Assembly: GCA_008501635.1 (NCBI GenBank)
Contig: QQUJ01000022.1
Coordinates: 1 to 64,000 of the forward strand
DNA from: Pseudomonadota bacterium
GTDB lineage: Bacteria; Pseudomonadota; Gammaproteobacteria; QQUJ01
Reading direction: 5' to 3'
Length of the DNA stretch: 64,000 bases
Made by a program: the position numbers and the translations under genes
Part shown: piece by piece, positions 1 through 64,000 of the stretch
Layout: the number at the start of each line of letters is the position of its first letter
How positions within the stretch are numbered: the first letter of the stretch is position 1
The notes under the pieces: model-generated
What the model was told of the DNA's origin: nothing
Databases searched by the model: none
The model's input: the letters and a program-made list of their open reading frames with translations, nothing else

Positions 1-338
1 TCCAGCAGATGACGAAAATTGAGAATCGTCGTCTCGTCGGGAACCGGCTCACGCCCAAGGTCAATGCCGGCGAAAAGACACATGGAGCGAGATTCATACA
101 ACGCTTCCTCGGCGCCTGGATCCGACAAGTTGAACCAGTGTTGGAGGAAGTAGATGCGCAACATCCGTTCCAGTTCAATGGGGGGGCGCCCGTTTCCCGC
201 TTTGGGGTAGTGGGGTTCGATGAGCTCACAAAGCTGATCCCATGGAACCACAGCATCCATCTCCGAGAGAAACTTCTCTCGCCGGGTTGGTTTTCGAAAT
301 TGCTCAAATTCCCCCGCGGCAAATGTTTGCTGTTTCAT
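1..338 (-). CDS. IS5-family transposase, N-terminal part
   Basis: This is the start of a DDE transposase read leftwards off the window; 112 codons are visible. It opens MKQQTFAAGEFEQF and contains PHYPKAGNGRPPIELERMLR and QHWFNLSDPGAEEALYES, which are typical of the IS5 subgroup in the IS5 family. The segment PDETTILNFRHLLE carries the first catalytic aspartate. The start ATG is at 336-338. The remaining two catalytic residues are outside the window, so activity cannot be judged. The family assignment rests on recognised motifs, not on a search. Confidence 0.85.
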   Translation of the reverse strand, partial: MKQQTFAAGEFEQFRKPTRREKFLSEMDAVVPWDQLCELIEPHYPKAGNGRPPIELERMLRIYFLQHWFNLSDPGAEEALYESRSMCLFAGIDLGREPVPDETTILNFRHLL

Positions 339-403
339 CGTTTTCTACCGGTTCCAAATAATGCGTGTATTGTCGCAAACTTTGGGACTTAATCAGAGAT
401 GCC
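1..403 (-). mobile_element. IS5-family insertion sequence, right part (cut by window edge)
   Basis: The transposase reading frame is followed, on its 5' side, by a short end sequence that finishes near position 403 with the inward-facing string GGGCATCTCTGATTAAG. The next four bases (404-407) are CTAA, which fits the YTAR-type 4-bp target duplications of the IS5 group. The other end lies outside the window, so neither the inverted repeat nor the duplication can be confirmed. The element ends 16 bases beyond the hsdR stop codon and so does not break hsdR. Confidence 0.7.
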
Positions 404-419
404 CTAAAAACGACATTTG

Positions 420-3400
420 CTAAATGATCGCGTCCAACGTACTTCTTTCCCGTAATATTACCTCCAACAACAAGCGGGCAAACTCTTTGGAAATAGTCGG
501 ATTCTGCAGCAACTGACTGGCGAGATCATTATGGTTGTGCAGGCTGTCCATCACTGCATCCTGCACGGCATCGGGATAGTCGCCGATCATGATCTGCTCG
601 CGTGTGTTGTTATCCAGCTGTTGAACAACCTTGCCGTTCTCCAGCACCTTGTCCTTGATCGTGTTCATGTAGTTCAACCGATCCTTGTCGGTCAGTGCTT
701 CGCCCGCGAAAAGCTCGTTGAGGCGTTCGATGATGCGCGACAGCGCCTCCTTCTGTGGATCGTGGGCCGTCCCCGATCCCAGGCCGTCTGCACCTTTTAG
801 TCGATAATCTTCTTCGCCATCCTTCAAGTTCAGCTCATGTTCGGCGATCTTCTTCAATCGGTAGTGAGTGAGCTGCAGACTTGATATATCGATCTCTTCG
901 TCCAGGCGCTCTTCACGCAGCAGGGGACGAAGGTGTCTGGCGTAGACTGACAGTTTCTCAAGATCGGGATCGTGGTAATCAATGATCTGGGACATGAACT
1001 CATAGAAGCGTACGAAAGTGCCCAGGTTCTTCTTGAATAGATCCAGCGCATCTTTATCTTCACCTAGTTGCTTAAGCTGCTTTCGTGCGTTAGCCAGTTG
1101 CACCTCGTCACCACGCTTTTCCGCCTCACGTTCTGCCCTGCGAACCTCCTTGAGATTAGCGACCATCGATTTGTATCGGTCTCGGTAGCGATCCACCGCG
1201 GGGCGGGTGTGGTAGCTGAGTTTGTCCTGGGTCTGCTTCGGGTCAAAGAACGCATCGGCGAATGCTCCTACCTCCTGCCAGGTGTAAATCCGCTCTGCAT
1301 CGAGCTTGTCCTGAAGCTCGTAAACCAAGTTGGGGTCGGAGACGTTGGCCAATTCCGCAGTGCGATAGTACGGGCGGAAAGCATCCAAAATGTCATCCGG
1401 CAGGTTCACGAAATCGAGGACGAAGGGCTCGTCCTTGCCGGGATAGATGCGATTAAGCCGAGAGAGCGTCTGCACGCAGTCCACACCGTTCAGTTTCTTG
1501 TCCACGTACATGGCACAGAGCTTGGGCTGGTCGAAGCCGGTCTGGAACTTATTGGCAACGATCATCACCTGATACTCGTTGGTATCAAAGGCATCACGCA
1601 GGTCGCGGCCCTTGAGGCCGGGATTCATGTTGCGTTCGTTGAAGGCTTCCGGACCACTCTCCTTGTCCTCCACGTCGCCGGAGAACGCCACCAGGGCGTG
1701 CACATCATCGTAGCCTTTCCCGGCCACGTACTTGTCCAGGGCCAGCTTGTAACGCACGGCGGCCTTGCGGGAGTCGCTCACCACCATTGCCTTGGCCTGG
1801 TGATTCAGGAGGTGGCCGACATGCTTGCGGAAGTGCTCAATGATTACCGCTACCTTCTGCTCGATGTTGTAGGGATGCAGCTTCACCCAGCGGAAGATGC
1901 GGGTGGCGGCCTTGCCTTTGTCCACTTCATCGTCCGCGTCGCCCTGGGCCTGCTCCAGCTTGAAGGCCATGGAGTAAGTGGTAAACCGCTTCAGCACGTC
2001 GAGGATGAAACCTTCCTCGATGGCCTGTTGCATGGTGTAGACGTGGAAGGCGGCGGGCAGGTTGTCGTCCCCCGCTGGAAGCTCCGGATTAGACGGCCGG
2101 CCGAACAGTTCCAGGGTCTTGGCTTTTGGGGTGGCGGTGAAGGCCAGGTAGCTGATGTTGTCCGTATGGGCGCGGGCCGCCAGGGTGGCGTCCAGCACGT
2201 CCTCGCCGGTGATCTCGACCTCCTCGTCCAGATGCTCGGCCATCAGCACCTCGCGCACCTTGCGGGCGGTGGTGCCGCTCTGGGACGAGTGTGCCTCATC
2301 GGCGATCACGGCAAAACGGCGCTCCTTCAGGCTGGTCTGTTGCTGGATGGCCTCCAGCACGAAGGGGAAGGTCTGGATGGTGACGATGATGATGCGGGTG
2401 CTGTCCGCCAGGGCCTGGGCCAGTTGTGCGGATTTGCTGCCCTCGCCCTCCTCCCGCGAGATGCGACACACCACACCCTCGGCGTGCTCAAACTGGTAGA
2501 TGGTCTCCTGCAACTGGTCGTCGAGCACGGTGCGGTCGGTGATGACGATCACCGAATCGAACACCCGCTCGTCCTGCGCGTTGTGCAGCGAAGCCAGCCG
2601 GTGCGCCGTCCAGGCGATGGAGTTGGACTTGCCGGAACCGGCGCTGTGCTGGATCAGATATTTATGCCCCGACCCCTCGGCACGCGCCGTGGCCACCAGC
2701 TGGGTCACCACATCCCATTGATGAAAGCGCGGGAAGATCATTGTCTCCTTGATGTACTTCCTGCCCTCGTAGGTCTCCTTTTCTTCCTTCTGCAGATGAA
2801 TGAAGCGGCCGAGGATGTCCAGCCAGGCATCGCGGGTAAACACCTGTTTCCAGAGATAGTCGGTCGCATAGCCGTCCGGGTTGGGTGGGTTGCCGGCGCC
2901 ACCCTCGTAGCCCTTGTTGAAGGGCAGGAAGAAGGTCTTGTCGCCTTCCAGCCGCGTGGTCATCCATACCTCTTCCAGGCCCACGGCGAAGTGCACCAGG
3001 GCGCGCTGCTTGAAGGTCAGCAGAGGTTCGGCTTTGCGCGTCTTGGGATCTTTGGGTGGGCGATCCTTGCGGTACTGCCGCTTGGCGTTTTCCACCGACT
3101 GCTTGAATTCGGATTTCAGTTCCAGCGTCGCCACCGGCACGCCATTGACGAACAGCACCAGGTCCAGGCGCGGGTTGTAACCCTCGCGGGCATGCGGCGA
3201 GTAGGAGGCCTCCTGCACCACCCGCAGGCGGTTGGCCGCGTAGCGCGCCAGCGTCTCGGGGTTGAGGCCGTGATCGGGCTTGAACTGGCAAAGCCGGATC
3301 TTGGCGCCGCGATCCTTGAATCCGTTGCGCAGCACATGCAGGGCGCCGTGCTTGTCCATCTGCTCGGCGGCCCGTTTGAGGATCATCTGATCCGTCTTGT

Positions 3401-3584
3401 CGTGATAGAACTTGGTGAGCTTCGCCACCGCCTCGGGCTGGGTCGCGTGGATGTAGGCCAGCAGGTCTTCGGGATACAAGGCCAGTTCGCGGTCGTAGTG
3501 CTCGGCCTTGCCTTCCAGCCAGGTATCCGCGGTCAATGAATCAACGATGGCCTGCTGAAAGACGAGTTCCTTGGCCTTGTCCAC
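420..3584 (-). CDS. hsdR: Type I restriction enzyme, motor/nuclease subunit HsdR
   Basis: At 1054 residues this is a normal-length HsdR, the ATP-dependent translocase and nuclease of a type I restriction complex. The PD-(D/E)xK nuclease site is visible as RLDLVLF with D141 and LELK at 154-157. The helicase core follows: Walker A GSGKS at 316-320, DEAH at 429-432 and motif III TATPK at 483-487. The start codon is GTG at 3584, preceded by AGGAG at good spacing, and the hsdS stop lies only 8 bases upstream, so the two are co-transcribed. Restriction needs HsdM and HsdS as partners, both encoded upstream in the same operon. The reading frame looks intact. An insertion sequence sits just after the stop codon. 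Confidence 0.95.
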   Translation of the reverse strand: MDKAKELVFQQAIVDSLTADTWLEGKAEHYDRELALYPEDLLAYIHATQPEAVAKLTKFYHDKTDQMILKRAAEQMDKHGALHVLRNGFKDRGAKIRLCQFKPDHGLNPETLARYAANRLRVVQEASYSPHAREGYNPRLDLVLFVNGVPVATLELKSEFKQSVENAKRQYRKDRPPKDPKTRKAEPLLTFKQRALVHFAVGLEEVWMTTRLEGDKTFFLPFNKGYEGGAGNPPNPDGYATDYLWKQVFTRDAWLDILGRFIHLQKEEKETYEGRKYIKETMIFPRFHQWDVVTQLVATARAEGSGHKYLIQHSAGSGKSNSIAWTAHRLASLHNAQDERVFDSVIVITDRTVLDDQLQETIYQFEHAEGVVCRISREEGEGSKSAQLAQALADSTRIIIVTIQTFPFVLEAIQQQTSLKERRFAVIADEAHSSQSGTTARKVREVLMAEHLDEEVEITGEDVLDATLAARAHTDNISYLAFTATPKAKTLELFGRPSNPELPAGDDNLPAAFHVYTMQQAIEEGFILDVLKRFTTYSMAFKLEQAQGDADDEVDKGKAATRIFRWVKLHPYNIEQKVAVIIEHFRKHVGHLLNHQAKAMVVSDSRKAAVRYKLALDKYVAGKGYDDVHALVAFSGDVEDKESGPEAFNERNMNPGLKGRDLRDAFDTNEYQVMIVANKFQTGFDQPKLCAMYVDKKLNGVDCVQTLSRLNRIYPGKDEPFVLDFVNLPDDILDAFRPYYRTAELANVSDPNLVYELQDKLDAERIYTWQEVGAFADAFFDPKQTQDKLSYHTRPAVDRYRDRYKSMVANLKEVRRAEREAEKRGDEVQLANARKQLKQLGEDKDALDLFKKNLGTFVRFYEFMSQIIDYHDPDLEKLSVYARHLRPLLREERLDEEIDISSLQLTHYRLKKIAEHELNLKDGEEDYRLKGADGLGSGTAHDPQKEALSRIIERLNELFAGEALTDKDRLNYMNTIKDKVLENGKVVQQLDNNTREQIMIGDYPDAVQDAVMDSLHNHNDLASQLLQNPTISKEFARLLLEVILRERSTLDAII

Positions 3585-3592
3585 GCTTTCTC

Positions 3593-4966
3593 CTAGGCGC
3601 TGGCCGCTGCGGCGGTTTCTTCGGGTTCGGTGTTGGGCTTCTGCCAGCCGCGGACGTCGATCTTGCCGGTGACGGCGGAAGAAATTAGAGAAGCACGGTG
3701 TTCCCTAAGTAAGTCTATCTGCTGTTCACCTTTCTGAATTAATAGGCCAAATTTACCAAGCCGCTCCTCAATATGGTCACAAATCGCTGCTTGTTCCTTC
3801 AGAGGGGGAACAGGTAACGTTATTCTTGCCATATCCTCTGTGGGCAAAACACGTGTTCCATGTGCCGAGCTATCCATGAGTTCGAGAATGCGGCTCTTTA
3901 TGCCTTTGAGTAGGTACAGTATGTATTTTCCGTCAACATGCTTCCCAGCAACCATTGCTTTCATATCCTGATTAACTGTCACTTCTACTTCTGTCAGTCC
4001 AACAGGTACGGAATGCAGAAGGATCATGCCACGAACGACAATCAATACCGCGCCGACTGGAATTTTCTTAGTTGATGATTCAATCACAGCGGCTTCAGTA
4101 ATCTTGTCTTGGGCATTCGATATGAAATCGGACTTCATGTCCTTTGGTGACACCCATGGTATATCGCCACTCCAATATTCTTCTTTGTCTTTCGATGGTG
4201 TTCCACCGCCGAAGAATCTGACCAAATATCTTAGTTGCTTCACATTCCAATGCGCCGGCACCTCACCCAGCCACTCCACGCCGGAGTCCTTCATCGGCGC
4301 GTCGGGGTTGAGGCCCTTGGTGACGGCATGGGAGATCACCGCCTGCCGTTTTTCCTTGAGTAGCTCGATCAGCCGCTCTTGCTTTGCAATGAGCCGGTCG
4401 ATTTTGGCGGTTTCGTGGTCGAGGAAGGCGGCGATTGACTGCTGCTCATCTAACGGTGGTGCTGCAATCTTGATGGACACAAGGTCAGAAGCGTTAATGG
4501 CAGGATAACTCACACCAACCGACCTAGAGACTACCTCATCAATGAAATAGCGGGCTCGCAGTGCGTAACCGGCGAAGCGCCTATATAACAGCGCAGGATT
4601 CGCCCGAATTACTGCAAACCCTGTTGAGGCGATCAGGTTTTTCGGGGGTTCAGAGACCCAGGCGATCGCCTCCAGATAGGTGCGCACTGTTGATACCAGT
4701 ACATCTCCATCACGGACTATTCGCCTGGCCCGTGACGGGGCTACGCCAAAATTCATGGATGTAGTTTCACGGATGCCATCGGTCGCTGAAACGCTACTTA
4801 TGTCGACGTACTCAATCGTAAAGTCAGGGTCCGTACCTTCCGGCAAAACCTCGTCGTTATAGCTAGAGAGTGTTTTTAGCGGCTTTGCAGACCAGTGACA
4901 TGGTATCGCGCCGAGATTCAGCGCCCCCGAATCCTGATATTCCTGATAGGGCTGATACTTGCCCAT
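3593..4966 (-). CDS. hsdS: Type I restriction-modification specificity subunit HsdS
   Basis: This 457-residue protein has the two-repeat HsdS layout: two variable target-recognition domains, each opened by a similar motif (LGAIPCHWSAKPLK near the N terminus and LGEVPAHWNVKQLR in the middle), and each followed by a helical spacer (KQERLIELLKEKRQAVISHA and the C-terminal QQIDLLREHRASLISSAVTG). The first recognition domain has lower GC content than its surroundings, as expected for exchangeable domains. I place the start at ATG 4966 (MGKYQPYQEY), because AAGGAA lies 8 bases upstream; a longer reading frame to 5050 overlaps the preceding Fic gene and is unlikely. Which DNA sequence it recognises cannot be read from the protein by eye. 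Confidence 0.92.
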   Translation of the reverse strand: MGKYQPYQEYQDSGALNLGAIPCHWSAKPLKTLSSYNDEVLPEGTDPDFTIEYVDISSVSATDGIRETTSMNFGVAPSRARRIVRDGDVLVSTVRTYLEAIAWVSEPPKNLIASTGFAVIRANPALLYRRFAGYALRARYFIDEVVSRSVGVSYPAINASDLVSIKIAAPPLDEQQSIAAFLDHETAKIDRLIAKQERLIELLKEKRQAVISHAVTKGLNPDAPMKDSGVEWLGEVPAHWNVKQLRYLVRFFGGGTPSKDKEEYWSGDIPWVSPKDMKSDFISNAQDKITEAAVIESSTKKIPVGAVLIVVRGMILLHSVPVGLTEVEVTVNQDMKAMVAGKHVDGKYILYLLKGIKSRILELMDSSAHGTRVLPTEDMARITLPVPPLKEQAAICDHIEERLGKFGLLIQKGEQQIDLLREHRASLISSAVTGKIDVRGWQKPNTEPEETAAAASA

Positions 4967-4988
4967 CAGACAGTTTCCTTGGCCACAA

Positions 4989-6167
4989 TCATCGCACCGG
5001 CTCCGGTGCCTCGGTTTCCTGATCGGAGAACAACTGGATATAGGGCGCATAGCGGAAGCGCCGATTGCGCGTCTGGCCGGTGATCTCCTCCAGCAGGCCC
5101 ATATGCTCCAGGCGTTTGACGAGCTGATTGGCTGCCGCGAAGGTGGTACCGGTAACGCCCTCTACATCCTTGACGGAGACGATCGGCCGCTCGTACAGGG
5201 TCTCCAGCACGCGATGGCCGTTGCCGGCGGCATAGCCCAGCTTCTCGGTGATGGCGTTGCGATGCGCGTCGCGCATTTGCAGGATGCGGCGCGCCGTCTC
5301 TGTGGCCTGCTCGCTGACGGCAATGATGCCTTCGAGGAAGAAGAGCAGCCAATTCTCCCAGTCGCCGTGATCGCGAATCGCCTGCAGCCGGTCGTAATAG
5401 GTCTGCCGGTGGCGCTTGAAGTAATAGGACAAGTAGAGCACCGGCTTGTGCAGCACCTGACTGCTGCACAGCAGAAAGGCGATCAGCAATCGGCCGATAC
5501 GACCGTTACCGTCCAGGAAGGGATGGATGGTTTCGAATTGCGCATGTGCCAGACCGATCTTCAGCAACACCGGAAGATGGTCTTCGGCATGCAGAAAACG
5601 TTCGAGGTCCGACAGGGCCTCGGGAACCGCATCCGGCGGTGGCGGAACGAATGAGGCGTCGTTGAGGCCGCTGCCCGCGGGGCCGATCCAGTTCTGGCTG
5701 GTGCGCAGCTCGCCAGGCGTCAGCCTGCCGCCCCGTACGCCACGCAGCAGGTGTTCATGGATTTCGCGGATCAGCCGGACTGAGACAGGCAGCTCTTCCA
5801 GGCGGCGCAGGCCATAGCGCATCGCTTCGATGTAGTTGAGCACCTCGCGCACGTCGCTCGGCCGATCACGATTGAAGATCTGCGCCTCGGCGGCAAGCAC
5901 GTCCTGCAGCGAGCTTTGGGTGCCCTCGATCTGGCTGGACAGGACCGCCTCCTTGCGCACGTACATGAAGACGAACAGGTCTGGATTGGGCAGGGTCTGG
6001 ACGGAGCCGTCGAGGCGGCCGAGCGCGACATCCGCCCGGGACAGGGCCGCCTGAATCGGACCCTCGATCTGCACGGGCGGGGATGGGGGCAGGGGCGCCG
6101 GGATAAAGGCGCGGTATCCGGTGGGTTGCCGGATATAGCGGCCGGCGCGGTTTTCCTGCCCGCTCAT
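4989..6167 (-). CDS. Fic/DOC-family protein with class II inhibitory motif
   Basis: This 392-residue protein carries the full Fic active-site motif HPFLDGNGRIGR at 215-226. Fic enzymes usually transfer AMP (or another nucleotide part) to a hydroxyl group on a target protein. An inhibitory helix motif of the form [S/T]xxxE[G/N] is present upstream (SSQIEG, E81), which places it in class II: the enzyme restrains itself through its own N-terminal helix. The C-terminal third reads like a winged-helix DNA-binding domain (VKDVEGVTGTTFAAANQLVK). The gene lies inside a type I restriction operon, between hsdM and hsdS, with 22 bases to hsdS. The start ATG at 6167 has GGGAG upstream. Its target and its role in the operon are unknown; autoregulation or a guard role is inference. 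Confidence 0.9.
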   Translation of the reverse strand: MSGQENRAGRYIRQPTGYRAFIPAPLPPSPPVQIEGPIQAALSRADVALGRLDGSVQTLPNPDLFVFMYVRKEAVLSSQIEGTQSSLQDVLAAEAQIFNRDRPSDVREVLNYIEAMRYGLRRLEELPVSVRLIREIHEHLLRGVRGGRLTPGELRTSQNWIGPAGSGLNDASFVPPPPDAVPEALSDLERFLHAEDHLPVLLKIGLAHAQFETIHPFLDGNGRIGRLLIAFLLCSSQVLHKPVLYLSYYFKRHRQTYYDRLQAIRDHGDWENWLLFFLEGIIAVSEQATETARRILQMRDAHRNAITEKLGYAAGNGHRVLETLYERPIVSVKDVEGVTGTTFAAANQLVKRLEHMGLLEEITGQTRNRRFRYAPYIQLFSDQETEAPEPVR

Positions 6168-6208
6168 GCGATAGGCTCCCTTCCATACAAGGCAGACAAG
6201 CTACCCAT

Positions 6209-6240
6209 ATTATAGGAAGAGTTTAATATAGTGAACATTT
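6209..6240 (-). promoter_or_regulatory. Candidate internal promoter ahead of fic-hsdS-hsdR
   Basis: The 117-base gap between hsdM and the Fic gene is unusually AT-rich. On the minus strand it contains a perfect -10 box TATAAT (6209-6214). No good -35 box lies at the standard distance, only a weak GTTCAC 16 bases upstream. If real, it would let fic, hsdS and hsdR be expressed separately from the methylase. Confidence 0.35.
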
Positions 6241-6284
6241 CAACTCTTGTTATTGGCAGGCTTGTATAGCATGGGTGCCGGGCC

Positions 6285-8249
6285 CTAGGCATGGACTTCC
6301 TTGAGCAGATCCATGATTTCCCGGCTCACCTTGTCCAGGTCCGCATCGATCTCCTCCAGCGGACGCGGTGGCACGTATTTATAGAAATGCCGGTTGAAGG
6401 GGATCTCGTAGCCGACGATGCCCACCTGGCCGTCCTTGTCGTCCTTCTTGGCCTCGTCGATCCAGGCATTGGGGACGTGGGGCAGCACCTCGCGTTTGAA
6501 ATACGCGTGGATATCCTCGCCCAGCGGGACGTTCTCATTGTCGCGCAGGTCGGGGTTGGGTTCGGCCTTACCTCTGGCCTTGCAGATCTCGGCCTGGTCG
6601 TCGTGCTCGCCCAGGTGCTTCTGCAGCAGCTTGAGGGCGGGCGCCGGTAAGGCTTCCCCGTTCATGTGCACCTTGAGCCACTTTTTGAAGGTGGTGCGTG
6701 ACAGCACCTTGTCTTCCTCGAAGCGTGGCAGGGCGTCGAGGATGGCCTGCTGCAGGTTTCCATCCCGCCTGGCCCAGGCTTTGTCGGCCTGCAGGGCGGC
6801 GAGGCGCTCGGGGTCTTTGGGGTGGAAGGCGAGTTGCAGAGGGCGTTCGACGGTGATGCGGCGATAACCAAAGGCGGTGGTCGGGAAGAGCTTGCAGGTG
6901 CCGCTCTCTTCGAAGTTGCCGTACAGACGCACGATGGCGTCGATGTTGTCTTCGGTGAGGTATTTGCGCTTGGAACCGAGCGACTTGCGCATCTTGTCAC
7001 CCAGATCGGTGGCGTTGATGAGCTGGACCTTGCCCTTGCGCTCGTCGGCCTTGCGGTTGGAGAGTATCCACACATAGGTGGCAATGCCGGTGTTGTAGAA
7101 CATGTCCGTGGGCAGGGCGACGATGGCCTCCAGCAGGTCGTTCTCCAGAATGTAGCGCCGGATCTCGGATTCGCCGGAACCGGCACCGCCGGTGAAAAGG
7201 GGCGAGCCGTTGAGGATGATGCCGATGCGGGAGCCGCCTTCCTTCGGGTCGCGCATCTTGCTCATCAGGTGCATGAGGAACAGCAGCGAGCCGTCGGACA
7301 CCCGCGGCAGGCCAGGGCCGAAGCGGCCGGCAAAGCCCTTGAGCTTGTGCTCGTCGGTGACCGTCTTCTGCACCTTCTTCCAGTCCACACCGAAGGGCGG
7401 GTTGGAGAGCATGAAGTCGAAGCGTTGGCCGGCGAGTTGGTCATCATCGAGGGTGTTGCCCTTTTTGATGTTCTGGATCTCGTGGCCCTTGATGAGCATG
7501 TCGCCCTTGCAGATGGCGTAGGACTCGGGGTTGAGTTCCTGGCCGAACACGGTGACGCGGGCCTGCTCGGAGATGGAATGGATGTACTCCTCACCCTCGG
7601 ACAGGAAGCCGCCGGTGCCGGCGGTGGGATCGTAGACGGTGACGATCTTGCCGGGGCCGATGCTGCCCTGCTGATCGGTGAACAGCAGGGCGGTGGTCAG
7701 GTGGACAATGTCCCGCGGGGTGAAGTGCTCACCGGCGGTCTCGTTGGAGGATTCCGCGAAGCGCCGGATCAGCTCCTCGAACACCAGTCCCATGTGGTGG
7801 TTGTTCAGGGCCTTGGGGCTGAGGTCCATGCCGGCGAACTTCTGCATCACCATGTAGAGCAGGTTCGCCTCGTCCAGCTTTTCCAGGAAGTCGTGGAAAC
7901 CGAAATGCTCGAAGATCTCCCGCGCATCCGGGCTGAAGCTGCGGATGTAGGTATCCAGGTTGTCGAGGACCTGGGTCTCGCCCAGGTTGGCCAGATCCAT
8001 GGGGGAAGTATTGTAGTAGGGCAGCTGAGCGGCCTTCTTCAGGAAGGCATCGAGTGGCAGGTCCGAGTCCTTACGCTTCTCGTATTCCGCCAGCACCGCA
8101 GCCTTGGTAGGCGCCAGCACGCACTCCAGGCGACGCAGCAGCGTGAACGGCAGAATGATGCGGCCGTATTGGGACTGTTTGAAGTCGCCCCTAAGCAGGT
8201 CCGCGACGGACCAGATGAAAGCCGCAGTGCCAGAGAAACTCTCGACCAT
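6285..8249 (-). CDS. hsdM: Type I restriction-modification methyltransferase subunit HsdM
   Basis: This 654-residue protein is an N6-adenine DNA methyltransferase of the type I class. The SAM-binding motif I is DPTAGTGGF at 207-215 and the catalytic motif IV is NPPF at 283-286; GEHFTPR at 173-179 is another HsdM hallmark. The N terminus ([18 protein letters not shown]) matches the helical HsdM N domain. It is the first gene of the operon hsdM-fic-hsdS-hsdR and acts with HsdS to protect host DNA. The start ATG at 8249 follows a run of seven G residues on the coding strand. The frame is intact and nothing is missing. Confidence 0.95.
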
Positions 8250-8474
8250 TACCCCCCCGATTTAATCGATTTATTGTTTATGAGCACAAGCTTAAATGTT
8301 TGAAAGAAAATATCCCCTCGGCACCAATACTACACAGTTTTCCATGCTCAGCGCTCCATGACACTAGTGACAAATGACTCGTCATTTGCATTGAAAAGCA
8401 ACCGGATGCAACCAATTCATGGGGTTCGCATCAGTGCCATTCGTGCCATTCGGGTCAAAGCCCTTTTCGTTTGA

Positions 8475-8534
8475 GGGACAGACAAATTCGCCGGGAGCGA
8501 ATTTCGGACCGCCACTGGCGGACCCCGAAAGGGT
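8475..8534. repeat. 60-nt structured repeat, copy a
   Basis: This stretch folds into three successive hairpins: AAATTCGC/GCGAATTT, CCGCC/GGCGG and ACCC/GGGT. A second copy lies at 11840-11899 beside tRNA-Phe. The copies differ mainly in a loop and in the third stem, where both sides change while pairing is kept. It resembles REP-type elements of gammaproteobacteria. It lies in the 472-base non-coding stretch upstream of hsdM, in which I see no gene. Confidence 0.6.
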
Positions 8535-8634
8535 AATAAAGGGGACCGATTTATTTCTAGCAAATCGATCAAGACTGATCCTGTTGAACGCTGGTCCTCG
8601 TATACAGAGGAAGTAAAGCTTTGATTGCCTCTGG

Positions 8635-8708
8635 AAAAGGGGACGGAGGGAATAAAGTTTACCCAATTGAGTGAGTTGGTCACTTTTTATTCCCTCCGTC
8701 CCCTTTTT
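8635..8708. repeat. 74-nt long inverted repeat (REP-like hairpin)
   Basis: The left arm AAAAGGGGACGGAGGGAAT is mirrored by a right arm ATTCCCTCCGTCCCCTTTTT, so the pair makes a nearly perfect stem around a short centre that is itself partly self-complementary. The related string GGGGACCGATTTATTT lies nearby (8540-8555). Such GGGGACxGAxTTATT palindromes are common REP-type repeats. It sits 14 bases beyond the end of the truncated hsdM fragment at 8722-8850. Confidence 0.65.
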
Positions 8709-8721
8709 CCGTCCTTTTTCC

Positions 8722-8850
8722 TTATTGAAACACCAGGCCCATGACTGGCAGGAAATATTCATTACTCGCATAATTGGAGTTCGCGCGCAGGGTATCAGCC
8801 GCAGTCCACAGACGCTTTTCTATCGCCTCAATGTGTTCGAGCTGCGGCAT
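8722..8850 (-). pseudogene. Truncated N terminus of a second type I methylase (hsdM remnant)
   Basis: A 42-codon minus-strand frame reads [20 protein letters not shown], then [20 protein letters not shown], and stops two codons later. The pattern of IEKRLWxAADxLRANS followed by EYxxPVxGLxF is that of the extreme N terminus of HsdM proteins from type I restriction systems of a different subfamily from the complete hsdM in this window. The rest of the gene is gone; a long REP-like hairpin begins 14 bases past the stop. It starts 27 bases after the stop of the second Fic gene, so fic2 and this methylase were probably one operon. The fragment is too short for a track of normal genes. Confidence 0.75.
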
Positions 8851-8877
8851 AGTCCTTATGTTGTCCTTTCTCGTTAC

Positions 8878-10434
8878 TTACCCTTTAGTTACCGTTTCGT
8901 CGAAACCGTCGAAGGCATCCTGAACAATGTTTTCCAATCCCTGAACTTCCTCGTCTGTCAGGGCGGAGAACTCCTTTTCGCGTTTCCTCTTCGAGAGTGC
9001 GCCATCATTCTGGCGTATAAACAGAATGAGGTTCTGCGCCAGTCGATCCGGCATCTCGATCATCTCCATGATTCTGGCCATGGCTTCATCGTGCCGACGG
9101 AGATAATCGATTTCTTTGGGTAGATCGTGCTCAACCGTACGCTGGACACAGGCGTAGAGAAATTCCGAAGCTTCTGTGCAATCAAAATATCGGTAAAGGT
9201 CGACGGTATCATTTAGCACTTCGACGTTTCGCTCGGCCGTGGGACGCCATTCAATGCAATCCATCAAGGGTGTTGAATGTGCCTGCAGCGTCCTGCGGTA
9301 ATCATCAATCCGATCCAGCATGACAGAAGAAACGGGGAAGACCATACCAGGCGGCGTATACTTGCGTTCTGCCAGGACATGATGAATCAAACAACGGTGC
9401 ACACGGCCGTTGCCGTCCTGGAATGGGTGAACGTAGATAAATCCAAAGGCAGTCGCCGCCGCCTGCAGGATGGGATCAAGCCCGTCATCCCGCATGCGGT
9501 TATTCGCGGCCAGCATACCTGCAGACAAGACTTCCAGATCCTGAGGACGGGCGCCTATAAATTCCGGCAATGGATCACCGAGGTGATCGCGCTCGCCGAG
9601 GAATACGCCATCAGGACGCAGTCCCGGAAAGATAAACCGTTTATCCTCGATCAGGACGCTGTGAAGACGAATGACCTCATCGAGCGTGAGTTCGTTTTTC
9701 CCGGCCTGCAGCACCGCCCGACCCCACCGTTCCAACCGGTTGCGAGGTGCACGCTCGCCTTCGATCTCGAAGCTCGCCCGACTGTCAGCCAGCAGCAGGA
9801 AACTGGCAGCTCGTGTGACAAGGTGCTGGCCGGTACGTCCGACGGTTTCCGCAGCACGTTCCGCCAGTCCCAGCGCGGCGAAAGCTTCAAGCTGCTCCGT
9901 TCGGCGTATGACGGGACACCAGTCACCGCTGCCGAGCAGGTTATCCCGAACCTTATGACGCCTGGAGAGTTTTGCCTTTCCCGTGAAATATGCTTTTGTA
10001 TCCAGTGCATCGACGGCCGTGGCATTGGGCGCGTCATCCAAGTCCAGCGTCTGCCCGGTCAGCATTTCATAGAAGAACCAGGCGCGCCGCGTATGCGTGC
10101 CCGTTGGGGTGGAGCGGACGTAGTCTTCGAGGACGGCTTTGGGTACGGCCTCAAATGCACGCTTTAATATCAGCAGGTCGATATTTTCGTGGCGCAGTGC
10201 GAAGGTCAGTTGATCGGCCACATCGTCGCCGGGCTGGTAGCGCTTGTCGAAGACACGAAAACCACCTTCCTCTCGCTGACTGCCTCCGATATGTTTCTCC
10301 GAAACACAGCTTGGTTGCCGGACGGGCGCCTGGAGACCGAGTGCATGGACGAGCGCCGCCCAGCCGGCGAGTTGCGCCCCCTTGGGAACGATCTCGTCCT
10401 GGAAGCTGACTGGCGTTTCCAATTCAAGGCGCAT
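8878..10434 (-). CDS. Fic-family protein 2, class II inhibitory motif
   Basis: This 518-residue protein has a Fic core motif HPFQDGNGRVHR at 336-347. The final residues differ from the commonest form (VHR instead of IGR) but the catalytic H336 and the anion-binding GNGR are kept. An inhibitory [S/T]xxxE[G/N] motif, SFEIEG (S221, E225), precedes it, so it is a class II Fic enzyme. It is longer than the first Fic protein and is not closely similar to it outside the core. About 180 residues at the N terminus have no domain that I recognise. Downstream lies only a fragment of a type I methylase, suggesting that this gene survived the loss of its restriction system. Six TCGAAA-type repeats lie upstream. 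Confidence 0.88.
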   Translation of the reverse strand: MRLELETPVSFQDEIVPKGAQLAGWAALVHALGLQAPVRQPSCVSEKHIGGSQREEGGFRVFDKRYQPGDDVADQLTFALRHENIDLLILKRAFEAVPKAVLEDYVRSTPTGTHTRRAWFFYEMLTGQTLDLDDAPNATAVDALDTKAYFTGKAKLSRRHKVRDNLLGSGDWCPVIRRTEQLEAFAALGLAERAAETVGRTGQHLVTRAASFLLLADSRASFEIEGERAPRNRLERWGRAVLQAGKNELTLDEVIRLHSVLIEDKRFIFPGLRPDGVFLGERDHLGDPLPEFIGARPQDLEVLSAGMLAANNRMRDDGLDPILQAAATAFGFIYVHPFQDGNGRVHRCLIHHVLAERKYTPPGMVFPVSSVMLDRIDDYRRTLQAHSTPLMDCIEWRPTAERNVEVLNDTVDLYRYFDCTEASEFLYACVQRTVEHDLPKEIDYLRRHDEAMARIMEMIEMPDRLAQNLILFIRQNDGALSKRKREKEFSALTDEEVQGLENIVQDAFDGFDETVTKG

Positions 10435-10437
10435 GAG

Positions 10438-10567
10438 TCGAAAATCTATTGCTCTTATCGAAAATTATGTGAAATGTAGCAGTTGTATCGAAAAATAGAT
10501 ATCTCAATTATCGAAAAATATTCATTTCAATCGAAATACTTAATACATTTTGAATAAATATCGAAAT
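10438..10567. promoter_or_regulatory. Cluster of six TCGAAAW repeats upstream of fic2
   Basis: The 177-base gap between fic2 and the metallophosphoesterase gene is strikingly AT-rich. It contains six direct repeats of the form (T/A)ATCGAAA(A/T), at about 10438, 10455, 10486, 10508, 10529 and 10556, spaced 17 to 31 bases apart. The first one abuts the fic2 start codon. The arrangement suggests binding sites for a regulator that controls fic2. Nothing in the sequence identifies the protein that binds. Confidence 0.5.
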
Positions 10568-10611
10568 TTGTATATTTTGACGCCGCGACCTGCCCTGGCT
10601 TTAAGCCTGGT

Positions 10612-11355
10612 TCAGATATCCACGACCAGATCCGGCCTGAAATCCGGGTTCAGGGCATCTGGTGCATAGCCGCGCGGGTTGCAAACCACCCGGCTTCCAT
10701 AGATCTCGTAGTCATAGGACTCATGCATATGGCCGTGGACCCAGAGTGCTGGCCGGTCGCCGTCCATAAGATTCTCCAGGTTGCTGGCAAAGGCCGGGGT
10801 CAACAGGTCATTGGCATAGCGTGGATGCACCGACTGTGACGAGGGCGCATGGTGGGTGACAACCACCGTCCTGCCGTCGAAGGGCTCGGCAAGCATTACC
10901 GCCAACCAGTCCCGGCTTACCGTGTGCAGCCGGATGGCATCATCAGGCGTGAACTGCTGATCGCTGTTTCGAATGATCGAAAAATCGGTCATCCACTGCC
11001 GTGCGTGCTGCATGGCGAAGAACTTATCCGCCTCCCCGAACAGGGCAAAGTCCGTCCACAGGATGCTGCCCAGGAACCGCACACCATCAACTATGACCTG
11101 GTCATTGTCGAGCACATGGATGTGGTCCGGTGCTAGCGCCTTCAACTTATTAGTCAGGCTAATATCGTGATGGTAGAACTCATGGTTTCCCGGAACGTAG
11201 ATCACCGGTCTGTCCGGGAATCTGGCTTCTGTCCAGTGCAGTCCTTCCATACCCACGCCGATATCGCCCGCCAGGACGACGACGTCGGCATCGGTTGGTG
11301 GCGGTGCGAAGCCTTCGAACTCGATGTGCAGGTCATTCAGAATATGAAGTCTCAT
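10612..11355 (-). CDS. Calcineurin-like metallophosphoesterase
   Basis: This 247-residue protein has the full set of metal ligands of the calcineurin-like phosphoesterase superfamily: D8 and H10 in LNDLH, D31 in LAGD, N57 and H58 in GNHE, a histidine in VVTHHAP (168-169) and GHMH at 208-211. There is no signal peptide, so it should act in the cytoplasm. The family includes phosphatases, nucleases and cyclic-nucleotide phosphodiesterases, and the substrate here cannot be told. It belongs to the same minus-strand island as the restriction and Fic genes; the gap to fic2 is 177 bases. A role in defence or in nucleotide repair is possible but not shown. Confidence 0.85.
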   Translation of the reverse strand: MRLHILNDLHIEFEGFAPPPTDADVVVLAGDIGVGMEGLHWTEARFPDRPVIYVPGNHEFYHHDISLTNKLKALAPDHIHVLDNDQVIVDGVRFLGSILWTDFALFGEADKFFAMQHARQWMTDFSIIRNSDQQFTPDDAIRLHTVSRDWLAVMLAEPFDGRTVVVTHHAPSSQSVHPRYANDLLTPAFASNLENLMDGDRPALWVHGHMHESYDYEIYGSRVVCNPRGYAPDALNPDFRPDLVVDI

Positions 11356-11464
11356 GGGACAACCTTACACCGACAGATCCCGGGCGCACTTGGTTTTTTT
11401 GTGTCAATTAATTCGGGTTGAGTCTTCTCAATCGGCATGGTGCGGCTGGAATTCCAACAGAGAC

Positions 11465-11701
11465 TCACCTGCCTAAGTAGGCGGTGGTCACAGCTTCTCG
11501 ATCATGGCCGAGCTCTCGGCTGATGGTGAGCCGTGCCTGGCGGTCAGTCTCCCGTTGGTCCTGGGTTAGATCCTTGCTTGTTGATCCGCCGGCGGCCGGA
11601 GCCTTCCAGCCAGTCAGTTCCTCATAGCGGTCTTGGGCGCAGGCATGACGCAACCCATGCATGTGAGAGAGCCCGGATAACGTAAGACCAGACCAATAGG
11701 G
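11465..11701 (-). pseudogene. C-terminal remnant of a tyrosine-type site-specific integrase
   Basis: From the stop at 11465 back to an in-frame stop at 11702 the frame encodes GLSHMHGLRHACAQDRYEEL, then TGWKAPAAGG, and ends ISRELGHDREAVTTAYLGR. HxLRH with the following helix, the ELGH box and the tyrosine in AYLG are the last three active-site elements of tyrosine recombinases; the wording matches the Integrase_1 group. Everything before these about 75 residues is missing, so the gene is dead. It lies 3' of tRNA-Phe and points away from it, the usual layout for an island that inserted at a tRNA 3' end. Confidence 0.8.
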
Positions 11702-11724
11702 TCAGACTCGATTGATCAAAGTAC

Positions 11725-11847
11725 GGCGCGAACAATCTAACTGCCGACACCTCAATCAGCTGCTCGATTCCGGGCACTGAGGCAAGAAAAAGCCCACTGG
11801 TTCTAATCGAACTCAGCGGGCTTTTCATTCTGGTGCCCAGGGACAGA
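11725..11847. repeat. Direct repeat A with tRNA-Phe 3' end (attachment-site scar)
   Basis: This block matches 11913-12032 in order and orientation: it opens with GGCGCGAACAATCTAACTGC, has a hairpin with AGCCCACTG and CAGCGGGCT, and ends with TGGTGCCCAGGGACAGA. The last 17 bases are identical to the 3' end of tRNA-Phe as read on this strand (12016-12032). It is most simply an old attachment-site duplication made by the integrase whose remnant lies next to it. Confidence 0.65.
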
Positions 11848-11899
11848 CAAATTCGCCGGGAGCGAATTTCGGACCGCCGCAGGCGGGCCCCGAAGGGGT
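11840..11899. repeat. 60-nt structured repeat, copy b
   Basis: This is the second copy of the element at 8475-8534. Its first hairpin is identical. The second has another loop (GCA instead of ACT), and the third reads CCCC-GAA-GGGG instead of ACCC-CGAAA-GGGT, so the pairing is kept. The first eight bases are shared with the tRNA-Phe 3' end of repeat A, so the element begins exactly at the attachment-like sequence. Confidence 0.6.
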
Positions 11900-11912
11900 G
11901 AGCGCCAGGGAA

Positions 11913-12091
<179 letters not shown>

Positions 12092-12185
12092 GGATTTTGA
12101 AGTTGGGCGCCACCCGCTCTGGCGAGCGGAAAGCGCCGTATTAAACCGTTATACCCTGCCCCCGTCAAGGGAAGCACCGGCGCGA

Positions 12186-12458
12186 TCACTGCCCCGGCTG
12201 GACGAATTCCGGCGGCGGCGTGGAACCCTCGCCGAAGAAGAACTTCTCCATCTCGGTCTGGAGAAACTCACGCGCTTTGGGGTCGATGCCCGACAGCCGG
12301 TATTCGTTGATCAGCATGGTCTGCTGACGCAACCATAACTGCCAGCCCTCTTTGGACACGTTCTCGTAGATTCGCTTGCCCAGCTCACCGGGGTAGGGGG
12401 GAAAATCGAGTCCCTCAGCCTCTCGTTCGAGCTTTACGCAGTTCACCATTCGCGCCAT
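12186..12458 (-). CDS. yggX: Probable Fe(2+)-trafficking protein YggX
   Basis: The 90-residue protein has the family signature [20 protein letters not shown] and the conserved helix [15 protein letters not shown], and is of normal family length. YggX proteins protect iron-sulfur proteins from oxidative damage and take part in iron handling in the cytosol. The start at 12458 has AGGAGAG seven bases upstream; a second ATG lies three codons later. The gene begins inside the 3' end of mutY (44-base overlap). MutY has a [4Fe-4S] cluster, and the mutY-yggX pairing is common in gammaproteobacteria, which supports a shared transcript. Confidence 0.95.
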
Positions 12459-13524
12459 TCATCTCTCCTCGCGGTTGCACGGTAACCTGCTCCAGTAATC
12501 GCTGCACCGGCGCAGGGATGCCAAGCCTAACGGGTTTCGCGGGGTTAAACCAGACCTGAGCGGCACGGTCGGAAATGGAATCCGCACTTCCCACCAGATC
12601 CAGCACCAGGGGCGCAATGTCGAGGTGAAAATGGCTGAAAGTGTGGCGGAAACGCGGCAGCGTCATGGCGACCCGCGTCGCCAGGCCGAAGTGATCGCGG
12701 CACCAGTCCGTGACCTCTTCCCCCTCGGGACACTCGGGCAACGACCACAGCCCGCCCCAGACCCCGGTCGGCGGTCGCTTTTCCAATAACACCGCCCCCG
12801 CCGGATCACGGATCAGCAAAAACCGCGAGGCGCGCGCGGGGGAGCTGCGCCGCGGTTTTGCTCCCGGGTAATCCGCTTGACGTCCTGCCGCGAAGCCCTG
12901 ACAACCCGCCATCAGCGGGCAGTCCCCGCAGGCGGGATGGGTGCGGGTGCACAGCGTGGCGCCGAGATCCATGATGGCCTGGGTGTAATCGGCGACGCGC
13001 GGCGCCGGGGTATGCCGTGCCGCGAGGTCCCAGAGCTGTTTGGCGACCGCCGTCTGCCCCGGCCACCCCGGCACGGCGTGATAGCGGGCCAGCACGCGCT
13101 TGGCGTTGCCATCGAGGATGGGGTGGGGCTGTCCGTGGGCCAGGGCCAGGATCGCCCCGGCCGTCGAGCGGCCGATGCCGGGCAGCTGGCAAAGCTCGTC
13201 GATGGCGGTGGGCAGTTCGCCCCCGTACCGGTCGACGGTCTGCTTTGCCGCCTGATGCAGATTGCGCGCCCGGGCGTAATACCCCAGCCCTGACCAGAGC
13301 CCCAGGATGTCGTCCAGCGGCGCAGCGGCCAGCGCACCCAGCGTGGGAAACGCCGCCATGAAGCGTTCGAAGTAGGGAATGACCGTGGCGACCTGGGTCT
13401 GCTGCAGCATGATCTCCGAGACCCATACCCGGTAGGCGCTGCGCTCGGTCTGCCACGGGAGATCCTTGCGGCCATGCCCGTCGTACCAGGCGAGGAGCCG
13501 GTGGGCGAAGTCGTCGTCGGTCAT
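12415..13524 (-). CDS. mutY: Adenine DNA glycosylase MutY
   Basis: This 369-residue enzyme removes adenine mispaired with 8-oxoguanine. The helix-hairpin-helix is [10 protein letters not shown] at 114-123, the catalytic residues are E37 ([10 protein letters not shown]) and D138 (ILDGN), and the [4Fe-4S] ligands are C192, C199, C202 and C208 with the classic C-x6-C-x2-C-x5-C spacing. The C-terminal half is the NUDIX-like domain that senses 8-oxoguanine ([17 protein letters not shown] onward). It follows the asmA-like gene by 25 bases and overlaps yggX. MutM, its partner in the same repair pathway, is encoded at 51601. Confidence 0.96.
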
Positions 13525-13549
13525 CGTCTGGTCACTGCGCTCCGTTCGC

Positions 13550-15685
13550 TCACCGTTTCAGCAGGTTCTTGAGCTTGTCTTCCAGCTTCTGCTTGGCCTC
13601 TTCCTTCTTTTCTTCCAGCTTTGCTTTCTGCTCCTGCTTGATCTGTTCCTCCTTGGCCTTGAGCTCCTGTTTCTTGGCATCGAGCTTGGCTTTGCTCTGC
13701 TCGCTCAGCACCTCATTGAGATCCACACGGAAACGCGGCTCGCTGAAAGTGCCGTGGATGCGCAGGGGGATGGTGAGCCCCTTCAGATCACTCAGCGCTT
13801 CGCCGCTCTGGCCCGCCAGTGTGCCGACCACGCCCACCTTCAATTGATAGTCCATGGTCTCCTTGGCGATGTCCGCGGTGCCGGCGCCCTGCACGCGCAG
13901 CAGCGGCGATCTGGCATCGAGATCGCGGTTGTCCACCACGCCGTTGTCGATCGTGAAACTGCCGCCCAGGGCGGAGAAATCGGTGGCGTTGGCTTCATCG
14001 CTCTTGGGCACCGGCTCGCCTTTCAGCTTGGCGCTCGCCTCGCGCAGCAGTTGCGCCACATTGATGCCTTTGACCATGCCGTCGGTAAACGTGAAAGCGG
14101 CTTTGCCGCTCAGGGTCTTGCGAATGGCATCGGGACCATTGCCCCGCGCCGTGAGCCTGGCCTCCAGGTTGGCGGTGCCGAGCAGTTTGTCGTCACCCAT
14201 CAGATCCTTGAGCAGCGGGCCGACCTGCACCTTCTCCAGCTTTTCATTCAGCGCGTAGGCAGGTTCCGTGCCGGTGGCATCCAGTCCGATATCACCGCTG
14301 TAACTGCCGCCGTAGAGCCTGGCGCTCGCCGGGTGGATGCGAATCCTGCCGCCCTTGGCATTGACGGTGATCCTGACCTCCTCGGAGGTCAGGTTGGAGG
14401 CCGTCAGCTTGCCGATGCGGAAATTGCCCGCCACATTGAGCGCGCGCAGCAGCTCCATCGGCAGCTCGGCGGTTCCCACCGCGGCGCTGCCGGCCGTGGG
14501 TGGCGGGGTCTGGCTGGGCGGCGGCAGATAACGATCGAGGTTGATCGCATCCACCGTCAGATCAAAGCGCAGCGACTGTCTGGCGAAATCCTCCACCGCC
14601 AGTTTGCCGGTGAGCGCCGTGTCATCGAGCAGGATCTTGAGTTCGCTGAGTGCGGCGCTCTTGGTAGTGGCGCTGAACGCGGTGTCCACGGTCAACTTGC
14701 CCAGGACACCCTTGTCGGCGGTCTCGGGAACCGGCTGATCCAGCCGGGTCAACAGATTACGCGGACTGAACGGTTCCAGGCGCAGGCGCCCGCTGAATTG
14801 CGGCGCTGTGGTGATCGCGGTGCCCGCGATCTCGCCCAGCAGGTTCAGACCGAGAACCTCCAGCTCGAGTTTGCTCACCGTCATGCTGTCGGCGCCCAGA
14901 TCGACCGCGATGTCGCTGGCGAGTTTCAGATCCAGTTCCGGCACGGGCAGTGCCGCGCCCTTAGCCTTCACGCCCAAACGCGTTCCAGCCAGGGTGATCT
15001 GTTGCAGGCTTGAGGCCAGCGTGATTTCCGATCGCAGGGTGATGGCGGCGCTGACAGGCGGCTGATTGGCTTGCAGGTTGAGGCTGAGTTCCATGTCGGT
15101 GGGTCGCCCCAGGGCGATGGGGCCGCTGCCGAGCGCCAGGTCGCGAATCTGGTAATGGGCGCCCGTCGTGGCGTCGCGGTAACTGAGTTGCGCATCGCTC
15201 ACCTCCAGCCCGCCGATGGCGAGCGCGGCAAGCCCTGGCGCACTGGCCGCCGCGGCAGGTTTCTCGGCCGCTGCTGCCGATTCTCCTGCCAGATCCGCCC
15301 AATTGCTGCGCCCGCTCTTATCGACCTGCAGATCCAACCGCAGCCCCTGCAAGGTCAGCCTGTCCACCTCCAGCTCTTTGCGCAGCAGCGGCAACAGGCG
15401 CGCGCGCACCTGGGCGGCGGCCACTTCGGCGAAGGGCGCATCGCCAAATCCCGGCGCGTTGCCCAGCCTGATTCGACCCAGCTCCAAGCCCAGCCAGGGA
15501 AAGACCGACAGGCGCAGATCCCCCTCGATCGCCAGGCTGCGACCCGTATTCTCCTGCACCGCCGCTTCGATCTGACCGCGGTAATCGTTGGGGTCGACAA
15601 AGACCAGCAACGCCGCCAGGCCGACAGCCACGATCAGTACCAGGGCCAACAGCAGACCAATGATGAGTTTCAGGGCTTTTGCCAC
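13550..15685 (-). CDS. AsmA-family envelope protein
   Basis: This 711-residue protein starts with a membrane anchor (LIIGLLLALVLIVAVGLAAL, residues about 8-27) followed directly by VDPNDYRGQIEAAVQENTGR, the hallmark N terminus of AsmA proteins. The long beta-rich body belongs to the same superfamily as TamB, whose members sit in the inner membrane and bridge the periplasm, probably conducting phospholipids. The last 55 residues are a highly charged K/E-rich coiled coil. It is the first gene of a likely asmA-mutY-yggX transcript. The tamB gene at 56524 is a larger relative in the same window. Confidence 0.9.
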   Translation of the reverse strand: MAKALKLIIGLLLALVLIVAVGLAALLVFVDPNDYRGQIEAAVQENTGRSLAIEGDLRLSVFPWLGLELGRIRLGNAPGFGDAPFAEVAAAQVRARLLPLLRKELEVDRLTLQGLRLDLQVDKSGRSNWADLAGESAAAAEKPAAAASAPGLAALAIGGLEVSDAQLSYRDATTGAHYQIRDLALGSGPIALGRPTDMELSLNLQANQPPVSAAITLRSEITLASSLQQITLAGTRLGVKAKGAALPVPELDLKLASDIAVDLGADSMTVSKLELEVLGLNLLGEIAGTAITTAPQFSGRLRLEPFSPRNLLTRLDQPVPETADKGVLGKLTVDTAFSATTKSAALSELKILLDDTALTGKLAVEDFARQSLRFDLTVDAINLDRYLPPPSQTPPPTAGSAAVGTAELPMELLRALNVAGNFRIGKLTASNLTSEEVRITVNAKGGRIRIHPASARLYGGSYSGDIGLDATGTEPAYALNEKLEKVQVGPLLKDLMGDDKLLGTANLEARLTARGNGPDAIRKTLSGKAAFTFTDGMVKGINVAQLLREASAKLKGEPVPKSDEANATDFSALGGSFTIDNGVVDNRDLDARSPLLRVQGAGTADIAKETMDYQLKVGVVGTLAGQSGEALSDLKGLTIPLRIHGTFSEPRFRVDLNEVLSEQSKAKLDAKKQELKAKEEQIKQEQKAKLEEKKEEAKQKLEDKLKNLLKR

Positions 15686-15958
15686 GGCGCGGTTCCTTTC
15701 CTTTGACTCACTGGGGTTTCAGCGCGATATGCACGGCGGCTCAGCAGCCTTGCAGATCTGTGTGCATCGTAGCAGGCGCGGTTTGCATGTCCTATCACTG
15801 AAGGGCTAACCCCCAATGGATAGCCCGTGAAAGCGGTAGAACATTTAGCGTTGCTACAACAACTTAGTCCGGGCTAGCGTCTCGTTCGCGGAGGAACCAG
15901 CCAAGACGATGCCAACCTTGCCCGGACGCACCACACAGCATCTGCTATACGTAAGCGT

Positions 15959-16633
15959 ATGAGAGTTTCGCCTATGCGCCACCTTCCTGTTGTCTGGCGA
16001 CGGTGGGTTGTGCCTTTGATTGTGCTCGCCTGGCTCAGCGCTCCAGCGCTCAGCAGCGTCATCCCTGTCGACGATTTTACCCGTGATCTCGCTGGCTGGA
16101 ATCCCAAGGTGTTCGTCGGTCAGACCCACTACCGCAACGTGGAGTACCGCGGGCGCGCGGCGCTCCAGGCCGACAGCATGGGCAGCGCCTCGGGGCTGGT
16201 GCGCCCCATCGATATAGACCTGCGCAAGACTCCCTACCTCAACTGGTCGTGGGCTGTGCAGGAACGGCTGCAAGATGTCGATGAGCTGCGCAAGACGGGC
16301 GATGACTACCCGGCCCGGGTCTACGTCATCTATTCCGTCGGACCCTTCTTCTGGCAGACCCGCGCCATCAACTACGTCTGGTCCAGCAGTCAACCACCCG
16401 GCAGCGTCTGGCCCAATGCCTTCACCGCCAACTCGACCATGGTGGCCGTGCGCGGTCCCGGCGATACGCTGACCGAATGGCGCAGCGAAAAACGCAACGT
16501 GCTTGAGGATATCCGCCAACTGACGGGGGATTCGATATCCAACATAGAGGCGGTCGCGATCATGACCGATACCGACAACTCCGGGCAACAGGCCCGGGCC
16601 TGGTATGGAGGGCTATTTTTCTCAGCCGAGTAG
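15959..16633 (+). CDS. DUF3047-type exported protein
   Basis: The protein has 224 residues. A cleavable signal is visible (WVVPLIVLAWLSAPALSS). The body carries features I associate with DUF3047: VDDFTRDLAGW near the start, PYLNWSWAVQ in the middle and IEAVAIMTDTDNSGQQARAWYGGLFF at the end, here quoted in parts (IEAVAIMTDTDNSGQ and ARAWYGGLFF). The function of this family is unknown to me; the layout resembles a carbohydrate-binding-like beta sandwich in the periplasm. The first ATG at 15959 has no clear ribosome binding site; ATG 15974 is an alternative start. The gene is transcribed away from the asmA-like gene. No enzyme residues are obvious. Confidence 0.75.
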   Translation: MRVSPMRHLPVVWRRWVVPLIVLAWLSAPALSSVIPVDDFTRDLAGWNPKVFVGQTHYRNVEYRGRAALQADSMGSASGLVRPIDIDLRKTPYLNWSWAVQERLQDVDELRKTGDDYPARVYVIYSVGPFFWQTRAINYVWSSSQPPGSVWPNAFTANSTMVAVRGPGDTLTEWRSEKRNVLEDIRQLTGDSISNIEAVAIMTDTDNSGQQARAWYGGLFFSAE

Positions 16634-16754
16634 CAAGTACGCGGAGCCCGGTAAACACGGGGCTCCATTGGCCAACAGGGTGGGTGATTCCGCAATCGCT
16701 TGCGAGGCGGATCAGCGGAGTTGCCGAAAACCACACTCCACGGGAGTCAACACC

Positions 16755-17246
16755 ATGAGTGATTGTTTCGTAGTCGTCGCAGCAGGAAGTTGCGCTCGTT
16801 TCTTCACGTTGGAACCCGCCGACATCCCCGAAATAGAATCTGGCCCCAATCTCATCGAGCAACACCGACTGGAAAACAAGGAGTGGTCCGGCCACGGCAA
16901 CGAAATCTGGAGAGAAAAAAAGAGCGGTCGAAACCGTGGCAGAGTCGGGGCCGGCGCTCGCGGCTATAACGATCACCGCGACCAACACCTCGAAGAAATC
17001 GAGCGGCGCTTCGCCCGCGACGTGGCCGAAGAGATGCAAAGGTTTACCAAGAAACATCACCCCAAGAAGATCATCCTGATTGCGCAGAAACACCTCCTCG
17101 GCAACCTGCGCAACACTATCTACACCAATGGCTCCGACGTGGAGGTGCACGAACTGGCCAAAGATTTCTGCAAGCTGGGATCCAACGAGGTGCACCAGCA
17201 TCTGTCCAAAGTGAATCTGATACCGCCGCGCAAATCACCGGGCTGA
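16755..17246 (+). CDS. Host-attachment (baeRF-like) protein
   Basis: The protein is 163 residues from ATG 16755, which has GGGAG eight bases upstream; a longer in-frame start at 16605 lacks support. The opening CFVVVAAGSCARFFTLEPAD and the helix RFARDVAEEMQRF followed by KIILIAQKHLLGNLR are characteristic of the host-attachment protein family, related to bacterial-archaeal eRF1-like (baeRF) folds. In plant-associated bacteria a member was named for attachment, but the fold suggests a role at the ribosome or with RNA. A terminator follows directly, so the gene is probably on its own. Confidence 0.75.
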   Translation: MSDCFVVVAAGSCARFFTLEPADIPEIESGPNLIEQHRLENKEWSGHGNEIWREKKSGRNRGRVGAGARGYNDHRDQHLEEIERRFARDVAEEMQRFTKKHHPKKIILIAQKHLLGNLRNTIYTNGSDVEVHELAKDFCKLGSNEVHQHLSKVNLIPPRKSPG

Positions 17247-17262
17247 ACGGGGCCTCACGCAC

Positions 17263-17295
17263 AAAAAAGGCGCGTCCTGACGACGCGCCTTTTTT
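17263..17295. terminator. Bidirectional rho-independent terminator
   Basis: The stem GGCGCGTC/GACGCGCC is flanked by six A residues on the left and six T residues on the right, so it works for both the host-attachment gene (plus strand) and the converging arsM (minus strand). Confidence 0.9.
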
Positions 17296-17317
17296 CGGTG
17301 AGCGCAGCGGGTAGCGA

Positions 17318-18097
17318 TTACGGTTTGATCGCTTCGATATCCGCCGATGCGATGTAATCCTCGATGCCGCGCTCACCCGCCATGTCGCGAATCACCGCCC
17401 GCGACGCCTCGCGCGGCTTTACCCGGATCGAGGAGAAGCCGACCTGCTGCAGCATCTGCTCCACATCGTTCACCAGCGCCGCCCCCGCCACGCAGCCGGT
17501 GTAGTGACTGACATCCGCACGGATCGCCTCGGGCAGCGGCTGCAGCGCGACGATATCCGAGATCGCCAGACGCCCGCCCGATTTCAGAACACGGTACGCC
17601 TCGCGAAACACCTGCTGCTTGTCGGTGGAGAGATTGATCACGCAATTGGAGAGAATGACATCCACCGTAGCGTCGGCCACGGGCAGATGCTCGATTTCAC
17701 CCAGGCGGAACTCGACGTTGGAATAACCGCCCTTGAGTGCGTTGCTGCGCGCACGGCTCAACATCTCCGCCGTCATGTCGACGCCGATCACTCTACCGCT
17801 CTCGCCGACAGCGCGCGCCGCCAGAAAACAGTCGACACCGGCGCCGCTGCCCAGATCCAGAACCGTCTCGCCGCGCGACAGTGCCGCGATCGCCGTGGGG
17901 TTGCCGCAACCCAAACCCAGTTCCGCGCCTTCGGGTAGCGCCGCCAGTTCCTCGGCGCTGTAACCCAGTTTCCGGGAGTAGTCGTTGTCGCCCCCGCACG
18001 AAGCGGTGGTGGAACAGCAGCCACCCTCATTGCGGGCGATACCCGCATAGCGTTCTCGCACCTGGTTTCGAAGATTCACCGAATTTTCATTGTTCAT
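17318..18097 (-). CDS. arsM: Arsenite methyltransferase ArsM
   Basis: From ATG 18097 the protein has 259 residues. The SAM-binding motif is VLDLGSGAGVDC at 79-90. The arsenic-binding cysteines of ArsM are present: C27/C28 near the N terminus (EGGCCS), C152 in SNCVINL and C202 in YTGCVAGA. ArsM methylates As(III) to less harmful or volatile species in the cytosol. The start overlaps the arsR stop as ATGA, so the two are translationally coupled. An in-frame extension upstream to 18352 runs through arsR and is not real. A shared terminator follows at 17263-17295. Confidence 0.92.
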   Translation of the reverse strand: MNNENSVNLRNQVRERYAGIARNEGGCCSTTASCGGDNDYSRKLGYSAEELAALPEGAELGLGCGNPTAIAALSRGETVLDLGSGAGVDCFLAARAVGESGRVIGVDMTAEMLSRARSNALKGGYSNVEFRLGEIEHLPVADATVDVILSNCVINLSTDKQQVFREAYRVLKSGGRLAISDIVALQPLPEAIRADVSHYTGCVAGAALVNDVEQMLQQVGFSSIRVKPREASRAVIRDMAGERGIEDYIASADIEAIKP

Positions 18098-18453
18098 GAC
18101 CCGCTCTCCTTGCAGCCGACGCTGCCACAACATTGGTTGAAAAATTTCATCAGCATCTCCACCGCTTGTGGCGCGACACAACACTCCACCCGTTGCCCGC
18201 GACGGTTCATCTCCAGCAATCCCGCCCGATTGAGCTCCTTCAGATGATGCGACAGGGTGGAGGGCGCAATATCGACCATCTGCGCCAGATCGCCCACACA
18301 ACGTCCCAGGGCCTCCGGGGACTCGACCGACCAGACCTTCCCGGGTGCGCAACAGGCCACGAGTTCCAGAAAGATCTTCAGGCGATGGGGATTGGAGAGC
18401 GCTTTGAGAATGCCGCTGATCTCGTCCAGCTCATTAGTACTATATTTCGACAT
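18094..18453 (-). CDS. arsR: ArsR-family transcriptional repressor
   Basis: The 119-residue protein is a winged-helix ArsR/SmtB regulator: ILKALSNPHRLKIFLEL at the start and DLAQMVDIAPSTLSHHLKEL as the recognition helix. Candidate metal-binding cysteines are CC at 34-35, C52, CC (VECCVAP) and CC near the C terminus (FNQCCGSVGC). Such repressors leave DNA on binding As(III) or Sb(III), and arsM downstream is the expected target. The start ATG at 18453 has no Shine-Dalgarno sequence; the promoter at 18461-18488 predicts that transcription begins almost at the start codon. Confidence 0.9.
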   Translation of the reverse strand: MSKYSTNELDEISGILKALSNPHRLKIFLELVACCAPGKVWSVESPEALGRCVGDLAQMVDIAPSTLSHHLKELNRAGLLEMNRRGQRVECCVAPQAVEMLMKFFNQCCGSVGCKESGS

Positions 18454-18488
18454 ATTTCGAATAATAGAACCATATTAGAAAAGGTCAA
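18454..18488 (-). promoter_or_regulatory. arsR promoter with overlapping operator
   Basis: The minus strand shows TTGACC (18483-18488), a 16-base spacer and TATTAT (18461-18466), a good sigma-70 promoter. The bases between the -10 box and the start codon and the first codons read TTCGAAATATGTCGAAATA, containing a TTCGAA palindrome and a repeated TCGAAATAT, a probable ArsR operator. The predicted start of transcription is within one or two bases of the arsR ATG. Confidence 0.6.
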
Positions 18489-18528
18489 GCACAAAATATC
18501 GGGCGGATGACTACCGCCAGGGGAAGGG

Positions 18529-18602
18529 TGGAGCGGGTGATGGGAATCGAACCCACGTTAGCAGCTTGGGAAGCTGCAGTTCTACCATTGAACTACACCC
18601 GC
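18529..18602 (-). tRNA. tRNA-Gly (anticodon CCC)
   Basis: The minus strand gives a 74-base cloverleaf. Acceptor stem GCGGGTG/CACCCGC with encoded CCA, anticodon stem GCAGC/GCTGC around TTCCCAA (anticodon CCC), and T-arm GTTCGATTC. It closely follows the standard layout of bacterial tRNA-Gly(CCC). Confidence 0.95.
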
Positions 18603-18928
18603 ATTGTGATGCACTACGACTCGACTGCCACCGTCGGCATGCGCCGCGCTCGCGTGGGGCGAGATTCTAAGCGCTGCCCTGCGCCGGTCGCAAGGCCACC
18701 AGCCCGCGACGCACCTCGATTCACCCCGGCTTCCGCCGCCGCCGAACACGATCCCCGCCCGAGGGACACAGGCGCACATGCCGGCCGCCGCCTGTCACTT
18801 GAACCTCCCCGCTTCTGACGGCGACCCAATCACCGACACGGGACCTGCAAAGAACATCCCGTGCGGGGATAGCCATCCCGCCAGCCCGCCCAGTGGGCTG
18901 CTTGAACCCGGCATCAGGAGATCGAGTA
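18603..18928. other. Gene-free stretch upstream of the exported-protein cluster
   Basis: I see no reading frame with protein character. A short inverted repeat, CACGGGA/TCCCGTG (about 18837-18863), lies in what would be the leader of the next gene. No convincing promoter was found by eye. Confidence 0.5.
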
Positions 18929-20212
18929 ATGAAACGGAAGCTGATCAACACCCCCGCCCTGGCGGGCGCGGCACTGGTCGCACTGAGTTTGGGCACGCCC
19001 AACGTCCACGCCCAGGAGTTCCATGCCGCGCTCCGCGCATCACCCGCCGCGCACAACGGCCAATGCCCCGCGAAGATCACCTTCTCGGGTCGCATCAGGG
19101 CCGACCGCGCGGGACGCGTGCAGTACAGGTTCATCCGCAGCGATGGTGCCGTCGCACCGATTCAAACCCTCAACTTTGAGCGCCCCGGCAGTCAATCGAT
19201 CAGCACCACCTGGACCCTGGGCGGGGATCGCCTGCCGGGCTACGACGGCTGGCAGGCCGTTGAGATCGTCTACCCCACCGCCATGGTCTCCGACCGTGCC
19301 GCCTTCAGCGTTCGCTGTGCGGATACTCCACGCACCACGGTCGGCAGCAAAGTGAAAGAGGTGGTCCGGATGACCGTGCCGCGCCGGAAACTCCCCGATC
19401 TGAAGGTCAAATTGAACGCTCCCCGCAGCGCCGAGCCTGGCGACACCATCGGTAATGCGATTACCGCCAGGGCTTTCAACGTGGGTGAGGCCGGCGCCGC
19501 CGGCACGGCCAGCGCCGGTTCCAACGGCTACATGATCGACGTCGTGCTCTCGAAAGACACGAACGTCGTCGACGGCTTCGCCGCCTACGCGCCCAACTAC
19601 AGCGACGATGTGCTGCTACAGGGCGGACGTGTGAGCAACACGGTCGACCTCGCGCCAGGTGCCAGCCATGCCTACCCCAACCTGCAGGGCGGCAACGGCA
19701 CCATTCCCGCGGACACATCGCCGGGCAGCTATTACGTGTGCGCCCGTATCGATCCGGGGAAAAAGACCGCCGAGTCGAACGAGAGCAACAACGTCGATTG
19801 CCAGCGCATCAAGATCGCAAAACAGGGCAAACCCGACCTGATGGTCCGCTCCTTTGGGCTGAAACGCTGGGGCAGCTGCGCGCCTAACAATGCCGTCATC
19901 ACCTTTCAGGTGACGGTTGCCAATGTCGGTACGGTCGCGTCCCCCGCGGTGACCGATTACGCGCTGGTGCAAGTGATGGATCAGCACCGCAACTGGGGCA
20001 ACGGGGTCATGTTGGGCGTCATCGCACCGGGCGCCACCCGGACAGTGGAAATTCCGGTCTATTATCTGCGGGAGGATCCAGCGCATATGACCGGTGCCGC
20101 CCCGCACCCGTTCATGGCGAAAGTCGATCCGGGCAACCGTGTTGACGAGAGCAACGAAGGGAACAATCAGTCGGCGACCATCAACGTCGGTGCGCCGGCA
20201 GGTTGTCGTTAA
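18929..20212 (+). CDS. Exported protein with two CARDB domains
   Basis: The 427-residue protein starts at ATG 18929 with AGGAG well placed upstream. A signal peptide ends at AHA-like PNVHA (about residue 28). After a ~120-residue region without a known match, two CARDB-type beta-sandwich domains follow (about 154-295, opening PDLKVKLNAP, and about 300-425, opening PDLMVRSFGLKRWGSC), each with the typical E-x-N-E-x-N-N ending (AESNESNN, DESNEGNN). The last domain closely matches the C-terminal domain of the protein at 21221-22150, including WGSC and a terminal GAPAGCR. CARDB domains bind surfaces or ligands, or act as spacers in secreted proteins. First gene of the cluster. Confidence 0.8.
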   Translation: MKRKLINTPALAGAALVALSLGTPNVHAQEFHAALRASPAAHNGQCPAKITFSGRIRADRAGRVQYRFIRSDGAVAPIQTLNFERPGSQSISTTWTLGGDRLPGYDGWQAVEIVYPTAMVSDRAAFSVRCADTPRTTVGSKVKEVVRMTVPRRKLPDLKVKLNAPRSAEPGDTIGNAITARAFNVGEAGAAGTASAGSNGYMIDVVLSKDTNVVDGFAAYAPNYSDDVLLQGGRVSNTVDLAPGASHAYPNLQGGNGTIPADTSPGSYYVCARIDPGKKTAESNESNNVDCQRIKIAKQGKPDLMVRSFGLKRWGSCAPNNAVITFQVTVANVGTVASPAVTDYALVQVMDQHRNWGNGVMLGVIAPGATRTVEIPVYYLREDPAHMTGAAPHPFMAKVDPGNRVDESNEGNNQSATINVGAPAGCR

Positions 20213-20267
20213 ACGCCCACAAGGGATTGCGGGGTCCGCCCGCAATCCCAGCCGGGAGGGCATTGAG

Positions 20268-20642
20268 ATGGAACACGTCACAGCAAGATCAGACGATCGA
20301 CCGCTGCCACCGCGCAGTCCGGTTGCCACGCCACCCCCCCACGCCAATTGGGCACAGGTAATGATCGCCCTGGTTGCGCTCATCGGAGTCAATGCAACGC
20401 TGGCGGCACCGCCCTCCAAAACCCCTCCGCGCACGGTCCCGCAGCTGAACCAACCGCCTGCGATCCCCGAACGATCTGTTGCGCCACGAAGCCTGGCCAT
20501 CGAGCGTGTCGATTTCATTGGCCGCGAGATCGATCAAGCGCGCAGCCTCGCGCTCAGCAATGTGAACTTCATCGGCGTCGAGACCGCGCCGCCGCGCAGT
20601 CTGGAAATCAGCAACATCGATTTTGTTGGAACACCTCGCTAG
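20268..20642 (+). CDS. Small exported protein with three C-terminal repeats
   Basis: The protein has 124 residues from ATG 20268 (GGGAGGG upstream). A hydrophobic segment (WAQVMIALVALIGVNATLAA) looks like a signal peptide after an unusually long 28-residue polar N terminus. The C-terminal part is three copies of a ~17-residue repeat: ARSLAIERVDFIG-like, ARSLALSNVNFIG and PRSLEISNIDFVG. I do not recognise the repeat. It lies in the cluster of exported proteins, 55 bases after the CARDB gene and 15 bases before the next. The short beta-like repeats suggest a structural or adhesive role, which is inference only. Confidence 0.65.
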   Translation: MEHVTARSDDRPLPPRSPVATPPPHANWAQVMIALVALIGVNATLAAPPSKTPPRTVPQLNQPPAIPERSVAPRSLAIERVDFIGREIDQARSLALSNVNFIGVETAPPRSLEISNIDFVGTPR

Positions 20643-20657
20643 CAAGGGAGAAAAGAA

Positions 20658-21191
20658 ATGTCCACTTCCCACGCCTTCCCGTTAATACTGGTTCTTGGAT
20701 CAACAATCGCACTAATGGCCCAGAACGTTCTGGCGCATCCGCCCAGCGCGACGCGCGACCCCACGCTTTCGCACGTCCATATCTCGGGTCGCGTCGCCAC
20801 CCCCGAGGGACTCCCCATCGCGGGGGCACAGCTGATCTGGGGTCATGGTGCGGTGCGCACGCCCGCCCCTGGTGGCCTGTTTCGGGAGGGTGCCTTTGGG
20901 ACCCAGGAACTTGCACCTGCCTCCGATTCACCGTTTCGCGGAGTCTCGGATACCTGCTTTCATCGTGCACCGAGCTCGCGCTATATCCGCACCCGTGGTG
21001 ATGGCACCTACGATCTGATTTTTACTTTCAAATCGGCATGCAACCACCATCTCGACACACTGCACGAGAATGACGTGTTCTTGTACGTCTACAAGGAGGG
21101 CTTCAGCTTCGAACGCGGTTCCGGGGGCTCGCGGCTGCGCATCGATCCTCCGCGCAAAGGTATTCCCGGCCCGTCGCTTCCCGGCCGCTAA
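20658..21191 (+). CDS. Exported protein with carboxypeptidase-regulatory-like domain
   Basis: This 177-residue protein has a signal peptide (FPLILVLGSTIALMAQNVLA). The segment HVHISGRVATPEGLPIAGAQ is the start of a carboxypeptidase-regulatory-like or Ig-like beta sandwich, and DGTYDLIFTFKSACNHH is its later strand region. Two cysteines (DTCFH and SACNHH) may form a disulfide. It has no enzyme motif. The gene lies 15 bases after the previous one and 29 bases before the next, as expected in one operon. Confidence in the domain call is moderate. Confidence 0.65.
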   Translation: MSTSHAFPLILVLGSTIALMAQNVLAHPPSATRDPTLSHVHISGRVATPEGLPIAGAQLIWGHGAVRTPAPGGLFREGAFGTQELAPASDSPFRGVSDTCFHRAPSSRYIRTRGDGTYDLIFTFKSACNHHLDTLHENDVFLYVYKEGFSFERGSGGSRLRIDPPRKGIPGPSLPGR

Positions 21192-21220
21192 CGCGATGCC
21201 CCGTCTCAAGGAGAGACGCC

Positions 21221-22150
21221 ATGAACCACTCCCTTCGTTTTGGCCTACTCAGATCGGTTTACTCTTTACTGTTTGGCGTCGCGCTGCTGCTTGCAGGCAC
21301 GGCGTTGAGCTACCCCAAACCGGCGGTTGCCGACACCTGTTCCAAGCCCCTGTGCCGCTCCGGCGAGCGCTACCGCGCCGATAGCAATCCCCGGGCGACA
21401 ACCGGTTGGTGCCACTCGAGTTCCGGCTTCCCGACATTTGCCAGGTCGCATCAGGAACGCAGCTGCGACACTGGCTGGACGTTGGATCGCACGCGGGGTG
21501 TGTGCGTCAAAGACAACTGCTGCCCAGAAAAACCCCTCTGTTCACGTGGTGAGCGTTACACGCGCAGCGGCACACGGGACGGCCGCACTTACGGCGCCTG
21601 CGAATCCCGATCCGGCACTTACATTTCCCATACGATTAACTACTGCGAATCCGGCTGGGAACTGAATACCCGCACCGGCATGTGCAAGAAACAAGGTTGC
21701 GCGGTCGCCATCACCGGCACCATCGTTGCCCCTGTTCCGGTTTTTGTGCCCCCCGTCAAAGGCGCCAAACCCGACCTGATCATCGAACGCTTCGCCCTCA
21801 AGGATTGGGGCAGCTGCAAACCGGGCAACGCGGTAATCCGCTTTGGAGTTACCGTAAAGAACATTGGCAGCGCCGCATCGCCCGCGATCGCCGGCAAGGC
21901 ACTGGTCAAGGTGGAGGATACCCATTCCGCTTGGAGCAACGGAGTGACGGTGCCCGCCATCCCGCCCGGAGGCCGGCAGATCGTGGAGGTGCCGATTTAC
22001 TATCTCAAATCGGATCCGCGCCACATGACCGATGCCGCACCCCACCCCTTCGTCGCCAATGCCGATCCTTTGCGATTGGTGGATGAACTGCGCGAAGACA
22101 ACAATCGATCGAACATCATTAATGTCGGTGCGCCGAGGGCTTGCAAGTAA
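21221..22150 (+). CDS. Exported protein: two Cys-rich modules plus CARDB domain
   Basis: The 309-residue protein has a signal peptide (LLFGVALLLAGTALS), then two tandem Cys-rich modules of about 55 residues. Each follows the plan C-x-G-E-R-Y ... C ... C-x-(S/T)-G-W-x-L ... T-x-G-x-C-x-K (for example CRSGERYRADSNP with SCDTGWTLDRTRGVC, and CSRGERYTRSGTR with YCESGWELNTRTGMC). A Pro/Val linker leads to a CARDB domain (PDLIIERFALKDWGSC onward) that is a paralogue of the last domain of the first cluster protein and also ends GAPRACK. The paired cysteines suggest a disulfide-bonded extracellular protein. Confidence 0.75.
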   Translation: MNHSLRFGLLRSVYSLLFGVALLLAGTALSYPKPAVADTCSKPLCRSGERYRADSNPRATTGWCHSSSGFPTFARSHQERSCDTGWTLDRTRGVCVKDNCCPEKPLCSRGERYTRSGTRDGRTYGACESRSGTYISHTINYCESGWELNTRTGMCKKQGCAVAITGTIVAPVPVFVPPVKGAKPDLIIERFALKDWGSCKPGNAVIRFGVTVKNIGSAASPAIAGKALVKVEDTHSAWSNGVTVPAIPPGGRQIVEVPIYYLKSDPRHMTDAAPHPFVANADPLRLVDELREDNNRSNIINVGAPRACK

Positions 22151-22286
22151 CTGCAATATCGAGATTGTGGAACAGCCGCTGCGTAACGATCGATGGGGCC
22201 ATTGAACCATGCGTGGGGAAATCGCGACTACTCGCTCGATCGCCAGCACAATAACTCGCGGGTGGAACCAAATACAGGAGTGCACC

Positions 22287-22913
22287 ATGAAGAACGAACT
22301 CACCCTCAACCTCATTGGCAAACGCAACGGTTTCGAGCGCCGCGCGATAGCGGCAGTCATCCGTCTCTTCGCCATCGCCTTACTGACGGTGGCCGGCACC
22401 TTACCCGCCCATGCCTGGAAGTTCGAGTTCCTCTCGCCTCCTCAGGGCCTCACCCCTGTGCTTGCTCAGGGGGGCAAACTCGGCATGCAACTGATCGTGG
22501 ACGAGCAGATACTCAAGATGATCAATCCAGACGGATCCAACAAAATCCTCTACGTCGACCTGGAGTGGATAGCCCCAGGTTCCAACCAACCGATGGCAAT
22601 GTGCTTCCCAACGATTAACAAGCCATGCCTGCCCTCGTTCACACAAATGGTGGGCCCCTTTCCCGACAAAGCGTTCCGCTCGAATCGATTCTGGGCGGAG
22701 CGCTCGGCCTTCCCCACACCCGGCATCTGGGCACTCAGGGCGAAACTCAGGAACACTGACGTCGGCTACGCCGTACTGCATATCGATGTGCAGTCCTACC
22801 CCAAGGCACGTGATATACAGCCTGCAACCACCATCATGAAACCCGGGTTGGTCACACCACCGCCCGCGGGAAAGAGCAACGCCCGGGGAAGGCTCAACCT
22901 TCCGACCCGCTGA
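22287..22913 (+). CDS. Exported protein of unknown function
   Basis: The protein has 208 residues from ATG 22287 (AGGAG upstream). A signal peptide is clear (AVIRLFAIALLTVAGTLPAHA). The body (WKFEFLSPPQGLTPVLAQGG) is probably beta-rich, with two cysteines near residue 110 (AMCFPTINKPCLPS). The C terminus is rich in Pro and Gly. I do not recognise a family. Its position between the Cys-rich CARDB gene and the giant IPT-type gene points to the same process. Confidence 0.6.
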   Translation: MKNELTLNLIGKRNGFERRAIAAVIRLFAIALLTVAGTLPAHAWKFEFLSPPQGLTPVLAQGGKLGMQLIVDEQILKMINPDGSNKILYVDLEWIAPGSNQPMAMCFPTINKPCLPSFTQMVGPFPDKAFRSNRFWAERSAFPTPGIWALRAKLRNTDVGYAVLHIDVQSYPKARDIQPATTIMKPGLVTPPPAGKSNARGRLNLPTR

Positions 22914-23030
22914 GCGAGGTCACTGCCAGCCTGGTTGATTGATTCCGCTATAGCGCTCGGGCGTAAAAAGCTTATAGTCTGTGGAACAATTGCACAGGGA
23001 TGAATAACGAGAAAAGGCGAGGGAGCATAA

Positions 23031-26000
23031 ATGTATTTACGTTCGCTGCGTAATCCCGTGAGCTCCGTCATCCGGCTGCTGATCGTCATATTCCTGCTGG
23101 GTGCTGGTGCTGCATACTCCCAGGGCCGCCTGGGCCTGCCCAGTGCCCCACGGGTCGATTCGATCATGCCCGATACGCTTAACCAGGGGCAGTCCGCCAC
23201 GCTGCTGATACGCGGCCGCGGTCTGCACGCCGGGATGGGCGTCGATCTCGGTGAAGGGGTGACGGGCGGTACGCTGATCATGGTCAACGACACGACCGCC
23301 CGCGTGACGGTACGTGTCCATTCTGGCGCAGCACCAGGTCTCCGTACCCTGGCTTTGGTAATCGATGGCGTACCGCGCGCGCAGCGCGCGACGGTCACTA
23401 TCGCCGGCGGCACAGCACACAGCGATTCCGCACCGGCGACACCCGCTGCGCCGGATGGGCCGATAGGCTTCGTCCAGGCCGCACCCGCCGGCTCCACCCC
23501 GGCCGCGCCTGATGGACCTCCGGGTTTTGTCCAGGCGGCACCCACTACCGCCGCGCCTGATTCTGCGACCTCTTCCGCCCTGCGTCTGCTGCGCATCACA
23601 CCCAATCGCCTGCAGATCGGACAGAGTTACTCGCTCAACCTCGCCGGCCAGGGTTTCGCCCACGGCATGAGCGTCGACTTCGGCGACGGCATCGTGGTGC
23701 GTGGCGCCGTTCGGGTGACCAGTGCCAACACCGCCACCGCCCGGGTACAGGTCACCGGGGACGCCCTGCCGGGTTATCGCACCGTCACCGCCTCGATCAC
23801 CGCGGCGGTTGGGACACCCGGCATCGTGGCGATTCCCGGCGGTACCGTGCAGGCCCAGGCGCCGCGTGCGCTGGAGATATTTGGCACCGCAGCCACGACC
23901 GCAACGCCGCCCCCCAGCGGCGGTTTCACGCCACCGGCAAAAGGTGGATTTGCACCGCCACCGCCCGGCGGCGGCTTCGCGCCACCCCCGGTCGTCCAGG
24001 CCACTCCCACACTACCGCCGGTTCCAAAGATTACCAAGATCACGCCGAGCAAAATGACGGCGGGAAAAAGCTACGCGGTAACGCTGGAAGGTCAGCACCT
24101 CAGCAACCAGCTGCTGCTTGATTTCGGCAACGGCATCCAAGTGCAGGGCCCACTGATCAGTGCAGGCAGCAACAAACTTCAGGCAACCGTGAAAGTGGAC
24201 AAACAGGCCACGGCGGGCACCCGCAAGATAACTGCATCCGTAAAGAAAGGGAGCGCCGGTGTGCAGCAGCCGGCGCAGTTTGCCGTGCTCGCCGCAGCGA
24301 CCAAGAAACCAAAACCGCAGCTGGTAAAACTCAAACTGCCCAAGCTCGATATCACCGATATCCTCAAGGGGCGCATCGACCTTCAGGCTCCCCAATGGCG
24401 CCAGCAGATCGGCTCGCAGGCGCCGATAAAGGACCCGATCACGGGTAAACCGCTCACCGAGCCAACCCCCATCTACAAGGCCGACGTGCCACTGCTGCAC
24501 GACGAGGCCCTGTTCAGTTGGAAGGAGACCAATCCGGGCACCTCGGAGTGGTTCGAAATCCGCTTCTACGCCAAGGGCAAACTGGCCGCCAGACGACGCA
24601 TCGAAGTCACGGAGCACAAGCTATTCGGCAAACCCATTCCGGTCCTGCCCACCTGGTTCCGGCCCGATGCCGCATTGCTCGCCGAACTGCTGAAACATGC
24701 GCCGCCAACCTCTACGGGACAGATGCAGCAAAGCGCGGGCGCGTTCCAACAAAATATCCCCGTGCAAGGCGTGAGCCCGGCTGGGGGCGCGATGCCCTCC
24801 GCGGCCGATCTGGTGAACACAGCCTTTACCAGCGCCACCCTGCATTGGGAGGTGGCGGGCTACCGCAGGTACCACGCCTCGGGCGTGGTGAAAACGGCGT
24901 TGGTGGACGAACCAATTCTGGTTGCCGCCGCCAAACAGGCGGCCCCTGCGACGCAGAGCGACGCGCAAACACCCAAACTGGGTCAAGGCTTCGTCGAAAC
25001 CGAAGTGGCACTTTCGGAACGCTGGCCTCTGGCGACACCCAGTCCGCCCACCGGACTCGGCTGCGGCAGCGAACAGGGCTCGCTCAGCCTCACCAATCTG
25101 GACAAGGGCGCGAAGCAACAGGGCAGTTCCATTGTGGTGGAGGCCGGTGACGGTCACGTCGGTGACCGCTTCCGCCTCAAGGGCACCTTCAAGCTCAACA
25201 ACAGTCCCTACGCCAGCCACCCCGAGACCCAGCAGACGAGCTTCAAAAATCCAGTCACCCAAAAGACTCAGGTCGTCGCCACCACCTGGCAGTTCGACAA
25301 CCTCTTCGTCGATTGGGGCGACGGCACCGTAACTCCCCTGGCCATGACCCAGATCGGCAGCGCCGGCAGTTACGCGGCGGGCGATACGCTCTCGCTGGGC
25401 GAGGGCCACCAGCACAGCTATGCGGGCACCGGACCCTACACCATACGCGTCTATCAACTCTCGGCGAAGGACGTGCAGGGCGGCGGGCAAGTGGCTGCGG
25501 CACAGGCGATCGACAAGGATCTGAGCCTCTATGCCCAGGTCGCTGCGCTGACACCAGGGTCCCACACCGGCAAGGAGCAGATGAAGTGGTCCAAGGCGGT
25601 GGCGGATCGCGCCTTCATGACCTTCTGCCGCAACGTACGCATCGAACCGCGCACCGACCCGGCCAGCTACGGTCCGCTGCAGTTGGTGGAGATCGGCATC
25701 GACGGCTTCGCCGGGCAGCAGGAATCGGCCAAGGGCGCGACAAAAGTGGGCGCCCGGCAGAAACCCGCCGTGAACGCCGCCAAGCCGACGCTGTCCGCCG
25801 CACCCAGTGCGGGTAACATGCTGCAGGCGCAACCGAAACCTCAGCTCTCCTTCGGCGATCTACCCACCTTTTCCACCTGCAGCTCGGAACTGACGGCCGA
25901 GGCAGCGGTGCGCTACTCCGGACAGGGCAAGGCGCGGCTGCGCTGGCTGCTGGACGGCGTTGCCATCGGCGAGGACGAGCGGGTCTTCGGCCCCTCCCAG

Positions 26001-29000
26001 CCGCGCAGCCAGGAAGACCTCGCCAAGCTGGCGGGCAAGAAGAGCTGGTTTGATCTGACCCCCGTTGCGCCACCCAGGGTGGATGTGGAATCCGGACTCC
26101 CCTCGCCTCCCATAGGCCTGTCCACGCTGGGCAAACGCACGCTCCGGGTGGAGGCGGAGGTGATCCCCGAACCCAAGCGCAACAACCTCTATGACACGTT
26201 GACCGCCGCCTTTGGCGCCAACGGGCAACCGGCCAATGCCGGGCTGGCCAGAGCGCTCGCCGGCCAATTCAAAAACGCGCCGAAGATCGGTGTGCTGTCA
26301 CCGCACAAGGTGCCACAACAAGGTGTCGGTGTGGTGAGCTATCTCAACGAACCGCTGCGGCAGTTGGCGCTGACGGCGGAGCCGATCCCAAAACCGATAC
26401 AGGTAGCAGCGCTCTCGCTGCAGCCCGGTGTCGCCGCCACCCTGAGCGATGCCACCCTCCCGGCGGCGGGGAAACTGGGGCCAAAGAAAGAGCCACCCGG
26501 CTATGTGGTTTCGCAGCCGCTCGATTATCTGGTGGTCGGGGCGGACGCCAAGCAGGCCTGCACCTTCGAGTTCCCGGTGCCGGGCGGTTCGTTCACGGTG
26601 GCAGGACTGCAGGCGCCGGGGGGCCAACCCAAGGTCACCGAAAGCAACGGACGCTACTCCGGCTCAGGCATGCTACTGGTGAAACTGCCGAGCGGGGGCG
26701 ATGCCGTCAAACAGTGGCCGGTGCCGATCACCTTCAAGGAGTGGAAACTGAAACCCGACGGCGTCACCGTCGAGACAGGTGAGTTCGCCATCACCAACAC
26801 CGGTCTGACCGACCTGCCCCTGCCGGCGCTGAAGGCTTCGGTGGCGAAGCTCCAGGGCAAGGCGGGAGTCGGTGTCGATGCCTGGCTCAACGCGCGGCTC
26901 ACCCACCCCGAACTGCTGGAGGCGCAAGCGGGCAAAGCGCCCGCCTGGCAGAACGTCAAGGGCACGCTCTCACCCGCGGGCGACTGGTACGCGGCGGCAC
27001 TGCCGATGGCCGACACGCTGCTCTATCTCGGCGGCTACCGCATCGATCCCGACAAGGTCGCGCTGGATCTCAGCCTCACGGAGGGGAGCGGGACCGACAG
27101 CGCCTGCGCCAGTGGCGCGGGGGCGGCTTTCCTCGGCGTACACCTCGGTGAGCAGGCCACCCTGACCGCCTTCGACTTTGGCCTCAAGGGCACCCCCACC
27201 GCCAAGGTCAGCAACTGGGGCATCGATGCCAATGGCGTGTGCGGCACCGGTAATCTCGGTGCCTTCCAGACCGCGCTCGACAAAGGCAAGATCGCCTGGG
27301 ACAACATCGCGGTGCAGGCCGGCGGCGGCAAGCTCAAGGCCACCTATAAAAATCTGCGTGTCACGGTGCCGTGGATCAACGCTGAACTGAAAGGCAGCGG
27401 CGATCCGGTCTTCAATGCCGGTCAGGGCGCGGGCACCGTCACTTTGGCGCTCACAGGCCAGGCGGCCCCGGTGACCAACGGTCCGATCACCCTGGAGGCG
27501 ACCAACCTCGCCCTGACGCAAAAACCCGGCATCGGCTGGGCGGTGACCTCCGACACACGCTTCGATTTCGCCGGCGCCGACAAGACCTTCGCCAAGGATG
27601 TGTGGCTCACCGGGCTGCTGTTCGGTATGGACGGCAGGGCCTACCTTCCGAATGGTCCGCAGGGTGCAACGCTGACCAGCACCAGCGGCTTCATCGCCCA
27701 GGGACCGGTCACCCTCAAATCGGCCAAGGTGAGCGCACCCGCCAGCACCAGCGAACGGCTCCATTTCGATTTCGTGGCGGACCTGAAGCTCTCCAAGGCG
27801 CTGGAGGCGAAGGACATGCCGATCAGCTACCGCATCACGGAATCCAGCGCCGGCACCTACTCCGGCAGTGGCCCGGTGGTAGGCAAAGTGCCCATAACCT
27901 TCGCCTTCCCCAAGACCGACACCATCACCAAGGGCACCATCTTTCCCGAGTATATGGGCAGTGGTGCCAATACCTCCGCGGCCATCGATCCGCCCGCGCC
28001 GTTGAGTTGGGTCACCCCCGCCCACGCCGCCACCAAGCAGGTGATCTATCGCGGCACCACCAACATGGACTTTTTCAAGAGCGCGGCGCTGCCGGTGACG
28101 GGCGCCTTCGAGCTGGGCTACTTCGGCAGCAACGACTACTGGGCGGCGGTGCTGGTCTACAACATCCCGCCCCCGGGCATCACCATGGTGCCCAATCTGC
28201 TCAGTCTCTACGGGCTCGGCGGCGGGCTGGGCTACAACGTCGAACCCGGTTCGCTGAGCCACAACCTCGCCAACGTGATCCCCAAGGCCACCGGCAACAG
28301 CGTCTACGGCGCCAACGTCACCATGGGTTCGGCTTTCGACGCCGGCTTTGCCTATACGATGAAGGGCTACTTCAACGTCGATCCCAAGAACCCGGCCCTG
28401 AAGATGGACTTCGGCTTGTGGCTGCTGTCGAGCAATCACGGCGGCTCGGCACCCATCAACGGATCGTTGGGTTACGGCAGCGGTATCTTCCACGCCGAGA
28501 TGGGCGGCGAGCAGAACTTCCTGGGCGGGTTCGGCCGCGTCAAGGCCAACCCCGGCGCCCTGCAGGCGCACTTCGAGGACAGCGGTGACTGGCACCTTTA
28601 TGCCGGCACCGCGGCCAATCCGGTTCAGGGCGAGGTGGCCAAACTGATCAATGGCGGCGTGTGGTTGAATCTGGGCCGCGACGAAGGATTACGGGTCGGC
28701 GCCAAGGCCGACGCCCGTTTCCCGGACATCGACTGCAACAGCGGCACCTGCGCCAACGTCAGCGGCAAGGTGCAGGCCGACGTCACCATTACCCCCAAGC
28801 CCCAGGCCACCGCCAAGAACAAAGTCAACGTTGCGGCCAACGGCTGCCTCGGCGGCGGCTGCCTCTCGCTCAGCGTCGGCGCGGATATGACCGTTGCCGG
28901 TCCCTCACCCGAGTTGGGGTTCGGCTTCAGCCTCAACGGCTGCCCCATCGGCAAGCTCACAGTCAGTATGACGGTGCTTCCCGCTCCCAAACCGGGTATT

Positions 29001-29132
29001 TCCGGCAGCTTCTGCAGCTGGGGAGAGACCGGTGCAGCGATTGTGAAAGGTGCCGGGAACCTAATGAAGGGGATCGGCAGTGCCGCGGAAGGAGCCTGGA
29101 ATGCCGTTAAATCCTGCTTTGGATTCTGTTGA
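23031..29132 (+). CDS. Giant exported multidomain protein (IPT/TIG-like, PKD-like)
   Basis: The 2033-residue protein has a signal peptide (LLIVIFLLGAGAAYS). Three IPT/TIG-like domains follow at about 41-124, 183-257 and 329-406; all have a shared core such as VDFGDGI or LDFGNGI and are joined by Pro/Ala/Gly linkers that include a repeated APDGPxGFVQAAP. At about 746-810 there is a PKD-like stretch (VDWGDGT and HSYAGTGPYTIRVYQL). The C-terminal ~1000 residues are beta-rich and without a family that I recognise. The end is an amphipathic helix (GSAAEGAWNAVKSCFGFC). IPT and PKD domains usually serve secreted adhesins or structural proteins. The gene overlaps the next (TGATG). Confidence 0.8.
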   Translation: MYLRSLRNPVSSVIRLLIVIFLLGAGAAYSQGRLGLPSAPRVDSIMPDTLNQGQSATLLIRGRGLHAGMGVDLGEGVTGGTLIMVNDTTARVTVRVHSGAAPGLRTLALVIDGVPRAQRATVTIAGGTAHSDSAPATPAAPDGPIGFVQAAPAGSTPAAPDGPPGFVQAAPTTAAPDSATSSALRLLRITPNRLQIGQSYSLNLAGQGFAHGMSVDFGDGIVVRGAVRVTSANTATARVQVTGDALPGYRTVTASITAAVGTPGIVAIPGGTVQAQAPRALEIFGTAATTATPPPSGGFTPPAKGGFAPPPPGGGFAPPPVVQATPTLPPVPKITKITPSKMTAGKSYAVTLEGQHLSNQLLLDFGNGIQVQGPLISAGSNKLQATVKVDKQATAGTRKITASVKKGSAGVQQPAQFAVLAAATKKPKPQLVKLKLPKLDITDILKGRIDLQAPQWRQQIGSQAPIKDPITGKPLTEPTPIYKADVPLLHDEALFSWKETNPGTSEWFEIRFYAKGKLAARRRIEVTEHKLFGKPIPVLPTWFRPDAALLAELLKHAPPTSTGQMQQSAGAFQQNIPVQGVSPAGGAMPSAADLVNTAFTSATLHWEVAGYRRYHASGVVKTALVDEPILVAAAKQAAPATQSDAQTPKLGQGFVETEVALSERWPLATPSPPTGLGCGSEQGSLSLTNLDKGAKQQGSSIVVEAGDGHVGDRFRLKGTFKLNNSPYASHPETQQTSFKNPVTQKTQVVATTWQFDNLFVDWGDGTVTPLAMTQIGSAGSYAAGDTLSLGEGHQHSYAGTGPYTIRVYQLSAKDVQGGGQVAAAQAIDKDLSLYAQVAALTPGSHTGKEQMKWSKAVADRAFMTFCRNVRIEPRTDPASYGPLQLVEIGIDGFAGQQESAKGATKVGARQKPAVNAAKPTLSAAPSAGNMLQAQPKPQLSFGDLPTFSTCSSELTAEAAVRYSGQGKARLRWLLDGVAIGEDERVFGPSQPRSQEDLAKLAGKKSWFDLTPVAPPRVDVESGLPSPPIGLSTLGKRTLRVEAEVIPEPKRNNLYDTLTAAFGANGQPANAGLARALAGQFKNAPKIGVLSPHKVPQQGVGVVSYLNEPLRQLALTAEPIPKPIQVAALSLQPGVAATLSDATLPAAGKLGPKKEPPGYVVSQPLDYLVVGADAKQACTFEFPVPGGSFTVAGLQAPGGQPKVTESNGRYSGSGMLLVKLPSGGDAVKQWPVPITFKEWKLKPDGVTVETGEFAITNTGLTDLPLPALKASVAKLQGKAGVGVDAWLNARLTHPELLEAQAGKAPAWQNVKGTLSPAGDWYAAALPMADTLLYLGGYRIDPDKVALDLSLTEGSGTDSACASGAGAAFLGVHLGEQATLTAFDFGLKGTPTAKVSNWGIDANGVCGTGNLGAFQTALDKGKIAWDNIAVQAGGGKLKATYKNLRVTVPWINAELKGSGDPVFNAGQGAGTVTLALTGQAAPVTNGPITLEATNLALTQKPGIGWAVTSDTRFDFAGADKTFAKDVWLTGLLFGMDGRAYLPNGPQGATLTSTSGFIAQGPVTLKSAKVSAPASTSERLHFDFVADLKLSKALEAKDMPISYRITESSAGTYSGSGPVVGKVPITFAFPKTDTITKGTIFPEYMGSGANTSAAIDPPAPLSWVTPAHAATKQVIYRGTTNMDFFKSAALPVTGAFELGYFGSNDYWAAVLVYNIPPPGITMVPNLLSLYGLGGGLGYNVEPGSLSHNLANVIPKATGNSVYGANVTMGSAFDAGFAYTMKGYFNVDPKNPALKMDFGLWLLSSNHGGSAPINGSLGYGSGIFHAEMGGEQNFLGGFGRVKANPGALQAHFEDSGDWHLYAGTAANPVQGEVAKLINGGVWLNLGRDEGLRVGAKADARFPDIDCNSGTCANVSGKVQADVTITPKPQATAKNKVNVAANGCLGGGCLSLSVGADMTVAGPSPELGFGFSLNGCPIGKLTVSMTVLPAPKPGISGSFCSWGETGAAIVKGAGNLMKGIGSAAEGAWNAVKSCFGFC

Positions 29133-31078
29133 TGATGCGCGCTAAATGGCTGGTCTGTTTATTGGGGTTGATTATCGCCGGCGCGACGCAGGCGCAGACC
29201 TCCGCGTCGCAGGTCTACCTGGCCGCCGACGGCAAAGGCGGGCTGCAGATACTGTGGTGGGTGCCGCCCGAGCGCTGGCGCGACGGAGGCTTTCGCCTGG
29301 AAGACGACCGCGGGCGGGTACTCGTCGAGCGCCTCCATCCCGGGACCAATCGCAGCGCAACGCAACGGCTCACCCGGGAGGATCAAAACGAGATCGGGCG
29401 TCTGGCCCAGTCCGGCAACAAGCCGAACACCTCCATGGGCAGCGCGATCGCGCTCGGCATCCGCGCATTGGGCAACTGGGATTTTGCGCAGGCCCTGGGA
29501 CTGGCGACCGAACTCAAGGGTCTCGAGCGCCGCGCGACGGGATTCTTCATACGCGGCCTCGATCACAACGGCAAACCCGACGGCAGCTACCTGGAGACCC
29601 ATCCCATCGACCTGGCCAGGGCCACCCCGCTGCACACTCCGCCTGCGCAGCTGCGGGCTGAGAGCGATGCCCAAGGGGTGAGACTCTTCTGGCAGGGCCC
29701 CGAGCAGCATCTGTTGCCGGTACTCGCCTATCACATCGAACGCGAGAGCGAGGGCGACGCTGCCACACTGACCCCCCAGCCACTGATCCTTGGAACCGCC
29801 TGGCCCGCCGATCGATCGGCGTTTGCCGACACGGCACCCCCGGTCGAGACCGAGGTGCGTTACCAGGTGTACGCCATCGACGCGCTGGGACGGCGCAGTC
29901 AGGCGGCGAGCCTGAAGCTGTTCGTGCCGGATCACAGCGCACTCAATCCACCTGCCGGCATCACGGCCAGCGCCGCCAGGGAGGGGATCGAAATCCGCTG
30001 GCAGGCCAATGCCAGCCCCAACACCACCGGCTATGTCGTTGAACGCTCCCATCTTCTGGGCGGACCCTACGAGGTGCTGACACCCAGCGGCGTCCCCAGC
30101 GATCAGACCCGCTATCGCGATACGCCGCCCGCGCGGTCGGCCGCGCTCTACTATCGCGTCCGCGCCGTTAATCCGCGCGGCACCGTCGGCGAACCGGGGG
30201 CCGCCACATTGGCACGACAGCAGGCCGATGCACCGCCCGCCCCGAGCGGACTCAAGGCCGAGGCCGGCCACACCCGCGTGCGCCTCACCTGGGACCCGAC
30301 GCCCGGCGCTTTCGGCTACCAGGTGGAACGCCGCGCGCAGGGCGGAGCCTGGCAGGCGCTGGGCAATCTGCTGATCCAGGAGCCACGGCTGGACGATCAT
30401 CTCGGCCCCATGAATGGCCTGCGCCTGGAGTATCGGGTCAGCGCTGTCGCCTGGGGTGACGTGGTCGGTCCCGTCGGCAAACCGGTAGTGGTCGATACGC
30501 CCGACACCCAACCACCAGCAGCGCCCGCGATCACCGGCGCGGAAAGCGACGACGGCGCTGTGTTGCTGCACTTTCATCCCGCAGCACCCGCAGACCAGAC
30601 CGCACAGATCCTGGTGCTGCGCGGCGGCCCCGACGATCCCGGCCTGGTGATCGGCGATCCGCTGCCCGGCGATGCCCGGGAATGGCGCGACACCTGGGTG
30701 CTGCCCGGCGAGACCTACTGGTACCGGCTGGTGGCCCTCGATACCGCCGGCAATCGCAGTGATCCGGGTGAGGCGGTGAGCCTGCGCGTCGGCGCGGCAC
30801 TCGCCAAGGCACCGCCGCAACCCAAGGCCCGCTATGAGGCGCAACCCTTCGCGCGGGTGGTCATCGGTTTCACCGCCCCACCCGCCGATCACGAAGTGGT
30901 GCTGGAGGCCCGTTCCGCAGGCGCTGCCCGTTGGCGCCACGTAGCGGCAGCCGGCACCGGCAACGAGATGGTGGATGCCCACCCGCACCAGGGCAAAGCG
31001 GAGTACCGCCTCCGCTGGCGCAGCGCCCAGGGCACGCTCGGCCCGCCATCGCCCGTCGTGAGTGTGACTGTCCGCTGA
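29132..31078 (+). CDS. Exported protein with fibronectin type III-like domains
   Basis: This protein of about 648 residues starts in the stop codon of the giant gene (ATG at 29132; two further in-frame starts are adjacent), so the two are translated together. It has a signal peptide (WLVCLLGLIIAGATQAQ). After a ~170-residue N-terminal region, at least three fibronectin type III-like domains follow: PPAGITASAAREGIEIRWQA with YRVRAVNPRG, PSGLKAEAGHTRVRLTWDP with YRVSAVAWGD, and a third with YWYRLVALDTAGNRSDPGEA. No enzyme motif is present. Coupling with the giant protein suggests that they form a complex or follow the same export route. Confidence 0.8.
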   Translation: MMRAKWLVCLLGLIIAGATQAQTSASQVYLAADGKGGLQILWWVPPERWRDGGFRLEDDRGRVLVERLHPGTNRSATQRLTREDQNEIGRLAQSGNKPNTSMGSAIALGIRALGNWDFAQALGLATELKGLERRATGFFIRGLDHNGKPDGSYLETHPIDLARATPLHTPPAQLRAESDAQGVRLFWQGPEQHLLPVLAYHIERESEGDAATLTPQPLILGTAWPADRSAFADTAPPVETEVRYQVYAIDALGRRSQAASLKLFVPDHSALNPPAGITASAAREGIEIRWQANASPNTTGYVVERSHLLGGPYEVLTPSGVPSDQTRYRDTPPARSAALYYRVRAVNPRGTVGEPGAATLARQQADAPPAPSGLKAEAGHTRVRLTWDPTPGAFGYQVERRAQGGAWQALGNLLIQEPRLDDHLGPMNGLRLEYRVSAVAWGDVVGPVGKPVVVDTPDTQPPAAPAITGAESDDGAVLLHFHPAAPADQTAQILVLRGGPDDPGLVIGDPLPGDAREWRDTWVLPGETYWYRLVALDTAGNRSDPGEAVSLRVGAALAKAPPQPKARYEAQPFARVVIGFTAPPADHEVVLEARSAGAARWRHVAAAGTGNEMVDAHPHQGKAEYRLRWRSAQGTLGPPSPVVSVTVR

Positions 31079-31132
31079 CTCACAGCACGGTCACCACCGC
31101 CAAGCTCCCGATTGGCCAAAGTGCCTGAGTTC

Positions 31133-31162
31133 TGTAATGATTTTGCCCACCCTCCGGTCTAA
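31133..31162 (+). promoter_or_regulatory. Candidate ECF-type promoter of the sigma factor operon
   Basis: TGTAATG (31133-31139) and GGTCTAA (31156-31162) are separated by 16 bases. The pair resembles the TGTAAC and CGTCTAA boxes of many ECF sigma promoters, which usually control their own operon. The match is imperfect, and I did not find the same pair upstream of the other cluster genes. Confidence 0.3.
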
Positions 31163-31178
31163 TCGAGTGAAGGCAAAG

Positions 31179-31706
31179 ATGACTCAGGCGGAAAAGGCGA
31201 CCAAGGAACGCTACGAAAAGATGGTCCGCGAGCTGTCGGCAGACGTCTACCGCTACGCCTTCTGGCTCTGCAGGGACCGCAGCATGGCTGAAGAGCTGGC
31301 GCAGGAGACCTTCCTGCGTGCCTGGAAAGCCTTCGACAGCCTGCAGGAGCAAAGCTCCGCCAAGAGTTGGCTGTTTACCATCGTACGCCGCGAGAACGCC
31401 CGCCAGTACGAGCGCAAGCGATTGGACATGATCGACGACGTGGATTTCGGCGGCGTGGAAGGCGGCAGGGATTACGACACCAGCACCGAGGCGTTCGTGC
31501 TGCGCAGGGCCCTGGCGAAGTTGCCCGAGGATTACCGCGAACCCCTGATCCTGCAAGTGATCGGCGGGTTCACCAGCGAGGAGATCGCAGAACAGATGGG
31601 CTTGAAGCCCGGCGCGGTGATGACCCGGCTCTTCAGGGCACGACAGAAACTCCGGGCGATGTTGGAGGGAGACGAAGACACCAGCCCGGCCATGAGCGAG
31701 CAGTGA
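31179..31706 (+). CDS. ECF-type RNA polymerase sigma factor
   Basis: The 175-residue protein has the two-domain ECF layout. Region 2 is ADVYRYAFWLCRDRSMAEEL and ETFLRAWKAF (21-52) and region 4 is LPEDYREPLILQVIGGFTSE, EEIAEQMGLKPGAVMTRLFR (115-153). It directs RNA polymerase to a small regulon in response to an envelope or other signal. I chose ATG 31179, with AAGG upstream; an earlier start at 31137 has no site. It is followed two bases later by a DUF3379 membrane protein, the likely anti-sigma factor, and lies right after the exported-protein cluster, which may be its regulon. Confidence 0.92.
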   Translation: MTQAEKATKERYEKMVRELSADVYRYAFWLCRDRSMAEELAQETFLRAWKAFDSLQEQSSAKSWLFTIVRRENARQYERKRLDMIDDVDFGGVEGGRDYDTSTEAFVLRRALAKLPEDYREPLILQVIGGFTSEEIAEQMGLKPGAVMTRLFRARQKLRAMLEGDEDTSPAMSEQ

Positions 31707-31708
31707 CC

Positions 31709-32446
31709 ATGAACAGCAACGATACTCGAAACGCCGAAGAGATCAGCGCCGCGGAACTGGCGCGGGAGATCGAACGCGATCCGCAGTTCGAAGCCTTTTT
31801 GCACGAAGCGGCCGACATCCCGGCACCGGAAGGTCTTGCCGACCGCATCATGGCGCGCCACGCCATCACGCTGCGCGACGAGGAAGAGGGCAGCAAAGTC
31901 GTGGCGATTGACAGCGTCCGCAAGGAACAAGCCCCGCAGACGCGCCCGCTGGTACCGCGTTGGATGGCCATGGCCGCCAGCGTTCTGCTGGTGGTGGGCC
32001 TGGTGGGTGTCAGCTACCTGGGCCGCGACCCTAGCACGGTGCTTGAACAGCGTATTGTCGTCGCCCTCAACGACACCCTGCCGATGTACGACGAGATGGT
32101 GGTCAACAACGAAATCGACCCCAATATCCAGCAGAATCTGCACGCCCTGATGCAGACCGTGGGCCTGAAGAAGGTTGGCGAGATGGGGCAGATCAATTAC
32201 TGCGAAGCCAAGACCATCAACGGCTCGACTGCCGCTATTCTGGTGTTCCCGGGCAAGATGGGCGCGGTGACGGTGATCTATCTCATGGACAAGAAGGTCA
32301 AGGATCGTCGCAGCATCGACAGCCCGTCCATGGAAGGCATGATCTGGCCCGAATCCAAAGGCACTGTCGCCATCATCGGCCACAAGGGCGAGCCCATGAT
32401 CAGCGATGTCGAACAGCGGGTGCGCAGCTCGATGCAGTGGTTTTGA
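31709..32446 (+). CDS. DUF3379-type membrane protein, probable anti-sigma factor
   Basis: The 245-residue protein has a cytoplasmic N-terminal part (AEEISAAELAREIERDPQFE) and one membrane helix (WMAMAASVLLVVGLVGVSYL, about 85-104), followed by a periplasmic domain with GSTAAILVFPGKMGAVTVIY. This is the DUF3379 architecture, usually found directly after ECF sigma genes. It probably holds the sigma factor at the membrane until a signal reaches the outer domain. The start is two bases from the sigma stop codon. The single cysteine (INYCEAK) could matter in sensing, but this is a guess. Confidence 0.8.
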   Translation: MNSNDTRNAEEISAAELAREIERDPQFEAFLHEAADIPAPEGLADRIMARHAITLRDEEEGSKVVAIDSVRKEQAPQTRPLVPRWMAMAASVLLVVGLVGVSYLGRDPSTVLEQRIVVALNDTLPMYDEMVVNNEIDPNIQQNLHALMQTVGLKKVGEMGQINYCEAKTINGSTAAILVFPGKMGAVTVIYLMDKKVKDRRSIDSPSMEGMIWPESKGTVAIIGHKGEPMISDVEQRVRSSMQWF

Positions 32447-32508
32447 CGGCGTGTCTTGTGGATGGGCGGCTTCTGTCTAGACCGTCGTTGAAAACCGGCC
32501 TTGCTGTT

Positions 32509-32568
32509 CGCGGTTAAAACCGCTCCTACCATCCCTGCCGTTCGCCTGTAGGAGCGACTTCAGTCGCG
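32509..32568. repeat. REP/BIME-like repeat pair
   Basis: CGCTCCTAC (32521-32529) and GTAGGAGCG (32548-32556) are inverted copies; each belongs to a version of the widespread string GTAGGAGCGACTTCAGTCGC or its relative with TTCGCGGTTAAAACCGC. It lies between two converging genes (the anti-sigma gene and nudC), the usual place of REP elements. Confidence 0.7.
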
Positions 32569-32594
32569 GTCAACGTCAAGGCCGCAACCCGCAC

Positions 32595-33551
32595 CTACTC
32601 CACCTCTGCCGCCCACGACTCGATGAGATAACGCGCAATGGAATCGGCGCGTGGGATGCTCTGCTTCGACTGCCCGTCCCACCACTCCCCGAACGCCCTG
32701 ACCTCATCGACACTGAACCAGCGCGCTTCCTCCAGTTCATCTCCATCCACGCAAATCTCGGTGGTCACGGCGCGGGCGCGAAAACCCAGCATGATGGAAG
32801 CGGGAAAGGGCCAGGGTTGCGAACCCTGATAATGCACCTCGCTCACCTCGATACCCACCTCCTCAAGCACCTCGCGGGCCACCGCCTCCTCCAGACTTTC
32901 GCCGGGCTCGACGAAACCGGCCAGGGTCGAGTACATGCCCGCCGGCAGGCGGTTGTGCCGGCCCAACAGACAGCGTGGTTGCGTGCCGTCACCGGGACGA
33001 TGTTCGACGAGCATGATCACCGCCGGATCGACGCGCGGAAAACTGCGCGTGGCGCAATCGGGATTGATGCAGCTGCGCGAATAGCCACCGTTACAGCTCT
33101 CGGTGGGACCGCCGCAGCGCGCGCAGAAACCATAGTGACGATGCCAGTAGAGCAGGCCCCGCGCGTAGGCCAGCAGCGCCGCGTGATCCGGCGCCAGCAG
33201 TGGACCGATCCTGCGCAGATCGATGAACTCACACTCGCCCGGCAAACCAGCCAGCTGCGCTTCGTCGTGCGGGGTGAGGTCGGCGGCAAATACCGGGCGC
33301 TCGCCTTCCAACCCCAGCAGTACCAACTCGGACGCCGCGCCGATCAGCCAGTCCGCCTCGTCGCGCGCTATCACGACCGGCTCGGTGGCAGCGGGCGGTT
33401 GCGCCGCGCGGATCAGAATGCGGTTGCGCCACAAAGGCAGGAACCGGGCTTCGGCATGATTGACGATGCTGCGCACCCAGTGTGGATCGGTGCGCAGCAT
33501 CGCCGCCCGATCGAGCGGCATGCCGGTGTAGTGGATTGGGGTGTTGGCCAT
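32595..33551 (-). CDS. nudC: NAD(+) diphosphatase / NAD-decapping hydrolase NudC
   Basis: The 318-residue protein has the zinc ribbon of NudC (C143, C146, C161, C166), the Nudix box from G212 to G233 (GFVEPGESLEEA and REVLEEVG) and the NudC-specific motif SQPWPFP at 244-250. It hydrolyses NAD(H) to AMP and NMN(H), and in related bacteria also removes NAD caps from RNA. Length and motifs are complete. It is transcribed alone on the minus strand; the NTF2-like gene upstream is 61 bases away and may be co-transcribed. Confidence 0.95.
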   Translation of the reverse strand: MANTPIHYTGMPLDRAAMLRTDPHWVRSIVNHAEARFLPLWRNRILIRAAQPPAATEPVVIARDEADWLIGAASELVLLGLEGERPVFAADLTPHDEAQLAGLPGECEFIDLRRIGPLLAPDHAALLAYARGLLYWHRHYGFCARCGGPTESCNGGYSRSCINPDCATRSFPRVDPAVIMLVEHRPGDGTQPRCLLGRHNRLPAGMYSTLAGFVEPGESLEEAVAREVLEEVGIEVSEVHYQGSQPWPFPASIMLGFRARAVTTEICVDGDELEEARWFSVDEVRAFGEWWDGQSKQSIPRADSIARYLIESWAAEVE

Positions 33552-33612
33552 TGCTCTCTAGTCGTGCGCAGTGATACCGCCAGGGAGAAAACAACGGCGC
33601 ACGCTGTTTACT

Positions 33613-34047
33613 CTATGTTCTAGAACCTTCAACGATGCTGTGCCACCACAGGCGCGTAGTCTTGCAAAGACCACTGTCGTCGAACTCCGCCACCAGTATT
33701 CCGTCGAGTATCAATCGCGGCAGGGGATCTCCCGGTTTACGCGCCAGCAGAGTGGTGCCCGTGGATTGCGCCCAGATCTGAAACAGCTCCTCGGAAGCCA
33801 CCTGATAGGTCACGTGCCAATGGGCGATTCCACCCTTCGTGGTCGTGGCCAGAATTTCGTAATCGAGATGGATATCTTCCTGCAATTTGACGCGCTGCCA
33901 GTATTCGGCAATGGCGGCGTGCCCGCTCTGCGCGGCAAACGGCGTGTTGTGATAGACGCCATCGGCGGCAAACAACGCGCACAGCTGATGCTCGTCTCGC
34001 TGTTCCCACGCTGCCTTGTAGCCCGCCATGAACTGTTCGATATTCAA
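33613..34047 (-). CDS. NTF2-like (SnoaL-fold) protein
   Basis: The 144-residue protein has the pattern of the NTF2-like superfamily: an N-terminal helix pair (FMAGYKAAWEQRDEHQLCAL), FAADGVYHNTPF and GHAAIAEYWQR, then a beta-sheet part with AHWHVTYQ and ILVAEFDDSGLC. Members are isomerases, hydratases or binding proteins, and the substrate cannot be named. It lies upstream of nudC with a 61-base gap and shares its direction. Confidence 0.75.
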   Translation of the reverse strand: MNIEQFMAGYKAAWEQRDEHQLCALFAADGVYHNTPFAAQSGHAAIAEYWQRVKLQEDIHLDYEILATTTKGGIAHWHVTYQVASEELFQIWAQSTGTTLLARKPGDPLPRLILDGILVAEFDDSGLCKTTRLWWHSIVEGSRT

Positions 34048-34198
34048 TGCCTCTTCCTTTCACTCGGGGAACCGCAACTGGTACAACGCCAACCGGCGCC
34101 TGACCCGATTCTAAGGTACCTGAGGCAGAGAAGGAAAAGCCGCGTCCACGCCCCTGCGGTTCGCTGAGCGGCTCCGGAGCTATCCCGGGACCCGTGCA

Positions 34199-35446
34199 TC
34201 AGCGGATCAACTGAGGAGCCGGCAACCGGGTGTTGCGCTGCTGCCTGGGTAGCGGCTTGTTGATTTGCACCGGAGCCAGCGAGAAGACCTCAATGCGGTT
34301 GCGCTCCGCATGCCGCGCACTCAGTTCCAAGCCGCGCGGCAGAGCGGGCATGTTGAAGACAAGCTCGTACTCGCCGATCTCGGCCGGCCGCGTGCGGGCC
34401 AGCAGCGGGGTGCGCGGTCCGCGCACCTTGACCGATCCCTGCAGCACGGCGATGGCGGTCCCGCGCTTGACGATGCGCCATTCCACCACCAGCGGCTGTG
34501 CACGGATTTGTCGCAACAACTCGGCATCGCTCACCACAAAGGTACCGCCAAAGAGGATGTCGCTGCCCAATTTGACGGGCGAGCGGGCAGGGGCGAAGTC
34601 GAAGGTCAGCTCTGTGCGTGCAACAGGTAGTCGAGGCTGCAGGTAATCGCCACCCACGCGCGCCTGGCCCGCGGTTCCGCAATCCCGGCGGAACTGTGCG
34701 TCGGGTCCGCGCGCCATGGTACGCAAGGATCGTCCGTCGGCAGCGTGGGTCATCAGGTCGACGCGATAGTGATAACCGGGAGAAAAACGGGCGCGGATGT
34801 TGGTGGGCAATTGGATGTCGATGCGGTTGTCGCTCCAACTGCGCACCACCTCGGTGTTCAGCACCAGGCCGTTATCGCGGGCACCCGGCGTATCCGGTCG
34901 CGTCACGATGGCCACCAGAAAGGCATTGCGTATGCGGGTGAAGTTACTGCCGCGGATGCTGAGCGGCTCCGTGGGGCAGATGTCGGCACGCGCATAGCCG
35001 CTGATAGTGGGGCGCGGCAACGCCACTTCCAGAGTGACACCGCCCAGCCAGTTGTCCGTGCTCAAGACTCCGGTACCGGAAGGTGCGGCGGTACGCACCG
35101 GGCGCAGGTGTATCCAATAGGTGCCGGCTGCGGTGATCTCGGCCGGTAGACGAAAGTCGATGCGCGTATCGGTCCAGCGCGTGATCTGCATCGGACCCAG
35201 TGTTCCGAGTACCACACCGAGGCGTTCGTAGCTGCCCCACTCGAGCCGGAACCGCCTCGGGTCGCTGCCGAAACCCCGGCCCACCAGGTACGCCGGTTGC
35301 CCCAGTATCGCCGGCTTTGGACCATAGTCGGTGAGTTGGGTCAGCGGTGCAGCTCCATACTCCCCACGTTGAGCGTGCGCTGCGCCTGTCCACACTGCAA
35401 AGAGGCCCACCAGCCCCAGAGTTCCGATGAGTTTGGAGATTTTCAT
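34199..35446 (-). CDS. Exported IPT/TIG-like protein
   Basis: The 415-residue protein has a signal peptide (LIGTLGLVGLFAVWTGAAHA). The N-terminal part is one or two IPT/TIG-like sandwiches (GPKPAILGQPAYLVGRGFGS and PTISGYARADICPTEPLSIR). Later segments are beta-rich, with FNMPALPRGLELSARHAERN near the end. The composition and domain style match the exported proteins at 18929-31078, although this gene lies 1.7 kb further on and on the other strand. A role in the same surface structure is inference. Confidence 0.65.
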   Translation of the reverse strand: MKISKLIGTLGLVGLFAVWTGAAHAQRGEYGAAPLTQLTDYGPKPAILGQPAYLVGRGFGSDPRRFRLEWGSYERLGVVLGTLGPMQITRWTDTRIDFRLPAEITAAGTYWIHLRPVRTAAPSGTGVLSTDNWLGGVTLEVALPRPTISGYARADICPTEPLSIRGSNFTRIRNAFLVAIVTRPDTPGARDNGLVLNTEVVRSWSDNRIDIQLPTNIRARFSPGYHYRVDLMTHAADGRSLRTMARGPDAQFRRDCGTAGQARVGGDYLQPRLPVARTELTFDFAPARSPVKLGSDILFGGTFVVSDAELLRQIRAQPLVVEWRIVKRGTAIAVLQGSVKVRGPRTPLLARTRPAEIGEYELVFNMPALPRGLELSARHAERNRIEVFSLAPVQINKPLPRQQRNTRLPAPQLIR

Positions 35447-35555
35447 TGTCCGGCTTCCTCTGTTGCTGCCATTGATGTCCCCTTAGTGAGTCGGACTCCG
35501 ATCCTGGTCAGTTCAAAGGGTGGGCCATTGGTCCCGATATTTCATCATCAGTGAG

Positions 35556-35578
35556 AAAACGCCCGCACCAGGCGGGCG
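35556..35578 (-). terminator. Terminator of the acyl-CoA synthetase gene
   Basis: On the minus strand the stem CGCCCGC/GCGGGCG closes a 5-base loop and is followed by TTTT. It starts 25 bases after the stop codon of the acyl-CoA synthetase gene. The exported-protein gene beyond it is therefore probably transcribed separately. Confidence 0.75.
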
Positions 35579-35602
35579 CTGCGGGCAGGAACGGATTTGC
35601 AC

Positions 35603-37441
35603 TCAGGCCGCGTGCGCTTTGGCCGGACCCTTGGAGTAGATGGCTTCGATCTGGGGTGCGTAATGCTCGAAGATCGCCTTGCGTTTGGTCTTCAGTGTCG
35701 GGGTGAGCAGGCCGCTCTCCACGGTCCACGGCTCCAAAGTGAGTATGGCGCGCCGCACCTTGGCGTAACCGGGAAAATCCTTCAGACAATCGCCGATACG
35801 GTTGAGGACCAGGCGGTTGAGATCGGAATCCTGCAGCAGCCCCTCTTCGTTGGGATCGCGCCCTGCGGCGGTAACCAGCGCATCCCACCCCTCGCGGTTG
35901 AGCACGCAGATTGCGGTGAGATAGGGGCGTGCATCGCCCATCACCAGCACTTGTTCGAACAACGAGTCGAGACAGATGCTCGCCTCCAGATCACCGGGTG
36001 GCACGTTCTCGCCGTTGGAGAGCACCAGGATGTCCTTGATGCGGCCGGTGATGTAGACGAAGCCGTCCTTGAGGGTGGCCTGATCACCGGTGTGCAGCCA
36101 GCCGTCGGCGCCGATGACGGCCGCCGTTGCACCCTCCTGGTGCCAGTAGCCGAGCATGCAGCCTGGTGTTTTCACCTGCAGCTCGTTTTGATTGCCGATG
36201 CGTACCTCGATGCCCGGCAGGGGCAGACCGACGCTGGCCGGATCGTTCTTCTCACAGGTGTTGACGCTGATCACCGGACTGGTTTCGGTCAAGCCGTAGC
36301 CCTGCAGGATGTTGACGCCAAGCCCGATGAAGAGCCGCGCCACCGGCAGCGGCAGCGCCGCACCACCGCTCACGGTCAGCCGCAGCCGTCCACCGAGCTT
36401 GCTGGTGATCTTCTCGGCCACCAGTTGCCGCAGCAGCGGCCAGAGCAGCAAGGCGGGCGTCCAGCTCGCGCGCCCCTGCTCGACCTGGAAGCGCCGCCAA
36501 CCCACCTTCACCGCCAGGTGGAAGAGTTTGCGCGCGATGGGCGGCTTCTTGCTCATCTGCTGCTCGATCTTGCCGTAGACGCGCTCGAAGATGCGCGGCA
36601 CCGCAATCATCACGGTCGGCTTCACCGTGGCCAGGTCATCCGCCAGCTCCAGGATCGAGCGCGAGTAGGCCACCGTGGAGCCCGTCATGATCGGCAGGTA
36701 ATAACCGGCAGTACGCTCCAAGGTGTGAGAGAGCGGCAGGAACGAAAGAAAAGTATCCTCTTTGTAGACATCGATGATGGTCAGCGCGGCCGCGGCCACC
36801 GAGAACATGTTGTTGTGGCTCAGCATCACGCCTTTGGGCTTGCCGGTAGTACCCGAGGTATAGACGATAGAGGCCAGCGCATGGGGATCACCCTTGTAGT
36901 CGGCCAGATCGCCAGCGCCGGGGGGCAGCCAGTCGGAGCTCCAGCGCTCCTTGTCGTGCAGTTTGGGACCCGCCTTGTCGCCTTCGCCGCGAATCACGAT
37001 GCAACCGAGCTGCGCATTCCCCTTGTCGAGTGCCGGCGCCAGTTTGCGCCAGATACCGGCATCCTGAACCGCCAGCAACCGCGCTCCGGCGTCGCCCACG
37101 ATATAGGCGACGCTGTCAGGGCGGTCATCGAGGTAGAGCGGCACCACCGCCAGCCCCAGGCCCAGCGCCGCCTGGTCGATGGCCACCCAGTCGACACAGT
37201 TGCGCATCAGTACCGCGATGCGATCGCCCTCCTTGAGGCCTTCATTGCGCAGCGCCTGCTGCCAGCGCGCCGCCTCGGCGGCCACCTGCTGCCAGGAGAA
37301 TGCTTCCCACTCCTTGCGGGTGCGGTCGTATTGTCGATAGGCGATGGAATCCGGCGTGCGGCGCACCCGTTCACGAAACAGCTCGTAAAGGGTGCCGACC
37401 TGGGAGGGAGTAATAACGTCTTTTGTCCAGTGATCAGTCAT
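35603..37441 (-). CDS. Long-chain fatty-acid--CoA ligase family (AMP-forming)
   Basis: The 612-residue protein belongs to the ANL superfamily. The AMP/ATP-binding P-loop YTSGTTGKPKG, the adenylate motif YGLTETSP, and YITGRIKDILVLSNGENVPP (ligase hinge) are complete. It activates a fatty acid as acyl-adenylate and transfers it to CoA at the inner face of the membrane. The ending resembles the bacterial FACL15-like/FadD-like group rather than E. coli FadD. I chose ATG 37441 (MTDHWTK); GTG 37453 would add four residues but has no binding site. A good promoter lies 61-90 bases upstream. Confidence 0.9.
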   Translation of the reverse strand: MTDHWTKDVITPSQVGTLYELFRERVRRTPDSIAYRQYDRTRKEWEAFSWQQVAAEAARWQQALRNEGLKEGDRIAVLMRNCVDWVAIDQAALGLGLAVVPLYLDDRPDSVAYIVGDAGARLLAVQDAGIWRKLAPALDKGNAQLGCIVIRGEGDKAGPKLHDKERWSSDWLPPGAGDLADYKGDPHALASIVYTSGTTGKPKGVMLSHNNMFSVAAAALTIIDVYKEDTFLSFLPLSHTLERTAGYYLPIMTGSTVAYSRSILELADDLATVKPTVMIAVPRIFERVYGKIEQQMSKKPPIARKLFHLAVKVGWRRFQVEQGRASWTPALLLWPLLRQLVAEKITSKLGGRLRLTVSGGAALPLPVARLFIGLGVNILQGYGLTETSPVISVNTCEKNDPASVGLPLPGIEVRIGNQNELQVKTPGCMLGYWHQEGATAAVIGADGWLHTGDQATLKDGFVYITGRIKDILVLSNGENVPPGDLEASICLDSLFEQVLVMGDARPYLTAICVLNREGWDALVTAAGRDPNEEGLLQDSDLNRLVLNRIGDCLKDFPGYAKVRRAILTLEPWTVESGLLTPTLKTKRKAIFEHYAPQIEAIYSKGPAKAHAA

Positions 37442-37501
37442 GGCTGCGCCCACCTCGTCACGGGATCGGGATACCTTGGTTTTTTACCCGAATTGACCCT
37501 C

Positions 37502-37531
37502 ATTCTAGTGCGATATTTCGCGAAATCGCAA
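37502..37531 (-). promoter_or_regulatory. Promoter of the acyl-CoA synthetase gene with palindromic operator
   Basis: The minus strand has TTGCGA (37526-37531), an 18-base spacer and TAGAAT (37502-37507). The spacer contains the 12-bp perfect palindrome ATTTCGCGAAAT, itself within a longer imperfect one (TGCGAT...ATCGCA). A repressor bound here would block the promoter. The rest of the 300-base gap to the diverging sulP gene shows no gene and no clear second promoter. Confidence 0.5.
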
Positions 37532-37753
37532 CGACCTCCAGGGGCCCGCGTCCAATCTATCCCATTTGGTATCGACCCGTGGCAGGCCGCGCTGTGATAG
37601 GATTACGGCCCTCTCGTACCGATGAACCGATATCCACGACGTCTGTTGTGCACCGCCCCAAGGCCGCCTGTTCGGCAGCTGCGAGCCGTGCCTGCCGCCT
37701 CCCCTGACCTGGTCTCGGCTCGAACCACACACTTCCCCGGATCCGTGCGCTAG

Positions 37754-39565
37754 ATGTTCACCGCCGGACGCCAGATCAGCTGCCCGCTGTGGCTCTATCG
37801 GCTGTTGCCGATGCTGCGCTGGTGGCCGATGGTCACTCCCGACTCGGCGCGGCGCGATCTGACCGCGGGCCTCACCGGCGCCATCGTCGTACTGCCCCAG
37901 GGCGTCGCCTTCGCCACCATCGCCGGCATGCCGCCAGAGTACGGTCTCTACGCCGGCATGATTCCCGCCATCATCGCGGCGCTGTGGGGGTCATCGTGGC
38001 ACCTGGTCTCGGGACCGACGACGGCGGCCTCCATCGTGCTCTTATCCTCGCTGTCGGTGCATGCCCAGCCGGGGACGGCGGAGTACGTGCAGCTCGCGCT
38101 GATGCTTACCTTCATGGTCGGTGTCATCGAGCTGGCGCTGGGACTTGCACGCATGGGGGCGCTGGTCAATTTCATCTCCCACTCCGTGGTGGTGGGCTTC
38201 ACGGCGGGCGCCGCGCTGCTGATCGCCGCCAAGCAGATCAAGAACTTCACGGGCGACCCGCAGGCACAGGGCGAGCATGTCTACGACATCCTCTACCACT
38301 TCGGCCAGCATATCGATGAGATCAACATCTACGTCACGGCCGTGGGGTTGGTGACGCTGACCGCCGGTATCCTGTTCAAAAAATTCCTGCCGCGCTTTCC
38401 CTACATGATTGCCGCGCTGCTGATCGGCAGCCTCACCGCGGTAGTGCTGAATCTGTTCTTTGGCGGCCAGGCCGCCACACAGATCCAGACGGTAGGCGCG
38501 CTGCCCCGCTCGCTACCGCCGCTCTCGTCACCCGATTTCGACTTATCCGACATCAAAAAACTGGCGCCCACGGCACTGGCGGTAACGTTGTTCGCACTCA
38601 CCGAGGCGGTCTCCATCGGGCGTTCGCTGGCGATGCGCAGCAATCAATCGCTGGATGGCAATCAGGAGTTCATCGGTCAGGGGCTGTCGAACATCTTCGG
38701 CAGCTTCTTCTCCGGCTACGTCGCCACCGGTTCGTTCAACCGCAGCGGCGTCAACTACCAGGCAGGTGCGCAGACGCCGCTCGCCGCGGTGTTCGCCGGT
38801 CTGCTGCTGATTGTGATCGTGCTGCTGGTAGCACCGCTGGTGGCCTATCTGCCCAATGCCGCCATGGCGGGTATTCTCTTTCTGGTGGCCTGGGGCTTGA
38901 TCGATTTTCAGGCCATCAAACACATCCTCAAAGCCAGTCGTGAGGAGACGGTGATACTCGTCTCCACCTTCCTCGCGGTCATATTTCTGGAGCTGGAGTT
39001 CGCCATCTATCTGGGTGTTCTCATGTCCTTGGTGCTCTATCTCAACCGCACCTCCAAACCCAGGATCGTGGCCCGCACGCCCAACGCCAACGACCGCAAG
39101 CGCGCCTTCGTCACCGACAGCTCGCTGGCCGAGTGCCCCCAGCTGAAGATCATCCGCATCGACGGTTCTCTTTTCTTCGGCTCGGTCAGCCATGTCCAGG
39201 AGTGCCTGCGCCAGATCGAACGGGCCAGCGCCGACCAGAGGCACCTGCTGATCATCGCCACCGGCATCAATTTCATCGACCTGTCGGGGGCCGACCTGCT
39301 GGCACGCGAAGCCCGGCGCCGCAAGACACGCAAGGGCAGTCTCATCCTCAGCAATGTCAAACCCCAGGTGTACGAAGTGCTGCAGAAGAGCGGCGCCCTC
39401 GCCGAGATCGGCCCCGACAAGGTGTTCCTCAGCAAGGCCGATGCCCTGGCCACCGCTACCGCGGGTGTCGACTGGAGTGCGTGCCACCAATGCGACAAAC
39501 GCATCTTCCTGGAGTGCGAGGCCAACGCGCAGGCGGGCGCGACCTCACAACCCACGACGACCTGA
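37754..39565 (+). CDS. SulP-family anion transporter with STAS domain
   Basis: The 603-residue protein is a SulP/SLC26 transporter. It opens with LTAGLTGAIVVLPQGVAFAT, the family signature, followed by about a dozen hydrophobic segments, and ends with a cytoplasmic STAS domain (about 440-570; LKIIRIDGSLFFGSVSHVQE, INFIDLSGADLL). Substrates of the family are sulfate, bicarbonate and dicarboxylates, and cannot be told from sequence. A C-terminal CHQCDKRIFLEC segment with three cysteines is an unusual addition. It diverges from the acyl-CoA synthetase gene. Confidence 0.92.
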   Translation: MFTAGRQISCPLWLYRLLPMLRWWPMVTPDSARRDLTAGLTGAIVVLPQGVAFATIAGMPPEYGLYAGMIPAIIAALWGSSWHLVSGPTTAASIVLLSSLSVHAQPGTAEYVQLALMLTFMVGVIELALGLARMGALVNFISHSVVVGFTAGAALLIAAKQIKNFTGDPQAQGEHVYDILYHFGQHIDEINIYVTAVGLVTLTAGILFKKFLPRFPYMIAALLIGSLTAVVLNLFFGGQAATQIQTVGALPRSLPPLSSPDFDLSDIKKLAPTALAVTLFALTEAVSIGRSLAMRSNQSLDGNQEFIGQGLSNIFGSFFSGYVATGSFNRSGVNYQAGAQTPLAAVFAGLLLIVIVLLVAPLVAYLPNAAMAGILFLVAWGLIDFQAIKHILKASREETVILVSTFLAVIFLELEFAIYLGVLMSLVLYLNRTSKPRIVARTPNANDRKRAFVTDSSLAECPQLKIIRIDGSLFFGSVSHVQECLRQIERASADQRHLLIIATGINFIDLSGADLLAREARRRKTRKGSLILSNVKPQVYEVLQKSGALAEIGPDKVFLSKADALATATAGVDWSACHQCDKRIFLECEANAQAGATSQPTTT

Positions 39566-39652
39566 CCGGGCCGCCCCGGCTGGGCATTGTGGTGTACAAT
39601 CCCTTCCCTTCAAGTACCGTATAACCGTTAGGCGTTACCCCCGTATCCACCG

Positions 39653-39853
39653 ATGAAGATCACCCTGAACGGCGAACCCCGCGAGGTAGCCGACCAGTCG
39701 ACCGCGCAACAACTCATCGAGCTCCTCGGGCTTGCCGACAAGCGCCTGGCCATGGAGATCAATCGCGAGATCGTGCCGCGCAGCAGCTACGCGACGCATG
39801 CCCTCCAGGAGGGCGACACGATCGAAATCGTGCGTGCGATCGGCGGCGGGTGA
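39653..39853 (+). CDS. thiS: Thiamine biosynthesis sulfur carrier ThiS
   Basis: The 66-residue protein has the ubiquitin-like ThiS fold ([20 protein letters not shown]) and the C-terminal di-glycine (AIGGG) that is adenylated and thiocarboxylated. It delivers sulfur to ThiG for the thiazole ring. It precedes thiG by 64 bases. There is no strong Shine-Dalgarno site, and I found no TPP riboswitch upstream. A TACAAT box (39595-39600) could serve as -10 for a thiS promoter. Confidence 0.95.
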
Positions 39854-39917
39854 GCCGCAACCGCTGGTCCCGCGAACGAACTCCTGCAACGCATTCAACC
39901 GAAGAGACACCGCAACC

Positions 39918-40712
39918 ATGAGCCACACTGCAGAGGACAAACCCCTCGTCATCGCCGGCAAGACCTACACCTCCCGGCTGCTGGTCGGCTCCGGCAAGTA
40001 CAAGGATCTCGAGGAGACCCGCCGCGCCACCGAAGCCAGCGGCGCCGAGATCATCACCGTCGCCATCCGCCGCACCAACATCGGTCAGGATCCCAACGAA
40101 CCCAACCTGCTCGACGTGGTGCCGCCGAGCAAGTACACCATCCTGCCCAACACCGCCGGCTGCTACACCGCCGAGGATGCGGTACGCACCTGCCGCCTGG
40201 CGCGCGAACTGCTCAACGGCCACAAGCTGGTGAAACTCGAGGTGCTGGGCGACCAGAAGACGCTGTTTCCCGACATCACCGCCACCCTGGAAGCGGCCGA
40301 GATCCTGGTCAAAGAGGATTTCGACGTCATGGTCTACACCAGCGACGACCCGCTCATCGCCAAGCGTCTCGAAGAGATCGGCTGTTGCGCGGTGATGCCG
40401 CTCGCCGCCCCCATCGGCTCGGGGCTCGGTATCCGCAATCCCTACAACATCCTCACCATCGTTGAAAACGCCAATGTACCGATCCTGGTGGACGCCGGTG
40501 TCGGCACCGCATCGGATGCGGCGATTGCCATGGAGTTGGGATGCGATGGGGTGTTGATGAATACGGCGATTGCCGGGGCGAAAAATCCGGTGTTGATGGC
40601 GTCGGCGATGAAGAAGGCGATCGAGGCGGGGCGCGAGGCGTTTCTTGCCGGGCGGATTCCACGTAAGCGGTTTGCGAGTGCGTCTTCGCCGATTGATGGG
40701 ACTTTCTTTTGA
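39918..40712 (+). CDS. thiG: Thiazole synthase ThiG
   Basis: The 264-residue protein is a normal-length ThiG. The catalytic lysine region is [10 protein letters not shown], followed by the phosphate-binding loops of the TIM barrel ([38 protein letters not shown]). It makes the thiazole phosphate part of thiamine with ThiS-thiocarboxylate. Codon choice changes abruptly from about 40500: C-ending codons give way to GCG, TTG, GTG and ATT. The last 60 bases are duplicated at 41040-41099, beyond a long structured repeat. Confidence 0.95.
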
Positions 40713-40716
40713 TTGG

Positions 40717-41034
40717 TTGTGTGGCTGTGCCACAGTGAATTAAATCGGGGAGTCCGCCCCCGAAGTCGGACTACTTTTCTTTGCTTGTCCAAAGAAAAGT
40801 AGCCAAAAGAAATGACACCCAACGGCCGCGCCACTCTGCGAGTGGTTCCCTGCGTTGCTCGATCTGTGAGGGGTTTCATCGACAGCACTTCCTGTGCTGA
40901 CGATGAAAGCTCGCCATCCCTGGCTCGCCCCTGACGGGCCTGATCCTCACAGCCCTCCGCTACTCGGCGCTGCCGACGGGGGGTAATTCAACACCAACAT
41001 GCGGCGCAATGAGATTGCGCCCTACGCGGGCTGG
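40717..41034 (+). repeat. Long multi-hairpin repeat R1 (full length)
   Basis: This ~320-base element starts with TGTGGCTGTGCCACA and ends at GGCGCAATGAGATTGCGCC. It contains at least five hairpins, including CTACTTTTCTTTG/CAAAGAAAAGTAG (40771-40802), CCACTC/GAGTGG (40831-40845) and a long one built from TTTCATCG and CAGCAC (about 40876-40910). Related copies are at 41618, 41780, 42120, 43095, 51023 and 51405. Reading frames inside it are by-products of the repeat. Confidence 0.85.
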
Positions 41035-41039
41035 CGGAG

Positions 41040-41099
41040 AGAATCCCGCGCAAGCGATTTGCGAGTACGTCTTCGCCAATTGATGGGACTTTCTTTTAG
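41040..41099 (+). pseudogene. Duplicated 3' end of thiG
   Basis: These 60 bases encode [19 protein letters not shown] followed by a stop, against [19 protein letters not shown] in thiG. They have no start and lie directly after repeat R1. DNA differences (AAGCGATTT against AAGCGGTTT, TAG against TGA) show that the duplication is not very recent. The element R1 is thus framed by two copies of the thiG tail. Confidence 0.85.
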
Positions 41100-41254
41100 G
41101 TTTTTGTGTGGCTGCGCCACACAAAACAACTAAACAGCCTGCAACGAATACCTTTCAAAAAACCAACTCAGAGAGGAACATACTCCAATATTGGCAGGGA
41201 CTGCTCTCTGACCCGGTTTTTCCATTAGAAGATACAGGTGGTGCCACTAAAGCA

Positions 41255-41563
41255 ATGATCAGGAGGTCCAAGACAGGATTGGTTTTCGCCGGGCTGTATG
41301 TCATCGCCGCAACGGCGATGTTCTTTGTTGCTTTGACCTGCAGCAGCGACTGGATGTGTGATCTGATTGCGCTGCCTGCATTCGTTCCGGCGGGATACCT
41401 TTACTGGCTCCCGTTTTCCGGCCAATTCAACTACATACCGGATCCCGTGCGGCGTTGGGAGTTCATCATCCCGGCACTGATCACCAATGCAGCGCTGTAC
41501 TATCTTGCCGGCTCTGCCGCGGAACTCCTTTTCAAACGTCTTTTCAATCGTTCCGCCAAATAA
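41255..41563 (+). CDS. Small membrane protein of unknown function
   Basis: From ATG 41255 the protein has 102 residues with three hydrophobic stretches (TGLVFAGLYVIAATAMFFVA, LIALPAFVPAGYLYWL, FIIPALITNAALYYLAGSAA). The frame is open upstream to 41108, but that part runs into the repeat and is probably not translated. An AGGTGG lies 14 bases before the start, so the start is not certain. I do not recognise the family. GC content is lower than that of the neighbouring genes, and it sits between two repeat copies. Confidence 0.55.
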   Translation: MIRRSKTGLVFAGLYVIAATAMFFVALTCSSDWMCDLIALPAFVPAGYLYWLPFSGQFNYIPDPVRRWEFIIPALITNAALYYLAGSAAELLFKRLFNRSAK

Positions 41564-41617
41564 TGGTCGCCGGCACCACACCTTCACTGGTTGGGTGAGA
41601 AGTTCAAACCCATCGGC

Positions 41618-41765
41618 AGCCCGCGTAGGGCGCACTTTCTTTCGTCCCTTTCTTTGGGCGAGCAAAGAAAGGGACCTGCGCTGCGGGCGCGGAACCCCGC
41701 TCTAAATAAACTGTGGCGCAGCCACACAAAACGACTAAACCACCTGCAGCGAATACCTTGCAAAA
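41618..41765 (-). repeat. Multi-hairpin repeat R2 (internally deleted)
   Basis: This is a shortened copy in the opposite orientation to R1. It keeps the outer parts (GCCCGCGTAGGGCGCA, GTGGCGCAGCCACACAAAA) and the hairpin GTCCCTTTCTTTG/CAAAGAAAGGGAC (41644-41675), but the middle is missing. It continues into a sequence shared with the desaturase gene tail. Confidence 0.75.
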
Positions 41766-41779
41766 AACCAAGTCAGCTC

Positions 41780-42098
41780 GTAGGGCGCAATAACCGAAGG
41801 GCATTGCGCCGCAGGTTGGTGTAGAAGTTATTCCCCGTCGGCAGCGCCGAGTAGCGCAGGGCTGTGAGGTCAAGGCCCGCAGGGGCGAGCCAGGAAAGGC
41901 GAAGCTTTCATCGCCAGCACAGGAAGTGCTGTCGATGAAACCCCTCCCAGACCGAGCAACGCAGGGAACCGATCAAAGATCGGCGCGGCCGTTGGGTGTC
42001 CTTTCTTTTCGTAACTTTTCTTTGGACAAGCAAAGAAAAGTTACCCGGCCGCGGGGACGGACTCCCCGCATTCAGTCACTGTGGCGCAGCCACACAAA
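41780..42098 (-). repeat. Multi-hairpin repeat R3 (full length)
   Basis: This is a full-length copy in reverse orientation relative to R1. Its first stem is GTAACTTTTCTTTG/CAAAGAAAAGTTAC (42011-42044) and the variable stem is CCGATC/GATCGG (41969-41983), where R1 has CCACTC/GAGTGG. The long hairpin with CAGCAC/GTGCTG is kept unchanged. Confidence 0.85.
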
Positions 42099-42119
42099 AA
42101 CCCATCAAATCGCCTGCAG

Positions 42120-42256
42120 TCCGCATAGGGCGCAATAACTGAAGGGCATTGCACCGCGCATGTCGGTGTTGAAGTCACCCCCTTCGGCAGCGCCAAGTAG
42201 CGCAGGGCTGTGAGGTTAAGGCCCAAAGGGGCAAGCCGGGAAGAGCGAGTCTCACC
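42120..42256 (-). repeat. Multi-hairpin repeat R4 (partial)
   Basis: This holds only the distal third of the element (GCATAGGGCGCAATAACTGA, then CAGCGCCAAGTAGCGCAGGG). It ends four bases before the mtfA stop codon. It follows R3 after about 20 bases, so R3 and R4 are a tandem pair. Confidence 0.75.
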
Positions 42257-42259
42257 ACC

Positions 42260-43021
42260 TCACCCCCACTCCCTCGGCTCCTGCCGATAAAACAGCGCCA
42301 GCTGCCCGTAGACCGCCGGATAGGCGGCGCGGAGAACCCTCGGTATCTCGAAAAACACCTCACTGGCCACGGCGAAAAACTCCTCCGGCGCCGTGGCGGC
42401 ATAGGGATCGAGTGTGGTGGGTTGCTGCGCCTCGACCCGCTCCACAAGATCTGCGTACGCCACGCTGAAAGCATCATGCCACACGGTATTGTTCATCCCC
42501 CGGTGCAACGGCGGATGACCGTTGGCGTCCCCGTTGAGCATGTCGAGCTTGTGGGCGATCTCGTGGATCACCAGGTTGTAGCCGTTGCCCTGACCGCTGG
42601 CGGCGACATCCGGCCACGACAACACGATGGGGCCCTGCTGCCACGATTCACCCTCCAGGGCACGGTGCTCACGGTGCATCACCCCTGCCTCGTCGATCCA
42701 TTCGTGATCCTGCAGAAACACTTCGGGATAGAGCACGATCTCGTGCCAGTTGTCGTACCAGTCGAGATCCAGGCCAAGAACGGGCAGGGCGGCGAGCGCG
42801 GTGACGACGACACGCTGATGCCGGTCGGGCTCCAGGCCGTCGGCGCCGTGTACGGGTTTGCCGTGGAGCAGTAGCGTGGCGGTGTCACGCAGGCGTTCCT
42901 GACCGGCGCGCGGCAACCTCCGCAGCACCGGCAATGCGGCGAGCGCACCTGCCCACGCAGAGCCAGGGATGGGATGGCGGGCGAGAACCCGGCGGCGGCG
43001 CCAGGCGCGGAAGCTCCACAT
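42260..43021 (-). CDS. mtfA: MtfA-type zinc metallopeptidase
   Basis: The 253-residue protein has the gluzincin motif HEIAH at 153-157 with the downstream glutamate region EEFFAVASEVFFE. This is the MtfA family: in enterobacteria MtfA binds the repressor Mlc and affects glucose transport; elsewhere the target is unknown. Length and order of motifs are normal (LHGKPVHGADGLEPDRHQRV early, YPEVFLQDHEWIDEAGVMHR in the middle). It is transcribed alone, bounded on both sides by structured repeats. Confidence 0.9.
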   Translation of the reverse strand: MWSFRAWRRRRVLARHPIPGSAWAGALAALPVLRRLPRAGQERLRDTATLLLHGKPVHGADGLEPDRHQRVVVTALAALPVLGLDLDWYDNWHEIVLYPEVFLQDHEWIDEAGVMHREHRALEGESWQQGPIVLSWPDVAASGQGNGYNLVIHEIAHKLDMLNGDANGHPPLHRGMNNTVWHDAFSVAYADLVERVEAQQPTTLDPYAATAPEEFFAVASEVFFEIPRVLRAAYPAVYGQLALFYRQEPREWG

Positions 43022-43094
43022 ACGGCAAGATTCGCGGCGGAAGAAGAGCCGTCATTATCCGGTTTCAGCAGGCGAAAATGTAGGGCCGGCGCAG

Positions 43095-43336
43095 CCCGCG
43101 TAGGGCGTAATAACCGAAGGGCATTGCGCCGCATGGCGGTGTTAGGTTATCCCCCGTCAGCAGCGCCGAGTAGCGCAGCTTGGCTTGGATCAGGCCCGCA
43201 GGGAACCACTCGCAGAGTGGCGCGGCCGTTGGGTGCCCTTTCTTTTCGCCTCTTTTCTTTGGGCATGCAAAGAAAAGAGGTCCGGCTGCGGGGACGGACT
43301 CCCCGCACCTAATCACCATGGCGCAGCCACACAAAA
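43095..43336 (-). repeat. Multi-hairpin repeat R5 (middle part lost)
   Basis: This copy has the stem CCTCTTTTCTTTG/CAAAGAAAAGAGG (43249-43280) and the variable stem CCACTC/GAGTGG (43206-43220). The conserved CAGCAC hairpin is missing, so the element is about 240 bases. It ends at the stop codon of the desaturase gene. Confidence 0.8.
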
Positions 43337-43339
43337 TAA

Positions 43340-44518
43340 CTAAACCGCCTGCAACGAATACCCCTTCAACGACCGCGAAAACCGCTCCAACGCTTCGATC
43401 CCCGAGCGCTCCGCATTCGCACACCACTCCTGCAACGCCTTGAGCAGCGACTCGCCCTCGCCCGCTTCACGCTGCCAGATGCCGGCCAGCTTGACGCGGA
43501 ACTCATGCACCACCCTTAAACGTTCGCTGAGCGACAGTGCCTGCTCCAGCTCCGCGGGCGGCTGATCGTTAAGACGCGCGCTGCTGGTTGTCAACCACTG
43601 CCGCGCCTGGCGTACCATTTTTCGCGCGGCACCCACCTGGCGTTTGAGTTCTTCGCGAAACACGGGGCGAATCACGCGCCGTGTGTAGTCGTGCATCACC
43701 CGAAAGCGGGTGCGCAGCAATGCGCTGGCGGCGGCGAGATCGAGGCGCTCCTTGCCGGCGATCACCACCGCGCGCGGTTCCACGTGACGCACGGTGGCAA
43801 GCCGCAGCGCGGCCAGGGCGCGGATGTATAACCAGCCGAGATCGAACTCCCAGGGGCGATGCGCGAGGCGCGCGGAAGTGGCGTAGGCATGATGGTTGTT
43901 GTGCAGCTCCTCGCCGCCGATCAGGAAACCCCAGGGGACGATGTTGCGCGAGGCGTCTTCGCAGTCGTGATTGCGGTAGCCGGACCAGTGCCCGATGCCG
44001 TTGATCACGCCGGCGGCGGTGACGGGTATCCAGGCCATCTGCACCGCCCACACCGTCAATCCCAGCACACCGAACAGCGCCAGATCGATCAACAGCATCA
44101 GCACGATGCCCAGCCAACCAAAGCGGCTGTAGAGATTGCGTTCGATCCAATCAGCGGGCGTGCCGCGCCCATAACGCTCCAGCGTCTCCTGGCAAAGGGT
44201 CTCCTTGCGGTAGAGCTCGGTGCCCTGCCAGAACACCTTGCGGATGCCGTAGATCTGCGGACTGTGCGGGTCTTCGGGACCATCGACCTTGGCGTGGTGT
44301 TTGCGGTGGATCGCCACCCATTCGCGGGTGATCATGCCGGTAGTGAGCCAGAGCCAGAAGCGGAAAAAATGGCTCACCGCAGGATGCAGATCGAGGGCGC
44401 GGTGCGACTGGTGACGGTGCAGAAAAATAGTGACGCTGGCGATGGTGACGTGGGTCAGGCCGAACGCGGCCGCCGCCACACCCAACCAGGAGAGGTTCAA
44501 CAGACCTTCGTGTAGCAT
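43340..44518 (-). CDS. Membrane fatty acid desaturase (acyl-CoA delta-9 type)
   Basis: From ATG 44518 (AGGAAA upstream) the protein has 392 residues. The three histidine boxes that bind the di-iron centre are HRHQSH at 34-39, HRKHH at 71-75 and HNNHH at 206-210. Membrane segments surround them. This is the acyl-CoA/acyl-lipid delta-9 desaturase class, which introduces a double bond in membrane fatty acids using oxygen. After the desaturase core a ~120-residue C-terminal helical tail follows, longer than in many relatives. Its last seven codons lie in a sequence repeated elsewhere. A Fur-like sequence lies 49 bases upstream of the start. Confidence 0.92.
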   Translation of the reverse strand: MLHEGLLNLSWLGVAAAAFGLTHVTIASVTIFLHRHQSHRALDLHPAVSHFFRFWLWLTTGMITREWVAIHRKHHAKVDGPEDPHSPQIYGIRKVFWQGTELYRKETLCQETLERYGRGTPADWIERNLYSRFGWLGIVLMLLIDLALFGVLGLTVWAVQMAWIPVTAAGVINGIGHWSGYRNHDCEDASRNIVPWGFLIGGEELHNNHHAYATSARLAHRPWEFDLGWLYIRALAALRLATVRHVEPRAVVIAGKERLDLAAASALLRTRFRVMHDYTRRVIRPVFREELKRQVGAARKMVRQARQWLTTSSARLNDQPPAELEQALSLSERLRVVHEFRVKLAGIWQREAGEGESLLKALQEWCANAERSGIEALERFSRSLKGYSLQAV

Positions 44519-44566
44519 GAGGTTTCCTATGGGAGTCGCGCCGGGCTTGGCGCGCGAATCACCAGC

Positions 44567-44585
44567 ATAAATGATGACAATTATC
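44567..44585 (-). promoter_or_regulatory. Fur-box-like sequence upstream of the desaturase gene
   Basis: The minus strand reads GATAATTGTCATCATTTAT, which agrees with the 19-bp Fur consensus at 13 positions, the first six being perfect. It is 49 bases upstream of a di-iron enzyme gene, so iron control is sensible. The match is only moderate. Confidence 0.35.
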
Positions 44586-44714
44586 AATTCCAGGCATATC
44601 CGCAGCCTCCTGCGGAGCCCTGATGGGCCAGTGAGCGGCGTCTCCTTCCCTCCTGGCGCCGAGTCTGGTACTCATCGTCTCTGACCCACTGCGAGTCCGG
44701 AATTCGAGCCGACC

Positions 44715-45938
44715 ATGAGCGACATCCTCATCGCCCGCCAGCCCATCTACGACCGCGATCTGCAGGTCGTGGGCTACGAAGTGCTCTACCGCAGCAAACG
44801 CGAGGACATCGCCGACATCATCGACGGCGACTCCGCAACTCTCCGTGTACTGGCCAACACCTTCCTCGAGATCGGCCTGGAGGATCTGCTCGGCAATCGC
44901 CCCGCCTTCATCAACTGCAGCCGCAACTTTCTGATCGACGAGAATCCACTGCACCTGCCGGTGGGCAAGGCGGTGCTGGAGGTGACGGAGAACATCGCAC
45001 CTGATCCCGAGGTGCTGCAAGGCATCCGCAACCTCGCTTCGCGCGGCTATCAGATCGCCCTCGATGACTTCTGTCTGGAGCCGCAGAACCGCCCACTCCT
45101 CGAGGTCACCAACTACGTCAAGTTCGACGTGATAGGCGCCCACCGCGCCCGCATCCTGGAGGATGCGAAAGAGCTGCGGCAACTCGGCATCAAACTCATC
45201 GCCGAGAAAGTGGAATCCCAGGAGGATTTCGACCTTTGCAAAGAGATCGGCTTCGATCTGTTTCAGGGCTACTTTCTCTGCAAACCGCGCGTGATCCGCC
45301 GCGAGCATGCCCCCGCCAACGAACTGGCGGTGATGAAGCTGATGGCCGAACTGCAAAATCCCGACGCCGATGCGCGCGATATCGAACGCATCATCGCCAC
45401 CGATGTCACCCTCAGTTACCGCCTGCTGCGCTACGTCAACTCCGCCTTTTTCGGACTGCGCAAAAAGATCGACTCCATCCAGCGCGCCATCGTGCTGCTC
45501 GGTTTTCGCAACATCCGCACCTGGGCCACGGTGATCGCCCTCTCCGGCATCGAAGGCAAACCGGGCGAACTGCTGCATATCTCACTGATGCGCGCGCGCT
45601 TTTGCGAACTGATCGCGGCGCAGACCGATAAAAAGCTGCAGGACGCCGCCTTTACCGTGGGGCTGTTCTCGGTCCTCGACGCACTGCTCGATCTGCCGAT
45701 GCGCGAGGCCCTCGATCCTCTGCCGCTGGCCCCCGCCGTCGAGTCTGCTCTGATCGATCAAAGCGGACCGCTCGGCCAGATCCTGCAGTGCGTGCAGGCC
45801 TACCAGCGCGGCCACTGGGCAGGGGTCGACAACTTCCCCAGCCTCTCCGCGGCCCTCGGACAAGCCTACCTGTCGGCGCTGGCCTGGAGCGATCAGGCCG
45901 CCGCAGCGCTGAGCGCGCCCGCTTCCGAAACCGCATGA
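44715..45938 (+). CDS. EAL/HDOD (YuxH-type) signalling protein, EAL degenerate
   Basis: The 407-residue protein has an N-terminal EAL-like domain (ARQPIYDRDLQVVGYEVLYR; VTENIAPDPEVL; ALDDFCLEPQNRP; GIKLIAEKVES; GFDLFQGYFLCKP) and a C-terminal HDOD domain (LMAELQNPDADARDIERIIA; LLRYVNSAFFGLRKKIDSIQ). The EAL motif itself reads EVL (22-24), and several metal-binding residues of active c-di-GMP phosphodiesterases are not conserved. It is therefore probably a c-di-GMP binding or purely regulatory protein. It stands alone, and the promoter of the next operon begins in its last codons. Confidence 0.88.
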   Translation: MSDILIARQPIYDRDLQVVGYEVLYRSKREDIADIIDGDSATLRVLANTFLEIGLEDLLGNRPAFINCSRNFLIDENPLHLPVGKAVLEVTENIAPDPEVLQGIRNLASRGYQIALDDFCLEPQNRPLLEVTNYVKFDVIGAHRARILEDAKELRQLGIKLIAEKVESQEDFDLCKEIGFDLFQGYFLCKPRVIRREHAPANELAVMKLMAELQNPDADARDIERIIATDVTLSYRLLRYVNSAFFGLRKKIDSIQRAIVLLGFRNIRTWATVIALSGIEGKPGELLHISLMRARFCELIAAQTDKKLQDAAFTVGLFSVLDALLDLPMREALDPLPLAPAVESALIDQSGPLGQILQCVQAYQRGHWAGVDNFPSLSAALGQAYLSALAWSDQAAAALSAPASETA

Positions 45939-45947
45939 GCCAGGACG

Positions 45948-45975
45948 TTGCGATGGCGGAAACGCGCCCTATAAT
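45948..45975 (+). promoter_or_regulatory. Sigma-70 promoter of the Gld-type ABC operon
   Basis: TTGCGA (45948-45953), a 16-base spacer and a perfect TATAAT (45970-45975). The predicted transcript starts near 45982 and has a leader of about 165 bases before the ABC ATPase, with two short open frames within it. Confidence 0.6.
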
Positions 45976-46146
45976 GCGCACCCAACGGCCACGCAACGAC
46001 TCGTTGGCCAACCTACGCAAACGATTACTCGCCTGAATCACAATGGAACGCGATGCGCAGGAAGCCCGGGTGGTAGAGATCGTGCGAGCGAGACAATCCC
46101 GCTTCGAGGCCGTATTGGCGGCCGCTTGAGGCGCATAGTGAGCACT

Positions 46147-47163
46147 ATGAAACGAAAACAAGCGCCCGAACGGACTGAAGCAGAGCAGGCGCAGCCGCGC
46201 GAGATTCCGCCACCCAGACTCCTCGTGCAACTCGATGGGCTGACCCGCGACTATGGCGGTCATCGCGCGGTGGACGATCTGAATCTGGTGATCGACAAGG
46301 GCGAGGTGCTGGGCCTGCTCGGCCCCAACGGCGCCGGCAAATCCACCACCCTGCAGATGATCAGCGGCAACCTCGCCCCCAGCGCGGGGCGGATCACCAT
46401 CAACGGTGTCGATCTGCTGGAACAACCCAGGGCCGCCAAGGCGCACATCGGCTACCTGCCGGAAAACCCGCCCCTCTACCGCGAACTGACCGTCGACGAG
46501 TACCTCACCTACTGCGCCCGCCTGCATCGTATTCCGCGCGCCGAACTCGGTAGCGCGCTGGCGACCGCCAAGCGCCGCTGCGGACTGGAGGCGATGGCGG
46601 GCCGGCTGATCGGCAATCTCTCCAAGGGCTACCAGCAGCGCGTGGGGATCGCCCAGGCGATCATCCACACCCCGCCGGTGGTGATTCTCGATGAACCGAC
46701 GGTGGGGCTCGACCCGATTCAGATTCGCGAGATTCGCGCCCTGATCCGCGAGCTGGGCGAGAGCCACAGCGTAATCCTCTCGACCCACATCCTGCCCGAG
46801 GTGCTGCAGGTGTGCAGCCGGGTGGAGATCATCCACCAGGGGCGACTGGTCTTTTCCGACACCATCGCCGGGCTTGAGGCCCGCACCACCGCCAGCACCA
46901 CGCTGCTGGCGCTGCGCCACCCACCCGCGGCGCAGGAGCTGACGACCCTACCCGACATCATCAAGGCCGAAGCGCTGGGCGCGGGTCGTTTCCGCCTCCA
47001 CCACACCGCGGAGGGCTTCGCCGCCGACGAGTTCATCGAACACGCCGTCGCCGCCGGCTGGGGCATCACGGAACTCACCCCCGAGCGCGTCAGCCTGGAG
47101 CAGATTTTCATCGAACTGACCGCGGGTGATTCGCCGGCCGATGACGCGGAGGCGGCGGCATGA
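46147..47163 (+). CDS. ABC transporter ATP-binding protein (GldA-like)
   Basis: The 338-residue protein has Walker A GPNGAGKST at 59-67, the signature LSKGYQQ at 158-164 and Walker B VVILDEPTVGLDP at 178-190. The ~120 residues after the ATPase core (LALRHPPAAQELTTLPDIIK onward) are typical of ABC-2-type export ATPases. I chose ATG 46147; a TTG at 46126 in frame is weaker. The gene overlaps the permease start by four bases (ATGA). It heads a four-gene operon with GldF- and GldG-like proteins and a DUF4340 protein. Confidence 0.92.
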   Translation: MKRKQAPERTEAEQAQPREIPPPRLLVQLDGLTRDYGGHRAVDDLNLVIDKGEVLGLLGPNGAGKSTTLQMISGNLAPSAGRITINGVDLLEQPRAAKAHIGYLPENPPLYRELTVDEYLTYCARLHRIPRAELGSALATAKRRCGLEAMAGRLIGNLSKGYQQRVGIAQAIIHTPPVVILDEPTVGLDPIQIREIRALIRELGESHSVILSTHILPEVLQVCSRVEIIHQGRLVFSDTIAGLEARTTASTTLLALRHPPAAQELTTLPDIIKAEALGAGRFRLHHTAEGFAADEFIEHAVAAGWGITELTPERVSLEQIFIELTAGDSPADDAEAAA

Positions 47164-47912
47164 TCGCCACCATCGCCGGGCGCGAATTCAGGAGCCTGTT
47201 CCTCTCTCCACTGGCCTGGGCCATCCTCGGTGTGGTGCAGCTGATCCTCGGCTACCTCTTTCTCAGTCAGATCGAAACCTACCTGCTGATCCAGCCGCGT
47301 CTGGGCGGCATGGAAGGCGCGCCGGGCGTGACCGATCTGATCGTAGCGCCGGTGCTGGGCAACGCCGCCGTCGTGCTGCTGCTGGTGATCCCGCTGGTGA
47401 CCATGCGCCTGGTGGCCGAGGAGCGGCGCAACCGCACCCTGAGCCTGCTCTTCACCGCGCCGGTGACCATGACCGACATCATCCTCGGAAAATACCTCGG
47501 CATCCTGCTGTTCCTGCTGGTGATGGTGGGGCTGATCGCCCTGATGCCGCTGGCGCTGCTGCTGGGCGGCAGCCTCGATGCGGGCAAGGTCGCGGCCGGG
47601 CTGTTGGGGCTGACCCTGCTGCTGGCCGGTTTCGCCGCCATCGGGCTGTTCATGTCGACGCTCACCGAACAGCCGGTGGTCGCCGCCATCAGCACCTTCG
47701 GCGCGCTGCTCGGCCTGTGGATCGTCGACTGGGCTGGGCGCAGCGGCGAGGCGGCCGACGCGCTGCTGCAGTACCTCTCGATACTGCGCCACTACGAGCC
47801 ACTGCTGCGCGGCCTGGTGCGCAGCGAGGATCTCGCCTATTTCGCGCTGCTCATCACCGCGTTTTTGATCCTCAGCATCCGCCGCCTGGATGCCGACCGG
47901 GTGCAGGAGTAA
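47160..47912 (+). CDS. ABC-2 type permease (GldF-like)
   Basis: The 250-residue protein has six hydrophobic segments, opening with the family phrase GREFRSLFLSPLAWAILGVV and containing LVAEERRNRTLSLLFTAPVT, the coupling region facing the ATPase. It corresponds to GldF, the membrane component of the ABC transporter that in Bacteroidetes is tied to gliding, but is found in many proteobacteria without gliding. Its substrate is unknown. It starts within the ATPase stop codon and ends three bases before the next gene. Confidence 0.9.
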   Translation: MIATIAGREFRSLFLSPLAWAILGVVQLILGYLFLSQIETYLLIQPRLGGMEGAPGVTDLIVAPVLGNAAVVLLLVIPLVTMRLVAEERRNRTLSLLFTAPVTMTDIILGKYLGILLFLLVMVGLIALMPLALLLGGSLDAGKVAAGLLGLTLLLAGFAAIGLFMSTLTEQPVVAAISTFGALLGLWIVDWAGRSGEAADALLQYLSILRHYEPLLRGLVRSEDLAYFALLITAFLILSIRRLDADRVQE

Positions 47913-47915
47913 GCG

Positions 47916-49283
47916 ATGCAGACCGGTCGGAGCACGCGCCTGAAACTGCGCCTGGAGAGTTATCTCTTCATCGCTCTGCTGCTGGCGGCCGTGGGACTGC
48001 TGGGCTGGCTCAGCACCCGCCACGGTTTCGAGAGCGACTGGACCGCCAGCGGCCGCAACTCACTTTCAGACGCCAGCCGCCAGCTGCTTACCAGCCTCGA
48101 CCAGCCGCTGCGCATCACCGCCTTTGCCCGCCCCGACGAGATGCTGCGCGGGCGTATCGAGGATTTGATCAATCGCTACCGGCGTGTCAAATCCGATCTG
48201 CAGTTGGAGATGGTCAACCCTGACACCGCCCCGCAGCGGGTGCGCGAGCTTGACGTCACGGTCGACGGCACGCTGCTGGTGGAATACCAGGGCCGCAGCG
48301 AAAAGGTGCTCGATCTCAACGAGCAGGCACTGACCAACGCGCTGCAGCGCCTGGCCCGCAGCGGTGAGCGCTGGGTGGTCTTTCTGCAAGGGCATGGCGA
48401 GCGCCGCCCCGACGGCAACGCCAACCATGATCTTGGACACTTCGCCCGCGAACTGGAACGCAAAGGCATCACGGTCCAGAGCCTCAACCTGGGCACTACG
48501 CCGGCGATTCCCCTCAACACGACGGTGCTGGTGATCGCCGGGCCACAGACCGACCTGCTGCCCGGCGAGGTGACGTTGATGCGCGGGTACCTGGAGAACG
48601 GCGGCAACCTGCTGTGGCTCGCCGATCCCGAACCGCTGCACGGGCTCGAACCCCTGGCCCAGCAGTTGGGTATCGGCTTCGTTCCTGGCGTGATCGTCGA
48701 TGCCACCGCACGCCTGTTCGGCATCCAGAGTCCCGACATCGCCCTGGTGCCCCAGTACCCGGACCACGGCATCACCCGCGATTTCCAGCTGATGACACTG
48801 TTCCCGCGTGCCGCGGCCCTGTCGGTGGACGCTCCTGAAGGATGGGAGGCCGCGGCATTTCTCAATACCGCCCCCAGCACCTGGGCCGAGACCGGCGCGC
48901 TGGAGGGCGAGATCCGCCGCGACGCGGGCGAGCAGGCCGGTCCGCTCACCGTGGGCATCGCCCTCAACCGCGCGGTGGACAACACTGATCCGGCGACTGC
49001 GGATGCCGCCCGCGAGCAGCGCGTGGTGGTGATCGGCGATGGCGACTTCCTGGCCAACGCGTACCTGGGCAATGCGGGGAATCTGGATCTGGGCATGGCG
49101 ATACTCAACTGGTTGAATCACGATGACGCCCTCATCGCCATCCCCGCCAAGACGTCGCCCGACGTCGATTTTGCGCTGGGCAGGGTGGCCTCGGCAGCCA
49201 TCGGTTTTGGCTTTCTTCTGCTGCTGCCGCTGCTGCTCATCGGCAGTGGCGTCGTCATCTGGCTGCGGCGGCGGCGCCGCTAG
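47916..49283 (+). CDS. GldG-like ABC-associated auxiliary protein
   Basis: The 455-residue protein has an N-terminal membrane anchor (LFIALLLAAVGLLGWLS) and a C-terminal one (GFGFLLLLPLLLIGSGVVIW), with a periplasmic domain between them (ABC_transp_aux). Visible family features are RNSLSDASRQLLTSLDQPLR and VFLQGHGERRPDGNANHDL. It probably forms the periplasmic part of the transporter encoded just upstream. The gene starts three bases after the permease stop codon. Confidence 0.88.
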   Translation: MQTGRSTRLKLRLESYLFIALLLAAVGLLGWLSTRHGFESDWTASGRNSLSDASRQLLTSLDQPLRITAFARPDEMLRGRIEDLINRYRRVKSDLQLEMVNPDTAPQRVRELDVTVDGTLLVEYQGRSEKVLDLNEQALTNALQRLARSGERWVVFLQGHGERRPDGNANHDLGHFARELERKGITVQSLNLGTTPAIPLNTTVLVIAGPQTDLLPGEVTLMRGYLENGGNLLWLADPEPLHGLEPLAQQLGIGFVPGVIVDATARLFGIQSPDIALVPQYPDHGITRDFQLMTLFPRAAALSVDAPEGWEAAAFLNTAPSTWAETGALEGEIRRDAGEQAGPLTVGIALNRAVDNTDPATADAAREQRVVVIGDGDFLANAYLGNAGNLDLGMAILNWLNHDDALIAIPAKTSPDVDFALGRVASAAIGFGFLLLLPLLLIGSGVVIWLRRRRR

Positions 49284-49290
49284 GCAGGCG

Positions 49291-50160
49291 ATGATGCGCA
49301 GGCAGGCGCTGCTCAACCTCCTCATGCTGTTGCTGGTGGGTGCGCTCACCGCGCTGGTGCTGTGGGGACCGGAGCCGGAAGCGCCCGTCGCAACCCCGTT
49401 GCTCACCGACCTCCAGGCGGACAGGGTACGGCGCATCGAGATCACCTTTGCCGAGCGCAGCCCGGTGGTTCTCCTGCGCGACGGGGAGCGCTGGTTCATC
49501 GATAACGCGCAGCGCTGGCCGGCCGACGCCGAGCGCGTCCAGCGCATCCTGGCGCTGACCGACGCGGTCAGCCACGCACGCTACCCTGTCGCCGAACTCG
49601 ACACCGCCGAGGTGGGCCTGGCACCACCGCGGATCACCCTGCGGCTCGGTGATGCCGTGTTCGAGTTCGGTGGTCAGGAGCCGCTGAACCGTTACCGCTA
49701 CCTGCGCCACGGCGATGCGGTGCATCTGGTGACCGACACGGTGATCCACCAGCTCAGTGATCGACCGGAGGATCTCGTCAGCCACCGCCTGCTGCCCGAT
49801 GACGCCAAGGTGGTGGGCCTGACGCTGCCCGGTCTCTCCCTGCAGCAGGGCGATGGCGGCGCCTGGCGCAGCATCCCGACACAGCCCGGGCGTTCGCAGG
49901 ACAGCTTCAACCGCTTCATCGAGGGTTGGCGCTACGCGCGTGCGCTGCACGTCACCCCCGCCTCCGGTGACCGGGGTGAATCGGGTGATGAGGTCATCGT
50001 CGAACTGGGCGAACCGGCGCAGACGGTGCGCTTCGCTCTAATCAACAACGACGATGACCTGGTGCTGGAACGACGCGACCTCGGCCTGCGCTACAACCTC
50101 GCTGCCGGCGCCCGCGAGCGCCTGCTGAAACTGCCGGCTGGCGGCGAGCCCACACAGTGA
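49291..50160 (+). CDS. DUF4340-type membrane-anchored protein
   Basis: This 289-residue protein has an N-terminal membrane anchor (LLNLLMLLLVGALTALVLWG) followed by a mostly beta domain with features of DUF4340: VLLRDGERWFIDNAQRWPAD, TLRLGDAVFEFGGQEPLNRY. It is the usual fourth partner of GldA/GldF/GldG-like operons, and lies outside the inner membrane. Two adjacent ATG codons (49291, 49294) could each be the start; the first is 7 bases after the gldG-like stop. No function is known to me beyond the association. Confidence 0.8.
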   Translation: MMRRQALLNLLMLLLVGALTALVLWGPEPEAPVATPLLTDLQADRVRRIEITFAERSPVVLLRDGERWFIDNAQRWPADAERVQRILALTDAVSHARYPVAELDTAEVGLAPPRITLRLGDAVFEFGGQEPLNRYRYLRHGDAVHLVTDTVIHQLSDRPEDLVSHRLLPDDAKVVGLTLPGLSLQQGDGGAWRSIPTQPGRSQDSFNRFIEGWRYARALHVTPASGDRGESGDEVIVELGEPAQTVRFALINNDDDLVLERRDLGLRYNLAAGARERLLKLPAGGEPTQ

Positions 50161-50190
50161 TCTCGCTCCGTTGTCTGATAACTTAAGGGC

Positions 50191-51015
50191 ATGCACCGCT
50201 TCCTCCTCCTCGTCTGCCTGCTCCCGGCTCTGACCCAAGCCGAACACCTGCCGCGCTGGGAGTTGGGCGCCGGCATCGCCGGGCTGCACCTGCCCGACTA
50301 CCGCGGCTCCAACGAGAGCCGCGACTATCTCGCTCCTTTTCCCTACCTCGTCTACCGCGGTGAGCGTGTGCGCGTCAGCGAAGAGGGTATCCGCGGCCTG
50401 CTGTTCGAATCCGACAAAGTGGCGTTGGATCTGAGCCTGTCGGCGTCTATACCGGTGGACAGTGAAGATAATTCAGCGCGTCAGGGGATGCCCGACCTCG
50501 ATCCCGCGTTCGAGATCGGACCCAATCTCAAGGTGCGTTTCGCGGAGAATTCCGAGTTGCGCAGTCACTGGGAACTCAACCTGCCACTGCGTGCTGTGGC
50601 AGCCACCGATTTCTCGCACGGCACGATGATCGGTTGGATCTTCAATCCTCATCTCGACTATGTGCGCCATTTTCCCATGGCGGGCGGGCGGCTGCGGCTG
50701 GTGGTCTCCTGGGGCCCGTTGTGGGCCAGTGAGAAATACCATGACTATTACTATGAGGTTGACGCCGCTTACGCCACGCCACAGCGGCCCGCTTTCGATG
50801 CCCGCGGCGGATACAGCGGCAACCGGCTGCTGATCACTGTCGGCAAGCGGCTCAACAGCAGCATGGTGCTGGGCGGATTTCTGCGCTATGACGATCTCCA
50901 CGGCGCGGCATTCGAGGATAGCCCCTTGGTCAAACGCAACGAGTCGCTGATGGGCGGCATCGCGCTGACCTGGATCTTCGCGCGCTCGGCGGAAACCGTG
51001 GCGCATGAGAAGTAG
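50191..51015 (+). CDS. MipA/OmpV-family outer-membrane protein
   Basis: The 274-residue protein has a short signal peptide (LLLVCLLPALTQA) and the pattern of MipA/OmpV: WELGAGIAGLHLPDYRGSNE, YLAPFPYLVYRGERVRV and a terminal beta strand that closes on an aromatic residue, GGIALTWIF, with a short tail beyond. It is predicted to form a beta-barrel in the outer membrane. In E. coli MipA links murein synthase to hydrolase, while other members are porins or antigens. It starts 30 bases after the DUF4340 gene and may belong to that operon. Confidence 0.88.
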   Translation: MHRFLLLVCLLPALTQAEHLPRWELGAGIAGLHLPDYRGSNESRDYLAPFPYLVYRGERVRVSEEGIRGLLFESDKVALDLSLSASIPVDSEDNSARQGMPDLDPAFEIGPNLKVRFAENSELRSHWELNLPLRAVAATDFSHGTMIGWIFNPHLDYVRHFPMAGGRLRLVVSWGPLWASEKYHDYYYEVDAAYATPQRPAFDARGGYSGNRLLITVGKRLNSSMVLGGFLRYDDLHGAAFEDSPLVKRNESLMGGIALTWIFARSAETVAHEK

Positions 51016-51022
51016 GAAAACT

Positions 51023-51291
51023 TGTGCGGCTGCACCACGATCTTTTGAATGCGGGGATTCCGTCCCCGCGGCCAGGTAACTTTCTTGTGACGACAAGAAA
51101 GTTACCAAAGAAACGTTCCCAACGACCGCGCCGATCTTTGATCGGTTCCCTGCGTTGCTCGGTCTGTGAGGGGTTTCATCGACAGCACCTCCTGTGCTGA
51201 CGATGAAAGCTTCGCCTTCCCTGGCTCACCCCTGCGGGCCTTAGCCCCACAGCCCTGCGCTACTCGGCACTGCCGACGGGAAGATATCCAC
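51023..51291 (+). repeat. Multi-hairpin repeat R6
   Basis: This copy has the orientation of R1. The first stem is GGTAACTTTCTTGT/ACAAGAAAGTTACC (51075-51106), a form distinct from all others in which both sides have changed. The variable stem is CCGATC/GATCGG (51131-51145), and the long CAGCAC hairpin is kept. Confidence 0.85.
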
Positions 51292-51404
51292 CCCTCTCCC
51301 CTTCAGCGCAGCCGAGCACCGCAGCGAACCGCGGAATAGAGCGGGCGCTGCTGTTCGCAAAAGCGCACAGGGTGCCCGCTGAAAACGGGTTTCGATGCGG
51401 AGTG

Positions 51405-51551
51405 CCATTTCTTTTCGCCTTTTTTCTTTGGGCATGCAAAGACCAATTTGACAGGATCTAATTGGGAGAACCAGGGATGGTTCGAGTCAAAAGGGGTCCG
51501 GCTGCGGGGACGGAATCCCCGCACTAAATCAATCCGGCATAGCCGCACACC
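51405..51551 (-). repeat. Multi-hairpin repeat R7 (partial, with 47-bp insertion)
   Basis: This is the end of a copy in reverse orientation (TTTTCTTTGGGCATGCAAAG, later GTCCGGCTGCGGGGACGG). A 47-base unrelated stretch (51442-51488) splits the right arm of its main hairpin. The bases between R6 and R7 (51292-51404) have no gene. Confidence 0.7.
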
Positions 51552-51600
51552 CTCGCTTCATGCAAGATAACCCCGCCACCCAAATCGAAACTCCACCACC

Positions 51601-52416
51601 GTGCCTGAACTACCCGAAGTCGAAACCACCCGTCGCGGCATCGAACCGCATCTTCTCGGGCGCACCGTGACCGCGGTTGTCGTGCATCAACCGCGACTGC
51701 GCCGGCGGGTACCGGCACGGCTGGGGAAAGAGCTGACGGGTCAACGCATCGACACGGTGGCAAGGCGCGGCAAATACCTGCTGATCGGAACCGAGGCCGG
51801 TACGCTGATTCTGCATCTCGGCATGTCGGGCAGTTTGCGCATCGTCGCCGGTGATGCACCGCTGCGTCCTCACGACCACCTGGAGTTCGCAGTCGACAAC
51901 GGGCGCTGTCTGCGTTTGCACGATCCACGTCGTTTTGGCCTGGCGTTGTGGACCACCCGCGATCCCCTGCAGCATGTGCTGCTCAGCAAACTCGGTCCCG
52001 AGCCTCTGAGCGACGAGTTCTCCGGCGCGCATCTCTACGCGCATTCGCGCAACCGCCGCATCGCGGTCAAACCCTTCATCATGGACAGTCACATCGTCGT
52101 CGGCGTGGGAAACATCTACGCCAGTGAAGCGCTGTTTCGCGCCGGAATCGATCCCCGACGCGCGGCGGGACGCATCGCGCGTGCGCGGTATCAGCGTCTG
52201 GCCGCTGCGATTACGAGCACCCTCGACGACGCCTTGCGCCAGGGGGGAACGACGTTGCGTGACTATCTCAACAGCGATGGAGAACCCGGCTATTTTCGCC
52301 TGCATCTCAACGTCTATGAACGCGCAGCCCAGCCGTGCCGGGTGTGCCGGACACCCATCCGCCAACTGCGCCAGGGGCAGCGCTCAAGCTACTACTGCCC
52401 CAACTGCCAGCACTAG
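51601..52416 (+). CDS. mutM: Formamidopyrimidine-DNA glycosylase MutM
   Basis: The 271-residue protein starts with GTG. After loss of the initial residue the catalytic proline lies in PELPEVETTRRG, with the general acid E3. The C-terminal zinc finger C-x2-C-x16-C-x2-C (CRVC ... CPNC) is complete, as is the helix-two-turn-helix (ASEALFRAGIDPRR). It removes 8-oxoguanine and ring-opened purines. It works with MutY (12415-13524) against oxidative damage. There is no clear Shine-Dalgarno site before the GTG. Confidence 0.95.
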   Translation: MPELPEVETTRRGIEPHLLGRTVTAVVVHQPRLRRRVPARLGKELTGQRIDTVARRGKYLLIGTEAGTLILHLGMSGSLRIVAGDAPLRPHDHLEFAVDNGRCLRLHDPRRFGLALWTTRDPLQHVLLSKLGPEPLSDEFSGAHLYAHSRNRRIAVKPFIMDSHIVVGVGNIYASEALFRAGIDPRRAAGRIARARYQRLAAAITSTLDDALRQGGTTLRDYLNSDGEPGYFRLHLNVYERAAQPCRVCRTPIRQLRQGQRSSYYCPNCQH

Positions 52417-52527
52417 GTGCTGTTAGCAGGCCTTGATGCATTACGATTCGACTGGGCGTATGGTGAAGGCCCACGAGGAGCGAACCGATACGGCACCGGC
52501 GGTCTGAGTTGCCAAGATCACACAACC

Positions 52528-52845
52528 ATGAACCGTCTACCCTCAACGACCTTCGACGCATGGCAAGCCTACAACGCCATGGCGACCACCAAGCAGCGTC
52601 ATCTCGACTACCTGCAGAGGCTGGGAGCGCGCTACAGCAAATACGGCGAACCCACTGACGAAGAGTCTTCACTGCTCGCGCGATTGCTCGAAGAACACGA
52701 TGCGCAGGTCAAAGCCTTTCTCGGCGCAATGAACGCACTGCGCGCGCGCGACGCGCAAGCTCACCACGAGCTGGTTTCCTATATCACCACGCTCAACGAA
52801 CTTCTCACACCTGAAGAGAGTCCGAACAATCCGCAAGCGCACTGA
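52528..52845 (+). CDS. Conserved-looking small protein of unknown function
   Basis: This 105-residue protein is probably all helical and charged (WQAYNAMATTKQRHLDYLQR, LLARLLEEHDAQVKAFLGAM). It has no signal peptide and no membrane segment. A longer frame to 52417 lacks any site. I do not recognise the family. It stands alone 112 bases after mutM. Confidence 0.6.
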   Translation: MNRLPSTTFDAWQAYNAMATTKQRHLDYLQRLGARYSKYGEPTDEESSLLARLLEEHDAQVKAFLGAMNALRARDAQAHHELVSYITTLNELLTPEESPNNPQAH

Positions 52846-53067
52846 GTCATCGACGTACAGCATTGTACTGCTCGCAACTGAGCGGCGATCCTGCGTGCCC
52901 AACTCCTCAAGACCGACCATGCAAATGCCACAGCTTGATACAACTTGTAACCGCGACTGAAGCAGTCGAGTTGCTAGTGTAGCCCCTGATCCCGGATCGA
53001 TCGCTGCCAAGACAGCGCACACCAATAAAAGGACCCGGGTGTTTGTTCATCTCAGAGGAGGGGCGTT

Positions 53068-53841
53068 ATGAATCCAATAATCAGGTACATCGGCATTGCC
53101 GCGATAGGCGTTGCAAGTTTCGGCGCAAGCATTGCCGCAGAAGTAGGCATTCCCGCCAAAGGGGGGCATCCCGAATATCTGTTCATCGACAAAGTACCGC
53201 GGGAACAAGGGCCGGCAACGGCGGCATTGATCGCCACGGCCCTGGCCAAAGGACGCATGATCATCTTCAGCCAGATGCCGAAACTCACCGATCCCAAGCT
53301 GGGAGAGAAAGGTTTTACCGCCGATTATTTTGGCAAGTCGTGGGTGGCCGCCCTGGAGCCGGAGCTGATCACTCTCACGTCCGAGCAGCAGCCGATCTTC
53401 GATAAGCTGGTCTGGGCGGGTCGCCAGAGCATCGACAACAATCAGGATCGGCTGAACATGAAAGGCGTGGGCTGGAAGCACTACCTGCCGGCCAAGTGGG
53501 CTCGCGAGGCGGGCTTGATGCTGAACTCGCGCACCGGCGTGGTGACACGCCAGCCCTCCATCAACTACCGCCACCCGAGCAATGCGCCCGATGCACGCGA
53601 GCGTGAGATCCTTACCCGCTTCACGCGCACGGACTACGACGGCAAGCCCTTTGGCGAGTACACCACCATGGGCAAGCAGTCCGTCTACCGCTACTACGAT
53701 CCGGTGCGCCTGCTCGAACCCTGCCTTGCCTGCCACGGCACGCCCAAGGGTGAGCTGGACAAGCTGGGTTACGAAAAGGACGGGTTGGCGGCCGGCGATG
53801 TATTCGGCATGATCAGCGTGACGGTCGCGGTCGACAACTGA
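53068..53841 (+). CDS. Periplasmic haem-binding protein (DUF3365/Tll0287-like)
   Basis: The 257-residue protein has a signal peptide (IIRYIGIAAIGVASFGASIA). The haem c attachment site CLACH is at 219-223, near the C terminus, and the segment SVYRYYDPVRLLEPCLACHG matches the DUF3365/Tll0287-like group. YRHPSNAPDAREREIL is another family feature, typical of the sensor-like domain. Haem is added in the periplasm by the cytochrome c maturation system. It has been proposed to sense redox state or small gases, but the role here is open. The gene is well preceded by GAGGGG. Confidence 0.85.
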   Translation: MNPIIRYIGIAAIGVASFGASIAAEVGIPAKGGHPEYLFIDKVPREQGPATAALIATALAKGRMIIFSQMPKLTDPKLGEKGFTADYFGKSWVAALEPELITLTSEQQPIFDKLVWAGRQSIDNNQDRLNMKGVGWKHYLPAKWAREAGLMLNSRTGVVTRQPSINYRHPSNAPDAREREILTRFTRTDYDGKPFGEYTTMGKQSVYRYYDPVRLLEPCLACHGTPKGELDKLGYEKDGLAAGDVFGMISVTVAVDN

Positions 53842-53958
53842 GCATAGTTAAGGTCCGCAGCGTAAAGTCCCAACGGTTGACCACTGGGTGGGGCCGCACG
53901 GTCCCGCCCATCTTCCCTGCACGCCGTAGTGTCGTGCAGGGGTGAGCACTTCCACGCG

Positions 53959-54174
53959 TCACCGGGTGCGATTGCGATAGCCCGCATCGAGCCAACAACG
54001 GGGCATCGACTCATCGGACGGAAACACCAGTACCGCTTTGTCGAACTCCTCGGCTTCCTGCAACTCCTCGCCGGCATGGAGGCGTCCGGGCAACGAGTCG
54101 CGGCAGGGATCGAACAGCATACTCAGACCGAGGACCTCAACCAGATTTCCACTGCGGGTGTCCTTCAGATACAT
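53959..54174 (-). CDS. Small conserved-type protein of unknown function
   Basis: The protein has 71 residues from ATG 54174, which has GGGGAG eight bases upstream. It reads like a short folded soluble protein: MYLKDTRSGNLVEVLGLSML, RLHAGEELQEAEEF, KAVLVFPSDESMPRCWLDAG. I have the impression of similar short proteins in other gammaproteobacteria (with GRxHAGEE and LPRCW), but cannot name them. It converges with the haem protein gene. A hairpin CCTGCACG/CGTGCAGG (about 53916-53940) lies between their stop codons. Confidence 0.6.
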   Translation of the reverse strand: MYLKDTRSGNLVEVLGLSMLFDPCRDSLPGRLHAGEELQEAEEFDKAVLVFPSDESMPRCWLDAGYRNRTR

Positions 54175-54772
54175 GGGAATACTCCCCTCGTACCCTCTCA
54201 ATTAAACCTATAGCACCTGCGCGCGCCACTAACCGGATTTCATTCGGAGCAGGACCACCCGGCATTGTGAGGATTCCGGGTTCACTATGCCTCCTGCGCT
54301 TCGGGTATCGACGGACTCGCACCCCCCTCACCGCTGGTGCTCCGCGCTACCTCAATCAGTACATAGAAAATCCCCCACTGGCAGGGCGCCGATTGGCGGT
54401 GGCTCAGCCGTCCCACACCTGGCGCAACGAATACGGCAGCGACCGTGCAGCTCACCACACGCACTCCCCGATAACCGGGTAGCTATCCTGGCGAAATGCG
54501 CTACATCCTCGAGATCGAGGGGCCGGAGGGTTTGCCCTATCGATGACAAGAGCATGGATCGGCTTCCCCAGTCTGAGCGCGCTCGGCGGGTACCCGCCGG
54601 GTTTTCGATAGCCCGCGACGTCCCGATGGATCAAAATACCGCACTCCCTGTCCAAGCTCCGGCGGTAAACTTCCGGGACCACGGTACCGACACCAAACGC
54701 CGGCGTGTAAACCAAGCCACATAGAGATCCCGACTGGATTTTCCCCCACCAGGCCTGCGAAACTGCTTGCAC
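54175..54772. other. Gene-free stretch before tamA
   Basis: About 600 bases hold several open frames of 60-145 codons, none of which looks like protein to me. The base composition varies, and there is no tRNA, hairpin terminator or clear promoter. It could contain decayed coding sequence. Confidence 0.4.
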
Positions 54773-56527
54773 ATGTTTTTCACAACCTCATGCAGCAACT
54801 TTTCATTCGCCAGATCACTCGTAGCAGGTACCACCCTGCTCACCACATCGGTTTTTGGCGCGACGCTGGAAATCGCTATCGAAGGATTGGATGGGCCGCT
54901 GCTCGACAACGCGCGCGCCTACCTAAGCATCGAACAGAACCGTGATCTACCGGATCTGACAGAGCTGCGGGTACGTTTGCTCCACGAGCGTGCCGCCGAC
55001 GAAATTGCCCAGGCACTGCGCCCTTTTGGCCACTATCGTGCCAGCGTAACCTCTGAACTTGCCACTACCCCCGAGGGTTGGCGGGCAAGTTATCGCGTCG
55101 ATCCAGGGCCGCCACTTCCGATTACCGAAGCGGATGTCCGCGTTTTAGGTCCGGGCGCCGACGATCCCGCTTTCACCGAAGAACTCAAGCAACTGCGTCT
55201 GGGTATCGGCAAACCACTGGTACACGCCGACTACGAGAGGACCAAGCAGCGTTTGCAGCGGTTGGCCGCCGAACGCGGCTACTTCGATGCGCGCTTCAGC
55301 GTTCACGAAATCACTATCGACCTGGAACGTTATCAGGCCGCGATCCGGCTGCACCTCGACGCGGGTGTGCGTTACCGCTTTGGCGCAACGCGCTTCGATC
55401 AGCAGGCGCTCGACGATCAGTTGCTGCAGAAGTATGTGCCCTACCGGCAGGGCGACCCCTTCGAAGGCAGCGACCTGCTCGATCTGCAAAGTGCGCTCCT
55501 TGACAGCGACTACTTCAAAGACGTACGCATCGTTCCCCGATCCGAACAGGCCGTCGAACAAAGCATTCCCGTCGATGTGGAACTCACGCCGGTCTCTCCA
55601 CACCGCTACACCTTCGGTCTCGGCTACGGCACCGACACCGGTGCGCGCATTTCGGCCGGTTGGGAGTGGCGACGCATCAATCCCGAGGGACACCGCTTCA
55701 AGAGCGAGCTGGCGGTCTCGGAGATTCGCAACAGCCTGAGTGCCAACTACAGCATCCCGATCAAGAACCCGCGCACCGACCGGCTGGTCTTTACCGCTGA
55801 ACACTCGGAGGAAGAGACCGACACCAGCTTCAGCCGCCTCACCACCCTGGGCGCCGCCATCGAACGCGCCAAGACCGCCTGGCGTCAAACCTGGTCCGTG
55901 AAGCTGCAGCGCGAGATTTCGGAGGTTGCCGGCGTACGCCAGGCCACCGATCTGATCCTGCCGGGCGTGGTGTGGCAGCGCGTCTGGGCCACCGACCGTC
56001 TCGATGTGCGCAATGGCCACCGGCTGCTGATCGACCTGCACGGCGGCAGCGAAGCGCTGGGCTCGGACATCTCGTTTCTGCAAACGCGCATCGCCGGCAA
56101 GCATATCTTCAGCCCCTGGGAAGCGGGGCGGCTCATCGGCCGCTGGGATCTGGGCCACACAGCGGGCGCCGACATTGGCGAACTCCCCGCCTCGCAGCGC
56201 TTTTTCGCCGGAGGCGACCAGAGCGTACGCGGCTACCGATACCAGTCGCTGGGCCCCACCGATGCCGGGGGCAACGTCATCGGCGGTATCAGCCTCGCGG
56301 TCGCCAGCATCGAGTACGAGCACCGGTTCAAGGGACGCTGGAGCGGCGCGCTCTTCTACGACATCGGTTATGCCTTCGATGATCCGGGCGAGCCGGTCTC
56401 CCGCGGCGCCGGCTTTGGTCTGCGCTGGCGTACCGCCATCGGCCTGCTGCGCGTGGATCTCGCCCAGGCGCTGGATCGCGACGGCAATCCCTGGCGCCTG
56501 CACCTGGTGATTGGACCCGACCTGTGA
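54773..56527 (+). CDS. tamA: Translocation and assembly module protein TamA
   Basis: From ATG 54773 the protein has 584 residues (a TTG two codons earlier is possible). A signal peptide is followed by POTRA domains (LEIAIEGLDGPLLDNARAYL, ITEADVRVLGPGADDPAFTE, FGATRFDQQALDDQLLQKYV) and a 16-strand type beta-barrel of the BamA/TamA family (FFAGGDQSVRGYRYQSLGP contains the VRGY motif of the barrel lid). TamA works in the outer membrane with TamB, encoded next and overlapping by GTGA. The complex assists insertion of outer-membrane proteins and lipid transport. Confidence 0.93.
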   Translation: MFFTTSCSNFSFARSLVAGTTLLTTSVFGATLEIAIEGLDGPLLDNARAYLSIEQNRDLPDLTELRVRLLHERAADEIAQALRPFGHYRASVTSELATTPEGWRASYRVDPGPPLPITEADVRVLGPGADDPAFTEELKQLRLGIGKPLVHADYERTKQRLQRLAAERGYFDARFSVHEITIDLERYQAAIRLHLDAGVRYRFGATRFDQQALDDQLLQKYVPYRQGDPFEGSDLLDLQSALLDSDYFKDVRIVPRSEQAVEQSIPVDVELTPVSPHRYTFGLGYGTDTGARISAGWEWRRINPEGHRFKSELAVSEIRNSLSANYSIPIKNPRTDRLVFTAEHSEEETDTSFSRLTTLGAAIERAKTAWRQTWSVKLQREISEVAGVRQATDLILPGVVWQRVWATDRLDVRNGHRLLIDLHGGSEALGSDISFLQTRIAGKHIFSPWEAGRLIGRWDLGHTAGADIGELPASQRFFAGGDQSVRGYRYQSLGPTDAGGNVIGGISLAVASIEYEHRFKGRWSGALFYDIGYAFDDPGEPVSRGAGFGLRWRTAIGLLRVDLAQALDRDGNPWRLHLVIGPDL

Positions 56528-59500
56528 AACGCGCGCTGCTCAACATCCTGGCAGCGCTGCTGCTGGTTCTCACCAGCGCGACCGGGGGCGCGTTCTATCT
56601 GATCAACAGCCGTGACGGACTCGAGCACACGCTGCGGTTGGGTGCCACCCTGCTGCCGGGCACGTTGACGGTCGGCGGTGTGGAAGGTCGGCTGCGTGGT
56701 CCGCTGATCCTGGAGGCGCTGGAGTACCGCGATGCCCACCGGCAGATACGTCTCGACCGTCTGGAGCTGACATGGCAGCCGGAGGCCCTGCTCGCCCGCA
56801 CCGTATACATCAATGCGCTGACCCTGCGCGGTTTGAGCATCGTGCAAACAGCCGACGCGCCAGCCGGCGAACCGATCAAACTCGATCTGCCCTTCGGGGT
56901 GATAGTCGAACAGCTGAAGGCCGAGCATCTGAGCTACCAGTCCGGTGACCGGCCTCCACAGCAGATCGAGCGCATCACGCTCAACGCGCGGCTCGATCAA
57001 ACCAGATTCAACATTGCGGCTTTCGAGTTGTTAGCGCCGCAAGGCGAGCTGCGCGCCAGCGGTACACTGCAAGCCCGCGGCCGCTACCGGGTCGACCTCG
57101 ACACGGCGTGGCGCTTGGCACTGCCCGGCCAACCCGAACTGCGCGGTGGCGGCAAGCTGCAGGGCACCCTGCGCCGCCTGACCTCCGTCCAATCCCTGCA
57201 CGAACCGCTGGCGCTCACCGTGGAGGCGACGGTGGAAAACCTAGTGGGCAAAAACCCGGGCTGGTCGCTGCGTGCCTCCGCGCCCAGCCTCGATCTGCGA
57301 CCGTGGATCGATGCACCCATCGATCCACTGCGGGACGTGGCGCTGCAACTGCAAGGCAGCACGAGTGCATTTCAGGGCGAGGCCAGCCTGGCCTACACCC
57401 TGCCCGAACTGGGCGCCGTACAACTGCGCACCGAACTCGCCGGCTCAGCACGCGAACTGGTATTGCGCAACCTGCAACTGACACCCGCCAGCAATACGCT
57501 GCGTGCACACCTCAACGCGCGCATTGATCTCACCACCGTACCACCCACCGCTGCGGTGACCGGTAACTGGGAGAACCTGCAGTGGCCACTGCAAGGCGTG
57601 CAACAGATTGCCAGTCCCAAGGGCACTTTTGAACTGACCGGTCATGCGCAAGACTATCGCGTCCAGGTGCAGGCACCACTGCAACTGCCCAACGCCGCAT
57701 TGGGCGAGTGGCGGATCAGCGGGCATGGCGACCGCACCGAGTTGCGCCTGGAGCGTATCGCCGGCCGCGTGGCCAACGGCACGATCGAGGGCAGTGGCCG
57801 GCTGGCGTGGCAGAACACGCTTCGCTGGGAGGCCAACGTGACCGCCGCAGAACTCGATCCCGCGGTCTATGCTGCCGAGTGGCCGGGACAATTAGGCGCC
57901 ACGGTGAAAGCGAGCGGCGCCGTGGACAACGGCAAGCCCACCGCGGCGATCGAGCTCACCACACTCAGCGGAACACTGCGCGGCTATCCCGCCCAGGCTA
58001 CCGCGCAAGTGGAGATCACAGCGGAGGGCGTGCGGGTGCGCAAAGCGCAGCTGCAATCGGGCACGGCGCGCATAGCGCTCGACGGTCGCATCGCCGAGCA
58101 ATTAGACCTTGCCTTTCAACTCGACGCCGCTGCCCTGCAGGAACTGCTGCCGGTCAGTGGCGGTCGGGTCAAGGCCAGTGGACGGCTGCGCGGCACGCCG
58201 GGTGCACCGCGTCTCGATGCCACACTGCAGCTTGCCGACCTGGCACTGGAGGCCACCACGCTGCGCAGCGCACAAGGCGAGATCAACGCCGATCTCGCCC
58301 CCGGTGGTGCGATCAAGGCACGCCTGGTGGCAGAGACCCTCGCGCTCGGCCATCAGACCCTCGACCAGATCACCCTCACGGCCGCCGGTCGCACCGAAAA
58401 CCACGAACTGCAGCTCGCCGCCCAAGGCGCCCAGAGGGAGTTCGCAGCCACTTTGCGCGGCGGCTATCGCGATCAGCGCTGGCGTGGCGCACTGAGCCGG
58501 GGCAGCTGGCAGCAGACAACGCTCGGCGCCTGGGTGCTGACTCAACCAGCGGTGCTGGAGATCGGTGCCGCGGCCGCGCAACTCGCCGCCCACTGCTGGC
58601 GCCAGCAGATGACATCCGCCGCCACACCCCCGGGCTCAATGTGCCTGGGAGGCGACTGGGCGCGCGATGGTGCCTGGCAGATCAAAGGCAGCGCGGAACA
58701 CCTGCCGCTATCCCTCCTGAATCCGCTGCTGCCGGATGGGGCATCGGTCACTGGGCCTCTCAGCGGTAAATTCCAGTTGCAACAGGCCGTGCAGGGCGCG
58801 GTCAACGGCAGTGCACAATTGAATCTCGATCCTGGATCGCTGCACCCAGGCCGTGGCGCGGCCGACGCCCAGACGCTCACGCATCAAGGTGGCGAGATCG
58901 AGCTCACCCTGGCCGCCGACCGGCTGGCGGGCCGGCTCGCGCTGAGCTTGGCAGCGGAGGGCACGCTGAGCGGGCGCGTGGCGCTGCAGCCCTTCGATCT
59001 GGGCCAGCCCACGGCAACGCAGACCGGGCTGAGCGGCGAACTGCAGCTGCGCCTCCCCGACCTCAATCTCTTTACGGCGCTGTTACCGCGCCTCGCCATC
59101 GGCCCCGGTTCGGTGGAAACCAAACTGGTGTTGAGCGGACGCATCGGCGCGCCCCAACTGCGCGGGAGCGCGTCGCTTCAGGCCGAGCAGATTGAAGTGG
59201 GCAGCGCCGGTATCACGCTCAAGGATCTGCACATCAGCGGGGAATCCGCTGACGGACGCCGTTGGAAGCTCGCAGGCAGCACTACCTCCGGCGGCGGTCA
59301 GCTTACGGTGGAGGGTGCCGCCGACCTCGATCCGGCACGCGGTTGGCCCCTCCGCCTGAAAATCCATGGTGAGCGCTTCGAGGCCGTCGATCTCAGCGAC
59401 TACTGGGCCCTGGTCTCGCCCAATCTCACGCTGACGCTGGAGCAGCAGCGGCTTACCGTGGAGGGCGATCTGCGGGTACCCGAAGCGCAGATCCGCCCGC

Positions 59501-60294
59501 GTCGCGGCGGCAACGAGGCGGTGGCGGTATCGCGCGATGCGGTGATCATCGGGGCGGAGATCCCGGAATCGCGCTCGCCCCTGCAGGCGCTCTACGCCCG
59601 CATCAATCTCATCCTCGGCGACAAGGTGGAGTTCACCGGCTTCGGGTTGAGCAGCCGCATCACCGGGCAACTCGCGATCGAAGATGCCCCTGACAGCGTG
59701 GTCAAGGGTAACGGCGAGCTGCGCGTCGTGCAGGGTAAGTACAAGAGCTACGGGCAGAACCTGGAGGTGGAGGGCGGGCGGCTCACCTTCGCCGGTGGCC
59801 CCATCGACAATCCCGGCATCGACGCCCGCGCGGTGCGCCGCAGCGGCGACGTGACCGCAGGAATTCTGCTGCGCGGCACATTGCGCAACCCGCAGGTGAC
59901 GCTTTTCTCCACCCCGTCCCTGCCGCAGGCCGACATCCTTTCCTATCTGGTGCTCGGGGTTCCGATCAACCAGGCCGATCAGCAATCGGGCGGCAGTTCA
60001 CTACTCGCCACCGCAGCGGCGCTGGGTTATGTCGCCGACAGTCCGGTGGTGCGGCAGATTCGCCGTGGGCTGGGTATCGAAGAGCTGCGCATCGAATCCG
60101 ACACTACACGCGAAAGTGTGGCGGTGGTGCTGGGGAGCTATCTCTCCCCGCGCCTCTATGTCAGTTACTCGGTAGGATTGACCGAAAGTGACTCGGCATT
60201 TCGCATCCGTTACAAGGTCGGCAGGAACTGGACGCTGGAGACCGAATCCGGCACCCAGAGCGGTGCGGATCTGCGCTACGTGATCGAGAAGTAG
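56524..60294 (+). CDS. tamB: Translocation and assembly module protein TamB
   Basis: The 1256-residue protein starts at a GTG inside the tamA stop codon. The N-terminal anchor (LLNILAALLLVLTSATGGAF) is in the inner membrane, followed by LPGTLTVGGVEGRLRGPLIL, a typical TamB opening. A very long beta-helix-type body spans the periplasm, and the C-terminal DUF490 domain ends with LPQADILSYLVLGVP, YLSPRLYVSYSVGL and DLRYVIEK. It is complete and of the usual length. It shares its fold with the AsmA-like protein at 13550-15685. Confidence 0.94.
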   Translation: MKRALLNILAALLLVLTSATGGAFYLINSRDGLEHTLRLGATLLPGTLTVGGVEGRLRGPLILEALEYRDAHRQIRLDRLELTWQPEALLARTVYINALTLRGLSIVQTADAPAGEPIKLDLPFGVIVEQLKAEHLSYQSGDRPPQQIERITLNARLDQTRFNIAAFELLAPQGELRASGTLQARGRYRVDLDTAWRLALPGQPELRGGGKLQGTLRRLTSVQSLHEPLALTVEATVENLVGKNPGWSLRASAPSLDLRPWIDAPIDPLRDVALQLQGSTSAFQGEASLAYTLPELGAVQLRTELAGSARELVLRNLQLTPASNTLRAHLNARIDLTTVPPTAAVTGNWENLQWPLQGVQQIASPKGTFELTGHAQDYRVQVQAPLQLPNAALGEWRISGHGDRTELRLERIAGRVANGTIEGSGRLAWQNTLRWEANVTAAELDPAVYAAEWPGQLGATVKASGAVDNGKPTAAIELTTLSGTLRGYPAQATAQVEITAEGVRVRKAQLQSGTARIALDGRIAEQLDLAFQLDAAALQELLPVSGGRVKASGRLRGTPGAPRLDATLQLADLALEATTLRSAQGEINADLAPGGAIKARLVAETLALGHQTLDQITLTAAGRTENHELQLAAQGAQREFAATLRGGYRDQRWRGALSRGSWQQTTLGAWVLTQPAVLEIGAAAAQLAAHCWRQQMTSAATPPGSMCLGGDWARDGAWQIKGSAEHLPLSLLNPLLPDGASVTGPLSGKFQLQQAVQGAVNGSAQLNLDPGSLHPGRGAADAQTLTHQGGEIELTLAADRLAGRLALSLAAEGTLSGRVALQPFDLGQPTATQTGLSGELQLRLPDLNLFTALLPRLAIGPGSVETKLVLSGRIGAPQLRGSASLQAEQIEVGSAGITLKDLHISGESADGRRWKLAGSTTSGGGQLTVEGAADLDPARGWPLRLKIHGERFEAVDLSDYWALVSPNLTLTLEQQRLTVEGDLRVPEAQIRPRRGGNEAVAVSRDAVIIGAEIPESRSPLQALYARINLILGDKVEFTGFGLSSRITGQLAIEDAPDSVVKGNGELRVVQGKYKSYGQNLEVEGGRLTFAGGPIDNPGIDARAVRRSGDVTAGILLRGTLRNPQVTLFSTPSLPQADILSYLVLGVPINQADQQSGGSSLLATAAALGYVADSPVVRQIRRGLGIEELRIESDTTRESVAVVLGSYLSPRLYVSYSVGLTESDSAFRIRYKVGRNWTLETESGTQSGADLRYVIEK

Positions 60295-60333
60295 CGATCG
60301 TTTTTGAACAGCTGCTAAAAGACGAACTACCTG

Positions 60334-60476
60334 TTCACCACAAAGTACACAAAGTTCACGAAGTTGGGAAAATTCGGTTAGTGTCATTCGACAGTACATC
60401 ACAGTGCAGCGGTAATTGGACACCAACCAGTCCAATCCGTTTTTTACTTTGTGTACGTCGTGTACTTTGCGGTGAA
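60334..60476. repeat. MITE-like repeat M1
   Basis: This ~143-base unit has imperfect terminal inverted repeats of about 30 bases: TTCACCACAAAGTACACAAA at one end and TTTGTGTACGTCGTGTACTT, then TGCGGTGAA at the other. It is one of four related copies. It starts 40 bases after tamB. Confidence 0.8.
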
Positions 60477-60585
60477 AAGCCGTCTCTTTTGCTGTCGCGG
60501 ATTCAACTTGTAAGTGCCACTCTTTAACGTCATCGATTCAGAAAAATAATTCCGTCCCCACTATTCTGAAAAGACGAATTGCCTG

Positions 60586-60729
60586 TTCACCACAAAGTAC
60601 ACAAAGTTCATGAAGTTGGGGAAATCCGGTTAGTGTCATTCGACAGCACATCACAGTGCAGCCGTCACTGGACACCAACCAGTCCAATCCGTTTTTTTAC
60701 TTTGTGTACTTCGTGTACTTTGTGGTGAA
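60586..60729. repeat. MITE-like repeat M2
   Basis: This is a second copy in the same orientation as M1, with a short A/T-rich spacer that is also repeated (CGTCATCGATTCAG...AAAATAATTC). Its right end CTTCGTGTACTTTGTGGTGA is 42 bases before the GTG start of the FGE-like gene and so is within its promoter region. The rest of 60295-60770 holds no gene. Confidence 0.8.
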
Positions 60730-60770
60730 AAGCTGTCTCTTTTACTGTTGTTTGTTTACGGAAAACCCGA

Positions 60771-61721
60771 GTGACTGACAAACAGAGCTGGATGATCGTT
60801 GGGGCACTCCTGTTCGCTTTGGCGCTCACGGCGCGAGCAGATCACGCCTCGCAGAAAAAAACCGCCGGACCGAGCGACCGACCGCAGCTCACCCTGTTTC
60901 GCGATTTCCAGCGCAACGGTCAGCCCTGCCCCTTCTGCCCCGAGATGGCCACTATTCCTGCCGGTCAGTTCTTCATGGGCTCACTACCCGGCGAGGGACA
61001 CAACGACGAGCAAGGTCCAGAGGGACGCCCGATCGCGGTCTACATCCCGCCTGGCCTGGCCTTCTCGGTGGGCGAAATCACCCGCGCAGAGTTTGCCGCC
61101 TACCAGTCCGCGCAGCCACGAAAATCAGGTTCAGAGCGCTGCAGCGGCTTGGTCAATGGCGAGTTCAATCTCCACGCCGGGGACGGTTGGCACAGTCCGG
61201 GTTTCGACCAGGGAGAGACACACCCGGTCGTTTGCGTAAGCTGGGAAACCGCCAGGGATTACACCGTCTGGCTCTCCACAATCACCGGCCAACACTATCG
61301 GTTGCCGAGCGAAGCGGAGTGGGAATACGCCGCGCTGGCGCACTCCTCCTATCGTTACTGGTGGGGCGATGCGATGCTGCCCGATCGCGTCAACTGCCGG
61401 CACGAGTGGTGCGACACCCGCTACCCCGCCACCGCCCCGTCGCGCTCGTTCCGCTCCAATCCCTTCGGATTGCACGACATGCTCGGCAACGTCTGGGAGT
61501 GGACCGCAGACTGCTACCTCGCACAGGCCTACCAGTCGCACACCGCCTATCCCGCACCGGTCTCGGGCGTCCAAGAGTGCAAACGCGTGATCCGCGGCGG
61601 CTCGTGGGCGGAGAACTACTGGAGCCTGCGCGGCACCAATCGCGAAGGGTGGAAACCCGACACGCCGCTCAACGACATCGGGTTTCGGGTGGTGCGTGTC
61701 GGGCAAAAATTACCGCTATAG
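60771..61721 (+). CDS. Exported formylglycine-generating-enzyme (FGE-sulfatase) family protein
   Basis: The 316-residue protein starts at GTG 60771 and has a signal peptide (WMIVGALLFALALTARA). The FGE-sulfatase fold is clear: MATIPAGQFFMGSLPGEGHN, LPSEAEWEYAA, NPFGLHDMLGNVWEWTADCY, KRVIRGGSWAENYWSLRGTN and IGFRVVR. The two active-site cysteines used by true formylglycine-generating enzymes are not evident at their usual positions, so it may be a PvdO- or EgtB-like relative with another role. It is flanked on each side by two copies of a MITE-like repeat. Confidence 0.85.
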   Translation: MTDKQSWMIVGALLFALALTARADHASQKKTAGPSDRPQLTLFRDFQRNGQPCPFCPEMATIPAGQFFMGSLPGEGHNDEQGPEGRPIAVYIPPGLAFSVGEITRAEFAAYQSAQPRKSGSERCSGLVNGEFNLHAGDGWHSPGFDQGETHPVVCVSWETARDYTVWLSTITGQHYRLPSEAEWEYAALAHSSYRYWWGDAMLPDRVNCRHEWCDTRYPATAPSRSFRSNPFGLHDMLGNVWEWTADCYLAQAYQSHTAYPAPVSGVQECKRVIRGGSWAENYWSLRGTNREGWKPDTPLNDIGFRVVRVGQKLPL

Positions 61722-61734
61722 TCAATTCGCACGG

Positions 61735-61875
61735 CTATCGGTGATATTTGTAGACCGTCCACCCATAAGCCGCGAGCAGCAACGACGAAAGCAGCACCGA
61801 AACGTAGGTGATCAACAACAGAATCACATAGGCAGCATCATTCGCTGATGTTTCATGCTCTTCCAGCCCTACCAT
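61735..61875 (-). CDS. Short membrane protein or C-terminal gene fragment
   Basis: From ATG 61875 the frame encodes 46 residues: MVGLEEHETSAND, then a strongly hydrophobic helix (AAYVILLLITYVSVLLSSLL) and the ending AAYGWTVYKYHR. It has the composition of a real single-pass membrane protein. In frame upstream of the ATG the sequence still looks coding (LPLIALNLEHVVFRI) up to a stop codon at about 61945, so this could be the C terminus of a longer, truncated protein. It converges with the FGE-like gene (13-base gap). Confidence 0.45.
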   Translation of the reverse strand: MVGLEEHETSANDAAYVILLLITYVSVLLSSLLLAAYGWTVYKYHR

Positions 61876-62113
61876 TATTCTGAAAACCACATGCTCGAGA
61901 TTGAGCGCGATCAACGGCAGGGACAGGGGACCAGGACAGATTCATTTTCTGCCAAGGGTATGCCGGCAACACGATACGCCCCCTCCTTGGCATCGGTTGA
62001 CTCCTTGTCAATTGTTAGAGCTTGGCCAATTAACGTCATCGATTCAGGAAAATAATTCTGCCCCATTATTCTGCGCGCACTTTTAAACAGCGGCTAAAAG
62101 ACGAACTGCCCAT

Positions 62114-62256
62114 TTACCACGAAGTACACTAAGTTCACGAAGTTGTGAAAAATCCGGTTAGTGTCGTTCGACAGCACATCACTGTGCAGCGGTAATTGGA
62201 CACCAACCAGTCCATTCCGCTTTTTACTTTGTGTACTTCGTGTACTTTGTGGTGAA
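62114..62256. repeat. MITE-like repeat M3
   Basis: This is a third copy of the ~144-base unit. Its left end is slightly changed (TTACCACGAAGTACACTAAG), while the right end CTTCGTGTACTTTGTGGTGA is kept. A spacer similar to that between M1 and M2 precedes and follows it. Confidence 0.8.
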
Positions 62257-62366
62257 AAGTTGTCTCTTCAACTGTCGTGGATTCAACTTGCAAGTGCAAC
62301 CCTCTAACGTCATCGATTCAGGAAAATAATTCCGTCCCCATTATTCGGAAAAGACGAACTGCCCAT

Positions 62367-62510
62367 TTACCACGAAGTACACTGAGTTCACGAAGTTGTG
62401 AAAAATCCGCTTAGTGTCATTCGACAGCACATCACAGTGCAGCGGTAATCGGACACCAACCAGCCCAATCCGTTTTTTTACTTTGTGTACTTCGTGTACT
62501 TTGTGGTGAA
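62367..62510. repeat. MITE-like repeat M4
   Basis: This fourth copy shares with M3 the altered left end (TTACCACGAAGTACACTGAG). The M3-M4 pair therefore probably arose by duplication of a pair or unit, separate from the M1-M2 pair. Confidence 0.8.
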
Positions 62511-62822
62511 AAGCCGTCTCTTTTTCGGATAGAGGGCAAGCTGCGGTAGCATCGTAGCTTTCTCGTGCGGAGTCGAGGGCGGACCCATAATGCCGTATCC
62601 ACAACAAAAGCCAAGACAGCCACATTTCATCCTCTCCGGTTTAGTGAGAACCGATTGTATTTGCGTTAGTTTCTTTGGAGCGAATTATGGCTGTCCGTGT
62701 ATAGGTATTTGAGATGCTGCTTGTCATGAAACCAAATAAAGCATTTAATCCAATCCACATAAGTTTGCTCGGCGCGAATGGTATAGTGCTTGAATGGAAC
62801 AGTACACCCGGATGAATCGACG
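62511..62822. other. AT-richer gene-free stretch before the hemerythrin gene
   Basis: This contains no convincing gene. A plus-strand frame (MLLVMKPNKAFNPIHISLLG, from about 62712) has some protein character and might be a fragment, but I cannot place it. The GC content falls below that of the flanks. No promoter was recognised. Confidence 0.4.
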
Positions 62823-63473
62823 ATGAAGTTGATCGACACACTCCAAGACGAACACGAGCGGATCGATCAGGTGCTCGGAGCCTTTCGTGCGTACGTCGGC
62901 GGACTCGTCGACGGGACTGCGGACCCGAGTGACGGCAGACGGTTCGTCGCATTCTTCACCGAGTTTGCCGGCCATTTCCATCACGATCGCGAAGAGCGAG
63001 TGCTCTTCGATGCGCTCATGACGGAGGCGGAACTACCGGGCGACCGCGGACCAGTATCCGCCCTCACGCACGAGCACGCCCAGATGGAGGAGTGGCTGAG
63101 CGAGATGGCTCCGTTTCTCGAACAGAGGCCGCAGTCCGAGGACGATCGTGTTCGGCTTCGGACCCTCGCAACACGCTACTCGCACACGCTCTGGCGTCAT
63201 ATCGACGCGGAGAACTCCGTCCTGTACCCGGAGGGCGCGGAGCGGCTTCGCCGGTGCGGCATTCGCGAGTTGTCGGATCGGCCGATGAACGAGGCAGAGG
63301 CGGCCGCGCTTGAGGATACCGCGGCCCTGCTGGTCCGTTATCCGCCGGTAGAGGACGATGCGCTCACGCGCGGTGACGGTTGTTCCATGTGCCGAGCCTA
63401 CGGTGAGACCTGCGACGGACTCGAGGCCGAGTGGTGGACCGAGATTGAGTGGGAAGAGTTTTACATCAGGTGA
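62823..63473 (+). CDS. Hemerythrin-like (HHE) domain protein
   Basis: From ATG 62823 the protein has 216 residues. A four-helix HHE domain carries the di-iron ligands H11, H54 and E58 (HFHHDREE), H83/H85 (THEHAQMEEW), and H126 and E130 (LWRHIDAEN). The assignment of each ligand is by pattern. A C-terminal extension holds CSMCRAYGETC with C187, C190 and C197, which could bind another metal or sense redox state. Hemerythrin-like proteins bind oxygen or respond to nitric oxide or iron. It stands alone; an earlier ATG at 62790 is possible but unsupported. Confidence 0.85.
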   Translation: MKLIDTLQDEHERIDQVLGAFRAYVGGLVDGTADPSDGRRFVAFFTEFAGHFHHDREERVLFDALMTEAELPGDRGPVSALTHEHAQMEEWLSEMAPFLEQRPQSEDDRVRLRTLATRYSHTLWRHIDAENSVLYPEGAERLRRCGIRELSDRPMNEAEAAALEDTAALLVRYPPVEDDALTRGDGCSMCRAYGETCDGLEAEWWTEIEWEEFYIR

Positions 63474-63548
63474 CACAAGCGACTGAAACTTCTGGTACAC
63501 CATGAAGGCCAAGCCCATCTTCGACACTTCAAGGAAGACGCAGGCACC

Positions 63549-63617
63549 TCAAACCGCCGCGATGGTGCCCTTAGTCTCGGTGCGCAGCCAATAGTCCTCG
63601 CCCTGCACCTCACCCGG
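63549..63617 (-). pseudogene. C-terminal fragment of an unidentified gene (minus strand)
   Basis: Twenty-two codons on the minus strand read GEVQGEDYWLRTETKGTIAA and stop. The string looks like the end of a real protein. It is cut off sharply at about 63617, where a fragment of another gene on the opposite strand begins. Confidence 0.35.
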
Positions 63618-63621
63618 CGAC

Positions 63622-63741
63622 GGACAAAATTACCGGGTCGAGGCTGGCGACGGCTGGCGCGAGAACGGGCCGACGGATCCGGGCTACTATGCCAACGTCA
63701 ACGGCGAGGACCGTCTGCTCGTGCCCGAGCGATCGGAGTAA
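63622..63741 (+). pseudogene. C-terminal fragment of an unidentified gene (plus strand)
   Basis: About 40 codons read GDGQNYRVEAGDGWRENGPT, then DPGYYANVNGEDRLLVPERS, and stop at 63739-63741. There is no start. The composition is that of a soluble protein terminus. I do not recognise the family. Confidence 0.4.
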
Positions 63742-63821
63742 ACTAACGATCCGATTGAAGCAATCCGCTTCATTATTCGAAGTGGGATGGCCAAGGCACG
63801 GGAACGAACATTGAGAAGCGC

Positions 63822-64000
63822 ATGCGAAAGCTCCTCGTTACCGAATTCAACAGCCTCGATGGCCCCATGCAAGCTCCTCACAATCAACAGTACTTCCGCG
63901 AGAACCTCAAGCTTGGCCCAGAGGGAGAGACCGGCCCGGCCAATGACCTGCGTCGCAGGTACCACGGAGCGCATCGGTGGCAACATTATGGGCAAGCGAA
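63822..64000 (+). pseudogene. Dihydrofolate-reductase-like (RibD C-terminal family) gene, damaged and cut by window edge
   Basis: The frame opens MRKLLVTEFNSLDGPMQAP, the usual N terminus of the small RibD-C/DHFR-like proteins. From about 63840 the match fades, and near 63957 a different frame reads TTERIGGNIMGKR, which fits the family's NAD(P)-binding region better. The gene therefore appears to have lost a piece and shifted frame. The right end is outside the window, so repair downstream cannot be judged. Confidence 0.5.

Follow-up and report, generated by a model that had tools for sequence, protein, structure and literature searches.

A family of non-coding repeats lies in the window, the 64,000-nucleotide stretch of DNA that was analyzed. 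The repeat has a conserved fold on an identifiable strand, is built of two arms, and occurs in multiple copies with a patchy distribution. One orthologous site in relatives is empty, and the arms carry strand-specific GGA hairpins whose presence is linked to that of csrA. The model that we favor, with a probability of about 0.68, is a dispersed, mobile, two-armed repeat in which each arm encodes an RNA that binds CsrA and contains a triplex pseudoknot. Within this model, action of the folding strand as RNA, CsrA binding, a regulatory effect, a role for the triplex and a mode of transposition are inferred. The first-pass annotation of this DNA had already proposed a non-coding element with a fold that is selected or needed for spread, and the direction was right: the fold is under selection, the element is non-coding and it behaves as mobile. 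That annotation missed the pseudoknot, the triplex, the two arms, the CsrA-like sites and the occurrence in several phyla.

Copies in the window

Self-BLAST of the window revealed that the seven regions proposed earlier, R1 to R7, are indeed related, with R1, R3 and R6 aligning over approximately 265 to 310 bp. The five main-stem variants named at that time were all found exactly as quoted, and so were the two forms of the second stem, CCACTC/GAGTGG (R1 and R5) and CCGATC/GATCGG (R3 and R6). The regions are not seven equal copies: R1, R3 and R6 are nearly full arms, whereas R2, R4 and R5 are partial and R7 is split. The hairpins of the described chain are real, but the element is naturally organized as two inverted arms rather than as a single copy. 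R1 and R6 lie on the minus strand, opposite to R2 to R5 and R7, and the fold strand is minus for the former and plus for the latter.

The R1 arm (40717-41025, minus) runs from a REP-like end (41025-41003) through a GGA part and the pseudoknot to a GC hairpin (40763-40747) and a terminal hairpin (40734-40720). Its pseudoknot core (40771-40818, minus), which scored 73.3 bits with the covariance model, is composed of S1 GTGTC, third strand TTTCTTTT, S2 CTACTTTTCTTTG/CAAAGAAAAGTAG and loop GGACAAG. GGA hairpin 1 (CAGCAC-AGGAA-GTGCTG; 40883-40899, minus) resembles a CsrA site. The centroid fold places GGA hairpin 2 (GCCA-GGGA-TGGC) at 40913-40924 (minus) and encloses both hairpins in a minus-strand stem, CTGTGAGG/CCTCACAG, formed by 40945-40952 with 40864-40871. 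The second stem, CCACTC/GAGTGG, is at 40831-40845. The R3 arm (41780-42099, plus) has the same type of REP-like end (41780-41810), followed by the 5' strand of the outer stem (41862-41869), GGA hairpin 2 (GCCAGGAAAGGC; 41889-41900, plus), GGA hairpin 1 (CAGCACAGGAAGTGCTG; 41915-41931, plus), the second stem (41969-41983), the pseudoknot core (41996-42045, plus; 77.1 bits), a GC hairpin and a terminal hairpin (42080-42099). In this core, S1 GTGTCC is matched by loop GGACA, and third strand TTTCTTTT accompanies stem GTAACTTTTCTTTG/CAAAGAAAAGTTAC. Compared with shuffled sequences, folding of the arm gave a z of -4.9 for R1 and -4.2 for R3. The R6 arm (51022-51280, fold strand minus) contains GGA hairpins at 51183-51199 and 51214-51225, a second stem at 51131-51145, and a core of the GGTAACTTTCTTGT type (51075-51120, minus) with third strand TTTCTTT and a weak S1 (ACG with CGT).

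R2 is a core alone (41630-41675, plus; 47.9 bits) with stem GTCCCTTTCTTTG, and R4 (42124-42250, plus) is the left half of an arm, without main stem or pseudoknot. R5 (43100-43335, plus) joins a REP-like end (43100-43130) to the right part of an arm and lacks the middle (GGA) part; its core (43233-43280, plus; 71.5 bits) has S1 TGCCC with loop GGGCA and stem CCTCTTTTCTTTG. In R7 (51402-51550, plus), an insert of approximately 50 bp within S2' (51443-51488) splits the core, and a GC hairpin follows. Inserts inside some core hairpins carry GGA-type hairpins themselves, such as GAACCAGGGATGGTTC in the R7 insert, and core-hairpin inserts were also seen at two loci elsewhere in the genome (L020 and L021; C10:221500 and C10:409650).

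Around R1 and R2 there are duplicates of the 3' end of thiG and of the 3' end of the desaturase gene convergent with it, adjoining a 25-bp palindrome, TTTTGTGTGGCTGCGCCACACAAAA; the positions concerned are 40656-40723, 41040-41121, 41139-41152, 41744-41757 and 43349-43362. The pattern looks as if repeated insertion or duplication of elements and neighboring genes had occurred there. Between arms R1 to R5 are a 253-amino-acid open reading frame (ORF) with the metallopeptidase motif HEIAHKLD (42260-43021, minus), presumably MtfA-like, and a 151-amino-acid membrane-like ORF (41108-41563, plus); both may have traveled together with the arms.

The core is an H-type pseudoknot with a third strand

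The well-supported fold is an H-type pseudoknot in which the main stem forms one of the helices. The order of the core on the fold strand is S1, TTTCTTTT, spacer, S2, loop and S2'. In almost every copy, the sequence 5' of TTTCTTT is the reverse complement of the first loop nucleotides. Loop/flank pairs seen across copies include GGGCA/TGCCC, GGCGA/TCGCC, GGCCA/TGGCC, GCGCG/CGCGC, GCACA/TGTGC and GCGGC/GCCGC. Over 112 copies, S1 and the loop formed 4.19 Watson-Crick pairs out of 5, compared with 2.40 after shuffling (maximum of 2.72 in 2000 shuffles). For 88 non-redundant copies the paired fraction was 88% versus 59% in shuffled controls (maximum, 67%), and pairing was unchanged when one copy per locus was used. 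In a 59-row alignment that leaves out several copies with a shifted or weak S1, all five S1 pairs vary on both sides, and the S1-loop covariation was 0.462, compared with 0.126 when shuffled (none of 500 shuffles reached the observed value) and at most 0.10 when slid.

The TTTCTTTT tract is a parallel Hoogsteen third strand, and its letters track the main stem. Its pyrimidines complement S2' in parallel orientation, in the manner of a Hoogsteen strand. Over eight triples the match was 98.9% in register versus 45 to 60% in other registers; a third-strand filter had a part in selecting the copies, and it is the register and shuffle controls and the zero matches in reversed DNA that carry weight. 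The third strand changes with the stem: TTTTCTTT accompanies the AAAAGAAA stem, TTCTCTTT the AAGAGAAA stem and TTTCTCTT the AAAGAGAA stem, and R2 in the window has TTTCTTTC, which matches the purine strand of its AAAGAAAG stem. The unselected figures for the S1-loop pairing (112 and 88 copies) and the triples (register test) are preferable to those from the 59-row alignment. The core thus combines covarying S1-loop pairing with a covarying, in-register parallel third strand.

Read on the fold strand, the outer stem has 63 G.T wobbles against 6 A.C mismatches. This asymmetry identifies the folding strand and indicates that selection acts on a single strand and not on the duplex; the wobble tolerance fits single-stranded DNA (ssDNA) and RNA equally. 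The earlier proposal that the fold is selected was right in direction. By themselves, the five main-stem variants on which it relied are weak evidence, because stem differences within one genome are mostly subfamily differences between arms; selection is instead argued for by the loop-flank covariation, the parallel third strand, the wobble asymmetry and the strand-specific GGA hairpins.

The first-pass annotation had named template-switch correction as a process that could account for the stem changes without selection. A neutral palindrome, in which template switching and gene conversion maintain arm complementarity, would be in keeping with stem changes that are subfamily-wide within one genome and with copies that recombine, as seen in the gene ends duplicated around R1 to R3. 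However, palindrome repair yields antiparallel copies only, so template switching is ruled out for the TTTCTTTT relation, and the parallel, covarying TTTCTTTT/AAAGAAAA relation could not have arisen in this way. Neither the loop-flank pairing across species nor the 63:6 wobble bias on one strand is explained. Template switching alone is therefore excluded for the core, and a neutral origin of the repeat as a whole is hardly credible, although some outer hairpins could still be explained so.

A further rival reading takes the repeat as an H-DNA-like intrastrand DNA triplex that blocks replication or recombination or acts as an instability hotspot, a role that Holder et al. 2015 (PMC4666352) put forward for triplex motifs of bacteria. 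A polypyrimidine mirror repeat with a palindrome suits such a triplex, and local rearrangements are present in the window. This reading leaves the loop-flank pseudoknot unexplained, as it does the GGA hairpins and the csrA link, and we consider it highly improbable.

Distribution

The genome from which the window derives (3.93 Mb), the sole member of its family among the genomes compared, carries the repeat on five contigs by BLAST, the four beyond the window being C10, C17, C18 and C23. The covariance-model search suggested by the first-pass annotation found 15 convincing copies of a 53-nt core in this genome, a count that omits three further rows representing the opposite strand of the same hairpins. 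Extended to related genomes, the search detected the core in 48 of 398 sampled Pseudomonadota genomes (E value of 1e-5). When GTDB genomes were searched with the hairpin pattern alone, omitting the flank, more than 100 stretches were returned, in Xanthomonadales, Burkholderiales, Methylococcales, relatives of Pseudomonas, Selenomonadaceae and Bacteroidota. The pattern was present in 43 of 369 Gammaproteobacteria genomes, with up to 23 copies each; read backwards against the same 369, it gave none among the matches listed. Our element finder returned 264 matches and, on reversed sequence, none. That the core unit recurs in many bacterial groups points to a mobile riboregulator of a kind that may be widespread and is for the most part undescribed. 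A viral origin was rejected, with five matches in IMG/VR, and a plasmid search gave two weak matches.

Two-armed architecture and mobility

Where neighboring cores were less than 800 bp apart, 49 of 61 cases were divergent and 3 convergent; the 8 same-strand cases are two loci of the window's genome that were fetched repeatedly. A complete element comprises two outward-pointing arms 280 to 650 bp apart. The arms of one element mostly differ in S2 or the loop, being identical in both in 3 of 37 elements, which would favor local folding over arm-to-arm pairing.

A search for empty sites, also suggested earlier, showed that the element of one genome (G131) is absent from the orthologous site in three congeners (genus g132), where the flanks are collinear; the flanks are approximately 70% identical and the junction is not base exact. 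Copies in G131 have common, defined ends approximately 80 nt outside the core. The multicopy, patchy occurrence with defined ends and an empty site in relatives is that of a MITE-like element. No clear target-site duplication was seen by eye among the copies inspected, and searches identified no mobilizing enzyme or parent transposase for the element.

Several longer two-armed elements (L183, L113, L029, L037 and L146) hold genes. Their inter-arm ORFs, which include a DpnII-MboI-type nuclease, a RAYT and unknown ORFs, belong to no common family and were rejected as the autonomous mobilizing enzyme; they look like cargo or later insertions. In the window's genome, a two-armed element holds a 94-amino-acid ORF (C10:71340-71624) with a GIY-YIG-like look and no Pfam match.

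The main rival explanation, which concerns the core, is that the fold acts as ssDNA. The pseudoknot/triplex hairpins at the ends would be signals for an ssDNA transposase of the REP/RAYT or IS200/IS605 type, and the GGA hairpins would be incidental or separate. The inverted arms near both ends of a mobile repeat are consistent with this, as is the retention of the core where csrA is absent. The window's genome has Y1 transposases, and some arms end in a GTAG-hairpin REP: R1, R3 and R5 have a GTAG-type tetranucleotide followed by a hairpin at their inner ends, but most other copies lack it. Of the Y1 transposases in that genome, only one is obviously flanked by REPs, and these differ in sequence from the element's; Y1/RAYT was therefore rejected as the mobilizer. 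The RAYT inside L113 carries its own REPs, looks like a nested REP-RAYT and was likewise rejected. The GGA hairpins, moreover, are strongly strand specific and accompany an RNA-binding protein. With respect to REP/BIME/REPIN sequences and their RAYTs, the element is similar in being intergenic and palindromic with inverted pairs, some arms having the GTAG-hairpin REP, but it is approximately 10 times longer, has another core and has no matching RAYT in its own genome. We regard an ssDNA signal as unlikely, though the foremost competitor of the RNA reading.

The RAYT-type REP, GTAGGGCGCAATAACCGAAGGGCATTGCGCC, is at the inner end of some arms (41780-41810, 43100-43130 and 41003-41025 in the window; loci L026 to L028, L031 and L032 elsewhere) and also occurs alone in several other families, with 14 to 15 copies in G018 and G055. 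The Y1/RAYT-like gene of the window's genome (L013; contig C25, approximately 7940-8296) lies between its own REPs, GTAGGTCGGGTTAGCGCAGCGTAACCCGAC.

GGA hairpins and csrA

In fold-strand hairpin loops lying between the element center and the core, there were 60 occurrences of GGA and 3 of TCC (62 versus 3 counting the closing pair). GGA-loop density was 3.19 per kb, approximately 12-fold above the background of 0.27 per kb in DNA more than 1 kb away, and the hairpins lie mostly 53 to 135 nt 5' of the core. Their consensus is A-N-GGA-(T/C)-G, which we take to be the CsrA/RsmA site; this assignment is also found in PMC4333381. The arms thus share with CsrA-binding RNAs an enriched, strand-specific A(N)GGA in short hairpin loops.

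The window's genome carries csrA and has GGA hairpins in 9 of its 15 arms. By group, arms with GGA hairpins numbered 6/6 in Methylomonas, 17/22 in Xanthomonadales and 5/6 in Selenomonadaceae, compared with 4/40 in Burkholderiales and 0/5 in Bacteroidota. csrA status was assigned by searching for PF02599 in the same genomes that hold the loci. GGA hairpins were present in 32 of 40 arms from csrA-positive genomes versus 3 of 37 from csrA-negative genomes under the strict rule (P = 8e-11), or 5 of 37 if any GGA is counted (P = 3e-9); by genome, the figures were 21/24 versus 3/20 (4/20 for any GGA). Because csrA absence is largely found in Burkholderiales, which are related to each other, these counts represent few effective phylogenetic contrasts. 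A second set (26 genomes with usable arms) showed the same trend, not significant under a lenient GGA rule (16/24 versus 6/16; P = 0.11); the difference was clear only with long loops excluded, a rule refined after that set had been viewed. Core occurrence was independent of csrA. The consensus and the association with csrA suggest that the GGA hairpins bind CsrA.

Proposed function

Most likely, each arm acts as a CsrA-binding RNA with a stable triplex pseudoknot at its end. Read outward, it would present a GGA-loop hairpin pair to CsrA/RsmA, then the H-type pseudoknot, then one or two GC hairpins near the end of the element. The first loop of the pseudoknot would occupy the main-stem major groove and form a U.A-U/C+.G-C triple helix there. 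As the arms point outward on opposite strands, transcripts crossing the element either way would carry one sense arm. The GGA hairpins may recruit CsrA to a local 3'-untranslated-region (3'-UTR) site or sequester it in the manner of CsrB/RsmZ, so that the arm RNA could serve as a sponge, as a 3'-UTR site of neighboring genes or in the element's own control. The triplex pseudoknot might make the RNA more resistant to 3' decay or help the element itself to spread. A scan for sigma-70-like promoters found none in 40600-43500, and read-through from neighboring genes is therefore likelier than an own promoter.

More tentatively, the repeats may form one class of mobile elements over several phyla, in which both ends are outward riboregulators (a CsrA-binding GGA pair plus a triplex pseudoknot) that exploit or tune host CsrA, the csrA-negative hosts retaining the pseudoknot and losing the GGA hairpins. 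The findings also point to mobile repeats as a possible means of seeding CsrA-binding RNA throughout genomes, and csrA-positive and csrA-negative hosts offer a direct test of the effect of such repeats.

Relation to known RNA families

Part of this architecture is already known, namely, the GGA pair as TwoAYGGAY, a piece 3' of the core as Bp1_684 and intrastrand triplexes as a class. The triplex pseudoknot, the two-armed mobile architecture and the csrA link were not found in Rfam or in the literature, searched by sequence and by concept. An Rfam scan of the window returned two tRNAs and nothing else, with no match in the repeat cluster even at an E value of 5.

TwoAYGGAY (RF01731), an RNA for which CsrA binding has been predicted (Gardner and Eldai, PMC4333381), has two GGA-loop hairpins enclosed by a stem, and R1 shows this arrangement with CTGTGAGG/CCTCACAG. 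RF01731 matches occurred in 12 of 36 core-bearing genomes, with 57 in one, and in many cases lay immediately 5' of a core and on its strand. The Rfam gathering threshold was reached in 7 of 36 other core-bearing genomes. The copy on C17 in the window's genome scored 34.3 bits, below the threshold of 43, and the window copies gave no match to RF01731 at an E value of 5. The R1 loops are AGGAA and GGGA rather than AYGGAY, and TwoAYGGAY is not described as carrying a pseudoknot with a triplex on its 3' side, as having two inverted arms or as being mobile and dispersed. Our results bring this orphan Rfam family under one architecture with anonymous repeats found between genes in Gamma- and Betaproteobacteria.

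CsrB, CsrC and RsmX/Y/Z, which are dedicated small RNA genes, also repeat A(N)GGA loops on short hairpins. Unlike these sponges, the element occurs as many dispersed copies, each with two GGA hairpins plus the triplex pseudoknot. In telomerase RNA and the SAM-II and preQ1-II riboswitches, loop 1 pyrimidines occupy the stem 2 major groove, and the present core resembles these H-type triplex pseudoknots in that respect. It differs in having seven to eight nearly unbroken triples, the likeness does not imply common origin, and we know of no ligand for it. The SAM-V riboswitch is another such H-type triplex pseudoknot (PMC6061858). The element thus supplies a natural, repeated and easily mutated triplex pseudoknot with seven to eight triples. 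The motifs of Holder et al. 2015 (PMC4666352) are similar in combining a hairpin and a third strand on one strand and in being abundant in bacteria; the TM_ECO motif studied there is, however, a GC-rich purine motif, and the text never uses the word pseudoknot.

Bp1_684 (RF02421), a Burkholderia small RNA among the candidates validated by reverse transcription-PCR (PMC3521395), gave near-threshold matches 3' of the core in both arms of a Paraburkholderia tagetis element, on the folding strand (E values of 1.6e-5 and 3e-5). The match begins inside S2' and extends 3', leaving S1, the third strand and the loop uncovered. Elements of Burkholderiales (L073, L083, L086 and others) have a GCCCCGCACAGGGGC hairpin directly 3' of the core, and at L073 it is the stretch with this hairpin that Bp1_684 matches.
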